Below, in pieces: positions 1-64,000 of a DNA stretch of 64,000 bases (positions within the stretch are counted from its first letter, which is position 1; every line of letters starts with the position of its first letter). Under the pieces are notes generated by a model. It ran no database searches, was not told where the DNA came from, and saw only the letters and a program-made list of their open reading frames with translations. Source of the stretch: a virus. Location: positions 49,994 to 113,993 of IMG/VR virus record IMGVR_UViG_3300021091_005099. One strand, written 5' to 3'. Both the position numbers and the translations under genes were made by a program.

Positions 1-166
1 CATAATGTATTGTCACATGATTTTTCAAAGTTATGTCGCACCATCTCACGTATCCTATTGGCATGTTGCTGTACGAAATGCCTTCTAGCACCTCAGGCCA
101 TTCTTTGACAAACTCAGATGTCAACTGCACCCAGGTCTGTTTAGCTCTTGGCAGCTTGCTGGCCAT
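1..166 (-). CDS. Conserved phage protein, C-terminus cut by window edge
   Basis: The first 55 codons are visible, beginning MASKLPRAKQTWVQL and running off the left edge without a stop. The ATG lies 5 nt after the stop of the upstream gene, so it belongs to the same transcription unit. The visible part is soluble and contains a WPEVLEG segment; I do not recognise a family, although this arrangement resembles small conserved genes of marine T4-like phages. Confidence 0.7.
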   Translation of the reverse strand, partial: MASKLPRAKQTWVQLTSEFVKEWPEVLEGISYSNMPIGYVRWCDITLKNHVTIHY

Positions 167-171
167 TGTTG

Positions 172-663
172 CTATTTTTTTTTGTTCTTTGATTTTGGCT
201 TGTCCTCTGCCACAGATAGGTCTTTTAGTGAAACTTTCATATCATCTGCCAGCAGCTGATTTAATTTGTCCAAAGGTATTCTGCCATTCTTATCTGGCCC
301 ATACGTGACTATCACGTCCTTGGTAGGCATCTTCTTAATGTAATTTTCTTCATGTAAGAAAGACAGCATATTGATATCTCCCGGAAAGTTGCACTTGGCC
401 AGGTATGTGCCTAGGTCAAATGCGGCCTGTCCGTCAGAACTTTCAAGGCTGCGCATCAAAGCGTCTCTGTAGTTTAAGTTTAAAAAGTTTGGACCAATCA
501 CTAAACAGTTTTCTGGTTCTTTTGGAACCATTTTAAAGACTATGACCACCGGCGCATTGTCAGCAGCCAACACTCCTAGGTGTTTGAAATATCTCTTAGG
601 CTGACTGTTGGCCTGTCCAACTCCGGTGGCGTCCATGACCAATCTATCATAAAGATTTAGCAT
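172..663 (-). CDS. Conserved hypothetical protein
   Basis: A 163-residue soluble protein with a lysine-rich tail (KPKSKNKKK). It has a hydrophobic beta-rich centre (APVVIVFKMVPKEPE) and no recognised catalytic motif. It follows the alanine- and glutamine-rich gene by 3 nt and is probably co-transcribed from the sigma70-type promoter near 1007-1035. The function is unknown. Similar genes are common next to one another in T4-like marine phages, which is context only. Confidence 0.75.
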   Translation of the reverse strand: MLNLYDRLVMDATGVGQANSQPKRYFKHLGVLAADNAPVVIVFKMVPKEPENCLVIGPNFLNLNYRDALMRSLESSDGQAAFDLGTYLAKCNFPGDINMLSFLHEENYIKKMPTKDVIVTYGPDKNGRIPLDKLNQLLADDMKVSLKDLSVAEDKPKSKNKKK

Positions 664-666
664 TTT

Positions 667-978
667 TTACCTTCCAGCAGGAACTGGATTTTCTGTTTTC
701 TTCGCAGCTTCCTCGGGCTTAGGTTCTGGTGCCACCTTGGCCAGGAATGCCTGTAGTTTGTTATAGATCAATCCCACGGTGGCCATCTCATTGGCTCTGA
801 ATGCACCTCTCGTGGATGCTACGTCCATTACAAGTGCAATATTCCGCAAATCACCGATGTTGAGATCGGTAGCAGGCTGACCCATTGCAGGTTGCTGTGC
901 CGTTGGTGCGGTCTGAGCCTGAGCAGTCGCTTTTGGCGCTGAAGATTCAGTTTCTTTTTTTGTTTTTTTTGTTGCCAT
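667..978 (-). CDS. Small conserved protein with low-complexity N-terminus
   Basis: A 103-residue protein starting MATKKTKKE. The first half is rich in Ala, Gln, Pro and Thr (likely disordered). The second half (NIGDLRNIALVMDVASTRGA onward) looks helical and globular. The start at 978 is preferred to an upstream in-frame codon at 996 because AGGAG lies at 984-988 and the promoter's predicted start point is near position 1000. It is the first gene after that promoter. The function is unknown. Confidence 0.75.
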   Translation of the reverse strand: MATKKTKKETESSAPKATAQAQTAPTAQQPAMGQPATDLNIGDLRNIALVMDVASTRGAFRANEMATVGLIYNKLQAFLAKVAPEPKPEEAAKKTENPVPAGR

Positions 979-1006
979 TTTTTCTCCTAATTGCAATTAG
1001 AATACA

Positions 1007-1035
1007 ATTGTAACAAAATTAGTTAGCGAGGTCAA
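1007..1035 (-). promoter_or_regulatory. Sigma70-type promoter for the 978-1 unit
   Basis: Minus strand: -35 TTGACC (1030-1035), 17-nt spacer, -10 TACAAT (1007-1012). The predicted start point near 1000 gives a 22-nt leader with an AGGAG ribosome site, so this is an ordinary leadered early promoter. Confidence 0.65.
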
Positions 1036-1038
1036 TGC

Positions 1039-1308
1039 TTAAATCACAGCATTCTGAGCCATGCCGCTGAGTATGAATAGTGTGAGGTCGCTGTGTTCCT
1101 CGAAGCCCACGGTGGTCAATATCTGCACTTGGTCATTTTGGTATTTGACATCATTTACCATGGCAAACCTGCCTGCGCAATTGGCATAGATCCAGCGCGC
1201 AGTCTTGTGCATCTGGTGATCTGTTTGACTTGGTAAAGATATCGATTTGAAATGTGGTGGTATCCGATCTAGTTTTCTTGTGTGGAAATTTTTGGCATTA
1301 ATCCTCAT
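1039..1308 (-). CDS. Conserved hypothetical protein
   Basis: An 89-residue protein (MRINAKNFHTRKLDRIPPH). It overlaps the end of the VWA gene by 11 nt, so it is translationally linked to it and probably the last gene of the MoxR-VWA unit. No recognised motif and no membrane segment. Its function is unknown; position suggests an accessory of the MoxR/VWA pair. Confidence 0.7.
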   Translation of the reverse strand: MRINAKNFHTRKLDRIPPHFKSISLPSQTDHQMHKTARWIYANCAGRFAMVNDVKYQNDQVQILTTVGFEEHSDLTLFILSGMAQNAVI

Positions 1309-2545
1309 AATTCACCGTCAATCCAAATGGTGCTTGTATATTTCTTTCCAGGCTGTTGTTGATCAGGAATATGGTGTCGCAATAGTCCTTGTCGCCCCAA
1401 CTGTCGTAGGGCCAACCGTCTGTGAACATGATGAATTTCTTGGGCTCGATGCCCTCCTCCTTCATGTAATCCCAGTTGCACATGAAGTCAGTTCCGCCAC
1501 CAGACCCCAGCTTGTAGTCCTTTAGTTCATCCTGGTTGTCGGGCGTGTAGATCACCGGATTGAATACCTTGGTGTCAAAGGACCAAAGATGTATGCGGAA
1601 GTCCTTGTACTGGTCCATAATGCCCTGCACCTCACTGAGGAATTCTCTGCACTGGTCATCGTCAATGGATCCCGATGCGTCGATCGCCAGGCAGATGTCA
1701 ATTTTGTCTGTGTTGATCATGCCGGGCAGTATTGCGTCCATGTGCCAGCTCCTCCTGCTGGGTTTCATGAATGTGTAGTCGCTCTTCATTGTGCTCAATA
1801 TCTGCTGTTGTATGATCTCTCTCCAGTTCATTTTCGGCTCAGTAAGCTGAGCCACCAATCTCTGTATGCTGCCGGGCAGGTTACCTGCTCCCGAGCTCTG
1901 TGCCGCGCTCAGCATGGCCTCCTTGATCTCGTCCTTGATCTTTTTCAGTTCCTCCTTGGTATAGACCGGCTGGCCTTGCTTGTTGGCACCACTGCCTTCA
2001 CCTTGCTTATCCTTGCCATCACCTTGGCCATTTCCGTCCTTGTTCATTTGCAGGTGTTGATCAATCAATTCACCCAGTTTGTTCAAATTTATCTTATGCT
2101 TTTTCACATTCTTGTACAGCTCGTCATAGATCTTTTCTGCCGCCCAATCCTTGTATTTGTCATCCTGGAAACCTTTGTTTTCGCCCTTCTTGCCCTTGGG
2201 CATGTCGCCGATCTTGTAATCCACTAGTATCTGATTCACCGCATAGTCGCAGGCGATGTTCCAAATCTGTGGATCTCTGTCGCCAACACGCAGCAACATG
2301 TGCTCGAACACATTGTGCAGTACCTCATGCCCAAACAGGAATTCAGTTTCTCTAGCGGAAAGGCTGTCTATGAATTTGATGTTATAGAAGAAGTGCCTGC
2401 CGTCTGTGGCAGCGGTGTCACACCACTTGTCAGCGTTCACGATCTTGAGCCTGGTGGCCAGGTTGCCGAAGAATGGATGCTTCAATAACAATGCTATCCT
2501 GGCGGTGACCAGCTTGTCTATGATCTTTTGATCTGTGGCGAACAT
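1298..2545 (-). CDS. VWA-domain protein with putative metallopeptidase N-region
   Basis: A protein of about 415 residues. An HEVLH motif near residues 73-77 fits a zinc-metallopeptidase-like region of the type found in VWA-like phage and bacterial proteins. A charged Gly/Lys/Gln-rich linker follows, and then a C-terminal von Willebrand A domain with the MIDAS motif DASGS near residue 289. The ATG at 2545 overlaps the MoxR stop (TGATG); the in-frame GTG one codon earlier is less likely. MoxR AAA ATPases and VWA proteins work as pairs in assembly or metal-insertion chaperoning. The target here is unknown. Confidence 0.85.
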   Translation of the reverse strand: MFATDQKIIDKLVTARIALLLKHPFFGNLATRLKIVNADKWCDTAATDGRHFFYNIKFIDSLSARETEFLFGHEVLHNVFEHMLLRVGDRDPQIWNIACDYAVNQILVDYKIGDMPKGKKGENKGFQDDKYKDWAAEKIYDELYKNVKKHKINLNKLGELIDQHLQMNKDGNGQGDGKDKQGEGSGANKQGQPVYTKEELKKIKDEIKEAMLSAAQSSGAGNLPGSIQRLVAQLTEPKMNWREIIQQQILSTMKSDYTFMKPSRRSWHMDAILPGMINTDKIDICLAIDASGSIDDDQCREFLSEVQGIMDQYKDFRIHLWSFDTKVFNPVIYTPDNQDELKDYKLGSGGGTDFMCNWDYMKEEGIEPKKFIMFTDGWPYDSWGDKDYCDTIFLINNSLERNIQAPFGLTVNYED

Positions 2546-3648
2546 CACTTTGACTCCATGGCAGTTATTACGTACTTGCCAAATTTTTTGTGGAATCTGT
2601 CGAATGATTTAAGTTTGCTGGGATCGAATGGCAGCTTGTAGTTGGTCAGCGCTATCTTGGCTCCCATGACCACTAGTTCGGTCTCAAAATTGTCCATCAT
2701 GTAGTCGAAGAAACGATCTGCCTTGTCATTCCAGTTCCTCTCCTTGTTGATGTGTGACTGTTGCAATTCGTAGCACAGGCTAACGGTGAGCGAATACATC
2801 GCTGATATCTCCTTGGCCTTAAGGTCCTTGACCTTGCCGCTCAGTATGTCGGATGGGTTAGGTAGTTGGCCGCTAATTTTACGATGGTTCATAAACTTAA
2901 CGGCCAGTCCCTCTCCTACTGCGCCCGCCACGAGGTCAGTGAGCGTACTTTCAGGCAGGCTGTCCGATAGAAGTTGGCTTACGAAACTCCATGATCTAGG
3001 AGTCGCGAAAGAGCGTGATGATCCCTTGGGATCAAAATCATATAAATCTTGTTTGGCGAATGTGACATAGCCCACCACGTCAGGGTGTATGTGGTGCATG
3101 GTAGCCCACTGCATCCAGTCATCATAGTCCACTCGCAGTTCGATGTGTACGAACCTGTTGGCGAGCGGCGCTGGCATCCTGTAGGTCACTCCCTTGTCTG
3201 CGTCTCTGTTGCCCGCGGCCACAATGGCCACGCCCGCTGGCAGGTGATACTGCCCCACTCTGCGGTTGAGAATCAGCTGATATGCTGCCGCCTGCACAGC
3301 AGGCGCAGCGGAATTGAGTTCATCTAGGAATATAATATCGGTGGATTCGGGATTGGTTGGCAGCTCAGCTGGAGGAGCCCATACCATGTTGTTTTCCTTG
3401 GCATTGTAATAGGGGATACCTTTGATGTCAGTGGGTTCCCACAGAGGCAATCTTATGTCTATCACCTGTCTATCTTGGTCTTGTGCCACCTGTTTCACGA
3501 TATCAGATTTACCAATACCGGGAGCACCCCACATCATTAGTGGTCTCTTTAATTGTATGCAGTGCGATAATGCTGCCTTCGCCTCATTTGGAGTAACGGT
3601 TCTGTTTTGAGAGCCAACCGCTGTGCTCTTTTCCTTTTTGCTCACCAT
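2545..3648 (-). CDS. MoxR-type AAA+ ATPase
   Basis: A 367-residue AAA+ protein. Walker A is GAPGIGKS (residues 41-48) and Walker B is IIFLDE (about 105-110), followed by an N-rich sensor region (AAGNRD). The family remodels client complexes with a partner VWA protein, which is the next gene and overlaps by TGATG. A sigma70-type promoter at 3682-3709 and a GAGAGG ribosome site precede it, so it heads an early unit. In phages the target is not known; host takeover or virion assembly are both possible. Confidence 0.85.
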   Translation of the reverse strand: MVSKKEKSTAVGSQNRTVTPNEAKAALSHCIQLKRPLMMWGAPGIGKSDIVKQVAQDQDRQVIDIRLPLWEPTDIKGIPYYNAKENNMVWAPPAELPTNPESTDIIFLDELNSAAPAVQAAAYQLILNRRVGQYHLPAGVAIVAAGNRDADKGVTYRMPAPLANRFVHIELRVDYDDWMQWATMHHIHPDVVGYVTFAKQDLYDFDPKGSSRSFATPRSWSFVSQLLSDSLPESTLTDLVAGAVGEGLAVKFMNHRKISGQLPNPSDILSGKVKDLKAKEISAMYSLTVSLCYELQQSHINKERNWNDKADRFFDYMMDNFETELVVMGAKIALTNYKLPFDPSKLKSFDRFHKKFGKYVITAMESK

Positions 3649-3681
3649 TTTTAGACCTCTCTACAATTTGTTTATACTACC

Positions 3682-3709
3682 ATTATAGCATAAAACCGTA
3701 TAAGGTCAA
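3682..3709 (-). promoter_or_regulatory. Strong sigma70-type promoter for MoxR-VWA
   Basis: Minus strand: -35 TTGACC (3704-3709), 16-nt spacer ending TGC (extended -10), -10 TATAAT (3682-3687). The predicted leader of about 27 nt carries GAGAGG before the ATG at 3648. Confidence 0.75.
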
Positions 3710-3729
3710 GTTGATTTAACCAATTGATA

Positions 3730-4125
3730 TTATTGGCTTTTTTGCTCATCCGCCTTGCTCATGGCGCGGGCAAGCCCATATTTGGTCACGTCACCGGCAA
3801 ACATCATCAACTGAAGTGCCATTCTTTCCATTGTGACAGTGATCTGTTTCTTGTCCACATGATATGGGCAGTCCACAAATTCGTCCAACCATAGGAAGGT
3901 CTGTGGCGTGAAGATGATCTTGTCTGGGAACTTGATTGTGTAGATTTTGATCTCTAATTTTTTTACAATGTCAAGCCCCTGCTTGGTCAGTCGCAACGAC
4001 CTAGCCTGATAGCTTTCTCTCACGTTCTGCCACCAAGTGTAATAACAGCTCTTGACAGTTTCCTCATGGTCGGGCTGATTCAGCAGTTGCATGAAGGTGC
4101 GAGTATAGGCGGTCTTGACGTCCAT
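3730..4125 (-). CDS. Conserved hypothetical protein
   Basis: A 131-residue soluble, basic protein with several Trp and Tyr residues (CYYTWWQNVRESYQ). It lies 8 nt after the preceding gene. No catalytic motif is recognised. It ends close to the MoxR promoter and so is probably the last gene of the unit coming from the 5'-nuclease region. Confidence 0.7.
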   Translation of the reverse strand: MDVKTAYTRTFMQLLNQPDHEETVKSCYYTWWQNVRESYQARSLRLTKQGLDIVKKLEIKIYTIKFPDKIIFTPQTFLWLDEFVDCPYHVDKKQITVTMERMALQLMMFAGDVTKYGLARAMSKADEQKSQ

Positions 4126-4133
4126 ACTGTTAA

Positions 4134-4421
4134 TTATCGCTTGAATTTTTCGCCGGACTTTAATAGGTACACGCCAAACTTGTCAGTCTTGTGCATGGTG
4201 TTGAGTTTCTTGGCCAGGTTCTCCGCATGTCCCGGGTTGGAAAAAGAAACTTTCTTGTACTTGGGACCTGGGTAATTGGAAACCAAGCTGGCACTTTTAA
4301 GATTGATGGGTTTACCATCGTAAAATACCGCCCAGATTCCTTCCGCAGCGAGAACTTCTTCTTGCTTGTAGGTCTCTTTATTGCTGATAGTCAACAGCAC
4401 TGTGGGTTTTGGTCTTGACAT
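4134..4421 (-). CDS. Conserved hypothetical protein
   Basis: A 95-residue basic protein (MSRPKPTVLLTISNKETYKQ). Alternating beta strands and a C-terminal basic end (KSGEKFKR) are visible; no family is recognised. A GGTAAATA element lies 12 nt upstream of the ATG (4434-4441), which resembles the late-promoter variant seen elsewhere but with a longer spacer. Confidence 0.7.
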   Translation of the reverse strand: MSRPKPTVLLTISNKETYKQEEVLAAEGIWAVFYDGKPINLKSASLVSNYPGPKYKKVSFSNPGHAENLAKKLNTMHKTDKFGVYLLKSGEKFKR

Positions 4422-4458
4422 AATCTATCAAGGTATTTACCAATTTTTACCAGATAGA

Positions 4459-4710
4459 TTATTTGCTGAACTTGCCGCCGTCCATTTCTATGTTGATCGT
4501 TTGAGCCTGCTGTGCTGTTTTCAATGCCTCGATCATATCTTCCTGCACAGACACTATTCTCATCATGGTTTGGCTCAAACTAGATGCCAAACGGTCGGCG
4601 TCTTGCATGGTCAAAACAATACTTTTTTCCTGCTTGTTTTTGGCAGTGCGTACTCTGGCTATGAAGTCTTCAATGGGCTGAGTTTGCAGCTTGCTCTTTG
4701 ATTGCGTCAT
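4459..4710 (-). CDS. Conserved hypothetical protein
   Basis: An 83-residue, mostly helical protein with a likely amphipathic or coiled-coil middle (DADRLASSLSQTMMRIVSVQ). It overlaps the preceding gene by 41 nt. The function is unknown. Confidence 0.65.
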   Translation of the reverse strand: MTQSKSKLQTQPIEDFIARVRTAKNKQEKSIVLTMQDADRLASSLSQTMMRIVSVQEDMIEALKTAQQAQTINIEMDGGKFSK

Positions 4711-5182
4711 TTAATACCTGTTGCATTTCTATTTTGGTTTTGATAGGCCCTTTGTATGCATATCTCTGTAGTGTAATTACCTTGGGACAGTAGGCTTTCC
4801 TCCAACCTTTGGGGAAGCTGATGATATAATAGCCTGCACAAAACAAGCTGCGGCTTTTGGGTGTTTTGGTGTAAACGGGCAGTTGCTTTTGCACGTCAAA
4901 CATGGAATTGTAAGGCTGTTGTGAGCAAGTATAGCCATGCACCTGAAATTCCGTTTCGATGTGTGGCGCTTTATTTTCTGGCACTGTGATATCTGTGGCA
5001 AATATGCCTGAGCCAAATCGTGCGTACAGGCTTTCCTGTGTGGGATATTCCTGTCTTTGATCTTTCTTGCCCAGGAAGATCCAACCATTGTCGTCTTTTC
5101 TTTGCAGTGTGCCCAATTTCTGGCCATTCTCTTCTATGATCCAAAATTTATCTTTTACTAATATCTTTGCTCGCATGGTCAT
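4670..5182 (-). CDS. Conserved phage protein following the 5'-nuclease
   Basis: A 170-residue protein whose ATG overlaps the 5'-nuclease stop (ATGA), implying coupled translation. It begins with a beta-rich region (FWIIEENGQKLGTLQRKDD) and has a second region with several Cys and Tyr residues (LFCAGYYIISFPKGW). I do not recognise the family. The tight coupling suggests a role in replication or repair. Confidence 0.7.
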   Translation of the reverse strand: MTMRAKILVKDKFWIIEENGQKLGTLQRKDDNGWIFLGKKDQRQEYPTQESLYARFGSGIFATDITVPENKAPHIETEFQVHGYTCSQQPYNSMFDVQKQLPVYTKTPKSRSLFCAGYYIISFPKGWRKAYCPKVITLQRYAYKGPIKTKIEMQQVLNDAIKEQAANSAH

Positions 5183-6162
5183 GCCAACCTCGCATTGAAC
5201 GGTTCCACATACAACTGTGCCTGTTCCGTGATCTTCTGCAGGTCATATTTGGCACAGAATCTCATGAATCTTATACCCACTTGTGATATCTGTTTGTTTT
5301 CTGCTTTGGCCTGGACAATTGTTTGATCCAGTTCTTGTATTATGGCTTCGGGTTGTGCATGCAAGTCAACCAGCAATCTGTTGCGCTCGTAATCATCTAT
5401 CACTCTGTGTTCAACCCCCTCAGGATCCATCCATTTGCTCAGCATGAGATTGTTCCAGGCATAACCTTTGTTGAGCCTATCCTCAAATGCTTCCAACAAT
5501 CCCACTTTGTTTTTAGTGCCTTTTTTGCGCACTCCCGGGAAAGCTGAAAATATGTTGTCAGATGGATCGCCTCGCATGGCCTTTTCGAATATCGTCCATT
5601 CTGCACTCTCTGTTTTCTTGTGCTGTTTGGTTTTATTGTCGATCACAGGATTGCCTTTTTTATCAAAATAGCCCGCCACTGTGATGGTCTCTTCAGTGAC
5701 ACCATTGTACTGTCGAACATTTGGAGCTATCAGCTGATTGAGATCTTTGTCTGTGCTTATGATAACATGCTGTTGATCAGGATGCAGATCAATCCAACGA
5801 GCTATGAGATCGTCTGCCTCACATCTGCCATTTTGTAGCACCGTGACGTTGGTCTTGGTTCTTACGAAATCCACGAAATCATCATAGCACTCCCAGAACA
5901 GTTTGTTCTCTTCCTGCTCTGCCGCCGTCATTGCCTGCACTGTTTCTGCTCGATTCCTCTTATAGGGAGCATAGTGGTCTTTCCTCCAGCTGCGTCCCTC
6001 CAAACAGAATATTACGTGGGTGCCGTCAAAATCATTCCAGGCTTTCTTGATGGAATTTAGGGTGATGTGTATGGCCATGCCGATCTTTTCAGAAGCATCG
6101 CCACGTATCACGTGCCTTGCTCGGAAAAAAGTGTTAGCGGTATCTACCAGTATGTGGGTCAT
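5179..6162 (-). CDS. rnh: 5'-3' exonuclease / flap nuclease (T4 Rnh-like)
   Basis: A 327-residue PIN/FEN-superfamily nuclease. It has the N-terminal acidic residue (ILVDTANTFFRAR), the central acidic motif RCEADDLIARWI, ISTDKDLNQLI, and the helix-3-turn region GDPSDNIFSAFPGV. T4 RNase H (about 305 residues) and the Pol I 5'-nuclease domain share this plan. It would remove RNA primers or flaps during lagging-strand synthesis by gp43. Assignment to Rnh rather than another 5'-exonuclease is by context and length. Confidence 0.8.
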   Translation of the reverse strand: MTHILVDTANTFFRARHVIRGDASEKIGMAIHITLNSIKKAWNDFDGTHVIFCLEGRSWRKDHYAPYKRNRAETVQAMTAAEQEENKLFWECYDDFVDFVRTKTNVTVLQNGRCEADDLIARWIDLHPDQQHVIISTDKDLNQLIAPNVRQYNGVTEETITVAGYFDKKGNPVIDNKTKQHKKTESAEWTIFEKAMRGDPSDNIFSAFPGVRKKGTKNKVGLLEAFEDRLNKGYAWNNLMLSKWMDPEGVEHRVIDDYERNRLLVDLHAQPEAIIQELDQTIVQAKAENKQISQVGIRFMRFCAKYDLQKITEQAQLYVEPFNARLA

Positions 6163-6164
6163 AC

Positions 6165-6467
6165 CTATGATACCTCAGTCTTGCCGTCATCTCTTCTATT
6201 GATTTGAACATAACCTGCACCTGTTACATCCACACCTTGCTCGTTGCCGATGGTCCGGCAAAGGCTCTGAAACCAACGATCCACTATTTCCTCTTCAGAT
6301 GCACCTTTGTAGCCATTCTGTTTCAACATATTCACAAACTCATTATTCCAATCCAATTCAAAGAATCCATTTCTTGGATTTTCTGGATTCACATTCACTT
6401 GCAGAACCTTGACCATGGGCTCTTCGCTCTTTTCAACTTTTGTATTTTTTGTTTTTTTAACTTTCAT
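6165..6467 (-). CDS. Small conserved acidic protein
   Basis: A 100-residue protein. A Lys-rich N-terminus is followed by a conserved-looking core (PRNGFFELDWNNEFVNML) ending in a beta hairpin. A second in-frame ATG at 6416 could be the true start. A sigma70-type promoter lies immediately upstream with its predicted start point at the first ATG. The 5'-nuclease follows 2 nt later. The function is unknown. Confidence 0.7.
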   Translation of the reverse strand: MKVKKTKNTKVEKSEEPMVKVLQVNVNPENPRNGFFELDWNNEFVNMLKQNGYKGASEEEIVDRWFQSLCRTIGNEQGVDVTGAGYVQINRRDDGKTEVS

Positions 6468-6473
6468 ATCCTT

Positions 6474-6502
6474 ATTTTACAACTGTTTTTGGAAAAAATC
6501 AA
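6474..6502 (-). promoter_or_regulatory. Sigma70-type promoter, predicted leaderless start at 6467
   Basis: Minus strand: -35 TTGATT (6497-6502), 17-nt spacer, -10 TAAAAT (6474-6479). The predicted start point coincides with the ATG at 6467. AAGGAT also lies just before that ATG, so a start point slightly further upstream cannot be excluded. Confidence 0.5.
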
Positions 6503-6528
6503 TTGTTTTCCAATCCAAATTTACCAAA

Positions 6529-7389
6529 TTACGTTCCCCAAGCATTCTTGAACAATGGCACCTGTAATCTATCGCTGTATCTGTAGCCCATTTTCATTGC
6601 CAGCTCTGCAACTGTCCTGTTGTTCATGTGATACACGCTCTCCACACCACCCACGGGCATGAGATAAACGGAACCTCGGAATCCCGCTTTATTATATTCC
6701 TTTACGACCTCTATGGCTTCATAGGCATCATTGATGTCAACGATCACAAATTTCAAGTACACATGTCCCACTTCACCATACTCCGCTACCACATCGGGCA
6801 CAATGGCATCTTCTCGCTTCTCGCCGCTCACGCTCAATTTTGCGCTCACAGAGAAAGTGATGCTATCTTTGTTCCTACCATGCCTGTGACTCCACTGTGA
6901 AAGATATCGTTTGAAATCTTGATGAAGTCTCTGTGTGCCATTGGTCTCGAAAGTGATCTCTCTGAGGTCCTGCATCTTGCCGTGCTCCAGTAAATCAGGA
7001 TATGCTCTCTGCCAGCCCAGCAATGGCTCGCCGCCCGTGAATATGAAATGCTCATCGACCCATCGCTTGTGTGGCAATATCTCCATGGTCCTCTCCACTA
7101 TGGCGTCTGACGTCAGCATGGGAGACAGGTCCTTGAATCTAGGATCCCAGGAGGCATAGCTGTCACAGCCTGTGCTGACCAAAGGCAATTCTCGATAATC
7201 TTTGAATGGGAATTTTTTATGTTGCTCGTACACCTTGTCATTTTCATCGCTCCTGACCCCTTTGGGTAGGCCGAACCCGGCACAGGTGAAGTTGCAGCCA
7301 AATGTTCGCAGGAATACCGAAGGCACGCCCATGTAGCGCCCCTCTCCCTGTATGCTGTAAAATAGTTCAGCTACTTTTATCTTGCTCAT
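6529..7389 (-). CDS. queE: 7-carboxy-7-deazaguanine synthase QueE (radical SAM)
   Basis: A 286-residue radical SAM enzyme. The N-terminus has the QueE signature FYSIQGEGRYMGVPSVFLRT, then GCNFTC and later GCDSYAS, with FTGGEPLL and TFETNGTQ downstream. QueE converts 6-carboxytetrahydropterin to 7-carboxy-7-deazaguanine in the preQ0 pathway. The cluster-binding cysteines appear as C32, C36 and C75 (CX3CX38C), a large insertion relative to the usual CX3CX2C. It sits beside small zinc-binding genes and is in the same stretch as FolE, a QueD-like protein, YhhQ and a TGT-like protein. Confidence 0.88.
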   Translation of the reverse strand: MSKIKVAELFYSIQGEGRYMGVPSVFLRTFGCNFTCAGFGLPKGVRSDENDKVYEQHKKFPFKDYRELPLVSTGCDSYASWDPRFKDLSPMLTSDAIVERTMEILPHKRWVDEHFIFTGGEPLLGWQRAYPDLLEHGKMQDLREITFETNGTQRLHQDFKRYLSQWSHRHGRNKDSITFSVSAKLSVSGEKREDAIVPDVVAEYGEVGHVYLKFVIVDINDAYEAIEVVKEYNKAGFRGSVYLMPVGGVESVYHMNNRTVAELAMKMGYRYSDRLQVPLFKNAWGT

Positions 7390-7513
7390 GCAATGCCTCG
7401 ACCGCTTCTAATATCTCTTCCACAGTGTATTTTCCCATTCTCTTTTTTTTAATTTCTGGGTCCTCATCTAAAGTGTACACTTCGTATTCGTTTTCGTCAA
7501 TCTTGCTGTTCAT
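7367..7513 (-). CDS. Small acidic protein overlapping QueE start
   Basis: A 48-residue ORF (MNSKIDENEYEVYTLDEDPE) found by reading the overlap region. It overlaps the zf-CHCC gene by 17 nt at its 5' end and QueE by 23 nt at its 3' end, the usual spacing for coupled phage genes. It is acidic, then helical (YTVEEILEAVEALHEQ). The function is unknown. Confidence 0.6.
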   Translation of the reverse strand: MNSKIDENEYEVYTLDEDPEIKKKRMGKYTVEEILEAVEALHEQDKSS

Positions 7514-7661
7514 ATATGAATTTTTTATTGCAATATCCGCAAATGACTTCGTTACTATTGCCTATTGTGTAAAATACAGTGGGGTGTCCACCCCAGTCGT
7601 CATCTCCAAAACATTTGATGTCTCTGGTGTTGACGACCTCGACAGCCTGTTCAGCCATCAT
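7497..7661 (-). CDS. zf-CHCC-type zinc-binding small protein
   Basis: A 54-residue ORF starting at an ATGATG that overlaps the cupin stop. It contains C-F-G, GHPTVFYTI and CGYCNKKF, which fits the zinc-finger CHCC family (Cys, His, and a CxxC pair before an aromatic end). These domains bind one zinc ion; their role in phages is unknown. Translation is coupled to the cupin upstream and the 48-residue gene downstream, leading into QueE. Confidence 0.7.
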   Translation of the reverse strand: MMAEQAVEVVNTRDIKCFGDDDWGGHPTVFYTIGNSNEVICGYCNKKFIYEQQD

Positions 7662-8050
7662 CTTTTATCTTTTTTATCAAGCCTCACCACATTGCCGCTG
7701 CGGAAATGGCCCACTGTCTCTCTTTGAATGTCATCATGATTGAACTCTGCCCAGTACAGTTCAAAGGCCACGCCGTCCTCTATTCCCTCGAAGAGATGGA
7801 AGTAGCCTGGCTTGACCTTGGTGAAATCGCCGGGTCCCAATATCGTCTCGTCGATGAGGTCCTGCTGGTCTCTCTGCCAGACCTTGATCTTCATCCGGCC
7901 TGACACCACGTAGAATCCGTTCCACTTGTGTTTGTGCTGGTGTTTGCTGCACACTCCTCCCGCCCTGAAGTCGATGCGGTGGAATTCCAGCACGCCATTG
8001 GCGTGTATCAGTTCGGTCTGTCCCCAGATCTTGCCGGCCTTATTTGACAT
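7658..8050 (-). CDS. Single-domain cupin
   Basis: A protein of about 130 residues with a cupin core. Motif 1 is HQHKHKWNGFYVVSG and motif 2 is PGDFTKVKPGYFHLF, so His residues for metal binding are present. The ATG at 8050 is favoured over an upstream in-frame GTG at 8056 because the predicted promoter start point is 8052. Cupins of this size include sugar isomerases and dioxygenase-like proteins; the substrate is not deducible. It heads the cupin/zf-CHCC/QueE unit. Confidence 0.75.
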   Translation of the reverse strand: MSNKAGKIWGQTELIHANGVLEFHRIDFRAGGVCSKHQHKHKWNGFYVVSGRMKIKVWQRDQQDLIDETILGPGDFTKVKPGYFHLFEGIEDGVAFELYWAEFNHDDIQRETVGHFRSGNVVRLDKKDKR

Positions 8051-8058
8051 ATCCACAC

Positions 8059-8087
8059 ATTTTAATTGTATTTAGATGATTTGTCAA
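8059..8087 (-). promoter_or_regulatory. Sigma70-type promoter for cupin-QueE unit, near-leaderless
   Basis: Minus strand: -35 TTGACA (8082-8087), 17-nt spacer, -10 TAAAAT (8059-8064). The predicted start point near 8052 leaves only about 2 nt before the ATG at 8050. The -35 abuts the hairpin at 8088-8113. Confidence 0.65.
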
Positions 8088-8113
8088 GGCAGGTGCTGGT
8101 AATGGCACCTGCC
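8088..8113 (-). terminator. Hairpin after YhhQ (probable terminator)
   Basis: A perfect 9-bp inverted repeat (GGCAGGTGC / GCACCTGCC) with an 8-nt loop lies directly after the YhhQ stop codon and before the cupin promoter. It lacks a clean U-tract, so it may be a weak or factor-assisted terminator, or an RNA 3'-end stabiliser. Confidence 0.55.
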
Positions 8114-8120
8114 TCATGAT

Positions 8121-8762
8121 CTATCCAACCAGTTTCCTCTGCAGCTTGTTCTGCAGATACATCAGCAACACTCCATACGCGGGCAAAAAGATTATGAATC
8201 CCACAATGATTTTGACCAAGGTGTTGTTGAAGGCCACCGCATGCACCCACGGCTGCGGATAGAACGCAGTGTAGAAGAATGTGTAGGTGTCAATGATGTT
8301 GGCCGCCACAGTGCTGAGGGCCGGAGCCAGCCACCAGTTGCTGGTCCACTTCTCACGTATGTACTGCATCACGTAAACGTCCAGCATGGTGCCCACTGCA
8401 TATGCGGTGCCGGATGCCACGCCCACTCTGATTGCGTGTGGGTCCTTCAATATAAGAAGCACAGCCACCGACGCCACTATGGCGGGCAGCATGGCCATGG
8501 CCACCACCGCCCTGGCGGTGTGCTTGCCCACCAACCGCACGGTGAGATCGCTTGCGACCACCACCAGCGGGAACGTGAAGGCCGCAGCTGCCAATGGGAA
8601 GCTGGTCTGCCAGCCCAGTATGTTGATCTTTTCTGCAAAGAGATTGAAGCGTATGGTCACAAGATAATTGCTAATAGCAATGATCACTGTGTGGAATATC
8701 ACCAAATTCCGCAACAGGCCACGGTCAACATCTTTCAACAGATTGTTTAGATAGTTTGTCAT
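8121..8762 (-). CDS. yhhQ: VUT-family queuosine-precursor transporter (YhhQ-like)
   Basis: A 213-residue inner-membrane protein with about six hydrophobic segments. The pattern VVVASDLTVRLVGKHTAR, an internal YAVGTMLDVYVMQ and a late WWLAPALSTVAANIIDT closely match YhhQ, which imports 7-deazaguanine precursors (preQ0/preQ1). The start at 8762 (MTNYLNNLL) has AGGAG upstream; an earlier in-frame ATG at 8810 would lie within the preceding gene. Here it would bring in base precursors for the TGT-like enzyme encoded in the same region. Confidence 0.88.
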   Translation of the reverse strand: MTNYLNNLLKDVDRGLLRNLVIFHTVIIAISNYLVTIRFNLFAEKINILGWQTSFPLAAAAFTFPLVVVASDLTVRLVGKHTARAVVAMAMLPAIVASVAVLLILKDPHAIRVGVASGTAYAVGTMLDVYVMQYIREKWTSNWWLAPALSTVAANIIDTYTFFYTAFYPQPWVHAVAFNNTLVKIIVGFIIFLPAYGVLLMYLQNKLQRKLVG

Positions 8763-8773
8763 GTTTCTCCTTT

Positions 8774-9241
8774 TTAGGTTTGCCATTCCTCCCATGGAAA
8801 GACCACCCACTGCGGCTGTAGACTTTTGTCAATCTCGTAGCCCTGGTAGTCCATTTTGACAGGCGATGGTTTGTTATTGACCACAGCAGCAAAACGCACA
8901 CGCTCAGGTTTTCCAAAGTTGTCCACGATGTATTGGAACGTGGCTCCGGTGTCGTTGATGTCGTCAATGATCAAAATCTTTTTCTGAAATGCGTATTCTT
9001 TTTCCAGCACAGAGAGGTTGGGCTTGACTGCATGATCCCTCAGTCGCACGTCCAGCACTGCGTGCTCCTTTTTCAATCTATGTGATAGGTACACTCCTGG
9101 CACGCAGCCACCTCTGTTGATGCCCAGTATAATGCTAGGCATCCACATGGAATGCACCAGCTGATCCTCAATTTGAGTCAGTGCCTGGCGCATCTGCAGT
9201 GTGGTAAAATAAGTTTTTTGCACAGTATCAACCGCTGTCAT
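8774..9241 (-). CDS. Purine-type phosphoribosyltransferase
   Basis: A 155-residue type I phosphoribosyltransferase with the PRPP-binding motif ILIIDDINDTGATFQ. The N-terminal GINRGGCVPGVYLSHRL fits hypoxanthine/xanthine/guanine salvage enzymes, which join a base to PRPP. It overlaps the small membrane protein upstream by 4 nt. Next to GMP reductase and the transporter it suggests remodelling of guanine-nucleotide pools. The exact base specificity cannot be read from sequence. Confidence 0.8.
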   Translation of the reverse strand: MTAVDTVQKTYFTTLQMRQALTQIEDQLVHSMWMPSIILGINRGGCVPGVYLSHRLKKEHAVLDVRLRDHAVKPNLSVLEKEYAFQKKILIIDDINDTGATFQYIVDNFGKPERVRFAAVVNNKPSPVKMDYQGYEIDKSLQPQWVVFPWEEWQT

Positions 9242-9471
9242 TTTAATAGTAATCCTGCCACGTAGATGGCTGTTAATCCTGCATTAAGTGCTATTAGACT
9301 GCGTTCTTGCCACAGTATGCCCACTAGCACCCATATGCCATTGGCCACGCAAAATAGATACACATATACCGGAAACACGTTGAAGGCTGCCAGCGTGGCG
9401 GCGCACAACAGAACCACTGTTCCGATCCAGGCCAGCGATTGGTAAGGTTTGGTTGGTAATTTACTTGCCAT
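9238..9471 (-). CDS. Small membrane protein
   Basis: A 77-residue protein with two or three hydrophobic segments and conserved Trp/Asn positions (VANGIWVLVGILWQERS). It overlaps GMP reductase by 11 nt and the phosphoribosyltransferase by 4 nt. It resembles in plan the 93-residue membrane protein at 21221-21502. The function is unknown. Confidence 0.7.
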   Translation of the reverse strand: MASKLPTKPYQSLAWIGTVVLLCAATLAAFNVFPVYVYLFCVANGIWVLVGILWQERSLIALNAGLTAIYVAGLLLK

Positions 9472-10504
9472 CGTAGACCCTGTTGATCACGTTGTTGACC
9501 CTCACGAAGTGAGCGCACTTCGGCATGTCCTTGATACGTCTAGCTCCGATGTAGGTGCAGGTGCTTCTCACACCACCCAATATCTGTTCCACTGTGTCCT
9601 TCACAGGACCTCGGTCATCCAGCAGCACTGTCTTTCCCTCTGTGCCTCTGTAGCCGTCCTTGCGCATGCCATACCTCTCAAAGGCCGACTCGGAACTCAT
9701 GCCATAAAAAACTCTCTTGCCATCACGCAGCTCCAATTCTGATTCTTCATGTGCCGCCAGCATGCCTCCCAGCATCACGAAGTGTGCGCCGGCAGCCAGC
9801 GCCTTTGACACGTCTCCGGACTGGGTGCAACCTCCATCGGCTATGATGTGCCCGCCAACTCCATTGGCAGCGTCAGCACACTCCACGATAGCGGAGAACT
9901 GCGGCACTCCCACCCCGGTCTGAGTCCTGGTGGTGCACACGGATCCAGGCCCTATGCCGATCTTGACCACGTCTGCGCCGTTTATTATCAGTTCCTCTGT
10001 CATCTCAGGCGACACGACGTTGCCCGCTATCAGCACCTTGTCTGGGTATTCGGATCTTATCCTCTTCACAAAGTCCACGAACTGTTCGTGGTATGCGTTG
10101 GCCACGTCTATCGTTATGGTTGGTATGTCCGGGAATGCCCGCATGACCTGTTTCAGTGTCTGGTAGTCCTGCGTGTTCTCGTCCCATATGGCTCCCGTTC
10201 CCACGCACGCAGACACATATTTGAATTTTATGCCTGTGCCCGCGGTCTGCTTCCATTGGTCTATAGTGTAGTGCTTGCGTATCACCGTCAGCATCTTGTA
10301 ATCCTGTAGCACGCGTGCCATGGAAAAAGTGCCAACTCCATCCATGTTGCTGGCCATTATTGGTGTGTATGAAAGTTGTTTGCGGCTGTTCCTGAATGTG
10401 AAGTCTCTCGTCATGTCCACGTCTCTGCGAGAGTTAAGCGTGGATCTCTTGGGTTTGAGCAACACGTCGGAATAATCCAGATGCAGGGTGTGATCAATTC
10501 GCAT
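9461..10504 (-). CDS. guaC: GMP reductase
   Basis: A 347-residue TIM-barrel enzyme, the same length as E. coli GuaC and colinear with it. It starts MRIDHTLHLDYSDVLLKPKR; the catalytic loop is GPGSVCTTRTQTGVG with the nucleophile near C190. The reaction is NADPH-dependent conversion of GMP to IMP. No CBS domains are present, unlike IMP dehydrogenase. In a phage that also carries FolE and 7-deazaguanine genes, it may redirect host guanine nucleotides. Confidence 0.92.
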   Translation of the reverse strand: MRIDHTLHLDYSDVLLKPKRSTLNSRRDVDMTRDFTFRNSRKQLSYTPIMASNMDGVGTFSMARVLQDYKMLTVIRKHYTIDQWKQTAGTGIKFKYVSACVGTGAIWDENTQDYQTLKQVMRAFPDIPTITIDVANAYHEQFVDFVKRIRSEYPDKVLIAGNVVSPEMTEELIINGADVVKIGIGPGSVCTTRTQTGVGVPQFSAIVECADAANGVGGHIIADGGCTQSGDVSKALAAGAHFVMLGGMLAAHEESELELRDGKRVFYGMSSESAFERYGMRKDGYRGTEGKTVLLDDRGPVKDTVEQILGGVRSTCTYIGARRIKDMPKCAHFVRVNNVINRVYDGK

Positions 10505-10772
10505 CCATTTCTCCTTCTCTGGTCTTGCACATGTTCAATATGTTGTGGTAGTGATCCCATGCCTGCTTCAAAGCCGGATACTTCTGTCTAAGCTCTTCAT
10601 CTTTTGAGGTGTAGAACATGTCTCCCCAATCCATCTGCACGTTGGCCGCCGTGGCCACTGTGCCCACGTTGATGTCTGTGTTGTACAACGTTTCATCCAG
10701 CGCAAAGGTTTCGCTGGCGTCCAGCTCAGGGAAAAGTGATGCAGAAGTCATTGCTGTAAGTTTTTTATCCAT
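10494..10772 (-). CDS. Conserved hypothetical protein
   Basis: A protein of about 92 residues. The start at 10772 (MDKKLTAMT) overlaps the FolE stop (ATGGATAA); a second ATG at 10751 is possible. It has an acidic core (FPELDASETFALDETLYN) and a helical C-terminus (YPALKQAWDHYHNIL). It overlaps GMP reductase by 11 nt. The function is unknown. Confidence 0.65.
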   Translation of the reverse strand: MDKKLTAMTSASLFPELDASETFALDETLYNTDINVGTVATAANVQMDWGDMFYTSKDEELRQKYPALKQAWDHYHNILNMCKTREGEMDAN

Positions 10773-11517
10773 TTGGCCCACACTGTGCTTCCTGCAGTTG
10801 TATGTTGTGCATAAATTCACTCTTCAATGCCGGGTCCGTCTTCAATAACCCCTTCAGCACCGTGGTCTGCGTGCTGGAATCACCGCTTCTTATCCCTCGG
10901 TTCTCGCAGCAGCCGTGTCTGGCCCTGATGTAGACACCCACTGCCGGGCTTTCCGTGAGCTGTGCTATCTTGTATGCTATCTTCTCTGTGAGCTCTTCCT
11001 GCAGATGTCCTCTCGCGGCCTGGTGCTGCGCTATCCTGGTGTACTTGCTGAGTCCGATCAGACGCTTGCCCGGGAGACATCCGATGTAGCACACGCCCGT
11101 CATGGGCTGATGGTGATGCGAGCACATGCTCTTGATGTCGGACCTGATCACTATCAGCTGATCGTATCTGCCATCTTCGTTGGGAAATGTCGTGACTTCT
11201 GGTGGAGGGTTGTATCTCCCTCCCATGATCTCCGTTATGTACATCTTGGCCAGCCTGCGGCCTGTGCCAACGCTGTTGGGATCATTGGTCCTGTCTATGA
11301 CCAAGCTGTCCAGCACAGCGTCGAATTTCGTGGTCAGCTCGTCAATCAGTTTTTCTCTCTCCCCATTTTCAATATATCTGCTGATGTTGTCCGCCGCGAA
11401 GAACCTCTCACCTGACTTCACTATCCTTTCGCGTATCTGCTGGCTGATCGGCTTGTTTTTGTCAGTCCAAGTGTCCATCAAACCCCCTGACATGATATCT
11501 TTACGTGTGTCTGACAT
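10765..11517 (-). CDS. folE: GTP cyclohydrolase I
   Basis: A 250-residue enzyme. The zinc and active-site motifs are CSHHHQPMTG (C132, H134, H135) and RHGCCENRG (Cys near 203). FolE makes dihydroneopterin triphosphate from GTP, the first step for folate and for the 7-deazaguanine pathway. The N-terminus is about 30 residues longer than in E. coli FolE. Its place among QueD-like, QueE, YhhQ and TGT-like genes favours the deazaguanine role. Confidence 0.93.
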   Translation of the reverse strand: MSDTRKDIMSGGLMDTWTDKNKPISQQIRERIVKSGERFFAADNISRYIENGEREKLIDELTTKFDAVLDSLVIDRTNDPNSVGTGRRLAKMYITEIMGGRYNPPPEVTTFPNEDGRYDQLIVIRSDIKSMCSHHHQPMTGVCYIGCLPGKRLIGLSKYTRIAQHQAARGHLQEELTEKIAYKIAQLTESPAVGVYIRARHGCCENRGIRSGDSSTQTTVLKGLLKTDPALKSEFMHNIQLQEAQCGPNG

Positions 11518-12557
11518 CAGTTAAATTCTTTTTGGTTAATCTTGTTATACCATTTTACAGCAGTGGCCACGATGTTGTCAATAGAACTGTGTGATGGCCG
11601 CCAGCCAAGTTCTGTGTTCGCGCGTGTGTTGTCGGCCACCAGCACAGGTGGATCGCCCGCCCTGCGCGGCATTTCCATTATCTTGATGTGCCCCACGTAT
11701 TTTTTTATGGTCTCCAACAGTTGCCTGTTGCTTGTGCTGATGCCGGAGCCCAGGTTATAAGTCTCACAGATCACATCACCAGACGCTCGCTGCAGTGCCA
11801 GCACGTGCGCCACCGCGAGATCGGTCACGTGGACATAGTCTCTCACACAGGTCCCATCCGCTGTGTCAAAATCAGTGCCAAACAGCTTGAATTCTCGATC
11901 TCTATGTGCTGCATCTATGGCCAATGGTATGATATGCGTCTCGTCCTCGCGCAGTTCACCGATCTCGCTGTCAGCGTCCGCTCCCGCGGCGTTGAAATAG
12001 CGCAGGCTGACGCTGCTCAGTCCATAGGCCACATGATAGTCCTTCAATACATTTTCAATCATCAACTTGCTCCTGCCATACGGGTTGATTGGATGCAGGT
12101 TGATGTCATCATCCCTGGCCACTCCGTTGGCGGGAATGCCATACACTGCAGCGCTTGAAGAGAAGACCACCTTGTTGATGCCTAGATCTCTCAACTTGTC
12201 CAACAACTGCACAGTCATTATCACGTTGTTCTTGTAATATTTAGATGGATCTCTCACAGACTCTCCCACCTGGGTGTGCGCGGCGAAATGTATACAGGAG
12301 TCTATGTTGTATCTGTTGATGATTTCCTGCAGGAAGTCAGTGTCTCTGGGCAGATGGCATTCAAATGCCGGTCCAAACTGCGTGGCCCAGGGTTTGGTCT
12401 TGATGTCTCTGTCAACCACGACCGGAGTGAACCCATTCTTGGTCAGCTCCTTGGCGGTGTGAGAACCGATGTAGCCGGCCCCTCCCACTACCAGCACCGA
12501 CTTGCTGATGCCTTTAGTACTTGGCTTCGGGCGCATACGTCCTGTAGTCGCTTCCAT
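11517..12557 (-). CDS. galE: UDP-glucose 4-epimerase
   Basis: An extended short-chain dehydrogenase of about 346 residues. It has the NAD-binding motif VVGGAGYIGSH, FSSSAAVYG, the catalytic YGRSK and LRYFNAAGAD, matching GalE. The ATG at 12557 has GGAGGAG just upstream; a second ATG is at 12536. It overlaps the glycosyltransferase gene. Together they suggest sugar-nucleotide supply for a glycosylation step on DNA, virion or host surface. Confidence 0.9.
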   Translation of the reverse strand: MEATTGRMRPKPSTKGISKSVLVVGGAGYIGSHTAKELTKNGFTPVVVDRDIKTKPWATQFGPAFECHLPRDTDFLQEIINRYNIDSCIHFAAHTQVGESVRDPSKYYKNNVIMTVQLLDKLRDLGINKVVFSSSAAVYGIPANGVARDDDINLHPINPYGRSKLMIENVLKDYHVAYGLSSVSLRYFNAAGADADSEIGELREDETHIIPLAIDAAHRDREFKLFGTDFDTADGTCVRDYVHVTDLAVAHVLALQRASGDVICETYNLGSGISTSNRQLLETIKKYVGHIKIMEMPRRAGDPPVLVADNTRANTELGWRPSHSSIDNIVATAVKWYNKINQKEFN

Positions 12558-13689
12558 CTCTCCTCCATTGCTCTCCCTTGCCTGTAATGATGTCGATCAT
12601 TCTGTCCACCGTGCCGTCGGTCCAATCCGATATCTTGCCCATGTTTGGCGATGGTGCCTGCAACAACACTTTCAATTTTTGCATGGCGTCTCTGCTGCTC
12701 CATGGCACGTACATCCTGCTGTCGTCATTGGCGAATGTTTCTGGGAATGACCTATATGCCGGAAAAAGAACATTGCAGCCCAGTGTGTCAGCTTCGGACA
12801 CTGTGTTTGACACCCAGTCCTGCAGTGCGCAGTTGAACAGCACTCTGGTGTCATTCAACAGTTCATAGTAGTCATTTTTTTTCAAGTGTTCGTAAATTTT
12901 AATTTTGCCAGACTTCTCCAAGTGCCTTGCGCGATGAACATAGTTTATGTTGTTGGATCGCAATGGTCCGCCACAGTAAACGGCGAACTCCGTGGCAGGC
13001 AATGACTCGTCGGCAAGCCATTGCTCGATTAGATCCATGAAAAACCCTGGCTGCTTTTCCTGATCCCATCTGGCGGCGTAGCCAACTCTCATTGTTCTTT
13101 GATCAAATGGTCTGATGGTCTTGATTCTCTCCAGCACTTCCTGTTTGCCATAACTCAGACCGGAAATGTTGTAGATGGGAGCGCGCCAGTTGGCTATTCT
13201 CATATGTGCCACCATCTCCTCGTTCGTGGCAAGTATATGCACGTTGGGTATCTCGTTGCACATCTGTTCATACAGGCTCATCCATCGGCTCATGCGCCAG
13301 ACATGCACGAAGTCATCTGGATCTATGGACTGTGCCAGGCACCTTAGATATATCCTCGGCCTGTACTTCTCTGGCGACTGTTGTATGATGTAGGGCAGCG
13401 ATTCCATGCCCGGTTGGAACATGTCCTCAAAAAATATCACGTCATCAGAAGTAACTTCTCCAGATTTCATCATGCGAACCAAATTCATCATCTGGCTCAT
13501 GCCGAAATAGCTCCTGCCGTGTGCGTCCAGCACCTGTCCAGTCACTATGGCTTTGGAATTGTCTATGGTGGTGCCGGGCACGACCACGTAGTCTATGCCG
13601 CGTTTCTTGTAGATTCTCTCGGTCCAATCGGTTAACTGTAGCGTGTAGCGACCTTCATAGGGCTCCAGGCCCATGTAAAATATTTTCAT
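12514..13689 (-). CDS. GT-B-type glycosyltransferase
   Basis: A protein of about 391 residues with two Rossmann-like halves. The C-terminal half has VGYAARWDQEKQPGFFMDLI and NCALQDWVSNTVSEADTLG, where a late acidic residue fits the nucleotide-sugar site of GT4-like enzymes. The ATG at 13689 overlaps the upstream stop (TGATG). It is adjacent to GalE. The acceptor is unknown; DNA is one option because of the surrounding base-modification genes. Confidence 0.75.
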   Translation of the reverse strand: MKIFYMGLEPYEGRYTLQLTDWTERIYKKRGIDYVVVPGTTIDNSKAIVTGQVLDAHGRSYFGMSQMMNLVRMMKSGEVTSDDVIFFEDMFQPGMESLPYIIQQSPEKYRPRIYLRCLAQSIDPDDFVHVWRMSRWMSLYEQMCNEIPNVHILATNEEMVAHMRIANWRAPIYNISGLSYGKQEVLERIKTIRPFDQRTMRVGYAARWDQEKQPGFFMDLIEQWLADESLPATEFAVYCGGPLRSNNINYVHRARHLEKSGKIKIYEHLKKNDYYELLNDTRVLFNCALQDWVSNTVSEADTLGCNVLFPAYRSFPETFANDDSRMYVPWSSRDAMQKLKVLLQAPSPNMGKISDWTDGTVDRMIDIITGKGEQWRRDGSDYRTYAPEAKY

Positions 13690-13994
13690 CACGTGCTTAC
13701 AATCACCTCCTTCTGGCTCTTCTTACCTACCAGCACGTGGGTGTGATACCCATGCATGGGATTGGTTTTCAAATATCTCATTAGGTCCGCCAAAATATTG
13801 TCATTGCCTTCATGTATTAAAAATTGATACAACGGTTCTGCTCGTCCATACAATGTCTCGTTAGAATCTAAAACTATGAATCCTCCCCATTCCACGGCAA
13901 AATCACTGAGATAATTTTCTCCGTAATGACGGAAGGTTTGATTGTTATTGATGTTAACGCCAGCATGTGGTTCAAATACTAATCTTATTCTCAT
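13689..13994 (-). CDS. Conserved hypothetical protein
   Basis: A 101-residue protein (MRIRLVFEPHAGVNINNN) ending in a basic KKSQKEV region. It is overlapped at both ends by coupled genes. It contains a YHTHVLVGKK segment but no assigned motif. The function is unknown. Confidence 0.65.
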   Translation of the reverse strand: MRIRLVFEPHAGVNINNNQTFRHYGENYLSDFAVEWGGFIVLDSNETLYGRAEPLYQFLIHEGNDNILADLMRYLKTNPMHGYHTHVLVGKKSQKEVIVST

Positions 13995-14341
13995 CGAGCA
14001 ATCCTTGTTAATTTGACACCACCATCACTAGTGTGTTTGATATGGTAATCACACTTCGCTCGCAGATGCAGCCATGTCCTGATCTTTTCATCCCGAACAT
14101 ATAGGGTCACCGTGTCTTCCATGTCATCATTGTAGCCGTGATACGCCCAGATGAAATCCTTGCCATAGGTATAACCAGCGCTGCCCATCATGGTGCAAAC
14201 ATTGGCCACGGCATCCACGAAGGTGTAGTCGGCATTTAGAGCCCCGCCACCTATGGGGAGATATCCTTTCCTCCGGGTCAGCGTTCTGACCGGAATGTTT
14301 ACTTCTATGTTAACCTCTTGGGTATTCTGCTTTCGAGCCAT
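13991..14341 (-). CDS. Conserved hypothetical protein
   Basis: A protein of about 116 residues. Two nearby starts exist (14350 and 14341); GGAGAG before the second favours it. It has a basic N-terminus and a beta-rich body with a WAYHGYNDDMED segment. It overlaps the QueD-like gene by about 30 nt. The function is unknown. Confidence 0.6.
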   Translation of the reverse strand: MARKQNTQEVNIEVNIPVRTLTRRKGYLPIGGGALNADYTFVDAVANVCTMMGSAGYTYGKDFIWAYHGYNDDMEDTVTLYVRDEKIRTWLHLRAKCDYHIKHTSDGGVKLTRIAR

Positions 14342-14732
14342 TCTCTCCATCCTCTGATACTTCTATTGTTATTTTTCTGCCTGGATAACGTTGTATGATC
14401 GCGAGATACAGATCATCCGATATCATTTCACAACTTTTGTAATCAAGTGCCAGCGTCTTCTCTGTGTATAATTTTTCCAACCATCTCTTGAACTGTATGA
14501 ATTCAATGTCTCGGTCATCGTGGAACACCTCTATCGCTACATGAAAATGGAACATGTGCCTGTGGGGATAGCCCAAGAAGCTCACGTCATATTCATCACC
14601 TGTGGCCAATTTTGAATCTGTCAGTGCCGCGGGATATTTGTGTATGCCTTCCTTGCGGAAAGTGACCCAGATCATCTTTGAGCTTTGACCTAATTTTTCT
14701 TTCAGTGCCTGCTCTCTCTGTGCTTCTATCAT
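14310..14732 (-). CDS. queD: QueD-like PTPS-fold protein
   Basis: A 140-residue protein. The order of elements fits 6-pyruvoyl-tetrahydropterin-synthase/QueD: H31, then PHRHMFHFHVAIEV (H62 and H64 aligned to the zinc HxH), DIEFIQFKRWLEKLY (for IDFAELK), LDYKS (for LDHHYLN), ISDDLYLAII, and EVSEDGENG (for the late Glu motif). QueD makes 6-carboxytetrahydropterin from the FolE product. No Cys is seen at the usual catalytic position before HxH, so activity is uncertain. Its ATG overlaps the upstream stop. Confidence 0.62.
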   Translation of the reverse strand: MIEAQREQALKEKLGQSSKMIWVTFRKEGIHKYPAALTDSKLATGDEYDVSFLGYPHRHMFHFHVAIEVFHDDRDIEFIQFKRWLEKLYTEKTLALDYKSCEMISDDLYLAIIQRYPGRKITIEVSEDGENGSKAEYPRG

Positions 14733-15247
14733 TTTATGATTTCATCCTTGCCATATTGGTCCCAATCTGTGAATCCCGACTTTTCTTTAAATTCTTTCAT
14801 GCTCATGGTCCACACTCCTGGATTGCTGTGTCTGAAAGTGACATCGTCTATCTTGAAGTGCAGTTGTTGGTCATCGTCGCTGTGCTGGAATATGATGGAG
14901 CAAAATGGTATGAACCTAGGTTCGTTCCATATCAGTGCGAATCTTTTCTTGACTTCTTCGTGATCAGCGTAGGGATAATCGATGGTGACATAATAACCAT
15001 TGTCCAACAACTTTTTCATCTGGAAAACCTGCGTGCCTAGGTTGTACTGGAACGTCCTGTTGGCTCCATAATACACTGCCTCGCAGCCATTCATGGTGGC
15101 CAGTTCCAACACATCATCAGTGCTTAGACTATTTGTGGCCAAAAATAAAGTTCTTTTACCATATGCAATGGTGTGCTCAATTTCAACGCCAGTGAACACA
15201 TTGACCTCGCTGTTGCTATAATGTCCTGTTGCATAATCTCTGTTCAT
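14729..15247 (-). CDS. Conserved hypothetical protein upstream of QueD-like gene
   Basis: A 172-residue protein starting MNRDYATGHYSNSEV. An earlier in-frame ATG at 15265 lies upstream of the predicted transcription start and is rejected. It contains VYYGANRTFQYNLGTQ and YPYADHEEVKKRF. No family is recognised. It is the first gene after a sigma70-type promoter and is coupled (ATGA) to the QueD-like gene, so a role in the same pathway is possible. Confidence 0.65.
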   Translation of the reverse strand: MNRDYATGHYSNSEVNVFTGVEIEHTIAYGKRTLFLATNSLSTDDVLELATMNGCEAVYYGANRTFQYNLGTQVFQMKKLLDNGYYVTIDYPYADHEEVKKRFALIWNEPRFIPFCSIIFQHSDDDQQLHFKIDDVTFRHSNPGVWTMSMKEFKEKSGFTDWDQYGKDEIIK

Positions 15248-15255
15248 GTTGCCTA

Positions 15256-15283
15256 ATTGTAGCATGATAATTTAATTTGTCAA
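15256..15283 (-). promoter_or_regulatory. Sigma70-type promoter, near-leaderless start at 15247
   Basis: Minus strand: -35 TTGACA (15278-15283), 16-nt spacer ending TGC, -10 TACAAT (15256-15261). The predicted start point near 15249 leaves about 2 nt before the ATG at 15247. Confidence 0.65.
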
Positions 15284-15285
15284 AG

Positions 15286-15486
15286 CTATTCGCTGTTTAC
15301 CAGTTGTTTTTCCAGTTCCGTGATCTGATCTTTGAGCGATAATTTCTCCTTTTTCAATCGCATCAATATGCTTTTGCTTTCAATGCTCCTGTCATGACGT
15401 CGAAGCTCGGTAACCTCTTCCACCTTCCTGTTGAGGTAATCATGATGCATCTTAAGTTTTCTCAGTTGCTTGTTCTTGTTGGCCAT
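15286..15486 (-). CDS. DUF465-like small coiled-coil protein
   Basis: A 66-residue helical protein (MANKNKQLRKLKMHHDYLNR). The pattern of a leading HHDYL, a short turn and RLKKEKLSLKDQITELE fits DUF465 (YdcH-like). The ribosome site GGAGGA (15491-15496) overlaps the TGT stop and fixes the start at 15486 rather than the in-frame upstream ATG at 15537. The function is unknown. Confidence 0.7.
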   Translation of the reverse strand: MANKNKQLRKLKMHHDYLNRKVEEVTELRRHDRSIESKSILMRLKKEKLSLKDQITELEKQLVNSE

Positions 15487-15487
15487 T

Positions 15488-16933
15488 TTATCCTCCTTCG
15501 AATAGTGAACTGAAGTTGTTCTTGCCCTTGCCGCCACCAGTGGCTCTCTGCCATCTGGTGCCCCTTATGTCTGCCAGGAATGATGTGGCGGAACTGATCA
15601 ACTCCATTGGTTTTTCCGACTCAAACACCTCCTTCACGAACGTGTTGAAATACAGTATGTTTCTCGGAACGAAATCGCTCATCTGATCTGTGTTGTCCGA
15701 TTCCTTGATCTTTCTCCAGTGTTTGGCTTCCGGTTGGTGCTTGATCATTTCTATGTCATTCATGTCATTGGCAATCTGTACAGCTCTGATGTGATTGTAT
15801 ACGTTGTGTGCCATCATTAATATATAACTGAAACTATCCCAAGAAGTTTTGCCTTCTTTGTTGTTTTTATTTAGGTCACCTTCTCCATACCAGCAAACAT
15901 CTCCCATGTGTAATCGATTACCGATAGCACTCTTGAATGGGAATGGTATGGTGCTGCCTTTCAATCTTTTGTCATCTGGTGCTTTCTCCATGATATAACT
16001 CCATCTCTTGGGAGTGAATAGATTGTGTGTGTACACTAAGCCATTGGCTGTGCTTAGGAAAGCGGATGCTGAATCAAAACTAATCGTGACATCTGGATTT
16101 ACATGTTTTCTTAACTGTCTCTGTATCTGTGTTAAGAAACAAGCCCAATCCAGTTGTGATGTGCCCAGCACGTGTATCCAATTTTTCTTGTCCAATTTCT
16201 TCTCATCTCTCATTATGACCAATCTTTTTAACAAGACTTCCATGTCGCACATGTTGATGCCACCCATTGCCCATCCTTCAAACTCAAAATCTTTGATGGC
16301 ATCATACCATGTTTGTGCCGTTTCCCAATCATCTCCTTGTAATACGTTCAAAAATTTAGTTTGTCCCAATCTGTTCTTTTGGAAGAATTTGTTGTTATAG
16401 ATTGTGCCATTTAGAGTGTCTTGAAAACTCTTCAATCCTGTTTTTGGAGAGTTTAATTCATCCGCTGCCCAGGTTGGCACGTCCAGCGTCATAGACCAGT
16501 CAGCGGTTAATTCTAACCAATTTAGAATATTGCTTCTAACTTTATTGGCTTTGTTACCTTCGAAATCCTGCCAATCAAAATTAATAACTCCTCGGCCTAT
16601 CTGATACCCACCCGAATCACCCACTATGGTAGAAAATTTTCTGTCTCTCTGTATACACATACTGTCAGCCACAGGTGCTTTTTCCACGTCTAGACAAGCA
16701 TGTCCTGCTGAATATAAACCCACATCATAGGTAAAATAACCTTTCTCTGGATTAAGAAAGTTTAATCCCTCCACATCATTCTCAAAACCTTTAGGTATTC
16801 TTTCTTTAGATATGTGATCGCCTTTCGCTCTCTGCTTGCTGATGAAGGTGTTGTAGAAATTGGATATGGCCGGCAAGAATCGGGCAAAGTCCCTGTTCAA
16901 AGGCCCTAGATGTTCCTGCCTGTTATCTGGCAT
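15488..16933 (-). CDS. dpdA: tRNA-guanine-transglycosylase-like protein (DpdA candidate)
   Basis: A 481-residue TGT-superfamily protein. Visible landmarks are GDSGGYQIG (D106, for SDSGGFQ), LDVPTW (D151), FLNVLQGDDWE (for the IVQGG strand), GWAMGGI (for the GYAIGGL loop) and TISFDSAS (D287, candidate nucleophile). I do not see the CxCxxC zinc motif of bacterial Tgt. DpdA proteins are TGT paralogues that insert 7-deazaguanines into DNA. The ATG overlaps the gp45 clamp stop (TGATG), so synthesis is coupled to a replication protein. A tRNA-directed TGT cannot be excluded. Confidence 0.75.
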   Translation of the reverse strand: MPDNRQEHLGPLNRDFARFLPAISNFYNTFISKQRAKGDHISKERIPKGFENDVEGLNFLNPEKGYFTYDVGLYSAGHACLDVEKAPVADSMCIQRDRKFSTIVGDSGGYQIGRGVINFDWQDFEGNKANKVRSNILNWLELTADWSMTLDVPTWAADELNSPKTGLKSFQDTLNGTIYNNKFFQKNRLGQTKFLNVLQGDDWETAQTWYDAIKDFEFEGWAMGGINMCDMEVLLKRLVIMRDEKKLDKKNWIHVLGTSQLDWACFLTQIQRQLRKHVNPDVTISFDSASAFLSTANGLVYTHNLFTPKRWSYIMEKAPDDKRLKGSTIPFPFKSAIGNRLHMGDVCWYGEGDLNKNNKEGKTSWDSFSYILMMAHNVYNHIRAVQIANDMNDIEMIKHQPEAKHWRKIKESDNTDQMSDFVPRNILYFNTFVKEVFESEKPMELISSATSFLADIRGTRWQRATGGGKGKNNFSSLFEGG

Positions 16934-17670
16934 CACTGCGCCTGTGCTGGTATGATGTAACGATATACGCCAACTCCCGAATCCACTGTGACCTGCATTG
17001 CGCCCTCGTTGGAGAAATGCAAGGTTACCTTGGCGGAGTCGCTCAGTTTCAATATCTGGAGAACCTGCGCCACTGGCCAGCTCCAACCTTTATTGAGAGT
17101 GCCCTTGACACCTGTGGCGAAAGTGAATTCACCGCCATGAGATGCCTGATCACCAAACGTGAATATGAGGTTGCCGTTGTCGGTCCTCACCACGAAGGTG
17201 TTGTGTTCTGTGTTGGCGACAGATTGGAAGTTGAATCTCTGCACGCCCGCCACTGTGGGCTCGATCTCCACGTCCCACTTGACGCCTTTGAATTTGATAG
17301 TTTTCAGTTTCTCGTTGATGATCTCGGCGTTCATGAAACGATAATCGTTCTTGAAATCACCCTTCTCGTTCTCAAAGTGTATGCCCACAGGCACTTCGGC
17401 ATTGTTTCTTGTGCCTTTGATCACCGTGATGTGTGCCTTGTCCTTGTATTCGGGACATTTCAGATGTATGTCCAACTTGTTCAATTGTGGCATCCCAAAC
17501 GTGCCCGCCAATCCTGCCTGTGGCTGTTTGAATGTGCCTTGCAGTATCACTGACCGATCTTCGGCCATGGAATCTATCGCCGTTTCATCTGCTGTGCCTG
17601 TGATCTTGACCAGGTCTAGGAATCCTAAGCCGTACGTGTGCTTGACTATGTCTCTTAATATGTCTATCAT
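16933..17670 (-). CDS. 45: Sliding clamp gp45
   Basis: A 245-residue protein. The C-terminal VTLHFSNEGAMQVTVDSGVG and the whole beta-rich plan match T4-type gp45 (228 residues in T4). It forms the trimeric ring that tethers gp43, loaded by gp44/62, and in T4 also activates late transcription. It has a sigma70-type promoter upstream. The next gene, TGT-like, starts on its stop codon. Confidence 0.88.
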   Translation of the reverse strand: MIDILRDIVKHTYGLGFLDLVKITGTADETAIDSMAEDRSVILQGTFKQPQAGLAGTFGMPQLNKLDIHLKCPEYKDKAHITVIKGTRNNAEVPVGIHFENEKGDFKNDYRFMNAEIINEKLKTIKFKGVKWDVEIEPTVAGVQRFNFQSVANTEHNTFVVRTDNGNLIFTFGDQASHGGEFTFATGVKGTLNKGWSWPVAQVLQILKLSDSAKVTLHFSNEGAMQVTVDSGVGVYRYIIPAQAQ

Positions 17671-17700
17671 TTTTTGCCTGTTCTTAAAAGTTTATTTTGT

Positions 17701-17729
17701 ATTGTACAAGGTATTTAGAAAAAAATCAA
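17701..17729 (-). promoter_or_regulatory. Sigma70-type promoter for gp45
   Basis: Minus strand: -35 TTGATT (17724-17729), 17-nt spacer, -10 TACAAT (17701-17706). The predicted leader to the ATG at 17670 is about 24 nt. Confidence 0.6.
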
Positions 17730-17737
17730 GTGTTGAA

Positions 17738-18556
17738 TTATTTTTCCACAGGCACTTCTATGACTTGATATAACACAGGATTATCTTTACCAGGTTTCTT
17801 AAATATGGCATAGTTATTCCCTGGAGAGAATTGATCCATCTCTAACACGTCATATCCAGTTTCTTGGATGATTTTTGTCATGGCAGATTTAGTATTGTAA
17901 TTCCAATAGCCCCTTTTGGCCTCGTGAAGATCACGATCATATTCGCAATTGGCATAATGTATAAACACATAGCCACCTGGTAAGATAACTCTGGATATAT
18001 CTTTGAGATATTCTCTTATGTGTTCCTGCGTGAAAAATGTAAATGTGTCCCAACTGAAAACAAAATTCACTGCATTGTCCGGTATCTCATGGCATGCGGT
18101 TCTATCTGTGGTGTAAAACTTGATGTATTTGTGCTGCTGTGGATTGAACAATTTTTTAATTTTGCTGTGGCATTGCGGCAATATGTCCACATAGAAGTTT
18201 AATCTCCATGCCAAAAATAATCTACTAAATTTTCCGTATCCTGGCCCAATTTCTAAACTGTTGTATAGGGCAGAACTGGCCCCCATTTTAGAAAACTGTC
18301 CAATCTTGCTTTCAATTTTATCAAACAACAGTTTATCATTGAATCCCTCTCGTCTCTCGTGGCGCCACTCCATGTCCTTGGCATACCAGTCCTTGGTCTT
18401 GTCCAGTCTATCTATCTGATCTTGATTATTGATATCAACTGTGGTGGCCAACTCTTTCAATATTTTGAGATTATCATCGATTAATTTTTGAAAATCGTGT
18501 GATTTAATTTTTTCCAATTTCTCTATCAGCAACTTGATTTCTTCTATGCTTAACAT
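17738..18556 (-). CDS. SAM-dependent methyltransferase
   Basis: A 272-residue class I methyltransferase. SAM motif I is LEIGPGYGKFSR, followed by VNFVFSWDTFTFF and ILPGGYVFIHYANCEYD (motifs IV/V region). The first 90 residues are helical. Its stop lies 67 nt before gp45 and its start follows gp43 by 1 nt. AT content is higher than in the flanking replication genes. The substrate is unknown; sugar or small-molecule methylation is more likely than DNA, since no DNA-MTase catalytic motif (DPPY, PCQ) is seen. Confidence 0.8.
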   Translation of the reverse strand: MLSIEEIKLLIEKLEKIKSHDFQKLIDDNLKILKELATTVDINNQDQIDRLDKTKDWYAKDMEWRHERREGFNDKLLFDKIESKIGQFSKMGASSALYNSLEIGPGYGKFSRLFLAWRLNFYVDILPQCHSKIKKLFNPQQHKYIKFYTTDRTACHEIPDNAVNFVFSWDTFTFFTQEHIREYLKDISRVILPGGYVFIHYANCEYDRDLHEAKRGYWNYNTKSAMTKIIQETGYDVLEMDQFSPGNNYAIFKKPGKDNPVLYQVIEVPVEK

Positions 18557-18557
18557 G

Positions 18558-21224
18558 TCATGCCACCTCGAACAATCTGTTGAACGTGTTGCTGCTTTCT
18601 GTGGATCTCACGTCCCATTCCAGCACACCAATCAGATTATCAATCTTGCCATCCAGCACACTCTGTTCCATGCCATCGGAATCAAACGGCAGTTGTTTGA
18701 ACCATTCCGGCAACCTCTGCTCATCCACTGGATATGCTATAGACGTGTATCCAAGGGGATTATTTCTTAATTTGCACACTATCACCTTGGCTCCATCCGT
18801 GATTGGCAGGCTGTATCTGTCGCCATACATGTCTCTGCAGATGTTCCAGTTGATCGAAGCTCTCACATGGCCAGGCATGTTGGCCTTGCCTTTCTTCTTC
18901 TCCTCTTCGTGATATTCTGTCACATTGTTGGCACGCTTGGGAGATCCTTTTTCCCAGCCCGGCCTGGATTTGAATTCACCCCGGAACTGCTTGATTCGAT
19001 CTAGCACTTCTGCCTCAGTTTTGCCTATCAGCACCAGATACAGTATGTCGCTCAAGAAGTCCTGTACGAATACCGGAGTGTCAGAACGCTTGAGGTCCAG
19101 ACCCATCGCTTTGACCTTACCTTCCTTGCCTGCCGTGTCCACACGCTCGCCCTCCTTGTCAAAATACAAGAGAGCGTATCTTTTTTTGGTTATGAACAGT
19201 CCCTTGCTGGCCACCAGTTCTCGGCCTGCACGTATCACGTCACCGCGGGTCTTGGGACAATGGAACGCTCGAGTCATGAATGCTGTGAATGTGCCATTGA
19301 CCTCTTCTGCTATCTTGTCATACAGGGCGATCACACTTTCCTTGTTCCACTGTATTTTTGCAGATTTTATATCATCCTGCAGCGTGGCGTAGGCCGAGAA
19401 ATACACGGAGTCAGTGTCACCGTAGATCACGCTCTCGCCCACGTGATCATATTTTCCTGCAATGATCTCGTTGGCCTTGGCAGCCATGTGTTGCGTGATG
19501 CATCTGCCGGTCAACGTCACTGATTGGCCTATGCGCATGTCAAAGAAGCGGCAGCCCGGATTCAATATCGCGCCATACAGCGAGTTTAGATTGATTTTTT
19601 TGACCAGCTGCCTCTTGTCCCAGAATTCTCTCTCTATTTCATTTTCTCCGCACTCGGACATCTTGTGCTGCATGTCTTTCCTCTCAGCATACCATTTCTT
19701 TAAAAGTCCAGGTATGACTCCTTCGAACTCATAGGTGAATATTGTTCCGTTGGCAGATATCATCCACTGCCTGTTGCCGTCGAACACAAGATCATGCAGC
19801 TGAGCTGCGCTCATCCTCACGCTGGTTCCATCCTCCCAATCAACAATCAATTCGGTGCCTTTGTCCTTGTCCATCACTGCTTGATATTCCCAACAACCAA
19901 ATTGTCCTTCCCATGCAGTGGCGAAGGACTTGCCTTGGTGCTTGGCCCTGTTTATCTCCGCTGATGTGATCACAGGACGTATCTGTCCCACTATTGTTTC
20001 CGGACCCATGTTCAGCGCTCGGATCACGGATGGATACAGCGAGTTGATGTCCACGGAGCCAATCCAGTCGTGTATGCCTTTCTTGGGATAAGCCACATAG
20101 GCCCCCGCCGCTGATTCAACAGGTGCTGACTCATCTCTCTTTGCCCTGCCAGGCACTATCATGCCCCTGCGATGTGCCTCGTTGATAATGGCCTGCTCAG
20201 TAACCGCCACTGCTCCCATGGTAGTGTCCAGCAACACAGTGTTTTGGTGTGCTATCTCATTGGCCAACTCAATAAATTTTAATTTCTTTTCCAATTTTGC
20301 CAACAGGTCGCAGTCCTGCCTGTTGTACTCTATGAACATGCCAAAGTCATTGTTGTACAGCTGGTCCAGCGATCCTTCATACACTGTCTTCTTCTCGTCC
20401 AATTCCCATTCACCTATGGCGTCCAGGCGGTAGCTGTGCCGCTCCTCGTAGGTGTATTTTCTATATAGTTCCAATAGGTCCAGATGCACTCTTCCAGTCA
20501 AATCATAACTGATCTGTTCCCTGCCAAATTTTTCAAATGTCCTCTTCTTAGGTTTTTCTCCCCAAAAACACAGTCTTCTTGTGTCATCGGAGCTCAATAC
20601 CTTCTGTATCCTGCCTACGACATAGGGTAGGTCATATCCTTCTGAGTTCCAGCCACTGATGACATCTCCCTCGTCCACCAGCGTGAGAAATGCGTCCAGC
20701 ATGTCTTTTTCTTTCTCGAACAGCATCACGTTGCTGAATCTCTCCACCTGCAGCCTGGCATCTGCCATGCTCAATTCCTTGGGCGGCACAGCAAACGTGA
20801 CCAGCTGATCGGTCCAGTTGAGATAACAGGTTATGGCGGTGATGGGCATGAATGGATCATCGGTGGTGGAATAGCCGCGTTGCGGGTCAAAGTCCACTTC
20901 GATATCAAAGAACACCACGTTGAGCTTGGGAGCATCCTTGCCCAGATAATTCTCCTCCAGGCAGCGGAACACAGGATTGATGTCCTGTTCAAACAATTTC
21001 TTGTTGCTCCTGATCTTCTGTTCTTTTATGAACTCCTTGAACGTGCTGCAGGTGACCTTCTGCAGTGTCTCTCCGTGTATGCTCCTGTGCTTGCCTCGGG
21101 CATCGGGATAGTAAAAAACATATCTTGCATCATAGTCAACGAACCGTCTCTGTCCATTGGGATCTCGCTCAACGACAAAAACTTTGTCGTCGTCTCTCCT
21201 GTAGAATGCGTCTATGTAGCTCAT
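18558..21224 (-). CDS. 43: DNA polymerase gp43 (B family)
   Basis: An 888-residue replicative polymerase, close to T4 gp43 (898). The 3'-5' exonuclease motif I is FFDIEVDF, then VISGWNSEGYDLPYV; polymerase motifs are DINSLYPSVI (A), KINLNSLYGAI (B) and IYGDTDSVYF (C). All catalytic acidic residues are visible. It is overlapped by a small membrane-protein gene upstream. Confidence 0.97.
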   Translation of the reverse strand: MSYIDAFYRRDDDKVFVVERDPNGQRRFVDYDARYVFYYPDARGKHRSIHGETLQKVTCSTFKEFIKEQKIRSNKKLFEQDINPVFRCLEENYLGKDAPKLNVVFFDIEVDFDPQRGYSTTDDPFMPITAITCYLNWTDQLVTFAVPPKELSMADARLQVERFSNVMLFEKEKDMLDAFLTLVDEGDVISGWNSEGYDLPYVVGRIQKVLSSDDTRRLCFWGEKPKKRTFEKFGREQISYDLTGRVHLDLLELYRKYTYEERHSYRLDAIGEWELDEKKTVYEGSLDQLYNNDFGMFIEYNRQDCDLLAKLEKKLKFIELANEIAHQNTVLLDTTMGAVAVTEQAIINEAHRRGMIVPGRAKRDESAPVESAAGAYVAYPKKGIHDWIGSVDINSLYPSVIRALNMGPETIVGQIRPVITSAEINRAKHQGKSFATAWEGQFGCWEYQAVMDKDKGTELIVDWEDGTSVRMSAAQLHDLVFDGNRQWMISANGTIFTYEFEGVIPGLLKKWYAERKDMQHKMSECGENEIEREFWDKRQLVKKINLNSLYGAILNPGCRFFDMRIGQSVTLTGRCITQHMAAKANEIIAGKYDHVGESVIYGDTDSVYFSAYATLQDDIKSAKIQWNKESVIALYDKIAEEVNGTFTAFMTRAFHCPKTRGDVIRAGRELVASKGLFITKKRYALLYFDKEGERVDTAGKEGKVKAMGLDLKRSDTPVFVQDFLSDILYLVLIGKTEAEVLDRIKQFRGEFKSRPGWEKGSPKRANNVTEYHEEEKKKGKANMPGHVRASINWNICRDMYGDRYSLPITDGAKVIVCKLRNNPLGYTSIAYPVDEQRLPEWFKQLPFDSDGMEQSVLDGKIDNLIGVLEWDVRSTESSNTFNRLFEVA

Positions 21225-21502
21225 TTAAAAAATACCAGGTAATTGCCGATACAGTTCATCACAGTGAACCAGCCGGCCAAAGTAGTTATCCATAGGTTCC
21301 TCCTGCGATAGGCCGAATAGGTCATGGTGGAAGAACCGATCAGGTAAAGGGGAAACACAATCCACATCTTTGGATGTGGGCTGGTGAAAGTGAGAGCGAG
21401 AGATCCAAATATGGTGAATATCACACTAATCAGCTCAAAATAAAAAGCCACGCGATCAGTGCGGTAGCTCTGTGTCCAAAATTCGGCTATGAAGGCATGC
21501 AC
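21221..21502 (-). CDS. Small membrane protein
   Basis: A 93-residue protein with about three hydrophobic helices. The start codon is GTG at 21502, overlapping the upstream stop (TAGTG); no suitable ATG exists until well inside the first helices. It overlaps gp43 by 4 nt. The function is unknown. Confidence 0.65.
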   Translation of the reverse strand: MHAFIAEFWTQSYRTDRVAFYFELISVIFTIFGSLALTFTSPHPKMWIVFPLYLIGSSTMTYSAYRRRNLWITTLAGWFTVMNCIGNYLVFFK

Positions 21503-21759
21503 TAGATCTTGCCTGCTGCTGCCAATATCGAATCCAACAGGTCCATGTCATCGGCCACAGATTTATAATTGTCTTTGTGGGCGATCGCGATGGCCTTGTT
21601 CAGCATGGCTGGCTTGAGTTCCAATTCTTCAGCCAGTGCTTTCACTGTGTCTCGCAGTCCTGCTTTGAGATCATCTACCTCTCCCAACACCTGTGATCCT
21701 TCTTTGATCAGTTGTATCAGCTTGGTTTTTTCTGCTTCATTGAAATTTCTTCCTGACAT
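21502..21759 (-). CDS. dsbA: DsbA-like small dsDNA-binding protein
   Basis: An 85-residue helical protein. LIQLIKEGSQVLGEVDDLK followed by DTVKALAEEL and LNKAIAIAHK resembles T4 DsbA, a dsDNA-binding protein encoded near rnh and 33 in T4 and tied to late promoters. A strong sigma70-type promoter and AAGGAG precede it, so it heads the unit leading into gp43. Confidence 0.65.
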   Translation of the reverse strand: MSGRNFNEAEKTKLIQLIKEGSQVLGEVDDLKAGLRDTVKALAEELELKPAMLNKAIAIAHKDNYKSVADDMDLLDSILAAAGKI

Positions 21760-21778
21760 ATTATCTCCTTTTTTATGT

Positions 21779-21807
21779 ATTATATTATTCTTTATATTTT
21801 AGATCAA
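21779..21807 (-). promoter_or_regulatory. Strong sigma70-type promoter for DsbA-like/gp43 unit
   Basis: Minus strand: -35 TTGATC (21802-21807), 17-nt spacer, -10 TATAAT (21779-21784). The short leader of about 12 nt contains AAGGAG (21765-21770). Confidence 0.7.
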
Positions 21808-21812
21808 TGGAT

Positions 21813-22850
21813 TTATATTTTACCATGATCTAGAACAAAATTATTAATTTCATCAATAACCTTGTGTTCAATACCTCTAAATCCATGATAACCCACAGAA
21901 AAATGCGGACATCCTTGATCTATTCCTCCATTAAGTTCTGCATATCTTGTCGATGTACTATTTGTATCATTAATAATTTTTTTAGCTATTTCGGGGTGTG
22001 TTCCGTTATTAGGATCTTCTGCGTGTTGAATAATCAGCAATGGTTTAGCCATTTTTATGAGAAAATATTTCATTTCATCTAGTCCTAATTCACGCCATCT
22101 ACTTTTCCAATACGGATTTAGAAATATTATTCCTCTATAGAGATGATTATATTGGTTGACGTCGTGTATCATTGATATAATATTTGCACCTGTACAATGC
22201 CCCATTAGCCATAACTGCGTGTTACTTAAACTTTTTATGTGCTCTAATATCTTTTCAACATCTGTTATGAAAGTATGTGTTTCAAATAAAATTTTATTAT
22301 TTGAAAGTAAATCTTTTTTTATTTTTGCATGATGTTGAATATAAAATTCTCTAGCTTTTGTGAACCACTGTTTTTGAATATAAAATTTTTTGAACCATAT
22401 TTTACTTTTTAAATTTTTTGTTGCATTTATACTGCTGTTGTAATAATCTAAAGGATCATCTGGATGCAAGCTCATTCTTACCTGCCAGGCGTGCTCTAAT
22501 GGATGATCTGGGTCGATGATAATAAGATTTAATTTTTTTGCAATACAATATTCAAAGAAAGGCATAATTAAACCATTTGGTATGTCGTTAGAGTCTATAA
22601 CATAATATTTGCCATCTCCTCCAAGAATAGATACTATTGTATCTGTAGCATCTTTGTGTAATAATGAAATAAGTTTGTATTTGTTGCCGTTGATATTATG
22701 ATATGATATTTTCAAGCCATAATGTTTTTTTAAATTTTCAATATCGTTTTCTGTTACTTGATGTCCATGCTCAACAGGATCTCCGGGCAAACCATATTCT
22801 CCCCAACCTCTAGGGTTTACTATATCTAAATCAAGCAATCTAGAAGTCAT
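21813..22850 (-). CDS. Alpha/beta-hydrolase-fold protein with Cys at nucleophile position
   Basis: A 345-residue AT-rich gene. LWLMGHCTGANI forms the nucleophile elbow with Cys in place of Ser (GHCTG), LLIIQHAEDPNN supplies an acid, and CPHFSVGYHGF a His. Dienelactone hydrolases also use Cys. The ATG at 22850 is preferred because a promoter-like TATACT lies 6 nt upstream; an in-frame TTG at 22913 overlaps the preceding gene. It looks like a recently gained accessory gene. The substrate is unknown. Confidence 0.7.
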   Translation of the reverse strand: MTSRLLDLDIVNPRGWGEYGLPGDPVEHGHQVTENDIENLKKHYGLKISYHNINGNKYKLISLLHKDATDTIVSILGGDGKYYVIDSNDIPNGLIMPFFEYCIAKKLNLIIIDPDHPLEHAWQVRMSLHPDDPLDYYNSSINATKNLKSKIWFKKFYIQKQWFTKAREFYIQHHAKIKKDLLSNNKILFETHTFITDVEKILEHIKSLSNTQLWLMGHCTGANIISMIHDVNQYNHLYRGIIFLNPYWKSRWRELGLDEMKYFLIKMAKPLLIIQHAEDPNNGTHPEIAKKIINDTNSTSTRYAELNGGIDQGCPHFSVGYHGFRGIEHKVIDEINNFVLDHGKI

Positions 22851-22856
22851 ACAAAT

Positions 22857-22885
22857 AGTATATATTCTGTACAGGTGATACGCAA
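22857..22885 (-). promoter_or_regulatory. Possible sigma70-type promoter, leaderless start at 22850
   Basis: Minus strand: -35 TTGCGT (22880-22885), 17-nt spacer, -10 TATACT (22857-22862). The predicted start point coincides with the ATG. The -35 is weak. Confidence 0.4.
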
Positions 22886-23272
22886 TTATTTCTTGTTTTT
22901 TACTTTGGTCCAACAGGATTCAAACCAGATTTTTAAATTACCCTGTATCGCTTCTGGTAGAATTAACTTCCCTGATGTATTGCAATACCTTATGTTTTCT
23001 AGCACAGCCTTTATTGCTTCATTTTTTCTACCTTTTTTATTCTTTGATTCCAATTTAGGATTGGGATTTGCTGGTGAAGGTCTTTGGCCGTCCATGTCTT
23101 CGCCCATGAGGTGCACGGGGTCTTTCACGAAACTTTTTAATTTTCTCAATCCCCTCGAACCTGCGCTTACAGGCTTGCTGAGTTGGATATCAACATCCAC
23201 GTGACCATGATCCTTAAGACGTGACATGTCATCAAGATATTGCTTGTATGAAAAGATCGGTATTCCTATCAT
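22886..23272 (-). CDS. Conserved hypothetical protein
   Basis: A 128-residue basic protein with a Pro/Lys-rich middle (RPSPANPNPKLESKNKKGRK) and a C-terminal helix with two Cys and Trp residues. An AATAAATA late-type element lies 7 nt before the ATG. The function is unknown. Confidence 0.65.
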   Translation of the reverse strand: MIGIPIFSYKQYLDDMSRLKDHGHVDVDIQLSKPVSAGSRGLRKLKSFVKDPVHLMGEDMDGQRPSPANPNPKLESKNKKGRKNEAIKAVLENIRYCNTSGKLILPEAIQGNLKIWFESCWTKVKNKK

Positions 23273-23279
23273 GCTTTTA

Positions 23280-23287
23280 TATTTATT
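23280..23287 (-). promoter_or_regulatory. Late promoter AATAAATA, 7 nt before ATG 23272
   Basis: It matches the T4-like late -10 element NATAAATA. With T4 geometry the start point falls near 23274, about 2 nt before the ATG. Confidence 0.6.
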
Positions 23288-23921
23288 GCCACAGCACCAT
23301 CTTGAAACGTTCTTTCTCTATGCCAAAGAACTCGGTTTTCCATGCGCTCTGCTCAAAGAAGCCCAGGTGATGCCATTCATTTTTCCTAGCGATCATCTCA
23401 GCGGCGGATGTGTCCCAATCCACTGACAGTAAAAATTTCTCCACATTTCGTCGTTTTTCGGATATCTCCTCGTAGCTGAAGCCATCATATTCCCAGTGCA
23501 GCAGCTCGAAAACATTGCCCGATGTGTCCACGTAGTCAACGCTGATGTCCATGCCCCATTTGGGACGCATCTTGATTATCTTGTAGATCAGGTGATTGTT
23601 CAGCGCCCAGTTCTGCAGTTGCGCCAGCGCTTCGCCGACGTAGCCTTTCCTCTCAAATAAAAGGGCATGATTGATGTGCGCGCCTGAGACAGAATTTTCC
23701 TCGTCCACGAACCAATCATATTTCAAAGCAAAGTGGTTGGGGCGATGCCAGCGACCTGCCTGTCCATTGGCCTCAGCGTAACATCTCTCCAGCTTAGTGA
23801 GGTCGTAGCCATTTTGGTCAAACAATTCGGTCTGCTCAACGCCGGGCACAGAGATCTGACTTATGGGTTTTCTGAAATAAGGGTCAGGATTGAATTTGTG
23901 ATGTGTTGGTGCCAGTTTCAT
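23283..23921 (-). CDS. Conserved hypothetical protein
   Basis: A 212-residue soluble protein rich in Trp, Asp and Tyr, containing GMDISVDYVDTSGNVFELLH and WDTSAAEMIARKNEWH. No catalytic family is recognised. It is preceded by an AATAAATA late-type element, so late expression and a virion or assembly role are plausible. Confidence 0.7.
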   Translation of the reverse strand: MKLAPTHHKFNPDPYFRKPISQISVPGVEQTELFDQNGYDLTKLERCYAEANGQAGRWHRPNHFALKYDWFVDEENSVSGAHINHALLFERKGYVGEALAQLQNWALNNHLIYKIIKMRPKWGMDISVDYVDTSGNVFELLHWEYDGFSYEEISEKRRNVEKFLLSVDWDTSAAEMIARKNEWHHLGFFEQSAWKTEFFGIEKERFKMVLWQ

Positions 23922-23928
23922 GCACCGT

Positions 23929-23936
23929 TATTTATT
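23929..23936 (-). promoter_or_regulatory. Late promoter AATAAATA, 7 nt before ATG 23921
   Basis: The predicted start point near 23923 gives a leader of about 2 nt and no ribosome-binding sequence. Confidence 0.65.
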
Positions 23937-23939
23937 TGA

Positions 23940-25076
23940 CTATTTCTTTTTTTTTCCTTCGGACAGCTCGTCTGTGTATTCTTTGGTCTCATCCACCATG
24001 TCTCCCAATGCCTTGATCACTGCATCTGGCTGCGCCATGGTGTGTATGGACACTGATGAAAAATCTGCTTCGCTTGGCGTCACTTCTGCCTGTATGCCAG
24101 CATTCTGTAAAGCATTCTTCACTGCGTCGGCATCAGCGTCTGACGTCGGACGCTCCCTGTCAAAGTCACCATCGAGCCTGACATCAAATTGCCTGGCCTC
24201 TGCCTGTCCTTGGAATCCTGATGCTTCTCCCGTGGCCTCTGTGTCTTCGGCCTGGATGTAGCCCTGTTTCTCGTGTTCCGGCCATGCCTTTTTTGGTATC
24301 TTTATCACGCCCTCTTCGCTTCCGGGCTTGATGACCATGATCATTTCCTTTTCATCTGGGCCCAGTATCATCTTGTTGTTCTTGATCTTCTCTGCGGTCG
24401 CTGCGTCCGGTTGCTTTTCTTGTACCGCTTCTGCTTTTTCTTCTGCGGCTTTTTCTTTTTCAGCAATCACTTTCTCTTCTTGTTTCTCAGCGTCGGCGAT
24501 GATCTCTTTAGTTTCCTCAGTCTTGACAAGAATGTTTGATGATTCCTCGTTGTATATTGCTTCATTCTCCGAAATAGAGTTGTAAAGTTCGACCAACGCG
24601 GACTCATCGCATGATTTGATATACTCCTGTACATCTTTTTGCACCACTTCTCTGAATGTCTTTGCGTCATAGGTCTGCTCTTCTTTTTGTTCTGCTTTCA
24701 ATTCTGCCAACTTGGCCTCTAGTTCAGCAATCTTTTCTAATCTATTTGTTTTTTTCTTTGCCTCTTTGATTGGTTTCTTGGGCAGTTTCTTGTCTGATTC
24801 CTCGATGGCTTTGGTTATGTCGCTCTTTTCGCTGGTGATTGATTCTATCAACTTTTCTGCCTTGGCGGAGATCTTGGTGGGTTCTCGGAATTCCTTGATG
24901 CCGGCCAGTCTCGCGATGTCCGCTAATGTGATCTGCCTGTCGTCCAGCACTCTGGGCTCTTTCTTGGCAGCCTCCAGCAGCTCCTGGCGCTCCTGTTCTG
25001 GAGTCATGTTGCTCATCTCGTTGAGCCTTCTCACTAGGTCTGCGAAGTCGTGTGTGCTGTTGGATTTGCGTGCCAT
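23940..25076 (-). CDS. Acidic, coiled-coil phage protein (likely virion-associated)
   Basis: A 378-residue protein. The N-terminus has a conserved-looking ITLADIARLAGIKEFREPTK segment. A long Glu/Lys/Ala coiled coil spans about residues 80-215, and a C-terminal domain of about 90 residues contains RLDGDFDRERPTSDADADAV. It heads a late unit with its own AATAAATA element. A scaffold- or head-associated role is inferred from composition and neighbours only. Confidence 0.7.
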   Translation of the reverse strand: MARKSNSTHDFADLVRRLNEMSNMTPEQERQELLEAAKKEPRVLDDRQITLADIARLAGIKEFREPTKISAKAEKLIESITSEKSDITKAIEESDKKLPKKPIKEAKKKTNRLEKIAELEAKLAELKAEQKEEQTYDAKTFREVVQKDVQEYIKSCDESALVELYNSISENEAIYNEESSNILVKTEETKEIIADAEKQEEKVIAEKEKAAEEKAEAVQEKQPDAATAEKIKNNKMILGPDEKEMIMVIKPGSEEGVIKIPKKAWPEHEKQGYIQAEDTEATGEASGFQGQAEARQFDVRLDGDFDRERPTSDADADAVKNALQNAGIQAEVTPSEADFSSVSIHTMAQPDAVIKALGDMVDETKEYTDELSEGKKKK

Positions 25077-25082
25077 ACGATG

Positions 25083-25090
25083 TATTTATT
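25083..25090 (-). promoter_or_regulatory. Late promoter AATAAATA, 6 nt before ATG 25076
   Basis: The predicted start point is about 1 nt before the ATG. Confidence 0.65.
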
Positions 25091-25149
25091 AAATGCTGTA
25101 TTATAATAATATATTATTATTTTACGAAAATCTAGCTGTTTTTGATGCT

Positions 25150-25539
25150 TTATTTGGTTTTGACGTTCTTGGCCGCGCCTTTTCGGTTTGCGTTGGGGTC
25201 CTGTCTGCGCTTCCTTGCGCCTGCCTTGGCCCGTCCCTTTTTCCCCAGTGCGTAGGCCTTGCTTCTGGGCAGGCACTTGGGCTTGCCCTCCTTGCTTGAA
25301 CCTCTGGCGCAATCACCCCTGATTTTGCCATCGGGTCCGAACCTGACCCATTTCTGCTTGAACCATTTCTTGAGGTTCTCGTCCAGTGATTCGTTGAACA
25401 AAAGATCGCCGCAGTTGACGCAGATGTCGATGTCTTCCTTCTTGACGCAGTTGGGCACTCGCTTGCCGAACATGGTCTTCATGCCCTTCTTCTCATAGCC
25501 CTTCCAGCACTTCTCAGTGATTATCTCAGCTATCCTCAT
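25150..25539 (-). CDS. Small basic Cys-rich protein with N-terminal tag
   Basis: A 129-residue protein. It begins MRIAEIITEK, which matches the tag pattern of neighbouring genes, with ITE as a possible gp21-type cleavage site. The middle has CVNCGDLLF and GKIRGDCARGS, and the C-terminus is very basic (GKKGRAKAGARKRRQ), suggesting nucleic-acid binding. The start at 25539 overlaps the stop of the 39-residue gene (ATGA). A capsid-internal location is inferred. Confidence 0.72.
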   Translation of the reverse strand: MRIAEIITEKCWKGYEKKGMKTMFGKRVPNCVKKEDIDICVNCGDLLFNESLDENLKKWFKQKWVRFGPDGKIRGDCARGSSKEGKPKCLPRSKAYALGKKGRAKAGARKRRQDPNANRKGAAKNVKTK

Positions 25540-25655
25540 TTCTTCTTCCTGCCTGCGCAGTGGGCCTTCTGGCTGAAACCCTTTGGCCTGGCGCAGTTGA
25601 TTGAGCGCTTGTACTTGCCGCTCCATTTCTCTGATATGAATTCGTAATAGCGCAT
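25536..25655 (-). CDS. 39-residue basic protein with FISE tag
   Basis: A small ORF read directly from the sequence: MRYYEFISEKWSGKYKRSIN, then a Cys/His/basic end with KGFSQKAHCAGRKKK. The N-terminus closely resembles the T4 internal-protein capsid-targeting sequence MKTYQEFIAE. Its start lies 1 nt after the preceding stop and its stop overlaps the next ATG, so it is a coupled gene. Confidence 0.75.
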   Translation of the reverse strand: MRYYEFISEKWSGKYKRSINCARPKGFSQKAHCAGRKKK

Positions 25656-25656
25656 T

Positions 25657-27234
25657 TTACTTGCTCTTGTTGCCCCAGTTGGCCGCTCCAACCTTCCTAC
25701 ATCTCACCAGCGCCCCCGATGCGTAGGCTGATGGCCATACCTTGTAACGGCTCTTGACCTTGTGGTAGCAGGCGTCCTGCTTCTCCGTGATGTCTGTGAC
25801 CTCCAGTGCCATTCTGAGGTTGTCCGCCAGATGTGATTCATAGCTGACTTCCTCTTTTTTGTCAGCGTCGGTCTTTGGTGGTTCTTGATTTTGCTTCTCC
25901 TTGCTGGCCATGTACTGTCGCACTGGCTCTCCCAGCTTCTTCATGATCCGTGACTTGAATGGTGTCCTCTGCATCTCTTCCTTCTTGGGCATGTAATTGG
26001 CATACTTGTCCTGCATGTTCTTGACGTAGCCCAGCCCATGTGCTCCGTCCAATCTGACTTTGACCTGCTCGATCTCGCTGGCTATCTCCTTGGCCAGTTG
26101 TGTGTTGCCCTGTGACTTGGCACTGTCAAGTGCTGAGTTCATGGCCTTGACCACTGGCACGCTGTTGTCTATAGCGTTGCTGATGGTGCCCACTCCCGCG
26201 ATGCTGCCTGCAATGATGCCGGCCGCTGCTAATCTTTGTAAAAATCCTTTTAGGTCCTCGTCCAGTTCAACTTCTTTCAAATTATCGTAGTTCTTTTTGA
26301 AGTAATCCTGTGCCACCGTGTAATTGCCTGATGAGAACACGATCTTGCCATTTTTGTCCAACACGTCGTACTTGCCTTTTGATGACTGGCTAATGTAAGG
26401 TTTTTGTGTGCTTTCGAAATGCCTGCTGTAAGGTCTAGACTTGGCGAACTCCCTGCCAAAACTAAATTCCTGTCTTTGAGCCAATTCTTTGGCTGAAAAT
26501 CCTGGTGCTACCACTCCACCCCTGGCTGCTTTAGCAACATCTGCTCTATTTTGAAAATATGCCTTGATCTCATCTGGATTCATCATGTCCAGTTTCTTCT
26601 TCCTGGCCGCCATGCTGCCGGACATCTGCGACCCCTCATGCTGCTGATTTTCTCTGTTCTCCTTGGCGCGCTCCTTCTCAAACTGCTGCACGCGCTTCTT
26701 CAATATGTTCAGCATGCCGGGCTTGGTCTCGATGTCATCCACAGCGGTCTCCGTGGCCAGTATCTCGTCTATGTTCTTCTTCACTATCTCAGCGTGCCTC
26801 TGGTGCAGGTCGCCTATCTCTTCCCTGTAGGGGTTCAATTTCTGATAGTCCTCGTAGTGATAGGCCGCGTCCAGCATGTCCACCGCCCGGTTCATCTTGG
26901 TTTGTATCCAGCCCTCTATGTCATCTCCCGGCTGTACCATTGTGGTGATCTTCAGCGCAGCCTGTGCAGTGTGGTACAACTGCTCTCGGCTCATGTGTCC
27001 CTCGCCGGAATCTTCTTTGTAAATGTGCTCGGTCTCAAGATAATCCGCAATGCCCTTGATGTAGCCCGACGCTATGTCAATCTTTTTTGCCACCCAGGAT
27101 TCCATCTCCTGGTCGTTGCTGAGTAAATTGTGTAATTTTATCGCGTATTTGCCCGCCCTGATGGCCTGTGTGAGGAACATGCTGGCTTCATAGGTGTCTG
27201 GTTGCACTGGTGCGTTTATCTCGTTGATGCGCAT
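25657..27234 (-). CDS. Large tagged phage protein with conserved C-terminal motif
   Basis: A 525-residue protein starting MRINEINAPVQPDTYE. It has a long helical N-terminal half, a hydrophobic segment near residue 335 (LAAAGIIAGSIAGVG) and a C-terminal motif YKVWPSAYASGALVRCRKVG followed by AANWGNK. This C-terminal motif recurs in marine phages in my recollection. A CATAAATA element 5 nt upstream predicts a leaderless late message. A head-internal or ejection-protein role is plausible but not shown. Confidence 0.72.
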   Translation of the reverse strand: MRINEINAPVQPDTYEASMFLTQAIRAGKYAIKLHNLLSNDQEMESWVAKKIDIASGYIKGIADYLETEHIYKEDSGEGHMSREQLYHTAQAALKITTMVQPGDDIEGWIQTKMNRAVDMLDAAYHYEDYQKLNPYREEIGDLHQRHAEIVKKNIDEILATETAVDDIETKPGMLNILKKRVQQFEKERAKENRENQQHEGSQMSGSMAARKKKLDMMNPDEIKAYFQNRADVAKAARGGVVAPGFSAKELAQRQEFSFGREFAKSRPYSRHFESTQKPYISQSSKGKYDVLDKNGKIVFSSGNYTVAQDYFKKNYDNLKEVELDEDLKGFLQRLAAAGIIAGSIAGVGTISNAIDNSVPVVKAMNSALDSAKSQGNTQLAKEIASEIEQVKVRLDGAHGLGYVKNMQDKYANYMPKKEEMQRTPFKSRIMKKLGEPVRQYMASKEKQNQEPPKTDADKKEEVSYESHLADNLRMALEVTDITEKQDACYHKVKSRYKVWPSAYASGALVRCRKVGAANWGNKSK

Positions 27235-27239
27235 GTGCG

Positions 27240-27247
27240 TATTTATG
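27240..27247 (-). promoter_or_regulatory. Late promoter CATAAATA, leaderless start at 27234
   Basis: The element ends 5 nt before the ATG, so with T4 geometry the start point is the A of the ATG. Confidence 0.7.
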
Positions 27248-27264
27248 CTGCGAACTGCCTAGAA

Positions 27265-27441
27265 CTATTCCTCTGTGAAACCCTCTTCGCATAGATCACA
27301 GGAGCAGGTCCTGCACACCTCTATCTTCCACCGATGCCTAACCACGCTGCCCACTTTTTCATGTTCCCAGCGCTCCAGTCGCTTGCCACAGTGGCTACCG
27401 TGTCCGCAGTTGACGCAGTAGTCTTTGCTTTTGATTTCCAT
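27265..27441 (-). CDS. 58-residue double zinc-ribbon-like protein
   Basis: An ORF read by eye in what otherwise looks like a gap: MEIKSKDYCVNCGHGSHCGK, a basic middle, then CRTCSCDLCEEGF. Four Cys pairs or near-pairs suggest one or two zinc sites. The start overlaps the stop of the MKIKEV gene (ATGATG, with AAGGAG upstream). The function is unknown. Confidence 0.65.
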   Translation of the reverse strand: MEIKSKDYCVNCGHGSHCGKRLERWEHEKVGSVVRHRWKIEVCRTCSCDLCEEGFTEE

Positions 27442-27707
27442 CATCTCCTTGCAAATCCCGGGCCACCAAACAGGTTGGTGCCTTTCAATTCATGGGCGCC
27501 CTTGGCAGTGCCGTCCGCTTTCTTTGGAGTGTAGGCCCGTGGCACTCTGGGTGCTCGTGTACCTGATTGTCCTGGAGTTCCTGTAAAGCTCTTCTTGAAT
27601 CTGTCTGGCCCTATGGCCACGTGTGGGTTGGCAATGCTGGCGATGTTGCCTGCGCTAGTCGCTCCTGCTGATGCTGTCTCTCTGATCATTACTTCTTTGA
27701 TTTTCAT
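27441..27707 (-). CDS. Tagged small basic protein
   Basis: An 88-residue protein starting MKIKEVMIRETASAGATSAG, with IRE as a possible processing site. The rest is Gly/Pro/Arg-rich and basic. An AATAAATA element lies 5 nt upstream. It belongs to the family of short-tagged proteins in this region and is inferred to be capsid-associated. Confidence 0.7.
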   Translation of the reverse strand: MKIKEVMIRETASAGATSAGNIASIANPHVAIGPDRFKKSFTGTPGQSGTRAPRVPRAYTPKKADGTAKGAHELKGTNLFGGPGFARR

Positions 27708-27712
27708 ATTCC

Positions 27713-27720
27713 TATTTATT
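27713..27720 (-). promoter_or_regulatory. Late promoter AATAAATA, leaderless start at 27707
   Basis: Five nt separate the element from the ATG, which puts the predicted start point exactly at the ATG. Confidence 0.7.
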
Positions 27721-27735
27721 TTTTTTTAGATTTTT

Positions 27736-28269
27736 TTATTCTCCTTGCCAATTATAATACCATGGAGACCTAAATTTTGGTGTTACAATGTCAAGATGTT
27801 TAACCAAATCACAAGCAAACACTCCAGAACCACCTATAGTTAAATGTGATACGTTCTCTACACAATTATTTTTTTTATCTTTCCAGAAAAGATAAGGTAT
27901 CAAATCAAAGGCTGTTGAACGCGGTTCTTGGAATTTAAAATTATGCGTAGATTTAATTGTATCAAGAACATATTGATAATCATTACAAGGCACAAGAAGA
28001 CATGTATGAAATTTAATCAACGTAGATTTAGTCATAAAACCATTGTTATAATTACTATCGCTATTTTTTATTTCTAGTCTAATAGAATGTTTCCATGCAC
28101 CTGTCAAGTCCAATTGATAAAATCTTAAATTAGGTATAGAATTATAATCTTCAAAATTGTGTGGTTCAATATCAAATTCATCGATGAAAATATTATCAAA
28201 AAAGATTCTAGTGTTAGGTCTTTTTTTATAAATTTCACAATAAAACCCCAATGCTAACACGTTTAACAT
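27736..28269 (-). CDS. AT-rich hypothetical protein after SpeD
   Basis: A 177-residue protein with strongly AT-rich codons, starting 2 nt after the SpeD stop. It contains LTGAWKHSIRLEIKNSDSNY and LIPYLFWKDKKNNCVENV. No family is recognised. The tight spacing suggests that it arrived with or works with SpeD. Confidence 0.6.
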   Translation of the reverse strand: MLNVLALGFYCEIYKKRPNTRIFFDNIFIDEFDIEPHNFEDYNSIPNLRFYQLDLTGAWKHSIRLEIKNSDSNYNNGFMTKSTLIKFHTCLLVPCNDYQYVLDTIKSTHNFKFQEPRSTAFDLIPYLFWKDKKNNCVENVSHLTIGGSGVFACDLVKHLDIVTPKFRSPWYYNWQGE

Positions 28270-28271
28270 TC

Positions 28272-28643
28272 TTATATCTTTGGTGCTTGTCTAGTTAAGA
28301 ATTTGGTTGTATATTTTTTAGGACCAAAATGTTTCTTTATAATTTTCTCTGCCAATTTTGGATCGAATCTTTTGCAACTAAAAATATCAAAATATGCTGT
28401 GCCATCGAGATCCATAAAATGTGCAGATATGTTTGACGTCTTGATCAATTGAATCATGCTGTAACCTTGATTTTTATGTCCTGATAATAGATATTCTATT
28501 TGAGGTTTTCCATGTGGAATCATTTTGATCGTGTGTAGAAGATCTTTTATGAAATTTTCGATCGCCTTCTTATTTTTAATGTTATCATTGCAACCGCTGC
28601 AATCCAACATCAAATGATATCCCCAAGCAGAATTATTCTTCAT
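28272..28643 (-). CDS. speD: S-adenosylmethionine decarboxylase proenzyme
   Basis: A 123-residue protein matching bacterial-type SpeD: WGYHLMLDCSGCN, MIPHGKPQIEYLLSG, MIQLIKTSNISAH and YFDIFSCKRFD. S70 in TSNISAH corresponds to the serine that becomes the pyruvoyl group after self-cleavage; the preceding residue is Thr where Glu is common. It makes decarboxylated SAM for spermidine synthesis. Phage SpeD is known in marine T4-like phages. An AATAAGTA element lies 5 nt upstream. Confidence 0.85.
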   Translation of the reverse strand: MKNNSAWGYHLMLDCSGCNDNIKNKKAIENFIKDLLHTIKMIPHGKPQIEYLLSGHKNQGYSMIQLIKTSNISAHFMDLDGTAYFDIFSCKRFDPKLAEKIIKKHFGPKKYTTKFLTRQAPKI

Positions 28644-28648
28644 GCTCG

Positions 28649-28656
28649 TACTTATT
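28649..28656 (-). promoter_or_regulatory. Late-type promoter variant AATAAGTA, leaderless start at 28643
   Basis: One base differs from NATAAATA, with the same 5-nt spacing to the ATG as the consensus elements. Confidence 0.5.
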
Positions 28657-28672
28657 TTAATTTTTTGTCTGT

Positions 28673-28987
28673 TTATTTTTTCTTGCCTTGCCGCATGTTG
28701 ATCTGCCAGTGTGCCAGCTGTTTCTTGCGTGGCGAAGCAGTTTTAGAACTGCGTATCTTCTTAAGTTGCGCGATGGTGGCACCCTTGGGTATGCCTGCTC
28801 GCTTGCTGTCACCTTTGCGTCCCGGACCCTTGCCATCCGCGAAATTCTCTTGTATGGAATTGATCAGATGCAATTTTCTTAAATTTCTCTCTGTTTCGCC
28901 AGGTCGCACATCCTGGGTGGTGTTTTGCTTGGTGATTATGCCAACCCCAGCAGCATCTTCTCTATGAACTATCTCTCTGATCTTCAT
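28673..28987 (-). CDS. Tagged small basic DNA-binding-like protein
   Basis: A 104-residue protein starting MKIREIVHREDAAGVG. Its C-terminal half is basic and glycine-rich (DGKGPGRKGDSKRAGIPKGA, then SPRKKQLAHWQINMRQGKKK), suggesting nucleic-acid contact. It overlaps the preceding 55-residue gene by 4 nt. It belongs to the MKIREI-tag group. Confidence 0.7.
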   Translation of the reverse strand: MKIREIVHREDAAGVGIITKQNTTQDVRPGETERNLRKLHLINSIQENFADGKGPGRKGDSKRAGIPKGATIAQLKKIRSSKTASPRKKQLAHWQINMRQGKKK

Positions 28988-29151
28988 CGCACTCGGAACG
29001 GGTAGCCCATGGGGAAGCCCGCATGGTATCCCATCTTGTTGCCCTGTTTGACCCTGGTGGTGGCACGCTTCTCGTATCGGTTGATGATGCGATTCACGTC
29101 AGGATGTATCATGTTGGGGTCTTTGGTGTATAGTATTTCTCTTATCTTCAT
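28984..29151 (-). CDS. 55-residue tagged basic protein
   Basis: It starts MKIREILYTKDPNMIHPDVN at 29151, where the ATG overlaps the upstream stop (ATGA). The longer in-frame reading up to 29232 lies inside that gene and is rejected. The remainder is basic (RYEKRATTRVKQGNKMGYH). It shares the N-terminal tag with its neighbours. Confidence 0.68.
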   Translation of the reverse strand: MKIREILYTKDPNMIHPDVNRIINRYEKRATTRVKQGNKMGYHAGFPMGYPFRVR

Positions 29152-29717
29152 GCGGCAACCCGGTTGTCTATTTCTGCAAACAGTGATTTTATTTTGGCCA
29201 CATTGGGATGATTGTTTGTGGTGTTGTTCCACACGTAGGACTTCAGTGGTTGGCGGGCTTTTTTTGCCAGGAATGCACGGTGGTTACCGTCAACGATTTC
29301 TGATCCTCGTGGTGATCGAGACATTGTCATGGGTGGCAGCTTGGAAAAGTCTATTGTTCTGGGATCTGCGTCATTCTGCCTAAAATATCTTGCCGGCCTA
29401 CCTGCTTCCTTATCTTGTACATATTGATTATATCTTTTTTCCAACTCCAACTCATACTCTCGCTCGTGTGGTGGTATTTGGCTGGCCTGTAAGACCACCG
29501 GACCGGTCAACACCCATTGATCTATTTCATATATAAATCTTCTCCATTCTGCAAAAGGCACTTCGTCTCGGTAAGCGAAATCAATGATCTCACGTTGCTT
29601 GGGGAACATTTCCCCCAATAATTTTCTAATTACATCGGAATGCTGTTGTGTCACAATGGCATTGATCTTGGAGAAATTTTGTTTAAATAAATCTTCTGTG
29701 ATTTCCCTGATCTTCAT
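29148..29717 (-). CDS. ParB/sulfiredoxin-like protein with MKIREI tag
   Basis: A 189-residue protein. After the tag MKIREITEDLF comes a helical region and a C-terminal segment SEIVDGNHRAFLAKKA that resembles the ParB/Srx nucleotide-binding motif (DGNHR). ParB-like domains bind or cut DNA or hydrolyse nucleotides. With a capsid-targeting-like tag (ITE), it could be packaged and injected. It overlaps the Dps stop (ATGA). Confidence 0.65.
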   Translation of the reverse strand: MKIREITEDLFKQNFSKINAIVTQQHSDVIRKLLGEMFPKQREIIDFAYRDEVPFAEWRRFIYEIDQWVLTGPVVLQASQIPPHEREYELELEKRYNQYVQDKEAGRPARYFRQNDADPRTIDFSKLPPMTMSRSPRGSEIVDGNHRAFLAKKARQPLKSYVWNNTTNNHPNVAKIKSLFAEIDNRVAA

Positions 29718-30154
29718 TTTTTCACTGTGCTCCTCAGCATCCAGCCGTGCTTGCTGTGCCTGTCGATCCTTTCAGCTATGAAGTCACTGAATCCATGCAG
29801 GTGGTTGGCCTCCAACACGTCAAAGGCCGCGTTCAAGCTCTTCAGCACCTTGTCGTTGCTGTCGATCAAATTCTCATACATCTTTTCCGCTGCAGGTATC
29901 TCGTCCGACTGCTGTATGGTGGCCAATTCTCGTAATCGATCAAACACTCCTGGGGCATATGTGCCCATGGCCCTAAGCTCTTCCGCGAACTTGTCAATGG
30001 CCTCGAAAACTTCTTCATATATCTTGCCCAGCAGCTCATGATCCTGTGGGAAGTTCCTGCCTTCCACGTTCCAGTGATAGTAGTGTGCCTGTAGGTAAAA
30101 AAGGAAGCTGTCCGCAAAGGCCTGTTTTGCGATCTTGCCTATTTCTGGAGTCAT
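29714..30154 (-). CDS. dps: Dps-like DNA-protecting ferritin
   Basis: A 146-residue ferritin-like protein. YHWNVEGRNFPQDHELLGKI and EAIDKFAEELRAMG give the ferroxidase residues H27, H39, D54 and E58, with the same spacing (12, 15, 4) as E. coli Dps H51, H63, D78 and E82. Dps binds DNA and oxidises iron with peroxide. The C-terminal RIDRHSKHGWMLRS is typical. It may protect phage or host DNA from oxidative damage. Confidence 0.85.
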   Translation of the reverse strand: MTPEIGKIAKQAFADSFLFYLQAHYYHWNVEGRNFPQDHELLGKIYEEVFEAIDKFAEELRAMGTYAPGVFDRLRELATIQQSDEIPAAEKMYENLIDSNDKVLKSLNAAFDVLEANHLHGFSDFIAERIDRHSKHGWMLRSTVKK

Positions 30155-30160
30155 GATATG

Positions 30161-30757
30161 TTACTTATCCACCTGTTGGTGCTGGCCGAACTGGCTTGGA
30201 TTTCCACCCTTTATCAAAGCTGCCCACACGGTGAGCTGCCGGCAGAACCTCTCTATCTCCTCTGCCAGCTCCTTGTCTTTCATGATGTTGTCCCTGCCCT
30301 GTGGTTTGGCCTCAACTGTGCATCTGGGAGGTATGGTAAAACCCAATTGCGTGGCGAAGTTCAAAAACATTCCATGGATGTGCTGGAATCCATCGCCGCC
30401 TCCTGAAACCACGGAGCCGAAAACCTTGTTGTAGTTGGGATAGTATTTGTTGTCTCTGCTCCAGCCGTCGATGTAGTCAAAACGCTCGATAACAGATGAT
30501 ATGTAGCCGCTGTGCAGACCCCACCAGATGGGAGTGGCGAATATCAATCCATCATAGTTTTTTATAAAGTCCGCCAGTATGGGTTTGAGCTGATCATCGT
30601 AGCTCTCCGTGCCGCATTCATAGTCTATCTCATTCATGGTGATTATTTTGCACTCGGAACCTTGCTTCTTGAATTCAGCAGCTACCAATTCGCACACGGC
30701 ATAGGTGTTGCTGACTTCGGTTTTCTTTAGGCTGCCATTGAATATCATGAATTTCAT
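30161..30757 (-). CDS. NAD(P)H-dependent flavin reductase / flavodoxin-fold protein
   Basis: A 198-residue protein starting MKFMIFNGSLKKTEVSNTYA, typical of the FMN-binding loop of NADPH-dependent FMN reductases, then FATPIWWGLHSG and GSVVSGGGDGFQHIHG for the flavin edge. The ATG at 30757 is chosen over an in-frame upstream ATG (30781), which lies inside the radical SAM gene. A CTTAAATA element ends 5 nt upstream. It may supply reduced flavin or electrons, for example to the neighbouring radical SAM enzyme. Confidence 0.8.
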   Translation of the reverse strand: MKFMIFNGSLKKTEVSNTYAVCELVAAEFKKQGSECKIITMNEIDYECGTESYDDQLKPILADFIKNYDGLIFATPIWWGLHSGYISSVIERFDYIDGWSRDNKYYPNYNKVFGSVVSGGGDGFQHIHGMFLNFATQLGFTIPPRCTVEAKPQGRDNIMKDKELAEEIERFCRQLTVWAALIKGGNPSQFGQHQQVDK

Positions 30758-30762
30758 ATGAG

Positions 30763-30770
30763 TATTTAAG
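30763..30770 (-). promoter_or_regulatory. Late-type promoter variant CTTAAATA, leaderless start at 30757
   Basis: Same 5-nt spacing as the consensus late elements; TTAAATA in place of ATAAATA. Confidence 0.5.
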
Positions 30771-31845
30771 CAAAAATCCAAGTATTTAAAAATACGTCCA
30801 CATCTTCAAGCCTTAAAGTTCTGTGCATATCCTGCGATTTTATCTCATTTTTCAACATTTCATGTAGATTTTTGTCATAGTTGTCTTCACTATATTTTTT
30901 AATCAGCGATTCTACATTTAATCTGAATTGGTGCGCTTTATAATTGTCTATGTTAAATTTCTTTATTTTTATTAGGTTATCAATGTATCTCTGTCTTTGT
31001 TCCATTGGCACTGCGGCATGAGTCCATATGTTTCCCACGACAGGACTAAGACTGATGCTGCGGGTGTATTGACTCATCCATTCCACAGTATTTTTTATGT
31101 CATGCACAGTGATATTGGAAGCGACCAAATTAAACATGATAGAGATACCATTGTTTCTACAAAAATTTATGTTCTCTTCAAATTTGTTCCATTCGAGGGG
31201 ATATCTAACGTAAGATCCCAATTGTCCTATAGCATCGCAGGAAATTGTTACAGTAAAATTTTTGAATAATGTTATGATTTTTTTCCATCTAGATGGCAAA
31301 TTTTTCAAATTGGTATTGATGACTATTTCACAATCTGGATTCTCGATGGCCAAATCTTTTAAGAATTCCAAATAAGATGCATTGTACGTGGGTTCTCCAC
31401 CGGCCATGTAAACTTTTTTTAAATCTTTTTTATTATATTTGTTTAAATTGTGTTTAGGTTTTGTTAATTTTATCCCCTTCTCTTTCGCCCACAATGTGCT
31501 GGCCCCTGGACCACATGTTTTGCATTTCAAATTACAAGTAGGATCGTTTCTTATGTCTATGTATTGTATGTTTGTTTCATCTATTTTTGGTGCTGAAAAT
31601 TTCCTAACCCATTTTATTGTTTCTCTTATTCTGGGACTACTTTCTCCCTGTCTTTCCTGCTCATAACAGCTATTGCAGACACTGGGTTGTTGTCCTTCCA
31701 GCATTAATCGTCTCACATCATCCAAACTGTTATTCGCTGATAGAGCCGATCCATAACAACAAGGTCTTTGTCTTCCGCTTAGATCTAGGTGTTCGTGTAT
31801 CCAAGGCAATACACAGATAGCTTTGTTAGCACGTGTATCAAACAT
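30766..31845 (-). CDS. Twitch/SPASM-type radical SAM protein
   Basis: A 359-residue AT-rich protein. The radical SAM triad is CNLKCKTC (C104, C108, C111) and the following MAGGEP fits the SAM-binding loop. Extra cysteines occur before it (CVLPWIHEHL, PCCYG, CNSCYEQE), suggesting an auxiliary cluster. Twitch/SPASM enzymes often modify peptides or proteins. The substrate is unknown. Confidence 0.8.
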   Translation of the reverse strand: MFDTRANKAICVLPWIHEHLDLSGRQRPCCYGSALSANNSLDDVRRLMLEGQQPSVCNSCYEQERQGESSPRIRETIKWVRKFSAPKIDETNIQYIDIRNDPTCNLKCKTCGPGASTLWAKEKGIKLTKPKHNLNKYNKKDLKKVYMAGGEPTYNASYLEFLKDLAIENPDCEIVINTNLKNLPSRWKKIITLFKNFTVTISCDAIGQLGSYVRYPLEWNKFEENINFCRNNGISIMFNLVASNITVHDIKNTVEWMSQYTRSISLSPVVGNIWTHAAVPMEQRQRYIDNLIKIKKFNIDNYKAHQFRLNVESLIKKYSEDNYDKNLHEMLKNEIKSQDMHRTLRLEDVDVFLNTWIFA

Positions 31846-31851
31846 GGTTGA

Positions 31852-32061
31852 TTATTTTTTGCGAGGCATCGGATCTTCGCCAGTGAGGTAAGGGCGAGAG
31901 AACCATAGTCGAAACCATTCTGGCGTGCCGGGCTGTATTCCGTGCTTTCTTTGGTATTCAGATTTCTCCGTGGCGGAGTGGCTGATATTTTCACCAACAC
32001 TGGGCTGATGTGCCTGGGTGTTTGCTATGCCTGCTAATTTTTTCAAATGTTCGAGGTCCAT
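31852..32061 (-). CDS. Small conserved protein (LKKLAGI start)
   Basis: A 69-residue protein starting MDLEHLKKLAGIANTQ, then a polar linker and a Trp/Phe-rich end (GTPEWFRLWFSRPYL). A short amphipathic KLAGI start is also seen in the protein at 23940-25076. The function is unknown; a virion-associated role is possible. Confidence 0.6.
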   Translation of the reverse strand: MDLEHLKKLAGIANTQAHQPSVGENISHSATEKSEYQRKHGIQPGTPEWFRLWFSRPYLTGEDPMPRKK

Positions 32062-32065
32062 ATTA

Positions 32066-32686
32066 TTAAGATGAAAATACCTCCAATGCGTGTTTGTAGT
32101 GTTTTATTCTGTCCTCCAGACCAATGGTGCCACCGTTGATGCGTTTGGTCATTGTGAGGATGTCTCCGTCATCGGCATACTGATTTAGATTATTGGTTTT
32201 CCAGAACCAGCAGGCACTCTTTACTGCCCCTTCAAATGTCTCCAGTAAAGCCGGAATTTCTTCCACGGCCATGCCGACACTCTCTGCAAATTTGCTGTAA
32301 TTGTTCTTGCCAGTCAATTGTATCAATCCCCTGCCACAGTATCTGAACCCATCTCCTGATGATTCGTCACCGTTGCCCATCCTGCTCGCATAGACTCGAT
32401 TGGCAATCTGTTCCTGTTTGTGTGCGTATTCTTTTGCCAACTCATCTGTGGAGAAATATTTTGGGAACACCTTTCTCAAGCTCTCCCATCTATAATTTAA
32501 ATTTTCTTTCAATCTTTTGAATCCTCCGCTCTCGTGCGCGCATTGTGCTATGAATGCTGCCACTCGCTCTGCTGTATCGATCTCATATTCGGGCAACACA
32601 TTTGACAGGGCTTGATGCCATCCCTCCAGGTCGGGGTTATTACCAATTATTGATTGCAACTGTTCTTTTGTTAAAATGAATGACAT
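32066..32686 (-). CDS. GH19 chitinase/lysozyme-type endolysin
   Basis: A 206-residue glycoside hydrolase family 19 protein. The catalytic glutamate region is AFIAQCAHESGGFKRL (E52), then YCGRGLIQLTGKNNY and NGGTIGLEDRI. It is a single domain without a signal peptide, as for a holin-dependent peptidoglycan-degrading endolysin. It is about 9 kb from the holin/spanin-like cassette. Confidence 0.85.
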   Translation of the reverse strand: MSFILTKEQLQSIIGNNPDLEGWHQALSNVLPEYEIDTAERVAAFIAQCAHESGGFKRLKENLNYRWESLRKVFPKYFSTDELAKEYAHKQEQIANRVYASRMGNGDESSGDGFRYCGRGLIQLTGKNNYSKFAESVGMAVEEIPALLETFEGAVKSACWFWKTNNLNQYADDGDILTMTKRINGGTIGLEDRIKHYKHALEVFSS

Positions 32687-32692
32687 GTTTGA

Positions 32693-32935
32693 TTACTCTT
32701 CCTTGTTGAAAAAACGATGGTCAGCTTTCTGCTGCGCCTGTGCTTTGATATCTGATTCGTTGTATTGCAGTTTGCCGCTGCGGTTTAGACTTGATGCTCC
32801 TTTGGCGATACCTGGTGCTAATTTTTCAACCTTGCCGCCACGGGCCAGGAACTCCTGCATCATGCGATCTTTCTCGTCCTGCGCTGTTTTGATCTCTTTG
32901 TCTGACCTATAATCTCTCCTTATGTCAATTACCAT
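32693..32935 (-). CDS. Small conserved charged protein
   Basis: An 80-residue protein (MVIDIRRDYRSDKEIKTAQD). It is highly charged and helical, with an EFLARGGKVEKLAPGIAKGA segment. It overlaps the HAD fusion gene by 11 nt. The function is unknown. Confidence 0.65.
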   Translation of the reverse strand: MVIDIRRDYRSDKEIKTAQDEKDRMMQEFLARGGKVEKLAPGIAKGASSLNRSGKLQYNESDIKAQAQQKADHRFFNKEE

Positions 32936-34097
32936 TTTTTTCTCCGTAATTTTTTAAACCCTGTTCTATCGTATTTAATGAGTCTTTGTTGGCCTGATAC
33001 AAGATTCCATAGCCTCCCTTGCTTTGCCATTTTTCTATATTTACGGGACGATCATCAATCAAGATGTTGGCAGCGCCATTGGCGGTGGCATATTTTTCCT
33101 TCCTGCCGGTCACTATGGTCTCGTCTGGCTGTTCTATGTTCTGGTTGATCCAGACCTTCTTGTACCTGGCAGAGTTGTCATGATCTCCCCTCAGTGGAGA
33201 TGTCAGTATTGAGAATCTGCCACCGGTGAATTTTTTGATCAAGCCTATGAGAGCATCAGTTGTGGAAAACTTGGGCAAGGTCTCAAAGAAGTTGGTGCCT
33301 GTGATCCTGTCGATCACGTCCTGTCTGAGATCTTTGGTCTTGTCGGACGCCAGTTGCTTCCAATGATTCACTCCATAGAGCTTCTCGACCCCACCAAAGA
33401 AATCAGCCAGCACTCCGTCCATGTCCAGGTAAACAGTGGGTTTACCATTTTTCTGTTCAGGCATTGACTGAGTATACAACTTTTCCGTGTTTGTTGCAAC
33501 CTGCTCTTTAACTCCCATGTATCGTCTCAATTCTTGATACAGTTCGGTGCCGAACTTGGGATTTACCATCTTCATGAAGCTGTTCTGATCTCCCGACGCC
33601 GCGGCTGCTCGAGCACCGCTGGCACTGATGCCACCTATGCCTTCCTGGTCCGGATCTCTCTCACCCGAGCTCACAACATCTATCGTGTCGAACTGGAAGG
33701 GTATGCTGCCTTTCTTGTCAGGCTTATTGTTATACTGATTTAGGAATGTTTTGAATTCCGTCACTCGATCCGAGCCAGCCACCATGGTGATATTCTTGTA
33801 TCCTCGGTTCATCAATTCCTGCAACAATTGCACGATGGTCCTGATAGTGTCGTCACCGTGAAAGTTCACGCCTGTGTAGGCCTTTCTAAGATAATTTAAC
33901 TTGTAGGAGAACGGCAAGGGATCTGTCTTGGGCTTTTGCGTTGAGCTGATGAATATGGAGTGGTCAGCAGCCTTGGACTTGGCGGTGTTCAATACTTTCT
34001 GAAACACGGCCTCATGTCCCAGTGTGGGCGGGTTATATCTGCCGAATGCAAAAACTATGGAATCGTTCTTGGCCTCAAATAGTTCCTTTAGCAACAT
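32925..34097 (-). CDS. Nucleotidylyltransferase-HAD phosphatase fusion with tag
   Basis: A 390-residue two-domain enzyme. The N-half has FAFGRYNPPTLGH, the nucleotide-binding motif of cytidylyl/NMN adenylyltransferases, and GISASGARAAAASGD. The C-half is a HAD domain with YLDMDGVLADF, LTSPL and ILIDDRPVN, like 5'(3')-deoxyribonucleotidases. The ATG at 34097 gives MLLKELFEAKN, whose LFE/A fits a gp21-type cleavage site; an in-frame GTG at 34106 is less likely. It may act in NAD or nucleotide repair. Confidence 0.8.
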   Translation of the reverse strand: MLLKELFEAKNDSIVFAFGRYNPPTLGHEAVFQKVLNTAKSKAADHSIFISSTQKPKTDPLPFSYKLNYLRKAYTGVNFHGDDTIRTIVQLLQELMNRGYKNITMVAGSDRVTEFKTFLNQYNNKPDKKGSIPFQFDTIDVVSSGERDPDQEGIGGISASGARAAAASGDQNSFMKMVNPKFGTELYQELRRYMGVKEQVATNTEKLYTQSMPEQKNGKPTVYLDMDGVLADFFGGVEKLYGVNHWKQLASDKTKDLRQDVIDRITGTNFFETLPKFSTTDALIGLIKKFTGGRFSILTSPLRGDHDNSARYKKVWINQNIEQPDETIVTGRKEKYATANGAANILIDDRPVNIEKWQSKGGYGILYQANKDSLNTIEQGLKNYGEKNGN

Positions 34098-34428
34098 CGT
34101 ACTCACCCTTTTTCATATTTTCAAGTTCTCTGTCGGCGAGCACCTGTGCCACTTTCTCTCTGGTCGCTTGCGGAAAGAAATCCTTGACGTCTTCGCCTGG
34201 CTTACCAAACTCTTTTGTGTAGGCCTTGGCAGCATCATTGACTAACAGGTTCCATCTTTTAACTGCATTGTCGTGATCGTAAGTATTATTCTTAAGTGAT
34301 CTGTTCAGCCAAAATATCAGAGGCATAAAATTTTTTCTATAGAGATCTTCGTTGTTGTTGATATAAAGATCCAGTTCATTCACTGCGTCAATGCTGGATT
34401 CTGATATGAACTGATGAGCCCTTACCAT
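34075..34428 (-). CDS. Tagged hypothetical protein (MVRAHQFISE)
   Basis: A protein of about 117 residues. The ATG at 34428 overlaps the upstream stop (ATGGTAA) and yields MVRAHQFISESSID, which is very similar in length and pattern to the T4 capsid-targeting sequence MKTYQEFIAEA. The mature part is helical and charged (YRKNFMPLIFWLNRSLKNN). An in-frame ATG at 34443 is also possible. A capsid-internal protein is inferred. Confidence 0.68.
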   Translation of the reverse strand: MVRAHQFISESSIDAVNELDLYINNNEDLYRKNFMPLIFWLNRSLKNNTYDHDNAVKRWNLLVNDAAKAYTKEFGKPGEDVKDFFPQATREKVAQVLADRELENMKKGEYDVAKGTI

Positions 34429-34829
34429 TTCCTGCAACTCCAATACCTTGCTTTGGTCCTAGGTCCTGGGTTGGCGCAGTTGTGTCTCGCTCTGAAGCTC
34501 TTTCTTCTTCCCGGAATGTGTTTCTTGATCCTCATATTGGGATCACCAAAGTTCACTTTCTTAACATTTCCAGTCTTGGGATCTTTTACATAAACTTTGA
34601 ATTTTTTGACGTCACCCTTCATTGGTCTGCCCAATGCCACTTTCCTGCCTCGATATTCGGCTTCCCACAATTCTGTTTCCGGAAATCCCAAATAACCAAA
34701 CATCTCGTGAAAATCCTGTGTGTCCTCCACGGTGATCTCATCTGCCTCCGGCAGTGGTTCGTAAGCGGGTTCTGCCGCTATGCTGTCCAATCTAGTTAAT
34801 AATACTCGGATATCTTGGTAGTTGCTCAT
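34422..34829 (-). CDS. Conserved protein with basic Cys-containing C-terminus
   Basis: A 135-residue protein. The N-half is acidic (PLPEADEITVEDTQDFHEMF). The C-half is basic, with KKHIPGRRKSFRARHNCANP and a terminal ARYWSCRKW. This basic Cys motif resembles the ends of the small proteins near 25.5 kb. A GCTAAATA late-like element lies 6 nt upstream. Virion association is inferred. Confidence 0.68.
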   Translation of the reverse strand: MSNYQDIRVLLTRLDSIAAEPAYEPLPEADEITVEDTQDFHEMFGYLGFPETELWEAEYRGRKVALGRPMKGDVKKFKVYVKDPKTGNVKKVNFGDPNMRIKKHIPGRRKSFRARHNCANPGPRTKARYWSCRKW

Positions 34830-34835
34830 GCCCTG

Positions 34836-34843
34836 TATTTAGC
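34836..34843 (-). promoter_or_regulatory. Late-like element GCTAAATA before ATG 34829
   Basis: A variant of NATAAATA with a 6-nt spacer and a predicted start about 1 nt before the ATG. Confidence 0.4.
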
Positions 34844-35323
34844 TTAATACAGGTTCTCCAACAGCCACATGTAGAAAGGTGAAGTAAACGTTAATTCCCA
34901 GCGGCCATTATGCCCCATCGAAGTTACATTTTTAACGGTTACAGGCAACAATTTGCCTTCTTTTTTCTGTTGTGAAGCCCATGGTTCTGGATATTCTGGA
35001 TAATGTAGACCTTCGTAAATCAATCCTCCTAAATCTATTTCATCGATCTCTATGCTCTTTATAAACAGTAATTGATCTTTAACAATTTTATTATCTTCTA
35101 GCACAGTTTGTGAATCATCTTTATTAGACCTATGAATAATAAACTTGTATTCTTGACCTTCATTTAAATCATGAAAAAATTCTATTAAGGTAGGATTTTC
35201 CTGTGTGCCCGTAATTTCTTGTTTAAATTTGCTTTGCTCTCCAACACAAATATCTGCAATTGGTGGTTTGTCCCAATATTGGGCATATAGTTGTATCTTA
35301 AATTTTAAACTTTCAGTCCACAT
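34844..35323 (-). CDS. Conserved phage protein, beta-sandwich-like
   Basis: A 159-residue protein with alternating beta strands and a strongly conserved-looking end: YPEYPEPWASQQKKEGKLLP and MGHNGRWELTFTSPFYMWLL. I recall relatives in marine T4-like phages; no function is assigned. It overlaps the next gene upstream by 11 nt. Confidence 0.7.
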   Translation of the reverse strand: MWTESLKFKIQLYAQYWDKPPIADICVGEQSKFKQEITGTQENPTLIEFFHDLNEGQEYKFIIHRSNKDDSQTVLEDNKIVKDQLLFIKSIEIDEIDLGGLIYEGLHYPEYPEPWASQQKKEGKLLPVTVKNVTSMGHNGRWELTFTSPFYMWLLENLY

Positions 35324-35501
35324 ATTTAAACTCTAGTCCTGCTTTGGTTCCTACGTACGGTTTATTTAAATCTGTACGGTACATCTCTATGGTCATCGTG
35401 GTTCCTTCCACCGCCACTTTCATGTACTTGTCCGTGCGGCTTAACACATCGGCACGTTTAGTTTTACCATTGTCAATGCAGGTTATATCTATTTGTTCCA
35501 T
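35313..35501 (-). CDS. Small hypothetical protein
   Basis: A 62-residue protein, mainly beta strands (MEQIDITCIDNGKTKRADVL). It lies 4 nt after a small lipoprotein gene and overlaps the following gene. The function is unknown. Confidence 0.6.
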   Translation of the reverse strand: MEQIDITCIDNGKTKRADVLSRTDKYMKVAVEGTTMTIEMYRTDLNKPYVGTKAGLEFKYVD

Positions 35502-35505
35502 GTTA

Positions 35506-35667
35506 TTATTTTTTGTTAATTATATCCGGAGTAAGCATGTCCACTGTGTTCACTATGGTCTTGCCCGCATACACCACCGCTGATCCTGTGACGTCTAATA
35601 CTGCTACTGTGGTAGAGCAGGAGTTTAAAAGAAATAAGATAGAAATAATTAGCAGTAATTTATTCAT
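35506..35667 (-). CDS. 53-residue predicted lipoprotein
   Basis: An ORF read by eye: MNKLLLIISILFLLNSCSTT, then a short soluble part ending DIINKK. The N-terminus is a signal peptide with a lipobox LNSC at Cys17. The ATG overlaps the stop of the preceding gene (ATGAATAA). It is probably anchored in the host envelope; superinfection exclusion or a lysis role would fit, but neither is shown. Confidence 0.7.
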   Translation of the reverse strand: MNKLLLIISILFLLNSCSTTVAVLDVTGSAVVYAGKTIVNTVDMLTPDIINKK

Positions 35668-35938
35668 CGACTTCTTTTTTTTTTGAAATCTGTCTCTCTT
35701 CTTGCTCTTCCTGTTTCTTTTTCAAAGCCTCTCTGGCCTTTTCGCTCTCCATCTGTTTCTTGGCAGTGTCTAAGGGGTCGTCTATCTCCTTAATAGAAAT
35801 CAACTTTGCCTCCATGTATTCTTTTACCCTTTGCACAGCGTCTTCCTTAGTGTCAGCATAGAACCATGATTGTAACTTGTTGCCACTGGGCATCACGCAC
35901 TCGAACTGCCAAGCATGATTGACATGGCTGTTGATCAT
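35660..35938 (-). CDS. Small charged hypothetical protein
   Basis: A protein of about 92 residues starting MINSHVNHAWQFECVMPSGN, followed by a long charged helix (REALKKKQEEQEERQISKKK). The ATG at 35938 overlaps the upstream stop; the longer reading to 35986 is rejected. The function is unknown. Confidence 0.65.
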   Translation of the reverse strand: MINSHVNHAWQFECVMPSGNKLQSWFYADTKEDAVQRVKEYMEAKLISIKEIDDPLDTAKKQMESEKAREALKKKQEEQEERQISKKKEVDE

Positions 35939-36117
35939 CTGATCATGCCCATGAGGTACATGCCTGCTAGAAAACAAATAAGGCAAGTGCCAAAAAAGTA
36001 AGCCTTCTTTTGTACGGAATAACCATTATTCTTTAATACATGAATGTGTACGTCCATGCTTTCGGGCGTCACCCGCACGTCCACATATTCTATTTGATCG
36101 TTTTCGTCATAGTCCAT
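35935..36117 (-). CDS. 60-residue protein with C-terminal membrane helix
   Basis: An acidic N-half (MDYDENDQIEYVDVRVTPES) is followed by one hydrophobic segment near the C-terminus (AYFFGTCLICFLAGMYLMGM). A sigma70-type promoter directly precedes it with a predicted leaderless start. It may be an early membrane protein; the function is unknown. Confidence 0.65.
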   Translation of the reverse strand: MDYDENDQIEYVDVRVTPESMDVHIHVLKNNGYSVQKKAYFFGTCLICFLAGMYLMGMIR

Positions 36118-36123
36118 AACACA

Positions 36124-36151
36124 ATTATACAGTAGATCTAATTGATGTCAA
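36124..36151 (-). promoter_or_regulatory. Strong sigma70-type promoter, leaderless start at 36117
   Basis: Minus strand: -35 TTGACA (36146-36151), 16-nt spacer, -10 TATAAT (36124-36129). The predicted start point is the A of the ATG at 36117. Both hexamers are perfect. Confidence 0.72.
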
Positions 36152-36179
36152 TGAGTTGATCTATATAAAAAGCATTGAA

Positions 36180-36200
36180 ATTCAAAGACTTATTTTGAAT
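36180..36200 (-). terminator. AT-rich hairpin after the 36204 gene
   Basis: Inverted repeat ATTCAAA / TTTGAAT with a 7-nt loop just after the stop of the structural gene, followed on the minus strand by a T-rich stretch that is not continuous. A weak terminator candidate. Confidence 0.35.
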
Positions 36201-36203
36201 GGT

Positions 36204-36785
36204 CTAATGATTATATAATATCTTGGTAACGGAGCCCGCGGTCATGCTGGTGCACTTGGCTCTGACCCAGACGAAGTTACCCGTGAAGTTCTTGCTGTCA
36301 ACCAATGTGCTCTGGTCCGCTGTGAAAGTGGTGCCGGATATGTCAAAATAATCATCCTCTGTGGGCGTGGTGGCCAGCGATCCCTGCATTTTTATGGATC
36401 CGGTCATGGTGCTGTTGACGTGGTATGCCACTGTGTGCACCCCGTCCACCTGTGAGTAGTAGCCATCTCCCTGATGTTTGTCGGTTACGAAACCAATGTA
36501 ATCCAAAGATACTGACGCACCCGCTGCTTCTGTCGTTGTAGATTCCTCAACCACAAGGTGAGATCCATTTGATGCTTTGCTCTTGACGGTGAATGTCTTG
36601 TTGTTGTTGGTCGTGCCAGTCACAGTGATTAGGTCAAATTTTTCAAAGCCACCAAGCGAGGTTGTAGTGGTGTTGCTGGAATTAATTTTGTATTCTGTGC
36701 CTGTCTGTGAGAAACTGATCACAGTGCCAGTGATTGTGGCCTTGTGTGCGGTTGCGCTGCGTATGGTTGTGCTTGTCTGTGCCAT
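36204..36785 (-). CDS. Ser/Thr-rich putative structural protein
   Basis: A 193-residue protein rich in Thr, Ser and Gly with beta-strand periodicity (ATITGTVISFSQTGTEYKIN). There is no catalytic motif. A CATAAATA late element lies 6 nt upstream. It probably forms part of the virion surface or tail; which part is unknown. Confidence 0.68.
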   Translation of the reverse strand: MAQTSTTIRSATAHKATITGTVISFSQTGTEYKINSSNTTTTSLGGFEKFDLITVTGTTNNNKTFTVKSKASNGSHLVVEESTTTEAAGASVSLDYIGFVTDKHQGDGYYSQVDGVHTVAYHVNSTMTGSIKMQGSLATTPTEDDYFDISGTTFTADQSTLVDSKNFTGNFVWVRAKCTSMTAGSVTKILYNH

Positions 36786-36790
36786 GGCAG

Positions 36791-37099
36791 TTATTTATGG
36801 CGTTTTTCTTTTTGGAATCTGCTTGTTTTTGGACCAAGGTTGTACACAGCGGCCAGGTCCTGCGGTCGCATGCCGTCTATGGTTATAATGTCGTAGTACA
36901 TGATCTTCCTGAATGGAACTACCGCGGCGTAGTCATATTCTTCGTCTGCTATGCAATGGTCGCTGTGAAGTTCTCTAATTCTCATGGAGGCCTTGACCTG
37001 TATGGGAGTGCCCATGTGATGCTTATCAATCATAGTTTCTATGATGGTGCCCACTTTAAAAATGTTACGGTCCCTTAATTTTAGTATCACTTCTATCAT
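36791..37099 (-). CDS. Conserved hypothetical protein
   Basis: A 102-residue protein (MIEVILKLRDRNIFKVGTII) with a beta-rich start and a basic C-terminus. Its stop codon lies within the late-promoter element of the next gene. It overlaps the preceding gene by 4 nt. The function is unknown. Confidence 0.65.
   Translation of the reverse strand: MIEVILKLRDRNIFKVGTIIETMIDKHHMGTPIQVKASMRIRELHSDHCIADEEYDYAAVVPFRKIMYYDIITIDGMRPQDLAAVYNLGPKTSRFQKEKRHK
36792..36799 (-). promoter_or_regulatory. Late promoter CATAAATA, 6 nt before ATG 36785
   Basis: The predicted start point is about 1 nt before the ATG. The element includes the stop codon of the upstream gene. Confidence 0.65.
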
Positions 37100-37794
37100 T
37101 TAGAGACCTTGACAAACTTTATAACCTTTTCCACCGCATGTTGCGCCATCATGTATATGGGGGTAAGCAATTTTTCATTTCTCACATAGAAATATCCTTG
37201 CCAGCCATATTCGCTATGGCCCTGCAGGTATTCTTTTACATACCTGGTAGTGATCACACAATTTTCAGGATTTTGTGTGAGATATCTAAATAGATTTTCG
37301 CGCTGGTGAGGTTTTAATATTTTATGCACATTCTTTTTAAGATGAACTTGATATTCATACTTGCCCAGAGGCAATCTCTTGCACAGGACTGAATTTTTAT
37401 CAAGAAGATAAGATTTGTCCTCAGGCACGGCGTCCGCGCTGCACCACTCGTCCCAAAATACAGATACGAGATCTTTGGCCATCTCCTCGCAGCAGTAGAA
37501 TATTGTGTCAACGTTCTGTATTCTAAACTTCATTTTATCTCGGTTGTGCAGTATACATGAGGCCAATTTTTTTATTTTTTGACTATGTTTCCCAAATTGA
37601 ATCCATTTATTTTGTCTTAGAGCGCCCGCTGATTTGAAATCATCATCATTGTGATCCAATATTGTTTTGAGATGTTGATCCGTGGTGGGATATAGGTAAC
37701 AGGCCCAGGGCATACGGAACGCCACTTTGTGAGAGTATCTCCCAAAATATAATCTATTGTGATGTTTCCGCATCAGCCTGTTGTGTTTGCGCAT
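37096..37794 (-). CDS. Conserved hypothetical protein
   Basis: A 232-residue basic protein. There are two in-frame ATGs at 37794 and 37773, and the second gives MRKHHNRLYFGRYSHKVAFR. It contains FRMPWACYLYPTTDQHLKTI, several Cys, and a C-terminal region with YGWQGYFYVRNE. It overlaps ClpA by 41 nt. The function is unknown. Confidence 0.68.
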   Translation of the reverse strand: MRKHNRLMRKHHNRLYFGRYSHKVAFRMPWACYLYPTTDQHLKTILDHNDDDFKSAGALRQNKWIQFGKHSQKIKKLASCILHNRDKMKFRIQNVDTIFYCCEEMAKDLVSVFWDEWCSADAVPEDKSYLLDKNSVLCKRLPLGKYEYQVHLKKNVHKILKPHQRENLFRYLTQNPENCVITTRYVKEYLQGHSEYGWQGYFYVRNEKLLTPIYMMAQHAVEKVIKFVKVSK

Positions 37795-40063
37795 TGGTTT
37801 CCAGCTGTGGTTTTTTATATTCCAATGCGATCTTTTCCTCTTTTATGGTGACTTCAACTCTGCCACCATCTAATAATTCTCCAAACAGTATCATCTTGGA
37901 CAGCGGTTTCTTGATCTCATCATCGATAATCCTCGCCAGTGGACGGGCGCCCAGCTTGTCATCGAAGCCCTTGTTTACCAAGTACTCGATGGCGTCCTCA
38001 GAGGCATTGACCTCGACTCGTTTCTCCAAGGTCATCGTGTTGAGCTCCAATAAGAACTTGTTAACTATCTTCTTCATGGTCTCTTTCTCCAGCTTCCTGA
38101 ACTTGATCACTGCGTCCAACCTGTTCCTGAACTCCGGCGCGAAGAATCTTTTCACAGCGTCATCGTCGTCGGTCCTTTGCTGCTCGCCAAATCCCAGATT
38201 GGCTCTCTCCATCTCTTCCGCTCCAAGGTTGGAGGTAAGAATTAAAATTATGTTTCTACAGTCAGCTTTTTTTCCATTGCTGCCTGTCACAGTGCCATAG
38301 TCCATGACCTGTAGCAGCATGTTGCTGACGTCCGTGTGCGCTTTTTCCACTTCATCGAACAGCACCACCGCGTGAGGCTGTTTCTCGATCTCATTGATGA
38401 ACATGCCGCCGCCCATCTGCGCATCTTCGTAGCCCACATATCCTGGAGGCGATCCTATCAATTTGGCTATGGAATGCTTCTCTTGGTACTCGCTCATGTC
38501 AAATCTTATCAACTGTGTGCCCAGCGTGGTGGCCAATGTTCTTGCTGTTTCGGTCTTACCACAACCAGTTGGTCCTATGAACAGGAATGATCCCACGGGC
38601 TTGTTTAGGCTCTTCAGCCCGGCCCTGCTTATCAATATTTTATCAATCACTTTGTTTAATGCTTCATCTTGTCCGAACACCTGCAGCTTCATCTTGCTCT
38701 CCAGCGTTTCTAAGTTCGCGGCCTGTTTCTGGCTCAACTGCTCTATGCTGATGCCGGTGAGTTTGCTGATCTCGTGTATGATCTCGTCATGGTCAATGCG
38801 GCCATCTTTGACTCCTTTTAATCTCAAACGCGCGCAGGCAGAATCTACTACATCTATAGCCTTATCTGGTAATTTTTTATCCGCTATGAATTTGGATGAA
38901 TATTCCACTGCGTCTTCACACGCCTCGTCGGTGATGGTGCAACCATGGAACTTCTCATAGTATTGCTTGATGCCTTTCAATATCTTGACACAGACCTCCT
39001 GTGTGGGCTCTCCGATCTGCAGCCTCTGGAACCTCCTCATCAGTGCTCGATCCTTCTCAAAGAATTTCCTGTACTCTTCCCACGTGGTGGAAGCTATGAC
39101 CTTGATGTTGCCTTTCATCAAGACCGGTTTCATCATGTTGGCCAGGTCCATGCCACCCTGTCCTGTGGTCCCGGCGCCCACCATCATGTGTGCCTCATCG
39201 ATGAACAAGATAGCATTGCCTTTTTGGTCCAGCGCGTTAAGCACAAGTTTCAATCTCTCTTCAAAGTCTCCTCGAAACTTGCTGCCCGCGATCATGCTGG
39301 CCACGTCCAAACTAAACACAATGTTGCCTTTGAGATACTCTGGCACGTCATCCTTGTTCTTGGCGATCCTTCTTGCTAGGCCTTCCACTATGGCGGTCTT
39401 ACCCACGCCTGGATCACCCACCAGCAGCACATTGTTCTTGTTTCTGCGAGCAAGAATCTGTTTCAGCACTTCTAGATCATCATCTCGGCCAATAACTGGA
39501 TCTATCTTTTTATCAAAATATTTCTGGTTAAGATTCTCGCAATAATTTTTCAATACCTTGTCCGCCTGATTAGGCCTTAATTTTTGTTCTGGATTCACAG
39601 TGGCTCCCATACCTGAGTCTTCCAGGATAGTTTCCGCCGATATTAGATCTTGCAAATCATCTTTATTAATTTTATGTGTTTTTAAAAAGAAAGCACCATA
39701 GCTCTTCTTCTCAGCGAATATGCTCAGCAGCACGTCTATCGCGGTGACGCTCTGCCTGCCCTGGAACAGGGCCTGTGTGAATGCTCTGTTCATCAGCCGT
39801 TCTAAACTTGCAGTCTTTCTGGGAGCCACTGGATTGGTTCCCTTGCTCACTATGTCCGCACACTTTGTATCCAGATAATTTTCTATATCAAGAATTAGCG
39901 CACCCACATTGGTTTTTAGATCCGCCAACATAGTGCCCACTTCCTTGTCCTTGATCAATGACAACAGCAGATGTTCTATGGTCACGTATTCGTGTCGTCG
40001 CTTCTCGGCCTCTTTGACCGAGTTTTCAAAAATATTTTCAAGTGATTCGTTGGCTTCTAACAT
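37754..40063 (-). CDS. clpA: ClpA-type AAA+ unfoldase
   Basis: A 769-residue protein with a Clp N-terminal repeat domain (about 1-150) and two AAA+ modules: D1 Walker A GDPGVGKTA with Walker B ILFIDEAH, and D2 GPTGCGKTE with VVLFDEVEKAH. The C-terminal D2-small domain has LGARPLARIID. No ClpB middle coiled coil is seen, so it is of ClpA type. It could redirect host ClpP degradation. It is followed upstream by peptide deformylase and DnaJ. Confidence 0.92.
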   Translation of the reverse strand: MLEANESLENIFENSVKEAEKRRHEYVTIEHLLLSLIKDKEVGTMLADLKTNVGALILDIENYLDTKCADIVSKGTNPVAPRKTASLERLMNRAFTQALFQGRQSVTAIDVLLSIFAEKKSYGAFFLKTHKINKDDLQDLISAETILEDSGMGATVNPEQKLRPNQADKVLKNYCENLNQKYFDKKIDPVIGRDDDLEVLKQILARRNKNNVLLVGDPGVGKTAIVEGLARRIAKNKDDVPEYLKGNIVFSLDVASMIAGSKFRGDFEERLKLVLNALDQKGNAILFIDEAHMMVGAGTTGQGGMDLANMMKPVLMKGNIKVIASTTWEEYRKFFEKDRALMRRFQRLQIGEPTQEVCVKILKGIKQYYEKFHGCTITDEACEDAVEYSSKFIADKKLPDKAIDVVDSACARLRLKGVKDGRIDHDEIIHEISKLTGISIEQLSQKQAANLETLESKMKLQVFGQDEALNKVIDKILISRAGLKSLNKPVGSFLFIGPTGCGKTETARTLATTLGTQLIRFDMSEYQEKHSIAKLIGSPPGYVGYEDAQMGGGMFINEIEKQPHAVVLFDEVEKAHTDVSNMLLQVMDYGTVTGSNGKKADCRNIILILTSNLGAEEMERANLGFGEQQRTDDDDAVKRFFAPEFRNRLDAVIKFRKLEKETMKKIVNKFLLELNTMTLEKRVEVNASEDAIEYLVNKGFDDKLGARPLARIIDDEIKKPLSKMILFGELLDGGRVEVTIKEEKIALEYKKPQLETNAQTQQADAETSQ

Positions 40064-40066
40064 AGT

Positions 40067-40543
40067 CTATCTTTTTCTGCGTGCTCTTTGGTCGAAAGTG
40101 ATTCCATTGATGTGGTCGAGCTCGTGCTGAAAACATCTGGCTTCTAATCCTTCTAAAATTGACAACAATAATTCTCCTTTGCCGTTTTGATATCTCACCT
40201 TCACGGTGCGTGATCTGCTGATCTCAAGCAACATGCCCGGGAAACTGAGACATCCCTCCTGTGCGATTTCGCGTTTGTCGTCCGCATGAACCAGCACTGG
40301 ATTATAAATTATAGCAGGTTTTTTGAAAACGTCAAATGACTCGTGCCCCATGGCAAAGAATCTTTTGGTAATTCCAATCTGATTTGCGGCTAGACCCATG
40401 CCTTGGCTGTGTGTCATGAGATGTATCACGTCTCTCTCGAATAACTCCAGTGAGGAATATCCCAATGGTATTTCATCAAAATTAAATTCTGTGCTGGCCG
40501 TGTGCAGTGTGTGATACGAATTAGTGTAGATACTTAGATTCAT
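40067..40543 (-). CDS. def: Peptide deformylase
   Basis: A 158-residue enzyme with all three PDF motifs: GMGLAANQIG, EGCLSFPG and QHELDHING. The metal ligands (Cys of EGCLS, two His of HELDH) and the catalytic Glu are present. It removes the N-formyl group from nascent proteins. Phage PDFs are known in marine phages. It starts 27 nt after DnaJ and ends 3 nt before ClpA. Confidence 0.93.
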   Translation of the reverse strand: MNLSIYTNSYHTLHTASTEFNFDEIPLGYSSLELFERDVIHLMTHSQGMGLAANQIGITKRFFAMGHESFDVFKKPAIIYNPVLVHADDKREIAQEGCLSFPGMLLEISRSRTVKVRYQNGKGELLLSILEGLEARCFQHELDHINGITFDQRARRKR

Positions 40544-40570
40544 TTTACGTGTGCGTAGATAAAAATTTTC

Positions 40571-41422
40571 TTATAAATTTTTAATCTTGTCTAGATCCCT
40601 TTCATTTAGTCGTGGTATAGATATGTTTATGTTAATGTACATGTTTCCTTTGATATTTAAGGTCTCATGGACCGGCATACCCTGTCCCTTCAACATGATA
40701 GTGTTGCCCGGCTGAGTCGCTGCCGGGACCTTCACGTTTAAAATCCTATCATCCAATGTTCTTATTTGAAATTCCATGCCTCTCATGGCTTCGAAACAAC
40801 TTATGGTTTTATCTGTATAGAGATCATTTCCTTTCCTGGTGTATCCATCGCTGTCCAACACCTGCACGTTGCACAGCAGATCTCCACGTTGTAAATTTTT
40901 ATCGGTGTCATCGCCCAGTCCCCTGTACTTGAACACGGCGCCGTTTTGCACACCGGCGGGTATCTTCAAATGTACAATCTCATCTCGGCCCGACGGCAAT
41001 CGTACACTGACAGTCTTCTCGCAGGCATGATACACTTCCTTTATAGACAATGATATCCTGATGTTCACTGACTGATTTGTGCGTGGCCGATTCCTATAAA
41101 CCCGTGTCTGACCCCGTCCGGGAGCGAATCCAAATCCAGAGAAGAAGTCCTGGAAAATATCCTCGCTGAAGAAATCGCTGCTGTTGTAGTTGAAGCCCGA
41201 ACCCGATCCACCTGACCTCTGGCCGTAGCGCCGGATGGCGTCGTATTCCTGACGCTTGTCCCGTGACTTCAGAGTGTCATAGGCCTCGTTAATGTCCTTG
41301 AATTTCTTTTCGTCGCCGCCCCTGTCGGGGTGATGCTTCTTGGCCAGGACTTTGAAGGCTTCTTTGATCTCCTTGTCAGATGCTGACTCGGCCACACCCA
41401 GGGTGTCATAAAAATTCTTCAT
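40571..41422 (-). CDS. dnaJ: DnaJ-family co-chaperone (type II, no zinc finger)
   Basis: A 283-residue protein. The J-domain includes HPD (31-33), followed by a Gly/Phe region (GSGSGFNYNSSDFFSEDIFQ) and a two-part substrate-binding C-terminus (PAGVQNGAVFKYRGLGDD, PAATQPGNTIMLKGQG). The cysteine zinc-finger repeats are absent, so it is CbpA-like. It would recruit host DnaK for virion protein folding. A TTGACA promoter precedes it. Confidence 0.92.
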   Translation of the reverse strand: MKNFYDTLGVAESASDKEIKEAFKVLAKKHHPDRGGDEKKFKDINEAYDTLKSRDKRQEYDAIRRYGQRSGGSGSGFNYNSSDFFSEDIFQDFFSGFGFAPGRGQTRVYRNRPRTNQSVNIRISLSIKEVYHACEKTVSVRLPSGRDEIVHLKIPAGVQNGAVFKYRGLGDDTDKNLQRGDLLCNVQVLDSDGYTRKGNDLYTDKTISCFEAMRGMEFQIRTLDDRILNVKVPAATQPGNTIMLKGQGMPVHETLNIKGNMYININISIPRLNERDLDKIKNL

Positions 41423-41429
41423 CTGTATA

Positions 41430-41457
41430 AGTTTACTACGGATTTAGTATCTGTCAA
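41430..41457 (-). promoter_or_regulatory. Sigma70-type promoter, near-leaderless start at 41422
   Basis: Minus strand: -35 TTGACA (41452-41457), 16-nt spacer, -10 TAAACT (41430-41435). The predicted start point is about 1 nt before the DnaJ ATG. Confidence 0.55.
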
Positions 41458-41468
41458 TGCTTTGGTAA

Positions 41469-41798
41469 TTACAGAACTGGGTCTTCCGTCTTGGCAGGTT
41501 TTCTGGCACCAAACACGGGAGCGTTACCATTGGATGTGGTCGTAGCAATCTTTTCTTGAGATCTGCCATATGCTGATAAGCCCAACACTGCTCCCATAGC
41601 GATATGGAAGAAGCCAGCACCCTGTAGTGTCAGGGGACTCCATTGGGTGAAAACGATGGTTTTCAAGTAAGTGGCCTGCGCCAGGTTCCACAATATGGGG
41701 AATATCACGAAGTCAAAGGCACAGATGCCCATGTACAACCAGCCCATGGCCGGCCTCCAGCGCTTCTGCATCCAATCTTCTTTTTTTATCTCGCTCAT
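41469..41798 (-). CDS. Holin-like membrane protein (3TM type)
   Basis: A 109-residue protein with two or three hydrophobic segments: GWLYMGICAFDFVIFPILWN and FFHIAMGAVLGLSAYG, with RWRPAMGW before the first. The pattern RWRPxMGW ... QWSPLTLQG ... FHxAMGAVLG resembles the GTA-type 3TM holin family. TAGGAG precedes the ATG. It lies next to spanin-like genes, which supports a lysis role. Confidence 0.65.
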   Translation of the reverse strand: MSEIKKEDWMQKRWRPAMGWLYMGICAFDFVIFPILWNLAQATYLKTIVFTQWSPLTLQGAGFFHIAMGAVLGLSAYGRSQEKIATTTSNGNAPVFGARKPAKTEDPVL

Positions 41799-41806
41799 GT
41801 CAACTC

Positions 41807-42046
41807 CTATATAAATTTCATTAAACTTTTCACCGCGCCCACCAGTGCGTTCTTAACTACCATGTCATCGGCCTCGGCGTCCAATTTGTCTGTCCTGATC
41901 AGGTCCTGCATGAGCTCTTGGTACTCGTCCTGGCTCAGCTCTCCCGCCTTGTATTGGTCCGCGAACTGCAATGCCATCTGTGCCCGCTCCTCTGCCCAGC
42001 TCTTGCCGCAACCAACCAGACTTTTTAGCTCATCATATCCTACCAT
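41807..42046 (-). CDS. Small hypothetical protein in lysis-like cassette
   Basis: A 79-residue helical protein (MVGYDELKSLVGCGKSWAEE) without a membrane segment. It overlaps the lipoprotein gene by 7 nt. The function is unknown. Confidence 0.62.
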   Translation of the reverse strand: MVGYDELKSLVGCGKSWAEERAQMALQFADQYKAGELSQDEYQELMQDLIRTDKLDAEADDMVVKNALVGAVKSLMKFI

Positions 42047-42429
42047 CTGTCTAACACTCCCTGTGCTGCTTTATATGCCTGCGCCTGCATCACTTTCTTC
42101 TTGCCATCGCAGTAGGCCCTGCTGCCTTCCTTCTCCAGGCTCCTCTTGAGGAAATCCTCATTGGTCTCCTGCAGCGGCCTGATCAGCGCCCTGACGTCGT
42201 TCTGCATCATGCCCTTGCTCTCTGAGTAAAGGTCGAACCATTGCAGGTCTTCCTTGATGGCTCTGGCCTGTGGGGCGTGTGGCCTGCCGCAGTCGATGTT
42301 CTCCACCAGCTGCCGCACGTCTATGATCTTCTTGGCCTGATTGTCATCCCAGAAGCTGGGTATGTAGCTGTGCAAGGCGCAGCCCTGCAGAACTATGAAA
42401 GTGCCTACGAACAACGCTGTTCTGATCAT
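42040..42429 (-). CDS. Predicted lipoprotein
   Basis: A protein of about 129 residues starting MIRTALFVGTFIVLQGCALH, a signal peptide with lipobox LQGC. The periplasmic part is helical with two further cysteines. The ATG at 42429 is chosen over an in-frame TTG upstream; a GGTAAATA late-like element lies 5 nt before it. It could be an outer-membrane spanin partner or another envelope factor. Confidence 0.7.
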   Translation of the reverse strand: MIRTALFVGTFIVLQGCALHSYIPSFWDDNQAKKIIDVRQLVENIDCGRPHAPQARAIKEDLQWFDLYSESKGMMQNDVRALIRPLQETNEDFLKRSLEKEGSRAYCDGKKKVMQAQAYKAAQGVLDRW

Positions 42430-42434
42430 GCAAC

Positions 42435-42442
42435 TATTTACC
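42435..42442 (-). promoter_or_regulatory. Late-like element GGTAAATA, leaderless start at 42429
   Basis: A 5-nt spacer to the ATG, the same variant and geometry as the element before the large fibre gene at 63539. Confidence 0.4.
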
Positions 42443-42453
42443 AAAATAGCAGC

Positions 42454-42855
42454 CTATTTTTCTTTCAGTATGTATTTGATGGGATATTCCGCCTTGACCT
42501 TGACACGCTTCTTGGTTTGGCTGTCTTGATACTGTATCAGGTTGGGCGCAATCTCCACGAAGTCATCCACGTGAACAGTGGTCAGCACGCCGTCCTGCCA
42601 GTAGGTCAGCTCGGATGGCACCTTCTTGAACAGGTCATACACCGCACAGCACAGCCATCTGGCGCCGCTATAGATCCACTTGGCGCTGCCCCAAATGATG
42701 GTCTTTATCAGCACGTTCCAGGTGAACAAAATGATCCAGGTGAACATGGAGACCAGGAGATCAATTGCCAGCTCGCTGAACCAGCGCAGTCCCGCAAGTG
42801 CGGACTTACTTCTTTCCGTCAGCTGGCTGATTATCTTTTTTGACAGTTCCTTCAT
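42454..42855 (-). CDS. Membrane protein in lysis-like cassette
   Basis: A 133-residue protein with a long hydrophobic stretch (LLVSMFTWIILFTWNVLIKT) and a soluble C-terminal domain (KAEYPIKYILKEK). It overlaps the upstream lipoprotein by 50 nt. A second membrane factor for lysis is plausible. Confidence 0.65.
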   Translation of the reverse strand: MKELSKKIISQLTERSKSALAGLRWFSELAIDLLVSMFTWIILFTWNVLIKTIIWGSAKWIYSGARWLCCAVYDLFKKVPSELTYWQDGVLTTVHVDDFVEIAPNLIQYQDSQTKKRVKVKAEYPIKYILKEK

Positions 42856-43189
42856 AGTACTCCTTGTAGCGCTCCAGTATGTCCTGCGTCTGTTTCAGGG
42901 TGCTGCGTATCTGTGCGAAGTTCTTGGCCAGCAGCTCATAGTCCTCGTCGCTGAGACCAAACAGCACAGGATCCAATCCTTCTGCCTTCATCTTGGCGAA
43001 CACTTCCTGGGCGTTGTTGCTGGTGATCACGATCCATCTCAGTTTCTCCATTTCCTCCAGCGTTGGTGTCTTGAGGTTCAGTTTCTCCCTGGGCTGTTCC
43101 TGTGTGAATATCTTGATGGCCTTCTCTCCCAGCAGGCCGCAGCCGTTGAGGAACAGGCACAGGGTGATTGCAACCAATAGTTTACTCAT
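42806..43189 (-). CDS. Predicted lipoprotein (o-spanin candidate)
   Basis: A 127-residue protein starting MSKLLVAITLCLFLNGCGLL, a signal peptide with lipobox LNGC. The mature part is helical and charged (IRSTLKQTQDILERYKEYYE). It overlaps the Rz-like gene by 8 nt, a typical i-spanin/o-spanin arrangement. The assignment is by topology and order, not by sequence family. Confidence 0.68.
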   Translation of the reverse strand: MSKLLVAITLCLFLNGCGLLGEKAIKIFTQEQPREKLNLKTPTLEEMEKLRWIVITSNNAQEVFAKMKAEGLDPVLFGLSDEDYELLAKNFAQIRSTLKQTQDILERYKEYYEGTVKKDNQPADGKK

Positions 43190-43667
43190 TGTATGGCCTG
43201 TAGTTGGGGTTGGCTATGGCAGGGCATTCGGAATTGATCTCCGATTTCTTGGTGGCCTTGATCTCTGCTTCTGTGAGCTTGGCTCCGCCCGCGATCTCCA
43301 CGCATCTCAAAGCCCTGTCTGAGGCCTTGTTCACGATCCTCTCCATGGCATCGGGTCTCTCAAGTGCTGTCTTGCCAAGATCACGTGTGCCCTTGTTGAA
43401 TCTCTTGTCCAGGTCGTCTATGTCCTTCTTGAGATTGCCCACCAGCTTGTTGACCTCTTGGTTGGCCTTCATGATGGCCTCAAAATCCTTCTTCTGCTGC
43501 TCTATGTACTTGGCCTGTGCCTCCAGGGCCTGTTCCATCTTGACCTGATTGCCCTTGAGCGTGGCGTTGTCCGCTTTAAGTTTGTACACGTAGCTGACCC
43601 CGCCCGACAGTCCTATAACCATGACAATGGTAAAGATCATTTTTACTGATCCAAATAATCCAAACAT
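43182..43667 (-). CDS. Rz-like i-spanin candidate
   Basis: A 161-residue protein with one N-terminal membrane helix (IFTIVMVIGLSGGVSYVY) and a long periplasmic coiled coil (about 35-100). The C-terminal region (KASDRALRCVEIASGG-like, then NSECP) has cysteines typical of Rz-type proteins. Together with the lipoprotein encoded in the overlapping gene it would fuse inner and outer membranes at lysis. Confidence 0.65.
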   Translation of the reverse strand: MFGLFGSVKMIFTIVMVIGLSGGVSYVYKLKADNATLKGNQVKMEQALEAQAKYIEQQKKDFEAIMKANQEVNKLVGNLKKDIDDLDKRFNKGTRDLGKTALERPDAMERIVNKASDRALRCVEIAGGAKLTEAEIKATKKSEINSECPAIANPNYRPYNE

Positions 43668-43672
43668 ATTGT

Positions 43673-43680
43673 TATTTATC
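43673..43680 (-). promoter_or_regulatory. Late promoter GATAAATA, leaderless start at 43667
   Basis: A 5-nt spacer puts the predicted start point at the ATG. It drives the lysis-like cassette. Confidence 0.7.
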
Positions 43681-43696
43681 GCAATTATATACCCAT

Positions 43697-43704
43697 ATTA
43701 AATA
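43697..43704 (+). promoter_or_regulatory. Late-like element ATTAAATA for the plus-strand gene
   Basis: A plus-strand variant of NATAAATA with a 6-nt spacer to the ATG at 43711, back to back with the minus-strand late promoter. Confidence 0.45.
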
Positions 43705-43710
43705 ACACTG

Positions 43711-44385
43711 ATGATGCAACGTCCCGAACTTGAAATGCTGAAAAACTCCGGCTATGCATGGAGCAATCCTTTTGACATCATGAAGATATTTGAAGAGAAG
43801 ATGTCAAATTACACAGGTGCTCCTTACGTCACAGTCACTGATTGTTGCACTCATGCCTTGGAATTGTGCCTCAGATACAAACAATTGCAGGGGGAAAGCA
43901 TACCAGAGATCGTGTTGCCCGCCCGCACCTATGTGAGTGTGCCCATGATGTTGAAAAAATTGGGCATAGGTTATAAATTCAAAGATCAGCAATGGCGAGG
44001 ATATCATTACCTTGAACCCACCAATGTGGTTGACATGGCAGTGAGATTTAACAAAGATTGTTTTATTACCGGCAGTCATTGTTGCATCAGTTTTGGCAAT
44101 AGGAAAGTATTGAAAATCAACAGGGGTGGGGCCATACTTACAGATGATCCCATTGCTCATGAGTATTTCCAATTGGCGAGAGCGGACGGGAGAAATTTTG
44201 ATTTGATTCCTTGGGAGACACAAAGAAGTTATGATGTGTTAGGATACCACTACAATCTTTCTTTGGATGACTGTGCCAGGGGAATATTACTCATGGACGA
44301 ACATGCCAAACACGGTCCTGTGAACGCCGATGCCATGGACAGCGGTGATTATCCAGATCTCAGAGAAATCAGTTTGAATTTTTAA
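43711..44385 (+). CDS. Short DegT/DnrJ/EryC1/StrS aminotransferase-like protein
   Basis: A 224-residue plus-strand protein. TDCCTHALELCLRYKQLQ, VLPARTYVSVPMMLKKLGIG and SFGNRKVLKINRGGAILTDD follow the order of the PLP-binding half of StrS-type sugar aminotransferases; the Lys in GNRK aligns with the PLP lysine. The family is usually about 370 residues, so the C-terminal domain is mostly missing. It may be a reduced enzyme or a binding protein. It is one of only two plus-strand genes. Confidence 0.72.
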   Translation: MMQRPELEMLKNSGYAWSNPFDIMKIFEEKMSNYTGAPYVTVTDCCTHALELCLRYKQLQGESIPEIVLPARTYVSVPMMLKKLGIGYKFKDQQWRGYHYLEPTNVVDMAVRFNKDCFITGSHCCISFGNRKVLKINRGGAILTDDPIAHEYFQLARADGRNFDLIPWETQRSYDVLGYHYNLSLDDCARGILLMDEHAKHGPVNADAMDSGDYPDLREISLNF

Positions 44386-45129
44386 TTACCACTTGTATTT
44401 GCTAACCAGAGCAGATTCTCCGCCTTTGGAGAATATGAACTTATCCTCGTAGGTCTTGGTGATGTTGTAAGGTCCAAAATATTTGGTGAGAAACAGGCAT
44501 TCTGACATGCTGTGGGTGTCTATTTTAAATGCTCTGGTTTCTTTCAATATGTCATTGGTATTGCCATACGCATGCAGTTCAAATTTTAATTCTTCTTGTG
44601 AACCTCTTTTTTTAACGGCAATGATATTTTTATCCAACTTGAACTCCAACAATTGGAATTTGTCAAAGAATGTGTTTACTTCGCCCAATCTCATGCTGTG
44701 TGTTTTTATCTTATAGGCTTCCGGGGTCAGCGGGATTACAGAAGATAAATTAGCTCTGCTGGCTTCAAATGGCACAGATCTCTTGTGATATGTGAATTCA
44801 AATGTTTTGATATTGGTTAATTTTTTAAGATCATCTAGAAATTCTGCAATATATTGATCTAATTTTTCTTCTCGTGGAAATTCTATGAATACCCTGTGCT
44901 TGCCGTCATCCATTGTGCCTGGAGTGGCATCCGCGTCCAGCACTTTTTTGTAGCCTTTTTCCGCAAAATTTTCCAGATCCTTGGCGCCCGCGGCTCCCGA
45001 GCAAATAAAGGCGAGCACACAGATGTCCTTGTCATCGCCCATCTTGCTCTTGTATTGATCCACGGAGAAACGTTTCTCCACTATGCCGTCGAGATCACCT
45101 GCCTTGAGCCCTTCGTTAACCTGTCGCAT
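44386..45129 (-). CDS. Conserved hypothetical protein
   Basis: A 247-residue soluble protein. It starts MRQVNEGLKAGDLDGIVEKR and ends next to the plus-strand gene stop (tail to tail). It has a mixed alpha/beta pattern and no recognised motif. It overlaps the following upstream gene by 14 nt. It seems to be part of the gp44/PhoH neighbourhood in T4-like marine phages. Confidence 0.68.
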   Translation of the reverse strand: MRQVNEGLKAGDLDGIVEKRFSVDQYKSKMGDDKDICVLAFICSGAAGAKDLENFAEKGYKKVLDADATPGTMDDGKHRVFIEFPREEKLDQYIAEFLDDLKKLTNIKTFEFTYHKRSVPFEASRANLSSVIPLTPEAYKIKTHSMRLGEVNTFFDKFQLLEFKLDKNIIAVKKRGSQEELKFELHAYGNTNDILKETRAFKIDTHSMSECLFLTKYFGPYNITKTYEDKFIFSKGGESALVSKYKW

Positions 45130-45586
45130 TTGCCGCGTCCTGTGCTGCTTGATAATCCATGGTGGTTTCTATATCCTGGCCGTGTTTGAAATTGCCGATC
45201 AGTTCCTTGGGCATACGGATGTTGACCACCCATATGGCATGACCATCTATCCGACCCTTGGTGGTGCCGGGCCTGTAGTCTTCTGGTCCCTTTATTGGTC
45301 TTGGTTTGAACAGCGTATCTTTCTGATAGGTCACTTTGCAACCGTGATCCAACAATCGTTTTCCGCCCGCCGGATCTGGCATTTGCTCCATGGGCCACAT
45401 GAAAGAACACTCCACAAAATGTCTATGATCAATAGGACCTGTCAATAATTCACCTTCCGACCAATTTTTGAACACATAGACGTCTAATTCGTCTACCACT
45501 CTTTCAAAATCTTTTAGTATGCCCAGGGTGGGTGTTAAGGAATAGAGTCCTTGTACGTTGCGGATTACATCTAATACGTCATGCAT
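45116..45586 (-). CDS. Conserved hypothetical protein
   Basis: A protein of about 156 residues starting MHDVLDVIRNVQGLYSLTPT. An in-frame ATG at 45604 lies within the late-promoter element, so the ATG at 45586 is preferred. It contains PIDHRHFVECSFMWPMEQMP. The function is unknown. Confidence 0.68.
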   Translation of the reverse strand: MHDVLDVIRNVQGLYSLTPTLGILKDFERVVDELDVYVFKNWSEGELLTGPIDHRHFVECSFMWPMEQMPDPAGGKRLLDHGCKVTYQKDTLFKPRPIKGPEDYRPGTTKGRIDGHAIWVVNIRMPKELIGNFKHGQDIETTMDYQAAQDAANATG

Positions 45587-45593
45587 GGTTTTG

Positions 45594-45601
45594 TATTTAT
45601 G
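45594..45601 (-). promoter_or_regulatory. Late promoter CATAAATA, 7 nt before ATG 45586
   Basis: The predicted start point near 45588 leaves a leader of about 2 nt and excludes the earlier ATG. Confidence 0.6.
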
Positions 45602-45668
45602 CATAAACGCGACGTCATGATTTATGCTCAGATATCTTTTGTGGTAAAGTGGTAAGTAATTTTGTATA

Positions 45669-46382
45669 ATGTCTCGTAAGCACAGACGTCAAAAACAACA
45701 GAATAACATCATCAACTTTATGAACTATCTAGCCGAGAAGAAACAAGCGGCCAGGCCCACCGCCAAGACTCCGGGCCAGCAGGAGTATTTGAACGTGTTA
45801 AACAACTATCAATACAAGATCGTGGTGGCTCTAGGACCAGCGGGTACGGGCAAGACCATGCTGGCCACAGAGCGCGCTATAGAACGATTGCAAAAGGGCG
45901 AAATTGACAAAGTGGTTGTCACCCGTCCCGCCAGCTCTGTGGACGAGGAGATCGGTTTCTTGCCCGGTGACATTAACCGCAAGATGGAACCATGGATGAA
46001 GCCCATACTGGATGTTTTTGAAAGCCACTACATGCCACCCACTGTGGACGAGATGATGAAGCGCGGAACAATAGAAATAGCACCACTGGCTTTTATGCGC
46101 GGCAGGACTTTCAAAGATGCATTCATCATAGGTGATGAAATGCAGAACAGCACTCCATCACAGATGAAGATGCTGATGACTCGCCTGGGCAGAGGATCGC
46201 AGATGGTGATCACGGGAGACACCCGCCAGTCGGATAGGTTGGTGGGCAATGGATTGGTAGATTTCAAAAGACAATATGAGAACTATTTCAATGCTGAGTA
46301 TGTAAAATTTATAGAACTGGGCAAAGCGGACATACAGAGGCATCCTGCCGTGTCTGAAATTTTAAATATCTACGGAGATTAA
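45669..46382 (+). CDS. phoH: PhoH-like ATPase
   Basis: A 237-residue P-loop protein on the plus strand. Walker A is GPAGTGKT (56-63), followed by VVTRPASSVDEEIGFLPGD, the Walker B-like AFIIGDEMQN and MVITGDTRQSD, all hallmark PhoH motifs. PhoH is common in marine phages and is linked to RNA or phosphate-stress functions; its phage role is not settled. Its 3' end overlaps the small gene below gp44 tail to tail. Confidence 0.93.
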   Translation: MSRKHRRQKQQNNIINFMNYLAEKKQAARPTAKTPGQQEYLNVLNNYQYKIVVALGPAGTGKTMLATERAIERLQKGEIDKVVVTRPASSVDEEIGFLPGDINRKMEPWMKPILDVFESHYMPPTVDEMMKRGTIEIAPLAFMRGRTFKDAFIIGDEMQNSTPSQMKMLMTRLGRGSQMVITGDTRQSDRLVGNGLVDFKRQYENYFNAEYVKFIELGKADIQRHPAVSEILNIYGD

Positions 46383-46645
46383 TCTCTAATAAAATTGTCA
46401 ATAGCATCTGCGTACCATTGACGATAGTGCCTGTATAAATTTTCAAAAGGAAAATCTTTGGGTATACCAGGTAGATCCACCTTTATCACTTGCTGGTCTA
46501 CCAAATCTAATATCACTTTCGCTGCAGCGACCTTTCCTGATCCCAGCTTCTTTTTGCTTAACTCCACCAATTCATCATACTTGCCATTGGGTCTAATATT
46601 GTAGTTCACTATGAAATATCTCTTCTTTTCGTGCTTACTTCCCAT
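46379..46645 (-). CDS. Small conserved protein after gp44
   Basis: An 88-residue protein (MGSKHEKKRYFIVNYNIRPN) with RPNGKYDELVELSKKKLGSG. It overlaps the gp44 stop by 11 nt, the place where gene 62 lies in T4, but it is much shorter than T4 gp62 (187 residues) and I see no convincing match. It may be a replication accessory. Confidence 0.68.
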   Translation of the reverse strand: MGSKHEKKRYFIVNYNIRPNGKYDELVELSKKKLGSGKVAAAKVILDLVDQQVIKVDLPGIPKDFPFENLYRHYRQWYADAIDNFIRD

Positions 46646-47564
46646 CTGCTATCCTCGCCAGTTTGATCATTGTGGCCGCAAGGTTGATCTCCGGATCGGC
46701 CACGAACGAGTGGTCAACCAGGCCTTGCTTGATGGCCAATATGGCTTTGTCCTGCTGCTCATCATCCTTGCTGATGAGTTCTAAATTGTCGTACAGCCAT
46801 CGGAATATGTCTTCCACTTCTTCTGGTCTCGCCTGCGAGCACACAAGTTTCCTAGCTTCCAATATCTTGCCTCTCTTGAATAGATCCACCATCTCCAGCC
46901 TGTAGTCCTGCTGGCCTCGATCGGCCTTGTCTGGGGCATGCAGCTTGCCATTTCGACAGTTTTGTTGCACCATGTTGATGCATTTCCTTAGATCTGGATA
47001 TGTGGCCTTGACGTAGGTGTCCAGTATGTCGATGTCTGGTTCCACTTTCTCATCGATCATTATCTGTGCCACCCTGGCTGTGAATTCGTTCTTGTCTATG
47101 GTCTCGATGTGGAATCCCTGGCATCTGCTGTGCAGCGCTGGTATCACCCTGTTGGGATAGTTGCAGGTCAGTATGAATCTTGCCGACGTGTGATATGTTT
47201 CCATTACGCCACGCAGTGCTGCCTGCCCGTTGGGGGTTATGTAGTCCGCCTCGTCCAGCAGCACATACTTGAATGCGCCGAACGGCATTATCTGTACGAA
47301 GTTGATGATCTTGTCTCGCACCGTGTCCACGGAGTTCTCCCTGGATGCGTTGATCTCCAGAATGTCATAGGGATCAACTTCAAGCTCGTTGAACAATACC
47401 TTGGCCAGCGTGGTCTTGCCCACTCCCGGCGCTCCCGAAAATAACAAATGAGGAATAGCTCCGCTACGGATCCAGCCTTCTATCTGCTCTCGCTGGCGCT
47501 GGTCCCTGACCACGTAATCTTTCAGTGTCGCGGGCCTGTACTTTTCTGTCCAAAGCTCTTTCAT
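46635..47564 (-). CDS. 44: Clamp loader ATPase subunit gp44
   Basis: A 309-residue RFC-like AAA+ protein. Walker A is FSGAPGVGKTTLAKVL, Walker B is VLLDEADYITPNGQAALRG, and the arginine-finger region is HSRCQGF. It loads gp45 onto DNA. The length agrees with T4 gp44 (319). A sigma70-like promoter lies upstream with a leader of about 3 nt. Confidence 0.93.
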   Translation of the reverse strand: MKELWTEKYRPATLKDYVVRDQRQREQIEGWIRSGAIPHLLFSGAPGVGKTTLAKVLFNELEVDPYDILEINASRENSVDTVRDKIINFVQIMPFGAFKYVLLDEADYITPNGQAALRGVMETYHTSARFILTCNYPNRVIPALHSRCQGFHIETIDKNEFTARVAQIMIDEKVEPDIDILDTYVKATYPDLRKCINMVQQNCRNGKLHAPDKADRGQQDYRLEMVDLFKRGKILEARKLVCSQARPEEVEDIFRWLYDNLELISKDDEQQDKAILAIKQGLVDHSFVADPEINLAATMIKLARIADGK

Positions 47565-47573
47565 GTGATTATT

Positions 47574-47602
47574 ATTATACAGATCAGCGGCACTAAAGTA
47601 AA
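47574..47602 (-). promoter_or_regulatory. Sigma70-type promoter for gp44, near-leaderless
   Basis: Minus strand: -35 TTTACT (47597-47602, weak), 17-nt spacer, -10 TATAAT (47574-47579). The predicted start point near 47567 leaves about 3 nt before the ATG at 47564. Confidence 0.5.
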
Positions 47603-47619
47603 GATGTAATCATTGGTTA

Positions 47620-48348
47620 TTATTTCCAGGTTACTATTTCATCAACTGTTGGTTTCCTTTTATTTTTGAAGTAGGGCATAGTTTGATCACGATACCCGAT
47701 TCCCAAAAGAAAGGCCACATTGTGAAATCCATGTTTCAACGGATGCAAAATGTTATCAAAATTTTTATGGACCAAGTAATAACATTTACAGAAAGATGCG
47801 TAAAGTCCTTGCTCGGCACATAATAAGCTGGTGCCATATCCATGCATGGAGGCAGATATAAGCCACTGATGTTGTGAAACATCTGAGTAATTGATTTGTT
47901 TGGCATCATATCCTTGTTGCATTTGACTGTGTGTGGGTTTTCCTGGGCGCTGATAATAGACCAAAAGATAAGGAGCGGTGACCTGGTCGTTGAATCCAAA
48001 CCCTTGATATTTGCCTTTGCCTTTGAACAGACTGTTTCTTTGTGATTCTCTGCTGTCCTTCCATGCATTATAGATTTCCTCCAGCAATTGTGTGTTGCCT
48101 TCCTCCGAGCCACCTTTGGCGAATATTCTCTTGTCCAGTCCTGTCACTGTCTGCATGGCCACTATCTTTTTTTCTTTCTCATGTTCAGGGCCCCACACAT
48201 CTATACTGTAATTCCACATATTGTTTTTCACTGGTATCAGCTCGTGTGCGTCTCTGAGAATCTGATCTATTATTTTTTTATCGGGAGCCTGATCGGTAAA
48301 GTGTGTAATGTTCTCTCTCAGTTTCATCAAACGTTTCAATTCGCTCAT
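47620..48348 (-). CDS. Nitroreductase-family flavoprotein
   Basis: A 242-residue protein starting MSELKRLMKLRENITHFTDQ, with the family-like FTDQAPDKKIIDQILRDAHE, DVSQHQWLISASMHGYGTSL and AFLLGIGYRD near the end. Such enzymes bind FMN and reduce nitro groups or oxidise azolines. It starts 2 nt before the PP-loop gene stop and is probably co-transcribed with the AT-rich pair upstream. Confidence 0.75.
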   Translation of the reverse strand: MSELKRLMKLRENITHFTDQAPDKKIIDQILRDAHELIPVKNNMWNYSIDVWGPEHEKEKKIVAMQTVTGLDKRIFAKGGSEEGNTQLLEEIYNAWKDSRESQRNSLFKGKGKYQGFGFNDQVTAPYLLVYYQRPGKPTHSQMQQGYDAKQINYSDVSQHQWLISASMHGYGTSLLCAEQGLYASFCKCYYLVHKNFDNILHPLKHGFHNVAFLLGIGYRDQTMPYFKNKRKPTVDEIVTWK

Positions 48349-48350
48349 AA

Positions 48351-49526
48351 TTATCCTCTGTATTTTTCCAAAAGCATTTTAAAAATTTGGGATATTTCGG
48401 GGGTTCTTCTATATCCTTGCCAATACTCATCAAAAAAGTAAGGTATTTCTAAATTTTTTTTGTAATTTCTTCTATTAGAATTACAAAGTCCTACTTTTTT
48501 TTTATTTTCGAAATACATTTTATCTTTAGTAAATTCAAAAATGTATTTTTTTGGTTCAATTTTTTGCATCTTGGTTACATTAGCATTCATTTTTTTTAAA
48601 TTAGAATATGACCACAACTGGAATTTTTCTGTGTTCCAAAAATTATAATCTTTAAAAATTTTTAAATTAGGCTCCGAGATAGGATCAAAACGTACAGACG
48701 GAATTCTCATGTAAAAAAGTATTTTTTCAGCCTCTATTTGCCAACGAAAATTGAAATATGGCCACCACCACCAATCGGCCACAGTATTAATGTAATCAGA
48801 TTGCCCCACTTCTTCGATGTTGTCTGATATTTTTTTTACAAACCATGTGCCAAATGTAGACGTTTTTTTACTATATATTCCTCCTTTTTCATTCAAACCT
48901 TCTGTCATCTTTTTATAATGTTTTTTCCACGGTTCGAGATGTTCCTGTCTTGCAACAAAATCTTTATAGTTTAAAAGAACAGTACCAAATAAACTATCTG
49001 CTGGTTCACCGTGTAATAAAACATTTTTGTTTAAAAATTCATTATCTAATATTATAGAATTATAATGATTGCATTTTACTTTTCTTGATAAAAAATTTTC
49101 ATAAAAACTATAATTTTCCAACAAAGACGAGCTGGTACACAATACGTTAATAATTTCTAGGTCATTCTTAGATAAATTTTTAAAAAAAGCTGTCAGCATA
49201 GAAGTGGAGTCAATACCTCCACTCCAACAAATACAAATATTTTTTTGATTGGATTTGGCATAGTTAAAAATTTCTATAGCTCTTGCATCATATAAATCTG
49301 ATAAGTCATCATCAATATATCTTAATTTAAAAAGTTCATAGCCTTTTTGCACAGGGGCAAGATAAGGTGTGGTAAAGGTGCCCGATCGAGCTCTGAATTC
49401 GGTAGTACCAAATAAAAGTCGGGTAAGAGCAAGAAAATTTGCACCGTGAGGATTTTCAATGTGCATATGATCAAATGCAGGTTGATTTATAAGTTTACTA
49501 TTTTTTATTTTACTTAAAATTTTCAT
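48351..49526 (-). CDS. Asparagine-synthase-like PP-loop protein
   Basis: A 391-residue, very AT-rich gene. The ATP-pyrophosphatase loop is ICWSGGIDSTSML, followed by helical segments as in the asparagine-synthetase C-terminal domain; no glutaminase N-terminal Cys2 is present. Such domains form amides or adenylates, as in asparagine synthetase or lasso-peptide cyclases. The first 80 residues differ from the family. It overlaps the next gene upstream by 17 nt. Confidence 0.7.
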   Translation of the reverse strand: MKILSKIKNSKLINQPAFDHMHIENPHGANFLALTRLLFGTTEFRARSGTFTTPYLAPVQKGYELFKLRYIDDDLSDLYDARAIEIFNYAKSNQKNICICWSGGIDSTSMLTAFFKNLSKNDLEIINVLCTSSSLLENYSFYENFLSRKVKCNHYNSIILDNEFLNKNVLLHGEPADSLFGTVLLNYKDFVARQEHLEPWKKHYKKMTEGLNEKGGIYSKKTSTFGTWFVKKISDNIEEVGQSDYINTVADWWWWPYFNFRWQIEAEKILFYMRIPSVRFDPISEPNLKIFKDYNFWNTEKFQLWSYSNLKKMNANVTKMQKIEPKKYIFEFTKDKMYFENKKKVGLCNSNRRNYKKNLEIPYFFDEYWQGYRRTPEISQIFKMLLEKYRG

Positions 49527-50208
49527 CTAGGTGAACTATCTTTTCTATTGTATTGGCCTTATCCTTAAAATATATTTTCTTGAAAATTTCTTCTAAATGA
49601 CTTGACAATTCCTTCTTAATATCTTCTATCTGTATATTTTTTAAATCTAAAGAATATAAAATATTGATTACATAACTTAATAATTTTTCATTAAAATTTT
49701 TATTATTATTCAATATTTGTTCTTCCTCTGCAATTATTTTTTTTATATTTTCATCCTCGAACGATATCATTTTTAAAAATTTTTTAATCATAATTGTATT
49801 GTTTTGGAGATTTTTGAATTCAATATCATTAATATTTTTTTCTATAATTTTCTTTGTAGTGACAAGTACTTTTCTTACATAAAATAACGTTTCCTGTAAA
49901 TTAAAATCAAAAAAAGTTTCATCGGTCTGAATCTCAATGGATAAAGGATAGATATCATAGTCAGAGGCAAGTTTTGCAGTAATTTGATCGCAGCCATACT
50001 TACAACAATTTGTATTATTGAACATAGGAGAAGAATCAAAATGGTGCATAGCGAACCACTCGTGTTTAATAATCAAAAATTGAATAAATTTTAAAGTTTC
50101 GTAATCATTATCTAAGATATAAAATTTATTATGAAACGGCAATATCAATCCGTATACTGGTTTGGTTTTATCGATTTCAAAGAAATATTTAGACTTGGAT
50201 ATGTTCAT
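49510..50208 (-). CDS. AT-rich protein of unknown function, partner of PP-loop gene
   Basis: A 232-residue protein, extremely AT-rich. The N-half has NNTNCCKYGCDQITAKLASD with three cysteines, and the C-half is a long helical Asn/Lys/Ile-rich region. It overlaps the PP-loop gene start, implying that they work together. No family is recognised; a carrier or recognition protein is possible. Confidence 0.6.
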   Translation of the reverse strand: MNISKSKYFFEIDKTKPVYGLILPFHNKFYILDNDYETLKFIQFLIIKHEWFAMHHFDSSPMFNNTNCCKYGCDQITAKLASDYDIYPLSIEIQTDETFFDFNLQETLFYVRKVLVTTKKIIEKNINDIEFKNLQNNTIMIKKFLKMISFEDENIKKIIAEEEQILNNNKNFNEKLLSYVINILYSLDLKNIQIEDIKKELSSHLEEIFKKIYFKDKANTIEKIVHLDENFK

Positions 50209-50212
50209 ATTT

Positions 50213-50437
50213 TTATATATCCTTGATTAATCGCCATTGTTCACCTTTGGGGTAGGGAGGTTTTCTTGCTGGCCAATCTTTTACATTATTTTTTGTATGC
50301 CATTTTTCCACGCATTGGGGTCCACAGAAAGGTATTATTTTTCTTTCTGTCCAATTGGCGAAATAGAGAGAATCAAACCAGTATAGGCAATTTTCTATTC
50401 GTTCACTGCACTGACCACAGATCTTATCACTGGTCAT
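50213..50437 (-). CDS. Small Cys-rich zinc-binding-like protein
   Basis: A 74-residue protein with CGQCSERIENC and FCGPQCVEKWH, giving several Cys pairs and a His suited to zinc. It lies 4 nt upstream of the AT-rich gene and 6 nt after the co-chaperonin. The function is unknown. Confidence 0.62.
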   Translation of the reverse strand: MTSDKICGQCSERIENCLYWFDSLYFANWTERKIIPFCGPQCVEKWHTKNNVKDWPARKPPYPKGEQWRLIKDI

Positions 50438-50443
50438 TGTGGT

Positions 50444-50854
50444 TTAACTGTTGCTGTAGCCGGCCTGTTTTAAGATTTCTTGTTGAGGCTCTTCGTCCGA
50501 AACCAATAGGATGTCATTCTCGTCCACCATTCTCACTTCTTCCTTGACTCCATCTCTCTCCACTATCATTCCTCTGGTCCAGCGGCCGTGAGCCACCAGC
50601 AACCATTGCCCCACTCGCACATCTTGCTGTTTAGGCCCCACAGCATAGGCCTGGCACCACCTGGGGTGTATGCCCTGCTCGGTGCCGTCATCGTCCAGCA
50701 GTATCAATCCACCCTTGGTCTTGATGTCACCAAATCTCATCCGGCACACCAGCACTCTCTTGCCTAGGGGTCGGATTTCAGAGTCGCTGACCGTGTGCTG
50801 CAGTCCCCCGTGAGAACCAAATCCTTTTTTCTGTAGTTGCTGCATCTCCACCAT
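50444..50854 (-). CDS. GroES/gp31-like co-chaperonin
   Basis: A 136-residue protein with the Cpn10 plan: IRPLGKRVLVCRM, a glycine-rich loop with GGLILLDDDGTEQ (mobile-loop candidate), AYAVGPKQQDVRVGQWLLVA and a terminal ENDILLVSDEE. T4 gp31 replaces GroES for folding the capsid protein gp23; this protein may do the same. A sigma70-type promoter precedes it with almost no leader. Confidence 0.83.
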   Translation of the reverse strand: MVEMQQLQKKGFGSHGGLQHTVSDSEIRPLGKRVLVCRMRFGDIKTKGGLILLDDDGTEQGIHPRWCQAYAVGPKQQDVRVGQWLLVAHGRWTRGMIVERDGVKEEVRMVDENDILLVSDEEPQQEILKQAGYSNS

Positions 50855-50863
50855 TGTGGTTAT

Positions 50864-50892
50864 AGTATATGATGTTTACTCTATGCCGTCAA
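50864..50892 (-). promoter_or_regulatory. Sigma70-type promoter for co-chaperonin, near-leaderless
   Basis: Minus strand: -35 TTGACG (50887-50892), 17-nt spacer, -10 TATACT (50864-50869). The predicted start point is about 3 nt before the ATG at 50854. Confidence 0.55.
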
Positions 50893-51265
50893 GAGCAGCA
50901 TCAATGCCCTGCTTGGGTTTAAACAGGGTGGTGGTCTTACCCGCACTATTTTTTGACTGCTGGGTTTGGGCCACAGGATTTATAACCTGTGTTTTTACCA
51001 CTTCCTGTTGTGGAATTGATTCAGCTCTGGGTTTTTTGACAGGAGTGTCGTCGGCCTTGCCTTTGGGTGCTTCATAATACTCTTTCATCACCTGCTCTTT
51101 GGTCTTGACAATTTTTCCACCAGTGCCCAACACGTCGCCTCGGGCATTGACGTTCATGTTGCCCACAGCTCTGACATCTTCGTTGGTTGCTCTCAGCTTC
51201 TCAATGTCCACCATGCGACCCTGCATGGTTCTGTAAAGTTTTCTGCTTGTCTGTCTTGTTACCAT
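50876..51265 (-). CDS. Conserved phage protein
   Basis: A 129-residue protein. The N-half contains MVDIEKLRATNEDVRAVGNM and a Gly-rich GDVLGTGGKIVKTKEQV; the C-half is Pro/Gln/Lys-rich and likely disordered. AAGGAG lies upstream of the ATG at 51265. I recall relatives in marine T4-like phages; no function is assigned. Confidence 0.7.
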   Translation of the reverse strand: MVTRQTSRKLYRTMQGRMVDIEKLRATNEDVRAVGNMNVNARGDVLGTGGKIVKTKEQVMKEYYEAPKGKADDTPVKKPRAESIPQQEVVKTQVINPVAQTQQSKNSAGKTTTLFKPKQGIDAALDGIE

Positions 51266-51293
51266 AGATTGTTACTCCTTGTGCATTTACTTA

Positions 51294-51818
51294 TCATCGC
51301 AGGAATTCACGGTGATCCAAATTGTACAGCAGTGGATTAATCTTGTGTACGCCTATCAAAAACAAACAGAAGCTGGCCACGGAGCTGCCCCTACCCACGC
51401 CCCAAACCACGTTGTTGGCCCTGAGGGTGTCCACGAAATAGATCAAAAATTGCAGCACCTTGGTAAAATTTTTTTTTTGGAAAAGTTCATATTCGGTTTT
51501 GACTCTTTCTCTTTCTGTATCCGATTGGCAGCGTGCCAATAGATACTCCAGCACGTTTATTTTATGGTAATTGTCAGGCATGTGCCACTGTGATTGCAAT
51601 CTCTGGTCCAAGTCGGCTGGTTTCTCATGATGCTGAGGTTCGCCCTGTATCGCTGGCAGATCTATGCCCAGCTCCCGCAGTGCTGCGAGATACTGTGCAG
51701 TATTTTCTATATAGAATTGACTGATGTCTGCTGAGGGGTTTTGATAGACATGTTCGATCAGGCTCTGCTCGTCGTAGACGCAGTCTCCGTGATCATTTCT
51801 TCTTGCCCTTGCCACCAT
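51294..51818 (-). CDS. DNA polymerase III alpha-like fragment
   Basis: A 174-residue protein. The C-terminal VWGVGRGSSVASFCLFLIG and NPLLYNLDHREFLR match the GRGS loop and following helix of bacterial Pol III alpha (C-family). The catalytic PDxD motif lies further downstream in C-family polymerases and is absent, so it cannot polymerise alone. Since gp43 is present, this is an isolated domain with another role, such as binding DNA or nucleotides. It overlaps the upstream gene by 26 nt. Confidence 0.75.
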   Translation of the reverse strand: MVARARRNDHGDCVYDEQSLIEHVYQNPSADISQFYIENTAQYLAALRELGIDLPAIQGEPQHHEKPADLDQRLQSQWHMPDNYHKINVLEYLLARCQSDTERERVKTEYELFQKKNFTKVLQFLIYFVDTLRANNVVWGVGRGSSVASFCLFLIGVHKINPLLYNLDHREFLR

Positions 51819-52428
51819 CTAAAACCTTTGGGTTGAATTCAAATATTTTAGCATTTTCTCTGTGTTCGTCAACCTCGGAGATCTCCTTGTTCCAGCTGAA
51901 GTGTCCTGTGTAAATACCTTTTTCCAATTCTTCATCATATGTGGCCGTGTCTGACCTCAACCACCACGGATCCATCTTAGTGTACTTGGCACTGAACCAA
52001 TTGTCAACATCTAACAGCTCCAATTCCGGGCCTTCCTTCTCTATGCTGTACACTATGCCATCGCCCTGAAAGCTGCCTAGATCTAATTTGGTTACCACTA
52101 TTTTACCTTCCAATATGGCATTGCTTTTGGCGAAACAGGCTGCTGCCATGACCTGATCATAGGGAGGTCTTGGCAATTCTATGAATCTGTTGTCGCTGTT
52201 CAACTTCAATAATTGGTAAAGATCTTCCTGTCTCCAGGTGATAATGGTGTTGGCGAATACCAACTGATAGAGACTTTTCAATCTTTCAAAATATTCGCTT
52301 TGCTCAGCGAGATCTGCCGTGATGGGAGAGATATGACAGGTCACGTCATATTGATTGTGGAACAGCTCATCGCCCACGATTATGATTGTGCGGAAATCAG
52401 TTTTCCAGGAGAAAGATTTAACTTTCAT
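51793..52428 (-). CDS. Conserved hypothetical protein
   Basis: A 211-residue soluble protein (MKVKSFSWKTDFRTIIIVGD) with a central FIELPRPPYDQVMAAACFAK and a basic end (GGKGKKK). It overlaps the Pol III alpha-like fragment. The function is unknown. Confidence 0.68.
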   Translation of the reverse strand: MKVKSFSWKTDFRTIIIVGDELFHNQYDVTCHISPITADLAEQSEYFERLKSLYQLVFANTIITWRQEDLYQLLKLNSDNRFIELPRPPYDQVMAAACFAKSNAILEGKIVVTKLDLGSFQGDGIVYSIEKEGPELELLDVDNWFSAKYTKMDPWWLRSDTATYDEELEKGIYTGHFSWNKEISEVDEHRENAKIFEFNPKVLDGGKGKKK

Positions 52429-52438
52429 CCTGTACTTA

Positions 52439-52693
52439 TTATTCTATGTTGATCAGCTCGCCCATATCTGGTTCGTTGCGGGCTTTCTTATATTCGTCCT
52501 GCCACTGCTTCAATCTCCTGCGCCTCTGCTCTTCCTGGTAAGACACCAAAGCATGCTGCAACTGTGAGATCATCTCGGGATTACGCAACCATCTCTTGGC
52601 GGTGGCCAATTTTTTGGTGAGCTCTCTGATGCGCTTGCCTATATCTGCCTCGGACATGTTGCCGAGCTCTTCTTGTAAGGGATGGAAATACAT
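52439..52693 (-). CDS. Small helical conserved protein
   Basis: An 84-residue protein (MYFHPLQEELGNMSEADIGK) with long charged helices (RIRELTKKLATAKRWLRNPE; LVSYQEEQRRRRLKQWQDEY). It lies at the boundary of the tail-gene region and may be a tail or baseplate assembly factor; that is positional inference. Confidence 0.65.
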   Translation of the reverse strand: MYFHPLQEELGNMSEADIGKRIRELTKKLATAKRWLRNPEMISQLQHALVSYQEEQRRRRLKQWQDEYKKARNEPDMGELINIE

Positions 52694-52700
52694 TTATACC

Positions 52701-53264
52701 CTAGGTATATAATTTACCAATCTGATGCATCAGTACCGTTGTTCCCGCATCTGGTGTGACAAACTCGTATAGATATCTGCCAGCGGTGGGTGCTGTGATT
52801 TTATCAGTGCCGCTGTCGAATCCTGTCACGTTGTCTGCCACTATGGTGGCCGCAGTCACGGTCAGCAGATGTGCAACGTTGCCGTATGTGATGTCTAACA
52901 CTATTCTCCCCAAACCAGAACCTGGCCAGTTGGCAAATCCTAGAGTGACGTTACCACTGGTGGTCAACTTGTGATAGTGTCCATTGGCATGATCCAATGT
53001 TATGGTTCCGCTGGTAGGTGGACCATTATCATATATTGTCAATGCCGTGTCTTTGAACACTGCTTTACTGACTGTGTAATTGTTGAATGATGTATTACCA
53101 GATGTGGATGCTTTGTTGGTTTGTAAATCTTCTATTTCAGTTTTGGCATCTTCAAAATTATTTTTAATTGCTGTGAAATTATCACGAAATCCCTGCGAAC
53201 TGTTGTCCTGTCCCGCTATTGGATACGTGCCGTCTATGTTACCTGGTACTATGTTGCTGGCCAT
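52701..53264 (-). CDS. Small tail/fibre-type structural protein
   Basis: A 187-residue protein. The N-terminal DNSSQGFRDNFTAIKNNFED resembles the N-terminal modules of the two larger fibres downstream of it (KINxNFxELYG type). The C-terminal part is beta-rich with Gly/Thr. It is probably a baseplate- or fibre-associated virion protein. Confidence 0.72.
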   Translation of the reverse strand: MASNIVPGNIDGTYPIAGQDNSSQGFRDNFTAIKNNFEDAKTEIEDLQTNKASTSGNTSFNNYTVSKAVFKDTALTIYDNGPPTSGTITLDHANGHYHKLTTSGNVTLGFANWPGSGLGRIVLDITYGNVAHLLTVTAATIVADNVTGFDSGTDKITAPTAGRYLYEFVTPDAGTTVLMHQIGKLYT

Positions 53265-53265
53265 A

Positions 53266-55851
53266 CTATTCTTTTAGCTTTCTTTTGAATGCAAGGTATT
53301 TATCTCCTTTTCGCTCCACTTTGATTTTAGTGGTGGCTGAAGGAGCATTGGTAAAATTAATGGTGGTTTTTTGCGTATTCGCATCATGAGTTAGGAAAAA
53401 TTCCGGTTCATAGTCTGTGGAACGCAGGAGGCTGTCCGCGCTCATGTAATTGGGAATTGAATAGTTGTCCGCAGTGACCTGCTCACCATATCTCAATACT
53501 TTGGCATTTTCTCTAATTTTGATCTCTTCTTCATGTATGATTTCATTGATGGTGAACGTTCTGGTGCTGCCATCTGCGGTGATCGTGCCTGTGTCCACCT
53601 TGGAGGCTCCGCAAAGATATCTATCTATTCTGAAGAAAATATTTTTATAATCAAAACCTTTGTTCAATATTCTATTTCTTACCAGCCCGCTCTTGCCGGG
53701 ATTGCAGTACGCCAACACTATGGCCAATTTGAAGCCCAGTGGAGATCCTGTGTTGTCCTGACTGGTTCTCATCCATAGAGGCAGATGCATGTATTCTTTC
53801 TGCCCCAGATTCTTCATGTTTTTCCTCATGTGGGCCACGGCATTGGGAAATAGTTTCTCGAATGAGCCTATGTCTGCCGTGATGTTGTTGGCATATCTTA
53901 TCTTGCTGCCCGCGATGCTGAAACTCAATCCGCCATGGGTAGTCACGTCATACACGTCATAATCTGTGGTCAATCTAAAGTCATCTGCGCGGGCTCCCAA
54001 CATGGGCCTATTGATATCGGTCCTCAGCGTGATGCTGTCAGATATCACCTTGCCCTGTTTGTTCACGAGATTGTCCACCATCTCAACGTAGACCACCTCG
54101 TATATACACGTGCCGTTGTGTTTAGCCAGTGCTGTCTTGATGTCTCCAAAATACAGCACTTTTGGTTCATGATTGAATCTCATGGCCTCTTGTAGTGCGT
54201 TGACAGTCTGATGCTCAAGACCTGCCACCAACAACATCTCGGGTCTCTGTGGCAGCCCAAAAAGGCTATCTTCAGATCTGAATATGTTGGCACTGTTGTT
54301 GATGTTGGGGTCTTGGGCGATGCTGTAGAATAAGTCGGTGTCGGAGGTGCTGTTTCTTCTATTGCTGATCAATCCAGAGGCGCTCATGTTGCTGTATTCC
54401 TTGGCGTAGGGTAATTTGACCGTGATGTGAAATTCCTTGCTGGTGGCCAGATTTTGATATTGGTCACTGACTCCCACCGTAAACGCATATTCTCTGTCAA
54501 AGCTGGTGGTGTTGTTGTCCAAGGTCAGCACGTTGTTGTCCAGCACTGTGTATTCTGATAGATCTATCTGCCCCATGATGTTGCCCAATGGCGACAACGT
54601 CAATCCCGGAGGCAAGGATCCTTGGGCAAGATTGTATATAAACACCCTGTTTGACACCTCGTCTGGGTTTAGTACCTGCGCAGGTGTCTGTGCCTCCACG
54701 CTGAACAGGCAGGGGATGCCTGGCTGTATGGATCCCAGATTGCTGCTGGTTATGAATTCTATTCCTATGTCGATCTCTCCAATCACCGTCAAGGTGAACT
54801 GCTTGTCAGTGAACACAATCACGCCAGATGCTGCCGTCCTTGCTGCCCTTATGGTGAACACGTATTCCAATTCTACAGCGGCCTGTGATCCCAGTCTTCC
54901 ATATATCTCTCCGGAATTGATGTCGATCTGTATGCCTGGCGGCAGTGTTCCCGAGGCCAGAGTGTATTCTAGATCTCCCTGCAGCGGATCAAAATCCACC
55001 ACGTCCACTTTGATCACCATTTCATTGTTGTGCCTGAATGTGCCCAATGCACCATCCGTCAGGAACACGGGACGCCTGTTGGCGCTGTTGCTCATTATGA
55101 TGGGGAATCCCTGATATTGGGTCATGTCCACCGTGATCCTGTTGTTGTCCACGCGCCAGAAATCCGCGGTGAACACAAATATGCTGTTGACCTGTGTGGC
55201 CACGCTGGCCCCATCGGTCACTCGCACTATGAACTCAAAATTTTTCGATCTAGATATGGAAAACACCGTGGGGTCATAGGGCACGTCATCGTAGTCATAC
55301 ACGTTGTCGTAGCCTCCATAGGGTCCAAATCTATCATCATCCGTCAATAAAACCGTTCCTGATATCAATCCCGCGGAGCTCATCTTTATGCCTGGGGGCA
55401 ACTGTCCCGTTACTATGTCATAAACCAAAGTTTGTCCGGCCGGTATGTCGTCGTCAAGTGCGCGCATCTGATAGCTGATGTAGCTGCCGTCCAGCACGTA
55501 TCTGGTGGCCGCCCTGGTGCTGTCTCCCATGTCCAGCTCACCCTCGGGGGTGACGAACCTGGGGGCATCCGCTCCAGTCACTTGCATACTGAACGTCCTG
55601 TCCGCTATGTTGGTGCCGTCCGATGCTCGGACCACGAAGGTGTAAAGGGACCTCGTGGCCACTTCGAACGGCACGCCTCGCAGGACACCCGAGGTAGTAA
55701 GTTCAATACCGGGAGGCAGGTTGCCTGCGATCTTGGAGTAGGTCAAAGTGGTGCTGTCGGCATCTTCTGCTTCCAGCTGGAACGAATATAGTCGTCGTTC
55801 CTGTAATATGTCTATTTTACCCGACGGGGTCTTCCAGACCGGTGACGCCAT
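53266..55851 (-). CDS. Large tail protein with Ig-like (He_PIG) repeats
   Basis: An 861-residue protein. At least four He_PIG-type repeats are marked by GNLPPGIELTTSGVLRG, GQLPPGIKMSSAGLISG, GTLPPGIQIDINSGEIYG and GSLPPGLTLSPLGNIMG. The C-terminal 350 residues differ and include a final beta domain (TINFTNAPSATTKIKVERKG). Cadherin/Ig-like domains on phage tails bind surface glycans weakly. A leadered late promoter and AAGGAG precede it. Confidence 0.8.
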   Translation of the reverse strand: MASPVWKTPSGKIDILQERRLYSFQLEAEDADSTTLTYSKIAGNLPPGIELTTSGVLRGVPFEVATRSLYTFVVRASDGTNIADRTFSMQVTGADAPRFVTPEGELDMGDSTRAATRYVLDGSYISYQMRALDDDIPAGQTLVYDIVTGQLPPGIKMSSAGLISGTVLLTDDDRFGPYGGYDNVYDYDDVPYDPTVFSISRSKNFEFIVRVTDGASVATQVNSIFVFTADFWRVDNNRITVDMTQYQGFPIIMSNSANRRPVFLTDGALGTFRHNNEMVIKVDVVDFDPLQGDLEYTLASGTLPPGIQIDINSGEIYGRLGSQAAVELEYVFTIRAARTAASGVIVFTDKQFTLTVIGEIDIGIEFITSSNLGSIQPGIPCLFSVEAQTPAQVLNPDEVSNRVFIYNLAQGSLPPGLTLSPLGNIMGQIDLSEYTVLDNNVLTLDNNTTSFDREYAFTVGVSDQYQNLATSKEFHITVKLPYAKEYSNMSASGLISNRRNSTSDTDLFYSIAQDPNINNSANIFRSEDSLFGLPQRPEMLLVAGLEHQTVNALQEAMRFNHEPKVLYFGDIKTALAKHNGTCIYEVVYVEMVDNLVNKQGKVISDSITLRTDINRPMLGARADDFRLTTDYDVYDVTTHGGLSFSIAGSKIRYANNITADIGSFEKLFPNAVAHMRKNMKNLGQKEYMHLPLWMRTSQDNTGSPLGFKLAIVLAYCNPGKSGLVRNRILNKGFDYKNIFFRIDRYLCGASKVDTGTITADGSTRTFTINEIIHEEEIKIRENAKVLRYGEQVTADNYSIPNYMSADSLLRSTDYEPEFFLTHDANTQKTTINFTNAPSATTKIKVERKGDKYLAFKRKLKE

Positions 55852-55874
55852 TTGAACTTACTCCTTTACAGGTG

Positions 55875-55882
55875 TATTTATG
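55875..55882 (-). promoter_or_regulatory. Late promoter CATAAATA with normal leader
   Basis: The element lies 23 nt from the ATG at 55851; the predicted leader of about 18 nt contains AAGGAG. It is the clear leadered contrast to the leaderless elements. Confidence 0.65.
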
Positions 55883-55901
55883 GTGAATTACATTTATATA
55901 A

Positions 55902-57728
55902 TTATGAAGGACTACCTGAATCACCACCTCCAGCAGCGAGGTAGAGGACTGCAGACAGGAAGCTAGAATCTGCAAAGGTCACTGTGAATATAGCTGTTTT
56001 GCTGCCAGCAAAAAAAGGATTTATAGTCAGTATTAAAGTGCTTAATGATGTAATTTCTGTAGGGTTTCCGTTTACAACTTCTAAATTTCCGCTCAATGAA
56101 CCGCCGCTGATGTCACTGCTGATGATACCTGTGATGTTGTAAGCCAGTGACATATTTGCTATGCCTCTTGTGGCCAAAGTCACTTTCACCTTATTTCCTG
56201 CACCAACATACAGTGGGCTGCTGTAAGGAATATATTGCGTGCCGGTTCCGGTGGTATCCAGTGACAATCCCAACGTGGACCTCTGCGCGTCATTCTGCGG
56301 ACCCATTATGGTCACGCTGCGTGATATCACCGACCCGCCGATCGTGTCATCCAATGTTAATGTGAACGTTTTGCTTGTCTGACCGACATCGCCAGCGGTC
56401 AATGTCAGGGTTCCAGAAGCTGTGTTGTCTTGCCCCGGTCCAACATTTTCCGTGAGAGCGATAGTGCCTGTCAATGCAGCGCCGCCGATGTCAGCACTGG
56501 TAACTCCCGTGATGGTATAGGCCTTGGGAGTGAAGTCCACGCCCTGCACATAGAGAGAGAACTGAATGGATTCACCCTGATAGGCGATAAAAGTATTGGC
56601 CGAAAGGGAGGCAGCGACTGGCCAAGTAGGAACTGTGCCATTGGGCCTCAATACAGCTTTTATGGTACCACTATCCACAGTCACAAACGTTGGAGTGTAG
56701 TACTTGTTGCCTTTTCTGCCGCGTATGAATATAAAACCACCTGGCACGAAAGGTATTTGACAGAAACCCTGTTCATCCGAATAGCCCGTTGCCTTGGTGA
56801 TTGGAGTGTCACCTCGTCGCTCCACCGTAACCTTTACACGTGACTTAGGTGACTCACCTGGTGGGTTAGGCTGTATAAAGACAGTTGAATCGTCATTGTT
56901 TGAGGAATCATCATCACCTTCATAAACTTGGCATTCAAATGGAAGGCTTCCGTAAACCCTATCCAGATTCCACCAACTGAAACTGGTCACTGGAAATTCA
57001 AAAATATTTGTGCCAGGCACACGATATGCCGTGCCCTCCAAATCCCACACGCCTGTGGATTCATCCAATCTGTATGTGCCTATGGTATCTGTGCCAATCG
57101 GATCTGGATCCACTGGCAATCTCACAGTGGCTCCAACGGTTGGGTCGAGAGACAATTCATCGCCTGTGACGGGATCGGTAAGGTTAACATTCAAAAATCC
57201 AAAACTCTCAATGGGTTCCAAGGTGCCGCTGTCATCACCCACAAAGGATCCGGGAAAGATGTCTAAGCTGCCTGTATCACTGATGCTGACATTCGTCAAC
57301 TGCACAGAGGCGCTGCTGACCGGGTTGCCGGCGTCGTCCACTATGGCGCCCGCTGGGAATTCCACGGTGGCGTTGTTTTCTGCCCTGGCAGTGTTGGTCA
57401 CTGTATTGACTGTGCTGTCTGCGTCGGAGATCGTCTGTGTGCTCCGAATATTTGCTGCGCTGGCCATGGTTATTGACATCTGGATCACTCCCGAGACGTT
57501 GACCGCTGTCTTCGCGGTGACGTAGCCCGCCTTGGTGGCAGTGATCACCTGCTGTCCCTTAGGCAGCAGATAGGTTAGGTTTGTACCTGTGTTGTAAGTT
57601 AAACTGATGTTGGCATTGGCGCTTGTGGTAATCGTGACTCCGCTGAGTCCGTTGCCCGCATCGTCCACCACATCGAAAAACGATCCCTGCGTCCTCATTG
57701 CCAATACGCTCCTGCTGAAACCTGGCAT
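55902..57728 (-). CDS. Multi-domain Ig/CarboxypepD_reg-like appendage protein
   Basis: A 608-residue protein. The N-terminal SFFDVVDDAGNGLSGVTITT and TATKAGYVTAKTAVNVSG fit a carboxypeptidase-regulatory-like beta domain; AIVDDAGNPVSSASVQL and a second YTPTFVTVD region follow, then two Ig-like domains toward the C-terminus. It is likely a tail fibre or neck appendage. It overlaps none of its neighbours and starts 9 nt after the fibre gene at 57737. Confidence 0.75.
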   Translation of the reverse strand: MPGFSRSVLAMRTQGSFFDVVDDAGNGLSGVTITTSANANISLTYNTGTNLTYLLPKGQQVITATKAGYVTAKTAVNVSGVIQMSITMASAANIRSTQTISDADSTVNTVTNTARAENNATVEFPAGAIVDDAGNPVSSASVQLTNVSISDTGSLDIFPGSFVGDDSGTLEPIESFGFLNVNLTDPVTGDELSLDPTVGATVRLPVDPDPIGTDTIGTYRLDESTGVWDLEGTAYRVPGTNIFEFPVTSFSWWNLDRVYGSLPFECQVYEGDDDSSNNDDSTVFIQPNPPGESPKSRVKVTVERRGDTPITKATGYSDEQGFCQIPFVPGGFIFIRGRKGNKYYTPTFVTVDSGTIKAVLRPNGTVPTWPVAASLSANTFIAYQGESIQFSLYVQGVDFTPKAYTITGVTSADIGGAALTGTIALTENVGPGQDNTASGTLTLTAGDVGQTSKTFTLTLDDTIGGSVISRSVTIMGPQNDAQRSTLGLSLDTTGTGTQYIPYSSPLYVGAGNKVKVTLATRGIANMSLAYNITGIISSDISGGSLSGNLEVVNGNPTEITSLSTLILTINPFFAGSKTAIFTVTFADSSFLSAVLYLAAGGGDSGSPS

Positions 57729-57736
57729 CCTGCTCC

Positions 57737-59428
57737 CTATGAGTAGTCGTTGGCAATGTTCCCCAGGAACGCTGTACCGTCGTTGAATATGGACACAACG
57801 TCTATGGCGTTGGCCGCTGTGCTCAGCGTGGATGCAGCACTTGGAAATTTCACTGCTGTTGAAGCGTCTGTGCCAAAGGTGGCCGTGCGCAGGCCCGTGG
57901 CGTCCTGACGTATGATCAGGGTGACCCCACCGCCTGTGGGCAAGTTTGTTATTACAAATTCGGTGTTGGTGCCTAACGTTACTGTATGCACCGAAGCCAG
58001 CGAGCAGTCCACAGTGATGGTGCTGCTGGAAGTCAGTGAGTTAATGTCCTCTATGAAGCCCGCGTTGAACTTCACTGCGCTGTTCATGGCAATCTGTCCC
58101 GTGCCCTGTGTCTCAATTGTTAAGTCAGCATTGGAAGTTCTGCCTGTGATTGTATTAGTGTAAAAATTAGTAGCCACAGTAGCATTGTCCGTTAATATCC
58201 AGTTGGTCAATGTTTGATATCCATTCAGCGTGATGCTGCCCGTGCCGTTGCAGTCCAGTGTGATACCTTGATTGGTTGGGGTACTGATGGTGCTGCCTGC
58301 CATGGTCATTGACCCTATGATTGCAGAATATGGATTAGGTATGGATAGATCGCCACCCATGGTGATCTGTCCAGTGGTCATCGCTGACTGCACATCTACC
58401 ACTCCCGTGCCCTGCGCCAGTATCGCTAGGTTGGCGTTGGTGGCCGGTGATTGGATTCTGTCCGAATACACCGTGCCCTGCACAGTGGCGTCTCCTGTGG
58501 CGCTGAGGCTGGTGAAATTTCCTGCTGCTTTCACAGATAGACCAATGTCTGTGCCGTCGATGTTGCCGCCATTGATGTCAAAATTAGATCCTTCCACTTC
58601 CACAGAACCTGCTTCAAATTTTTTGCCCAGCGTGATGGTTTCTCCACCATTGCCTGTGTTGAAGGTAAGATAGGTGTTGCTGCCTTCTTTGATGGTCAAT
58701 GCAGTGGCTCTGTTGTCGGTCAATGCGATATTGATGTCATTGCCGCTGGCACTGATCGTGGCAGTGCTGAGATCACCTGTGACGTTACCTGTTACATTAC
58801 CTGTGACATTACCTGTGACATTGCCTGTCACATTGCCCGTCACTGCTCCTGTTAAATCTCCTGTCACTGATGTCGTGGTCAACACACCCGTGAATGGATT
58901 GTATGTGAATTCTGTGTCGGTTCTCGGCGAAAGATTTCCTGTGGCGGCGCTCACGAACAGAGGGAATCTCGTGGCATTGGTTGTGTTGTCTGCTGTCAAT
59001 GTCACCGCGGATGAATATGTGGCAGTGTCAGCATTGCCCGTCACGTTGCCTGTCACATTGCCTGTCAAAGGTCCTGCGAATGATGTGGCAGTCACGGCAC
59101 CTGTTATGCCCACCGCGCCGGTGATTGTGGTTGCTCCGGTGATGTTGGTAGCCGCCTGCAATTCTATGGTGGCTGCACCCATAGGATTCAAAATTATATT
59201 AGCATTTGATGATGTCGTGATTTCACTATTTTCAATAATGATATTATTGATGGTGGTCAGGCCATTGATGGTTGGGGTGGTTATCTGCGGCGAAGTGAAT
59301 GTATCCGCTGAGCTGTCATCCCCGTATAATTCTGCGAAATTGTCGTTAATTTTTTGGAATGCTGTGCGTAATGGATCACCCGTGCCGTCGTTTGCCGTGG
59401 ATCCTATGTTGATTATCTGCTTTGCCAT
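57737..59428 (-). CDS. Tail fibre-type protein with GNVTGNVTG repeat
   Basis: A 563-residue protein. The N-terminal NDGTGDPLRTAFQKINDNFA is shared with the 1350-residue fibre. A run of GNVT repeats (about residues 190-215, DNA 58775-58846) and a second short run lie in a Gly/Thr-rich beta-helix-like shaft. The C-terminal 80 residues form a distinct domain (TFGTDASTAVKFPSAASTLS). A CATAAATA element lies 6 nt upstream. Receptor-binding function is likely. Confidence 0.8.
   Translation of the reverse strand: MAKQIINIGSTANDGTGDPLRTAFQKINDNFAELYGDDSSADTFTSPQITTPTINGLTTINNIIIENSEITTSSNANIILNPMGAATIELQAATNITGATTITGAVGITGAVTATSFAGPLTGNVTGNVTGNADTATYSSAVTLTADNTTNATRFPLFVSAATGNLSPRTDTEFTYNPFTGVLTTTSVTGDLTGAVTGNVTGNVTGNVTGNVTGNVTGDLSTATISASGNDINIALTDNRATALTIKEGSNTYLTFNTGNGGETITLGKKFEAGSVEVEGSNFDINGGNIDGTDIGLSVKAAGNFTSLSATGDATVQGTVYSDRIQSPATNANLAILAQGTGVVDVQSAMTTGQITMGGDLSIPNPYSAIIGSMTMAGSTISTPTNQGITLDCNGTGSITLNGYQTLTNWILTDNATVATNFYTNTITGRTSNADLTIETQGTGQIAMNSAVKFNAGFIEDINSLTSSSTITVDCSLASVHTVTLGTNTEFVITNLPTGGGVTLIIRQDATGLRTATFGTDASTAVKFPSAASTLSTAANAIDVVSIFNDGTAFLGNIANDYS
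58775..58846 (-). repeat. Six 12-bp tandem units coding GNVT
   Basis: Consecutive variants of acctgtgacatt on the plus strand, encoding Asn-Val-Thr-Gly in the fibre. A related three-unit run occurs at 59036-59071. Because units are multiples of 3, unit gain or loss keeps frame and changes shaft length. Confidence 0.85.
59036..59071 (-). repeat. Three 12-bp units related to the 58.8-kb repeat
   Basis: gcccgtcacgtt, gcctgtcacatt and gcctgtcaaagg on the plus strand, encoding a second short GNVTGN-type stretch of the same fibre. Confidence 0.7.
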
Positions 59429-59434
59429 ACTGAT

Positions 59435-59442
59435 TATTTATG
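59435..59442 (-). promoter_or_regulatory. Late promoter CATAAATA, 6 nt before ATG 59428
   Basis: The predicted start point is about 1 nt before the ATG. Confidence 0.65.
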
Positions 59443-59486
59443 GATATTTTTATAAACCAAATGTGATTTATGTGCTGCTATAAACG

Positions 59487-62400
59487 TTAGGATATCACGA
59501 TCCTGTCGGTCATCCTTCTCCAATTGGTGCCATCATAGAATACGGGTTGTGCACCACCTGTTTCATCTGTGCAATATGCCAACGTACCAGCTGCTGGAGT
59601 TAACACTGATAACTGTGCCACGGTTCGATTGTATAATGTGAACAAACCACCCATGGTCAAATTGTCCGAAATCTGCATAGAGTCATTGATCTGTATGGTG
59701 GAACCGTCGCCGGAACTGATGGTGTTGGTGTCGATGGTGTCCACGCTCAATGAGCCGGATATGTTAACCGCATCATTTATTGTGATGGCGGAAGAATCTG
59801 GACTTGATATATTGTTGACAAATAAATCGGATGCAACATTTATGCTAGACTCTCCCACTAGAACATTGTCTTTGCCACCGATCAACGTAATTAAAATTTC
59901 TCTACCTTCTGCCACTGTGGTAGAATAACTAATCGCTGCTCCAGTGGAATATGTGCCATTGAAAGTTAGGACCTTTGCAGAACCAGATGTGTTTTCTACT
60001 TTCATAGTTTTGACAGTGGAGAATGTGTAATTGGTCAATGTACAAGTGATGTCTGCATTGAACCATAACTCAAAATGCCTGCCAGAACTCATGTTGATGG
60101 TTTGATTGGTGCTGACCGGCGATCCCGAACTGCCAAATTGCACTACTGTTCCGGTGATGTCATTTGCAAATAAATTGGCATTACACTCAACATTATCCAA
60201 TATCTGTATAGCGGAAGAATCATTGGAACTGATGGTGTTGACAAAAAGTTGAGATTTGACTTCTAGGTCATCATTGATCGTGACCGATGATGAATCGCCG
60301 GAACTGATCGCGTTGGTCACCACAGATGGTGTAACCAAAGAAGTGTTGGCTGTCAGTGTGCCGCTCACGTTCACGGCATCATTGATCTGTATCGCAGATG
60401 AATCCGCGGAACTGATGTTGTTGAGTTCCACAGTGTCCACGTACAGCGTATCGTCTATGACCACTTTACCTGTGCCGGACGTGCTTAATGTTAAATTCTC
60501 ATCGCTTCTCTCTGCGCTGATGGATGAGTCTTTGATGGTTAATCCTCCTAGATAGTTTGTCCAATCCGGAGAATCTATATAGATACCGTAATTATTGTCG
60601 GCCTCTGATACATTATTTGCCCTGAAGGCATAATAGTTATCCACTTGTGTGGTACCATTAGAAACGTAATTTCCGTTAGCAAGGAAAGCCACTATATCGT
60701 CAACGGTAGTGCTACCACCTTGAAATCCAAGATTGAATGATACTTGTGCACCATTCATAGCGTCAAAATTTAAAGTAGTGTTAGCTGCAACCGTATGGCA
60801 AGAAACATGCAAGCTCAATATCGCTGTTTCTGATATGTAGCCCTGGTTTAAACTATTGGTATTTTTAAAACAATTTTTTATTCCCATGGCAATCGGACCA
60901 CCTGAATAGCTTCTTGCAATACCTGAATTTCTCGAACTGCTATCTAAAGGGATGTCGGTTTCTGATACCAACGCACGACCAAAAACTTCCGTCCATAATT
61001 CTGTTTGATGTCCACGCCAATTTAAATCAGTGCCATCGTCGGGGTCCGCACCAAGCAATTGAATACTTGTGCTGGTGGAATTACCATACAGTCTCTCTGC
61101 ACCGGCTCCCATGGTGTATGCATACTGTGACAATGATGAAAGACCATATTCAAATGGAGGTTGGTAACCAGCACTCCTTACAGAGGTGAAGCTTGTGTTT
61201 CCAATTTTTAGATACCCGTCCTGGGAAGGAGATATCTCTATCTTGCCGGATGATCCTTCCTCCATGGTAATGTATCCATTCTGTATGGTAGGATTTTCTG
61301 AATTAGTTTGCAACGTTAAATTACCAGTACCATTGGAAGTTATGGTCACTGCCGTGTTGACATCTCCAACCCTGATGATATCAGCATCCAGATTGATATT
61401 GCCCACTCCGTTGGGCGAAATGGTCAGGTCTGCGTTGGTGGGACCTGTGGTGATGGTCTGTCCCTCTATCACTAGATCTCCTATGCTGCCTCCCCCTCCC
61501 CCCGAGGCGCTGATGGTGATGACGTCTCCGCTCACTGCCGTGGATATGCCCACACCTCCCGCAATTTTCAAAGTCTCGCCTGCGTTGAAGGTGGTGCCGG
61601 TCGAGTCATCTCCCACCACTGTCATTATGTTGCTGGTGACAGCATTCAAGCTGGATGTGGTTGCATATGGTGTTAAATCTGGTCCTGTTATCGTTACCAC
61701 AGAATCTCCGGTGGCCGAGGAATCGTCCGCCACCGAAACAGTGACGTTGCTGCTGCCTTGGATTACCAATGTCTCTCCCGGAGAGATTGTGGTACCCGTG
61801 GAATCATCCCCTACCACTCCGATTGGAGCGGCGGTTGTCATTACTGTGTTATCAGGAAATACTATCTCCGCAGCCTCTTGCAGATAGACATTATCAAAAA
61901 ATATACTTTCGTTATTGGCTGTGAATGTTCCATTGGCAGTGATAGTTCCCAAGGATGTCAAGTTGTCACTGATAGATCCATCGGTCATCACTGTGCCTAA
62001 AATTCCTGCATAAGGTAATGTACAAAGAGTGGTTATGGGGTCACCAGTTCTAAATGCTACAACATTGTCTGTAGCAGCAACTGATAATCCAGATCCACCA
62101 TTGGTCAATGTGAGTTGCAGAAGTTCTCCTGCAGAGTTATACACATGACTGAATGTGGCCGGGGTAAACGAAAGCTCGCCAGAAGGATACGGATCTCCTA
62201 CCTGCCATCCAGCCCATGCTCCACCACCTGCTACTGCAGTTTGTATATAAAGGTAAGTGTGATGATCATAAAACACTGTGTTAGCATCGAATAAAAACGC
62301 TGTGCCGGTGTTGTCAAGACCATTGACTGGTAGATCTGATTCATCAAATAAAACAATGCTGCTCAGTCCCTGCGTGCCTCGGAATCCACCTGGCAAGTTG

Positions 62401-63539
62401 AGCACTCCTCCGCTCTGAGTGATAGCTGCTCCATCAAAATCCAGAGATCCCGGACCAAGATATAGGGTGTGCCATCTTTTAGTGGTGCTGCCCAGGTATT
62501 GGGTATTATTGGTATTGGGCAACAGATCGCCTGACTTCAAAACTAAATCACCCGTGCCCGCTGGGCTCAACTCCATGTCTGCGTTGGAACTGGTGGTACT
62601 TAACTTGTTGCCAGAGAAAGTGAAATCTCCCAAGTCTGCTGCGGCTCCGGTTATGGTCAGGGTGTCACCTGATACCGCCGTGGTCACTGTGCCCGATCCC
62701 GCTATCTTGAATGTCTCTCCCAGGGTGACTGCAGTGCCTGTGCTGTCATCTCCCACGAAGCTGATGTTGTTGGCGAAAGCTCCTGACGCCACGTAACCTT
62801 CGAGATAGCTCTTGCTGACTGCATCATTGTCGTCCGATGGCGCTGCCACGTTTTTTATCCTGGCACCATCAACGTCGATGGCACCTGTGCCTGAAGTGGA
62901 CAATATTATGTCCGAATTGGAGTTGTATGCCAATATCTGATTGTCGTTTATGTTCAGCTCTGAGGTGTTGACAGTTTCCGATTCCAGAGTGCTAGCGGTC
63001 ACAGTGCCACTTACATTAAGGCTGTCGCCCACCTGGATGGCAGAGGAATCCTCCGAACTCAATGTGTTGGTTATCACGCCAGTGGATTTGACCGAGCCCG
63101 CGACTTCCAAGCCGTCGTTGATCACTATGATGGATGAATCATCGCTCTGTATAACATTGGTAACCACTGTGGGCGCAGATAGCGTGCCGGCGAAATTGGC
63201 GGCCCCTGTCACTGCCAATGATTCATCGATGGTTATGCTGGTGCTGTCATCTGAGCTGATCACGTTGTCTGTGATTCGAATATTTTTCAGCAACACCGAT
63301 CCGGTGCCATTGGGCTGCAGGCTGACGTTGCCGTTGGTTAGGCTAGTGGTCAATATGAAATTTCGTAGGTCTAGATCGCCGCCCAGCTGCGGAGTGATGT
63401 CCTCCACCAGGTCATTGGCCTCAGCGGTGGTTCCGTAAAGCTCGGTGAAATTGGTGTTGATCTTCTGCATCGCCGTGCGAAGATCATCACCCGTCCCGTC
63501 GTTTGCATTTGCTCCTACATTTATGTTGAGTCGTACCAT
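59487..63539 (-). CDS. 1350-residue repetitive tail fibre
   Basis: A 1350-residue protein. The N-terminal NDGTGDDLRTAMQKINTNFT is shared with the 563-residue fibre and probably anchors it to the tail. Much of the length is repeats of the form ISS-DSSAIQINDxVNVSG, typical of a triple-stranded beta shaft. The C-terminal end (YCTDETGGAQPVFYDGTNWR) is a compact beta domain common at the tips of phage fibres. A GGTAAATA element lies 6 nt upstream. Confidence 0.85.
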   Translation of the reverse strand: MVRLNINVGANANDGTGDDLRTAMQKINTNFTELYGTTAEANDLVEDITPQLGGDLDLRNFILTTSLTNGNVSLQPNGTGSVLLKNIRITDNVISSDDSTSITIDESLAVTGAANFAGTLSAPTVVTNVIQSDDSSIIVINDGLEVAGSVKSTGVITNTLSSEDSSAIQVGDSLNVSGTVTASTLESETVNTSELNINDNQILAYNSNSDIILSTSGTGAIDVDGARIKNVAAPSDDNDAVSKSYLEGYVASGAFANNISFVGDDSTGTAVTLGETFKIAGSGTVTTAVSGDTLTITGAAADLGDFTFSGNKLSTTSSNADMELSPAGTGDLVLKSGDLLPNTNNTQYLGSTTKRWHTLYLGPGSLDFDGAAITQSGGVLNLPGGFRGTQGLSSIVLFDESDLPVNGLDNTGTAFLFDANTVFYDHHTYLYIQTAVAGGGAWAGWQVGDPYPSGELSFTPATFSHVYNSAGELLQLTLTNGGSGLSVAATDNVVAFRTGDPITTLCTLPYAGILGTVMTDGSISDNLTSLGTITANGTFTANNESIFFDNVYLQEAAEIVFPDNTVMTTAAPIGVVGDDSTGTTISPGETLVIQGSSNVTVSVADDSSATGDSVVTITGPDLTPYATTSSLNAVTSNIMTVVGDDSTGTTFNAGETLKIAGGVGISTAVSGDVITISASGGGGGSIGDLVIEGQTITTGPTNADLTISPNGVGNINLDADIIRVGDVNTAVTITSNGTGNLTLQTNSENPTIQNGYITMEEGSSGKIEISPSQDGYLKIGNTSFTSVRSAGYQPPFEYGLSSLSQYAYTMGAGAERLYGNSTSTSIQLLGADPDDGTDLNWRGHQTELWTEVFGRALVSETDIPLDSSSRNSGIARSYSGGPIAMGIKNCFKNTNSLNQGYISETAILSLHVSCHTVAANTTLNFDAMNGAQVSFNLGFQGGSTTVDDIVAFLANGNYVSNGTTQVDNYYAFRANNVSEADNNYGIYIDSPDWTNYLGGLTIKDSSISAERSDENLTLSTSGTGKVVIDDTLYVDTVELNNISSADSSAIQINDAVNVSGTLTANTSLVTPSVVTNAISSGDSSSVTINDDLEVKSQLFVNTISSNDSSAIQILDNVECNANLFANDITGTVVQFGSSGSPVSTNQTINMSSGRHFELWFNADITCTLTNYTFSTVKTMKVENTSGSAKVLTFNGTYSTGAAISYSTTVAEGREILITLIGGKDNVLVGESSINVASDLFVNNISSPDSSAITINDAVNISGSLSVDTIDTNTISSGDGSTIQINDSMQISDNLTMGGLFTLYNRTVAQLSVLTPAAGTLAYCTDETGGAQPVFYDGTNWRRMTDRIVIS

Positions 63540-63545
63540 TTGCTG

Positions 63546-63553
63546 TATTTACC
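63546..63553 (-). promoter_or_regulatory. Late-like element GGTAAATA before ATG 63539
   Basis: A variant of NATAAATA with a 6-nt spacer; predicted start about 1 nt before the ATG. Confidence 0.45.
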
Positions 63554-63602
63554 GTTTTTTATCAAGACAAAACCACTTATTTTATAGTGTTTTACCTGCT
63601 GA

Positions 63603-63704
63603 CTAGTTCCATTGCGAAGTGGGAGTGCCCAGCATCTGGAAAATCAGATAGGCCTGGGTCCAGCTGGTCCAAGTGGACAGCGGCTTGGCAGCCACATTAG
63701 ACAT
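63603..63704 (-). CDS. Possible 33-residue peptide
   Basis: A short ORF MSNVAAKPLSTWTSWTQAYL ending PTSQWN between the partial LamG gene and the large fibre. There is no clear ribosome site, and the frame continues open upstream, so it may be chance or a remnant. Included at low confidence. Confidence 0.3.
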   Translation of the reverse strand: MSNVAAKPLSTWTSWTQAYLIFQMLGTPTSQWN

Positions 63705-63744
63705 ACCATATAAAGCATTAGATGCGGGTTTACACCGGAGAACT

Positions 63745-64000
63745 TCATACTCCGTACCTCCAGGCCACGCTGTTGAAATTCTGTTGGATCTCGGCCTGCG
63801 ATAACGCACGATTGTAAATCTTGCACAGTGCCCAATCCCCAGCAAGGGCAGAACCATCGCCCATGTTGGTGAAGTCTGCCACCATCAATGCATAGTATAA
63901 TTGAGGAGCACCGTTCTCCCATGGCACGAGTCTGGTCACGCTGGTGCTGGTAGTGGTAGATCCATTGATATACCCACGCAGGGTCGTGGTGGCATGGTCG
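63745..64000 (-). CDS. LamG-like jelly-roll C-terminus, N-terminus cut by window edge
   Basis: The frame is open to the right edge and ends in GDWALCKIYNRALSQAEIQQ then NFNSVAWRYGV. The KIYNRALSxxEIxQNFN pattern is typical of the last strand of LamG/concanavalin-like sugar-binding domains. The visible part begins HATTTLRGYINGSTTTSTSV. It is likely another fibre or appendage protein whose main part lies beyond the window. Confidence 0.72.
   Translation of the reverse strand, partial: DHATTTLRGYINGSTTTSTSVTRLVPWENGAPQLYYALMVADFTNMGDGSALAGDWALCKIYNRALSQAEIQQNFNSVAWRYGV

What the first reader, a model, noticed from the sequence alone, without database searches (positions are those of the whole stretch)
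25150..34428. A family of capsid-targeting-like N-terminal tags
At least eight coupled genes start with short, similar peptides: MRYYEFISE, MVRAHQFISE, MRIAEIITE, MKIREITE, MKIREILYTK, MKIREIVHRE, MKIKEVMIRE and MLLKELFE. The T4 capsid-targeting sequence MKTYQEFIAE, cut by gp21 after (L/I)xE, is strikingly similar. The tagged proteins differ afterwards and are mostly basic. Inferred: they are packed in the head and ejected with the DNA.
Basis: partly seen in the sequence, partly recalled or inferred. Interest (0 to 1): 0.82.

Follow-up and report, generated by a model that had tools for sequence, protein, structure and literature searches.

The report
Phage protein tags for head packaging
A marine T4-like phage carries at least nine neighbouring genes whose otherwise different proteins share a short front tag resembling the one T4 uses to load proteins into its head; homologues of two of them are recorded in purified virions of other marine phages, so this is probably a large kit of proteins packed with the phage DNA.

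Summary
All eight peptides are gene starts on the minus strand, and a ninth (MRINEI, 525 aa) belongs with them. A profile trained on relatives of one tagged family, the window's own tag left out, picks five N-termini in the contig, all in this cassette (0.3 expected).

The tags are best read as T4-type capsid-targeting sequences (CTS), most followed by a gp21-type site, (L/I)xE. Reasons: (1) cargo bodies stay constant while the first 9-14 residues turn over but keep the pattern; (2) relatives that hold head genes encode gp21, and their gp23 carries the same kind of site; (3) the homologous NMNAT of cyanophage S-SCSM1 starts MKSFLQFLKE|A and was found in purified virions by mass spectrometry; (4) small basic modules tagged one by one here are strung together elsewhere in polyproteins with [ILV]xE at the joints, and one joint is E in polyproteins (25/28) but A or Q in free-standing copies (45/47).

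Limits: the contig lacks head genes, gp21 included. Three tags lack (L/I)xE at the canonical place. Packaging is supported through homologues for two of nine families; ejection is untested. CTS-tagged basic proteins are known in T-even phages; scale, module shuffling and the polyprotein link are the new part.

The parts
34075..34428 (-). 117-aa protein, tag MVRAHQFISE|SS
   Evidence: ORF; seven relatives keep FISE, FIAE, FIQE or FIRE before a constant body; G001 orthologue starts MRASEFLNEA
32925..34097 (-). 390-aa NMN-adenylyltransferase/cytidylyltransferase-like plus 5'-nucleotidase-like protein, tag MLLKELFE|A
   Evidence: phrog_3041 6e-49 and phrog_2643 6e-26, PF06941; cyanophage homologues with a CTS-like start are in virions
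29148..29717 (-). 189-aa protein, tag MKIREITE|D
   Evidence: ORF; profile 8.4 bits; only a near-identical relative found
28984..29151 (-). 55-aa basic protein, tag MKIREILYTK, no (L/I)xE at positions 6-10
   Evidence: profile 10.3 bits; fused with the 39-aa module in L022, L066, L010, L027
28673..28987 (-). 104-aa basic protein, tag MKIREIVHRE; internal site IQE|NFADGK before a widespread basic module
   Evidence: P1 is E in 48/48 distinct contexts of the NF.DG module
27441..27707 (-). 88-aa basic protein, tag MKIKEVMIRE|T
   Evidence: profile 7.9 bits; relatives keep M(K/R)IxE(I/V) starts; NATAAATA 13 nt upstream
25657..27234 (-). 525-aa protein, start MRINEI (ninth tag) and C-terminal module after DITE|KQDACYHKVK
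   Evidence: profile 10.1 bits; phrog_727 6e-23 at the C-terminus; the same module is a separately tagged protein in G001 (locus L043)
25536..25655 (-). 39-aa basic protein, tag MRYYEFISE|KWSGKYK..GFSQKAHC
   Evidence: module preceded by [ILVFM]xE in 10/11 contexts
25150..25539 (-). 129-aa basic protein, tag MRIAEIITE|KCWKGY; second internal site LDE|NLKKWF
   Evidence: 80 relatives with constant body and varied tags; [ILVFM]xE before CWKGY in 48/51 and before LKKWF in 40/41
34422..34829 (-). 135-aa basic protein without this tag; probable joint ELWE|AEYRGRKV
   Evidence: phrog_7595 3e-11 on residues 56-135; site held in 7/13 contexts, LFDA in most others; the G001 orthologue starts MKINEI

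Best explanation
The cassette encodes a set of head-internal proteins of a T4-like phage. Each polypeptide starts with a T4-type capsid-targeting sequence of about 8-10 residues, roughly M-[KR]-x(2)-[EQ]-[FIVL], which docks it in the prohead core (inferred). In most of them a (L/I)xE ends the tag and is cut by the gp21-type prohead protease, freeing the mature protein inside the head (inferred). The cargo includes an NMN-adenylyltransferase/nucleotidase-like enzyme and several small, basic, Cys-containing modules that probably bind the packaged DNA (inferred). On infection some may enter the cell with the DNA (inferred, least certain). Shown here: the tag similarity, its turnover on constant cargo, gp21 and gp23 sites in relatives, the motif at module joints, and published virion data for homologues.
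For: Profile test. Constant cargo with varied tags that keep the pattern. gp21 in eight long relatives; the two long relatives without it that were tested also lack gp23. gp23 sites FLTE|A in T4, FLSE|A in Melnitz, YLSE|Q in G001, ILTE|T in S-SM1. S-SCSM1 NMNAT starts MKSFLQFLKE|AA and is in the virion proteome; the S-SM1 homologue starts MKKFSAFLNE|A and was detected in virions. S-SCSM1 gene 29 with the CWDGY, YHKVK and KWF modules is annotated 'virion protein'. Module joints carry [ILVFM]xE. E in polyproteins, A or Q in free-standing copies. Three T4 facts match: (L/I)xE site, 10-residue CTS, diverse cargo (PMC9026906).
Against: gp21 is not on this contig. Three tags (55-, 104-, 525-aa) have no site at positions 6-10, and the 55-aa family lacks it in relatives too. 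Many relatives have LFDA at the YRGRKV joint, with Asp where Glu is needed. The loose regex is not enriched. No virion data for this phage or for seven of the nine families. Tag profile does not transfer to T4 or the cyanophages, so likeness to the T4 CTS rests on the pattern and on homologues.
Confidence: 0.8

Rival explanations
1. The tags are virion-association signals for another place (portal, neck, tail or baseplate hub) and are not removed by the prohead protease.
For: The virion data for homologues do not say where in the particle the proteins lie (PMC9602691, PMC3037559). Some tags lack the cutting site.
Against: The tags end in the same kind of site as gp23 of the same phages; module joints look like protease sites; the match to the T4 CTS, which acts in the prohead core.
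Confidence: 0.09
2. The similar starts are inherited: duplicated genes, or 5' ends spread by recombination, without a targeting role.
For: Three neighbouring genes share MKIREI; the cassette is a place of fusion and splitting.
Against: Codons and flanks differ between the three; the bodies are unrelated; tags change faster than cargo yet keep the pattern.
Confidence: 0.05
3. The starts serve translation or protein stability (favourable early codons, an N-terminal helix), not targeting.
For: Lys or Arg at position 2 is common at gene starts in general (own knowledge).
Against: The pattern is confined to the cassette among 174 genes, and untagged neighbours in the same stretch lack it.
Confidence: 0.03
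4. Chance likeness picked out by eye.
For: The loose T4-style regex gives 4 hits against 4.1 expected.
Against: The trained profile gives 5 against 0.32 with complete clustering, repeated in G001.
Confidence: 0.02

Closest known systems
T4 internal proteins IPI, IPII, IPIII and Alt with the capsid-targeting sequence, processed by gp21
   Same: Short N-terminal peptide (T4 IPII/IPIII MKTYQEFIAE|A, Alt MELITELFDE) on unrelated, often basic proteins; (L/I)xE site; gp21 in the relatives
   Different: About nine tagged genes in one cassette here; a different flavour of tag (M-K/R-I-x-E-I); includes an NMNAT-like enzyme; small modules that are also found joined in polyproteins
NMNAT/cytidylyltransferase virion proteins of cyanophages (S-SCSM1 ORF91, S-SM1 T4-GC190)
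   Same: Homologous enzyme domain; CTS-like start MKSFLQFLKE|A or MKKFSAFLNE|A; detected in virions
   Different: The window protein has a 5'-nucleotidase-like domain fused behind it. In the passages I read, the published papers report the virion finding without mention of a targeting tag
Cyanophage module polyprotein (S-SM1_115, S-SCSM1_29, syn9 gp114; PHROG 727-type)
   Same: Same KWF, YHKVK, CWKGY and GFSQKAHC modules with [LIV]xE at most joints
   Different: One long protein there; separate, individually tagged genes here
Ejection proteins of giant Salmonella phage SPN3US
   Same: Many head-internal proteins matured by a prohead protease and packed with the genome (PMC5694885, PMC10052503; abstracts)
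   Different: Another phage group; no sequence comparison with this cassette was made here

Membership tests
T4-type CTS-tagged internal head proteins | Short N-terminal peptide shared by otherwise unrelated proteins | tested here: met
   Nine genes; profile test, different bodies
T4-type CTS-tagged internal head proteins | (L/I)xE gp21 site at the end of the tag | tested here: inconclusive
   Met in six of nine tags; the 55-, 104- and 525-aa proteins have IxE only at positions 3-5. In T4 targeting does not need cutting
T4-type CTS-tagged internal head proteins | The phage encodes a gp21-type prohead protease | tested here: inconclusive
   Absent from this contig, which also lacks gp23 and is a fragment; present in eight long relatives
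T4-type CTS-tagged internal head proteins | Protein is present in the mature virion | not testable with these tools
   Only for homologues: S-SCSM1 NMNAT and S-SM1 GC190 by published proteomics; S-SCSM1_29 by its label
T4-type CTS-tagged internal head proteins | Propeptide is removed during head maturation | not testable with these tools
   Needs N-terminal proteomics
T4-type CTS-tagged internal head proteins | Ejected into the host with the DNA | not testable with these tools
   No data for any homologue read here

The most novel reading that the evidence does not exclude
In gp21-bearing marine phages the prohead protease also works as a polyprotein protease: a pool of small basic Cys-containing modules, which other kinds of phage make as free-standing proteins, is carried into the head either strung together with (L/I/V)xE at the joints or one by one behind a targeting tag, and the two arrangements interconvert by fusion and splitting of genes.
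Probability: 0.5. Interest if true: 0.78.

Novelty: new variant of a known kind. Interest (0 to 1): 0.62.

Why it matters
It would explain why NMNAT-like proteins keep turning up in cyanophage virions, would let head-internal proteins be predicted from sequence in uncultured marine phages, and would extend T4's few tagged internal proteins to a much larger, shuffled set whose parts are otherwise unannotated.

Tried and rejected
Loose T4-style regex over whole genomes: not above chance in the contig, so not used as evidence. The trained profile finds nothing at >=5 bits in S-SM1 or in the part of Melnitz scored, 4 against 2.5 expected in T4, none in T7 and one in lambda: it is lineage-specific, as those T4-like phages use another flavour of tag. 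Recent DNA duplication of MKIREI was rejected. AlphaFold of the 129-aa protein was poor (mean pLDDT 61.6) and its PDB matches are not significant. Pfam and NCBIfam give nothing for most cargo. The PDB sequence hits of the 189-aa protein are short stretches of proteins named SAKe and were not taken further. The IMG/VR scan for the 189-aa protein gave one near-identical copy only. A megablast of the cassette against phage records found nothing.

Full report
What is there. The window is the last 64 kb of a 113,993-bp IMG/VR contig. Its DNA polymerase is nearest to that of Sinorhizobium phage Phosso (50% identity); the tagged NMNAT-like enzyme has its listed homologues mostly in cyanophages and Methylophilales phages, among them Kyanoviridae. 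Eight of the nine proteins are net basic. The untagged genes of the stretch (among them Dps-like, FMN reductase, radical SAM, GH19 and AdoMet decarboxylase) have no (L/I)xE in their first 14 residues, while all nine tagged ones have; the tagged set was chosen partly by this look, so that contrast is descriptive.

More than chance. A profile of the first seven residues was trained on 25 different tags from relatives of the 129-aa protein, the window's own left out. Over 174 genes of the contig it finds five N-termini at 7 bits or more, all in the cassette, with 0.32 expected and never more than 3 in 300 shuffles; one of the five is the member of the training family. In G001, a 196-kb relative with the same cassette, the four best are all in that cassette, one of them again from the training family. 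A loose T4-style regex is not enriched. The three MKIREI genes use different codons and have different flanks.

Tags turn over on constant cargo. Among 80 relatives of the 129-aa protein the best segment is 72-100% identical, yet the first 9-14 residues include MRIAEIITE, MRASEIITE, MLIEEILGE, MRYKEIIEA, MKIYEITEGT, MRAKEFIEGT and MNLQEFLFELDEGT. The 88-aa and 117-aa families behave alike. In a few relatives the body instead follows a longer stretch ending in IDEGT, LVDEGT or KQTEGT.

Protease and head. T4 gp21 cuts after L/I-X-E, the first ten residues of IPIII suffice for targeting, and Asp at position 10 blocks cutting but not targeting (PMC9026906). gp21 is found in Melnitz, P-RSM1, G001 and five other long relatives; two further relatives over 170 kb lack it, and both also lack gp23, as this contig does, so they look like fragments without the head module. 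gp23 carries FLTE|A in T4, FLSE|A in Melnitz, YLSE|Q in G001 and ILTE|T in S-SM1; the positions in the last three were set by eye against T4.

Virion evidence from homologues. S-SCSM1 NMNAT was found by mass spectrometry of CsCl-purified virions; its authors cite the same for two other cyanophages and allow that such proteins might be carry-over (PMC9602691). The protein starts MKSFLQFLKE|AA, close to T4 MKTYQEFIAE|A. The S-SM1 homologue, detected in that virion (PMC3037559), starts MKKFSAFLNE|A. S-SCSM1 genes 89, 90, 92, 93 and 97 around the NMNAT are annotated 'virion protein', as is gene 29, a long protein with KWF, YHKVK and CWDGY modules. I take that label to mean detection by mass spectrometry; the record does not say so. 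Not all those neighbours have a CTS-like start.

Modules and joints. Small basic modules sit either behind a tag or inside longer proteins. The residues just before them hold [ILVFM]xE within 0-4 positions in 10/11 (WSxKYK), 48/51 (CWKGY), 40/41 (LKKWF), 19/28 (YHKVK) and 7/13 (YRGRKV) distinct contexts, against 11-16% at random positions. Many contexts come from related phages, and part of the motif could belong to the module itself. For the NFADGK module of the 104-aa protein, P1 is E in 48/48 and P3 is V, I, L, M or F in 45/48 while P2 and P4 vary; it stands directly behind MKIREVTE, MKSFLTFLE or MKSFKSFLDE, or far inside proteins of 500 aa and more. In the window the 55-aa and 39-aa genes are two tagged genes; in L022, L066, L010 and L027 they are one gene with one tag, joined by RVEG, RVKEA or RVKEEK.

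Natural contrast. The SFCARM module carries GGLNE|KGR in five T4-like phages read and GGL(N/T)(A/K) in six others: P-SCSP1i, HTVC304P, KBS-P-1A, P-GSP1 and S-CBP4 (Autographiviridae) and HTVC033P. In 75 IMG/VR copies the residue is E in 25 of 28 embedded copies and A or Q in 45 of 47 free-standing ones (Fisher p 2e-14, which ignores shared descent; a single old change could give most of it). CRP-901 and Kolga make the YRGRKV module, and CRP-901 the YHKVK module, without a tag.

What does not fit. MKIREILYTK, MKIREIVHRE and MRINEI have no site at positions 6-10; the 55-aa family lacks it in relatives as well. LFDA in many YRGRKV relatives has Asp where Glu is needed. By the T4 rule such proteins could be targeted but not cut (inference).

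Expression. NATAAATA occurs 11 times on the minus strand of the window and never on the plus strand; two sites lie 13 nt before the 88-aa and 525-aa genes, and three more 14-15 nt before the next genes downstream; in G001 it lies 14-24 nt before three tagged genes. It resembles the T4 late promoter TATAAATA (own knowledge), which would fit late expression; the short distance to the start codon is unexplained.

Verdict. The tags are most likely T4-type capsid-targeting sequences on head-internal proteins, most of them cut by a gp21-type protease. Packaging is inferred for the window phage itself, ejection more so. No description of such a tagged cassette or module polyprotein in marine phages came up in the paper searches made, which cover open-licence papers only.

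Noticed in passing
window, minus strand: 59442, 55882, 53304, 45601, 43680, 36799, 27720, 27247, 25090, 23936, 23287: NATAAATA, like the T4 late promoter, occurs 11 times on the minus strand and never on the plus strand; in the cassette it lies 13-15 nt before start codons, an unusually short distance.
   Followed up: partly
window 28272-28643: S-adenosylmethionine decarboxylase-like gene (PF02675, 9e-20) inside the cassette, untagged.
   Followed up: no
window 29714-32686: Ferritin/Dps-like, FMN-reductase-like, radical SAM and GH19 genes sit between tagged genes but carry no tag.
   Followed up: partly
window 29148-29717: 189-aa tagged protein with no Pfam, PHROG or NCBIfam match and only one near-identical relative in the viral collection.
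   Followed up: partly
G000:C1 about 8.2-20.3 kb (L001, L002): One very long open frame (over 4,000 codons) in the contig upstream of the window, next to baseplate-like genes.
   Followed up: no
L116:18966-19130 (phage T4 gene 61.1): T4 61.1, annotated as hypothetical, starts MKTFKEFIKED, very like the T4 CTS.
   Followed up: no
L125:13626-13835 (S-SCSM1 gene 93): A protein labelled 'virion protein' ends in KRTFKEFLEYIE, a CTS-like sequence at the C-terminus.
   Followed up: no
loci L021, L023, L039, L040, L095: The YRGRKV joint reads LFDA (Asp) in several relatives where others have LFEA, LWEA or VDEA; in T4 Asp blocks cutting but not targeting.
   Followed up: partly
L253:1459-1713, L256:492-710, L259:453-704: T7-like marine phages keep a free-standing SFCARM module gene close to their scaffold or capsid genes, function unknown.
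   Followed up: no
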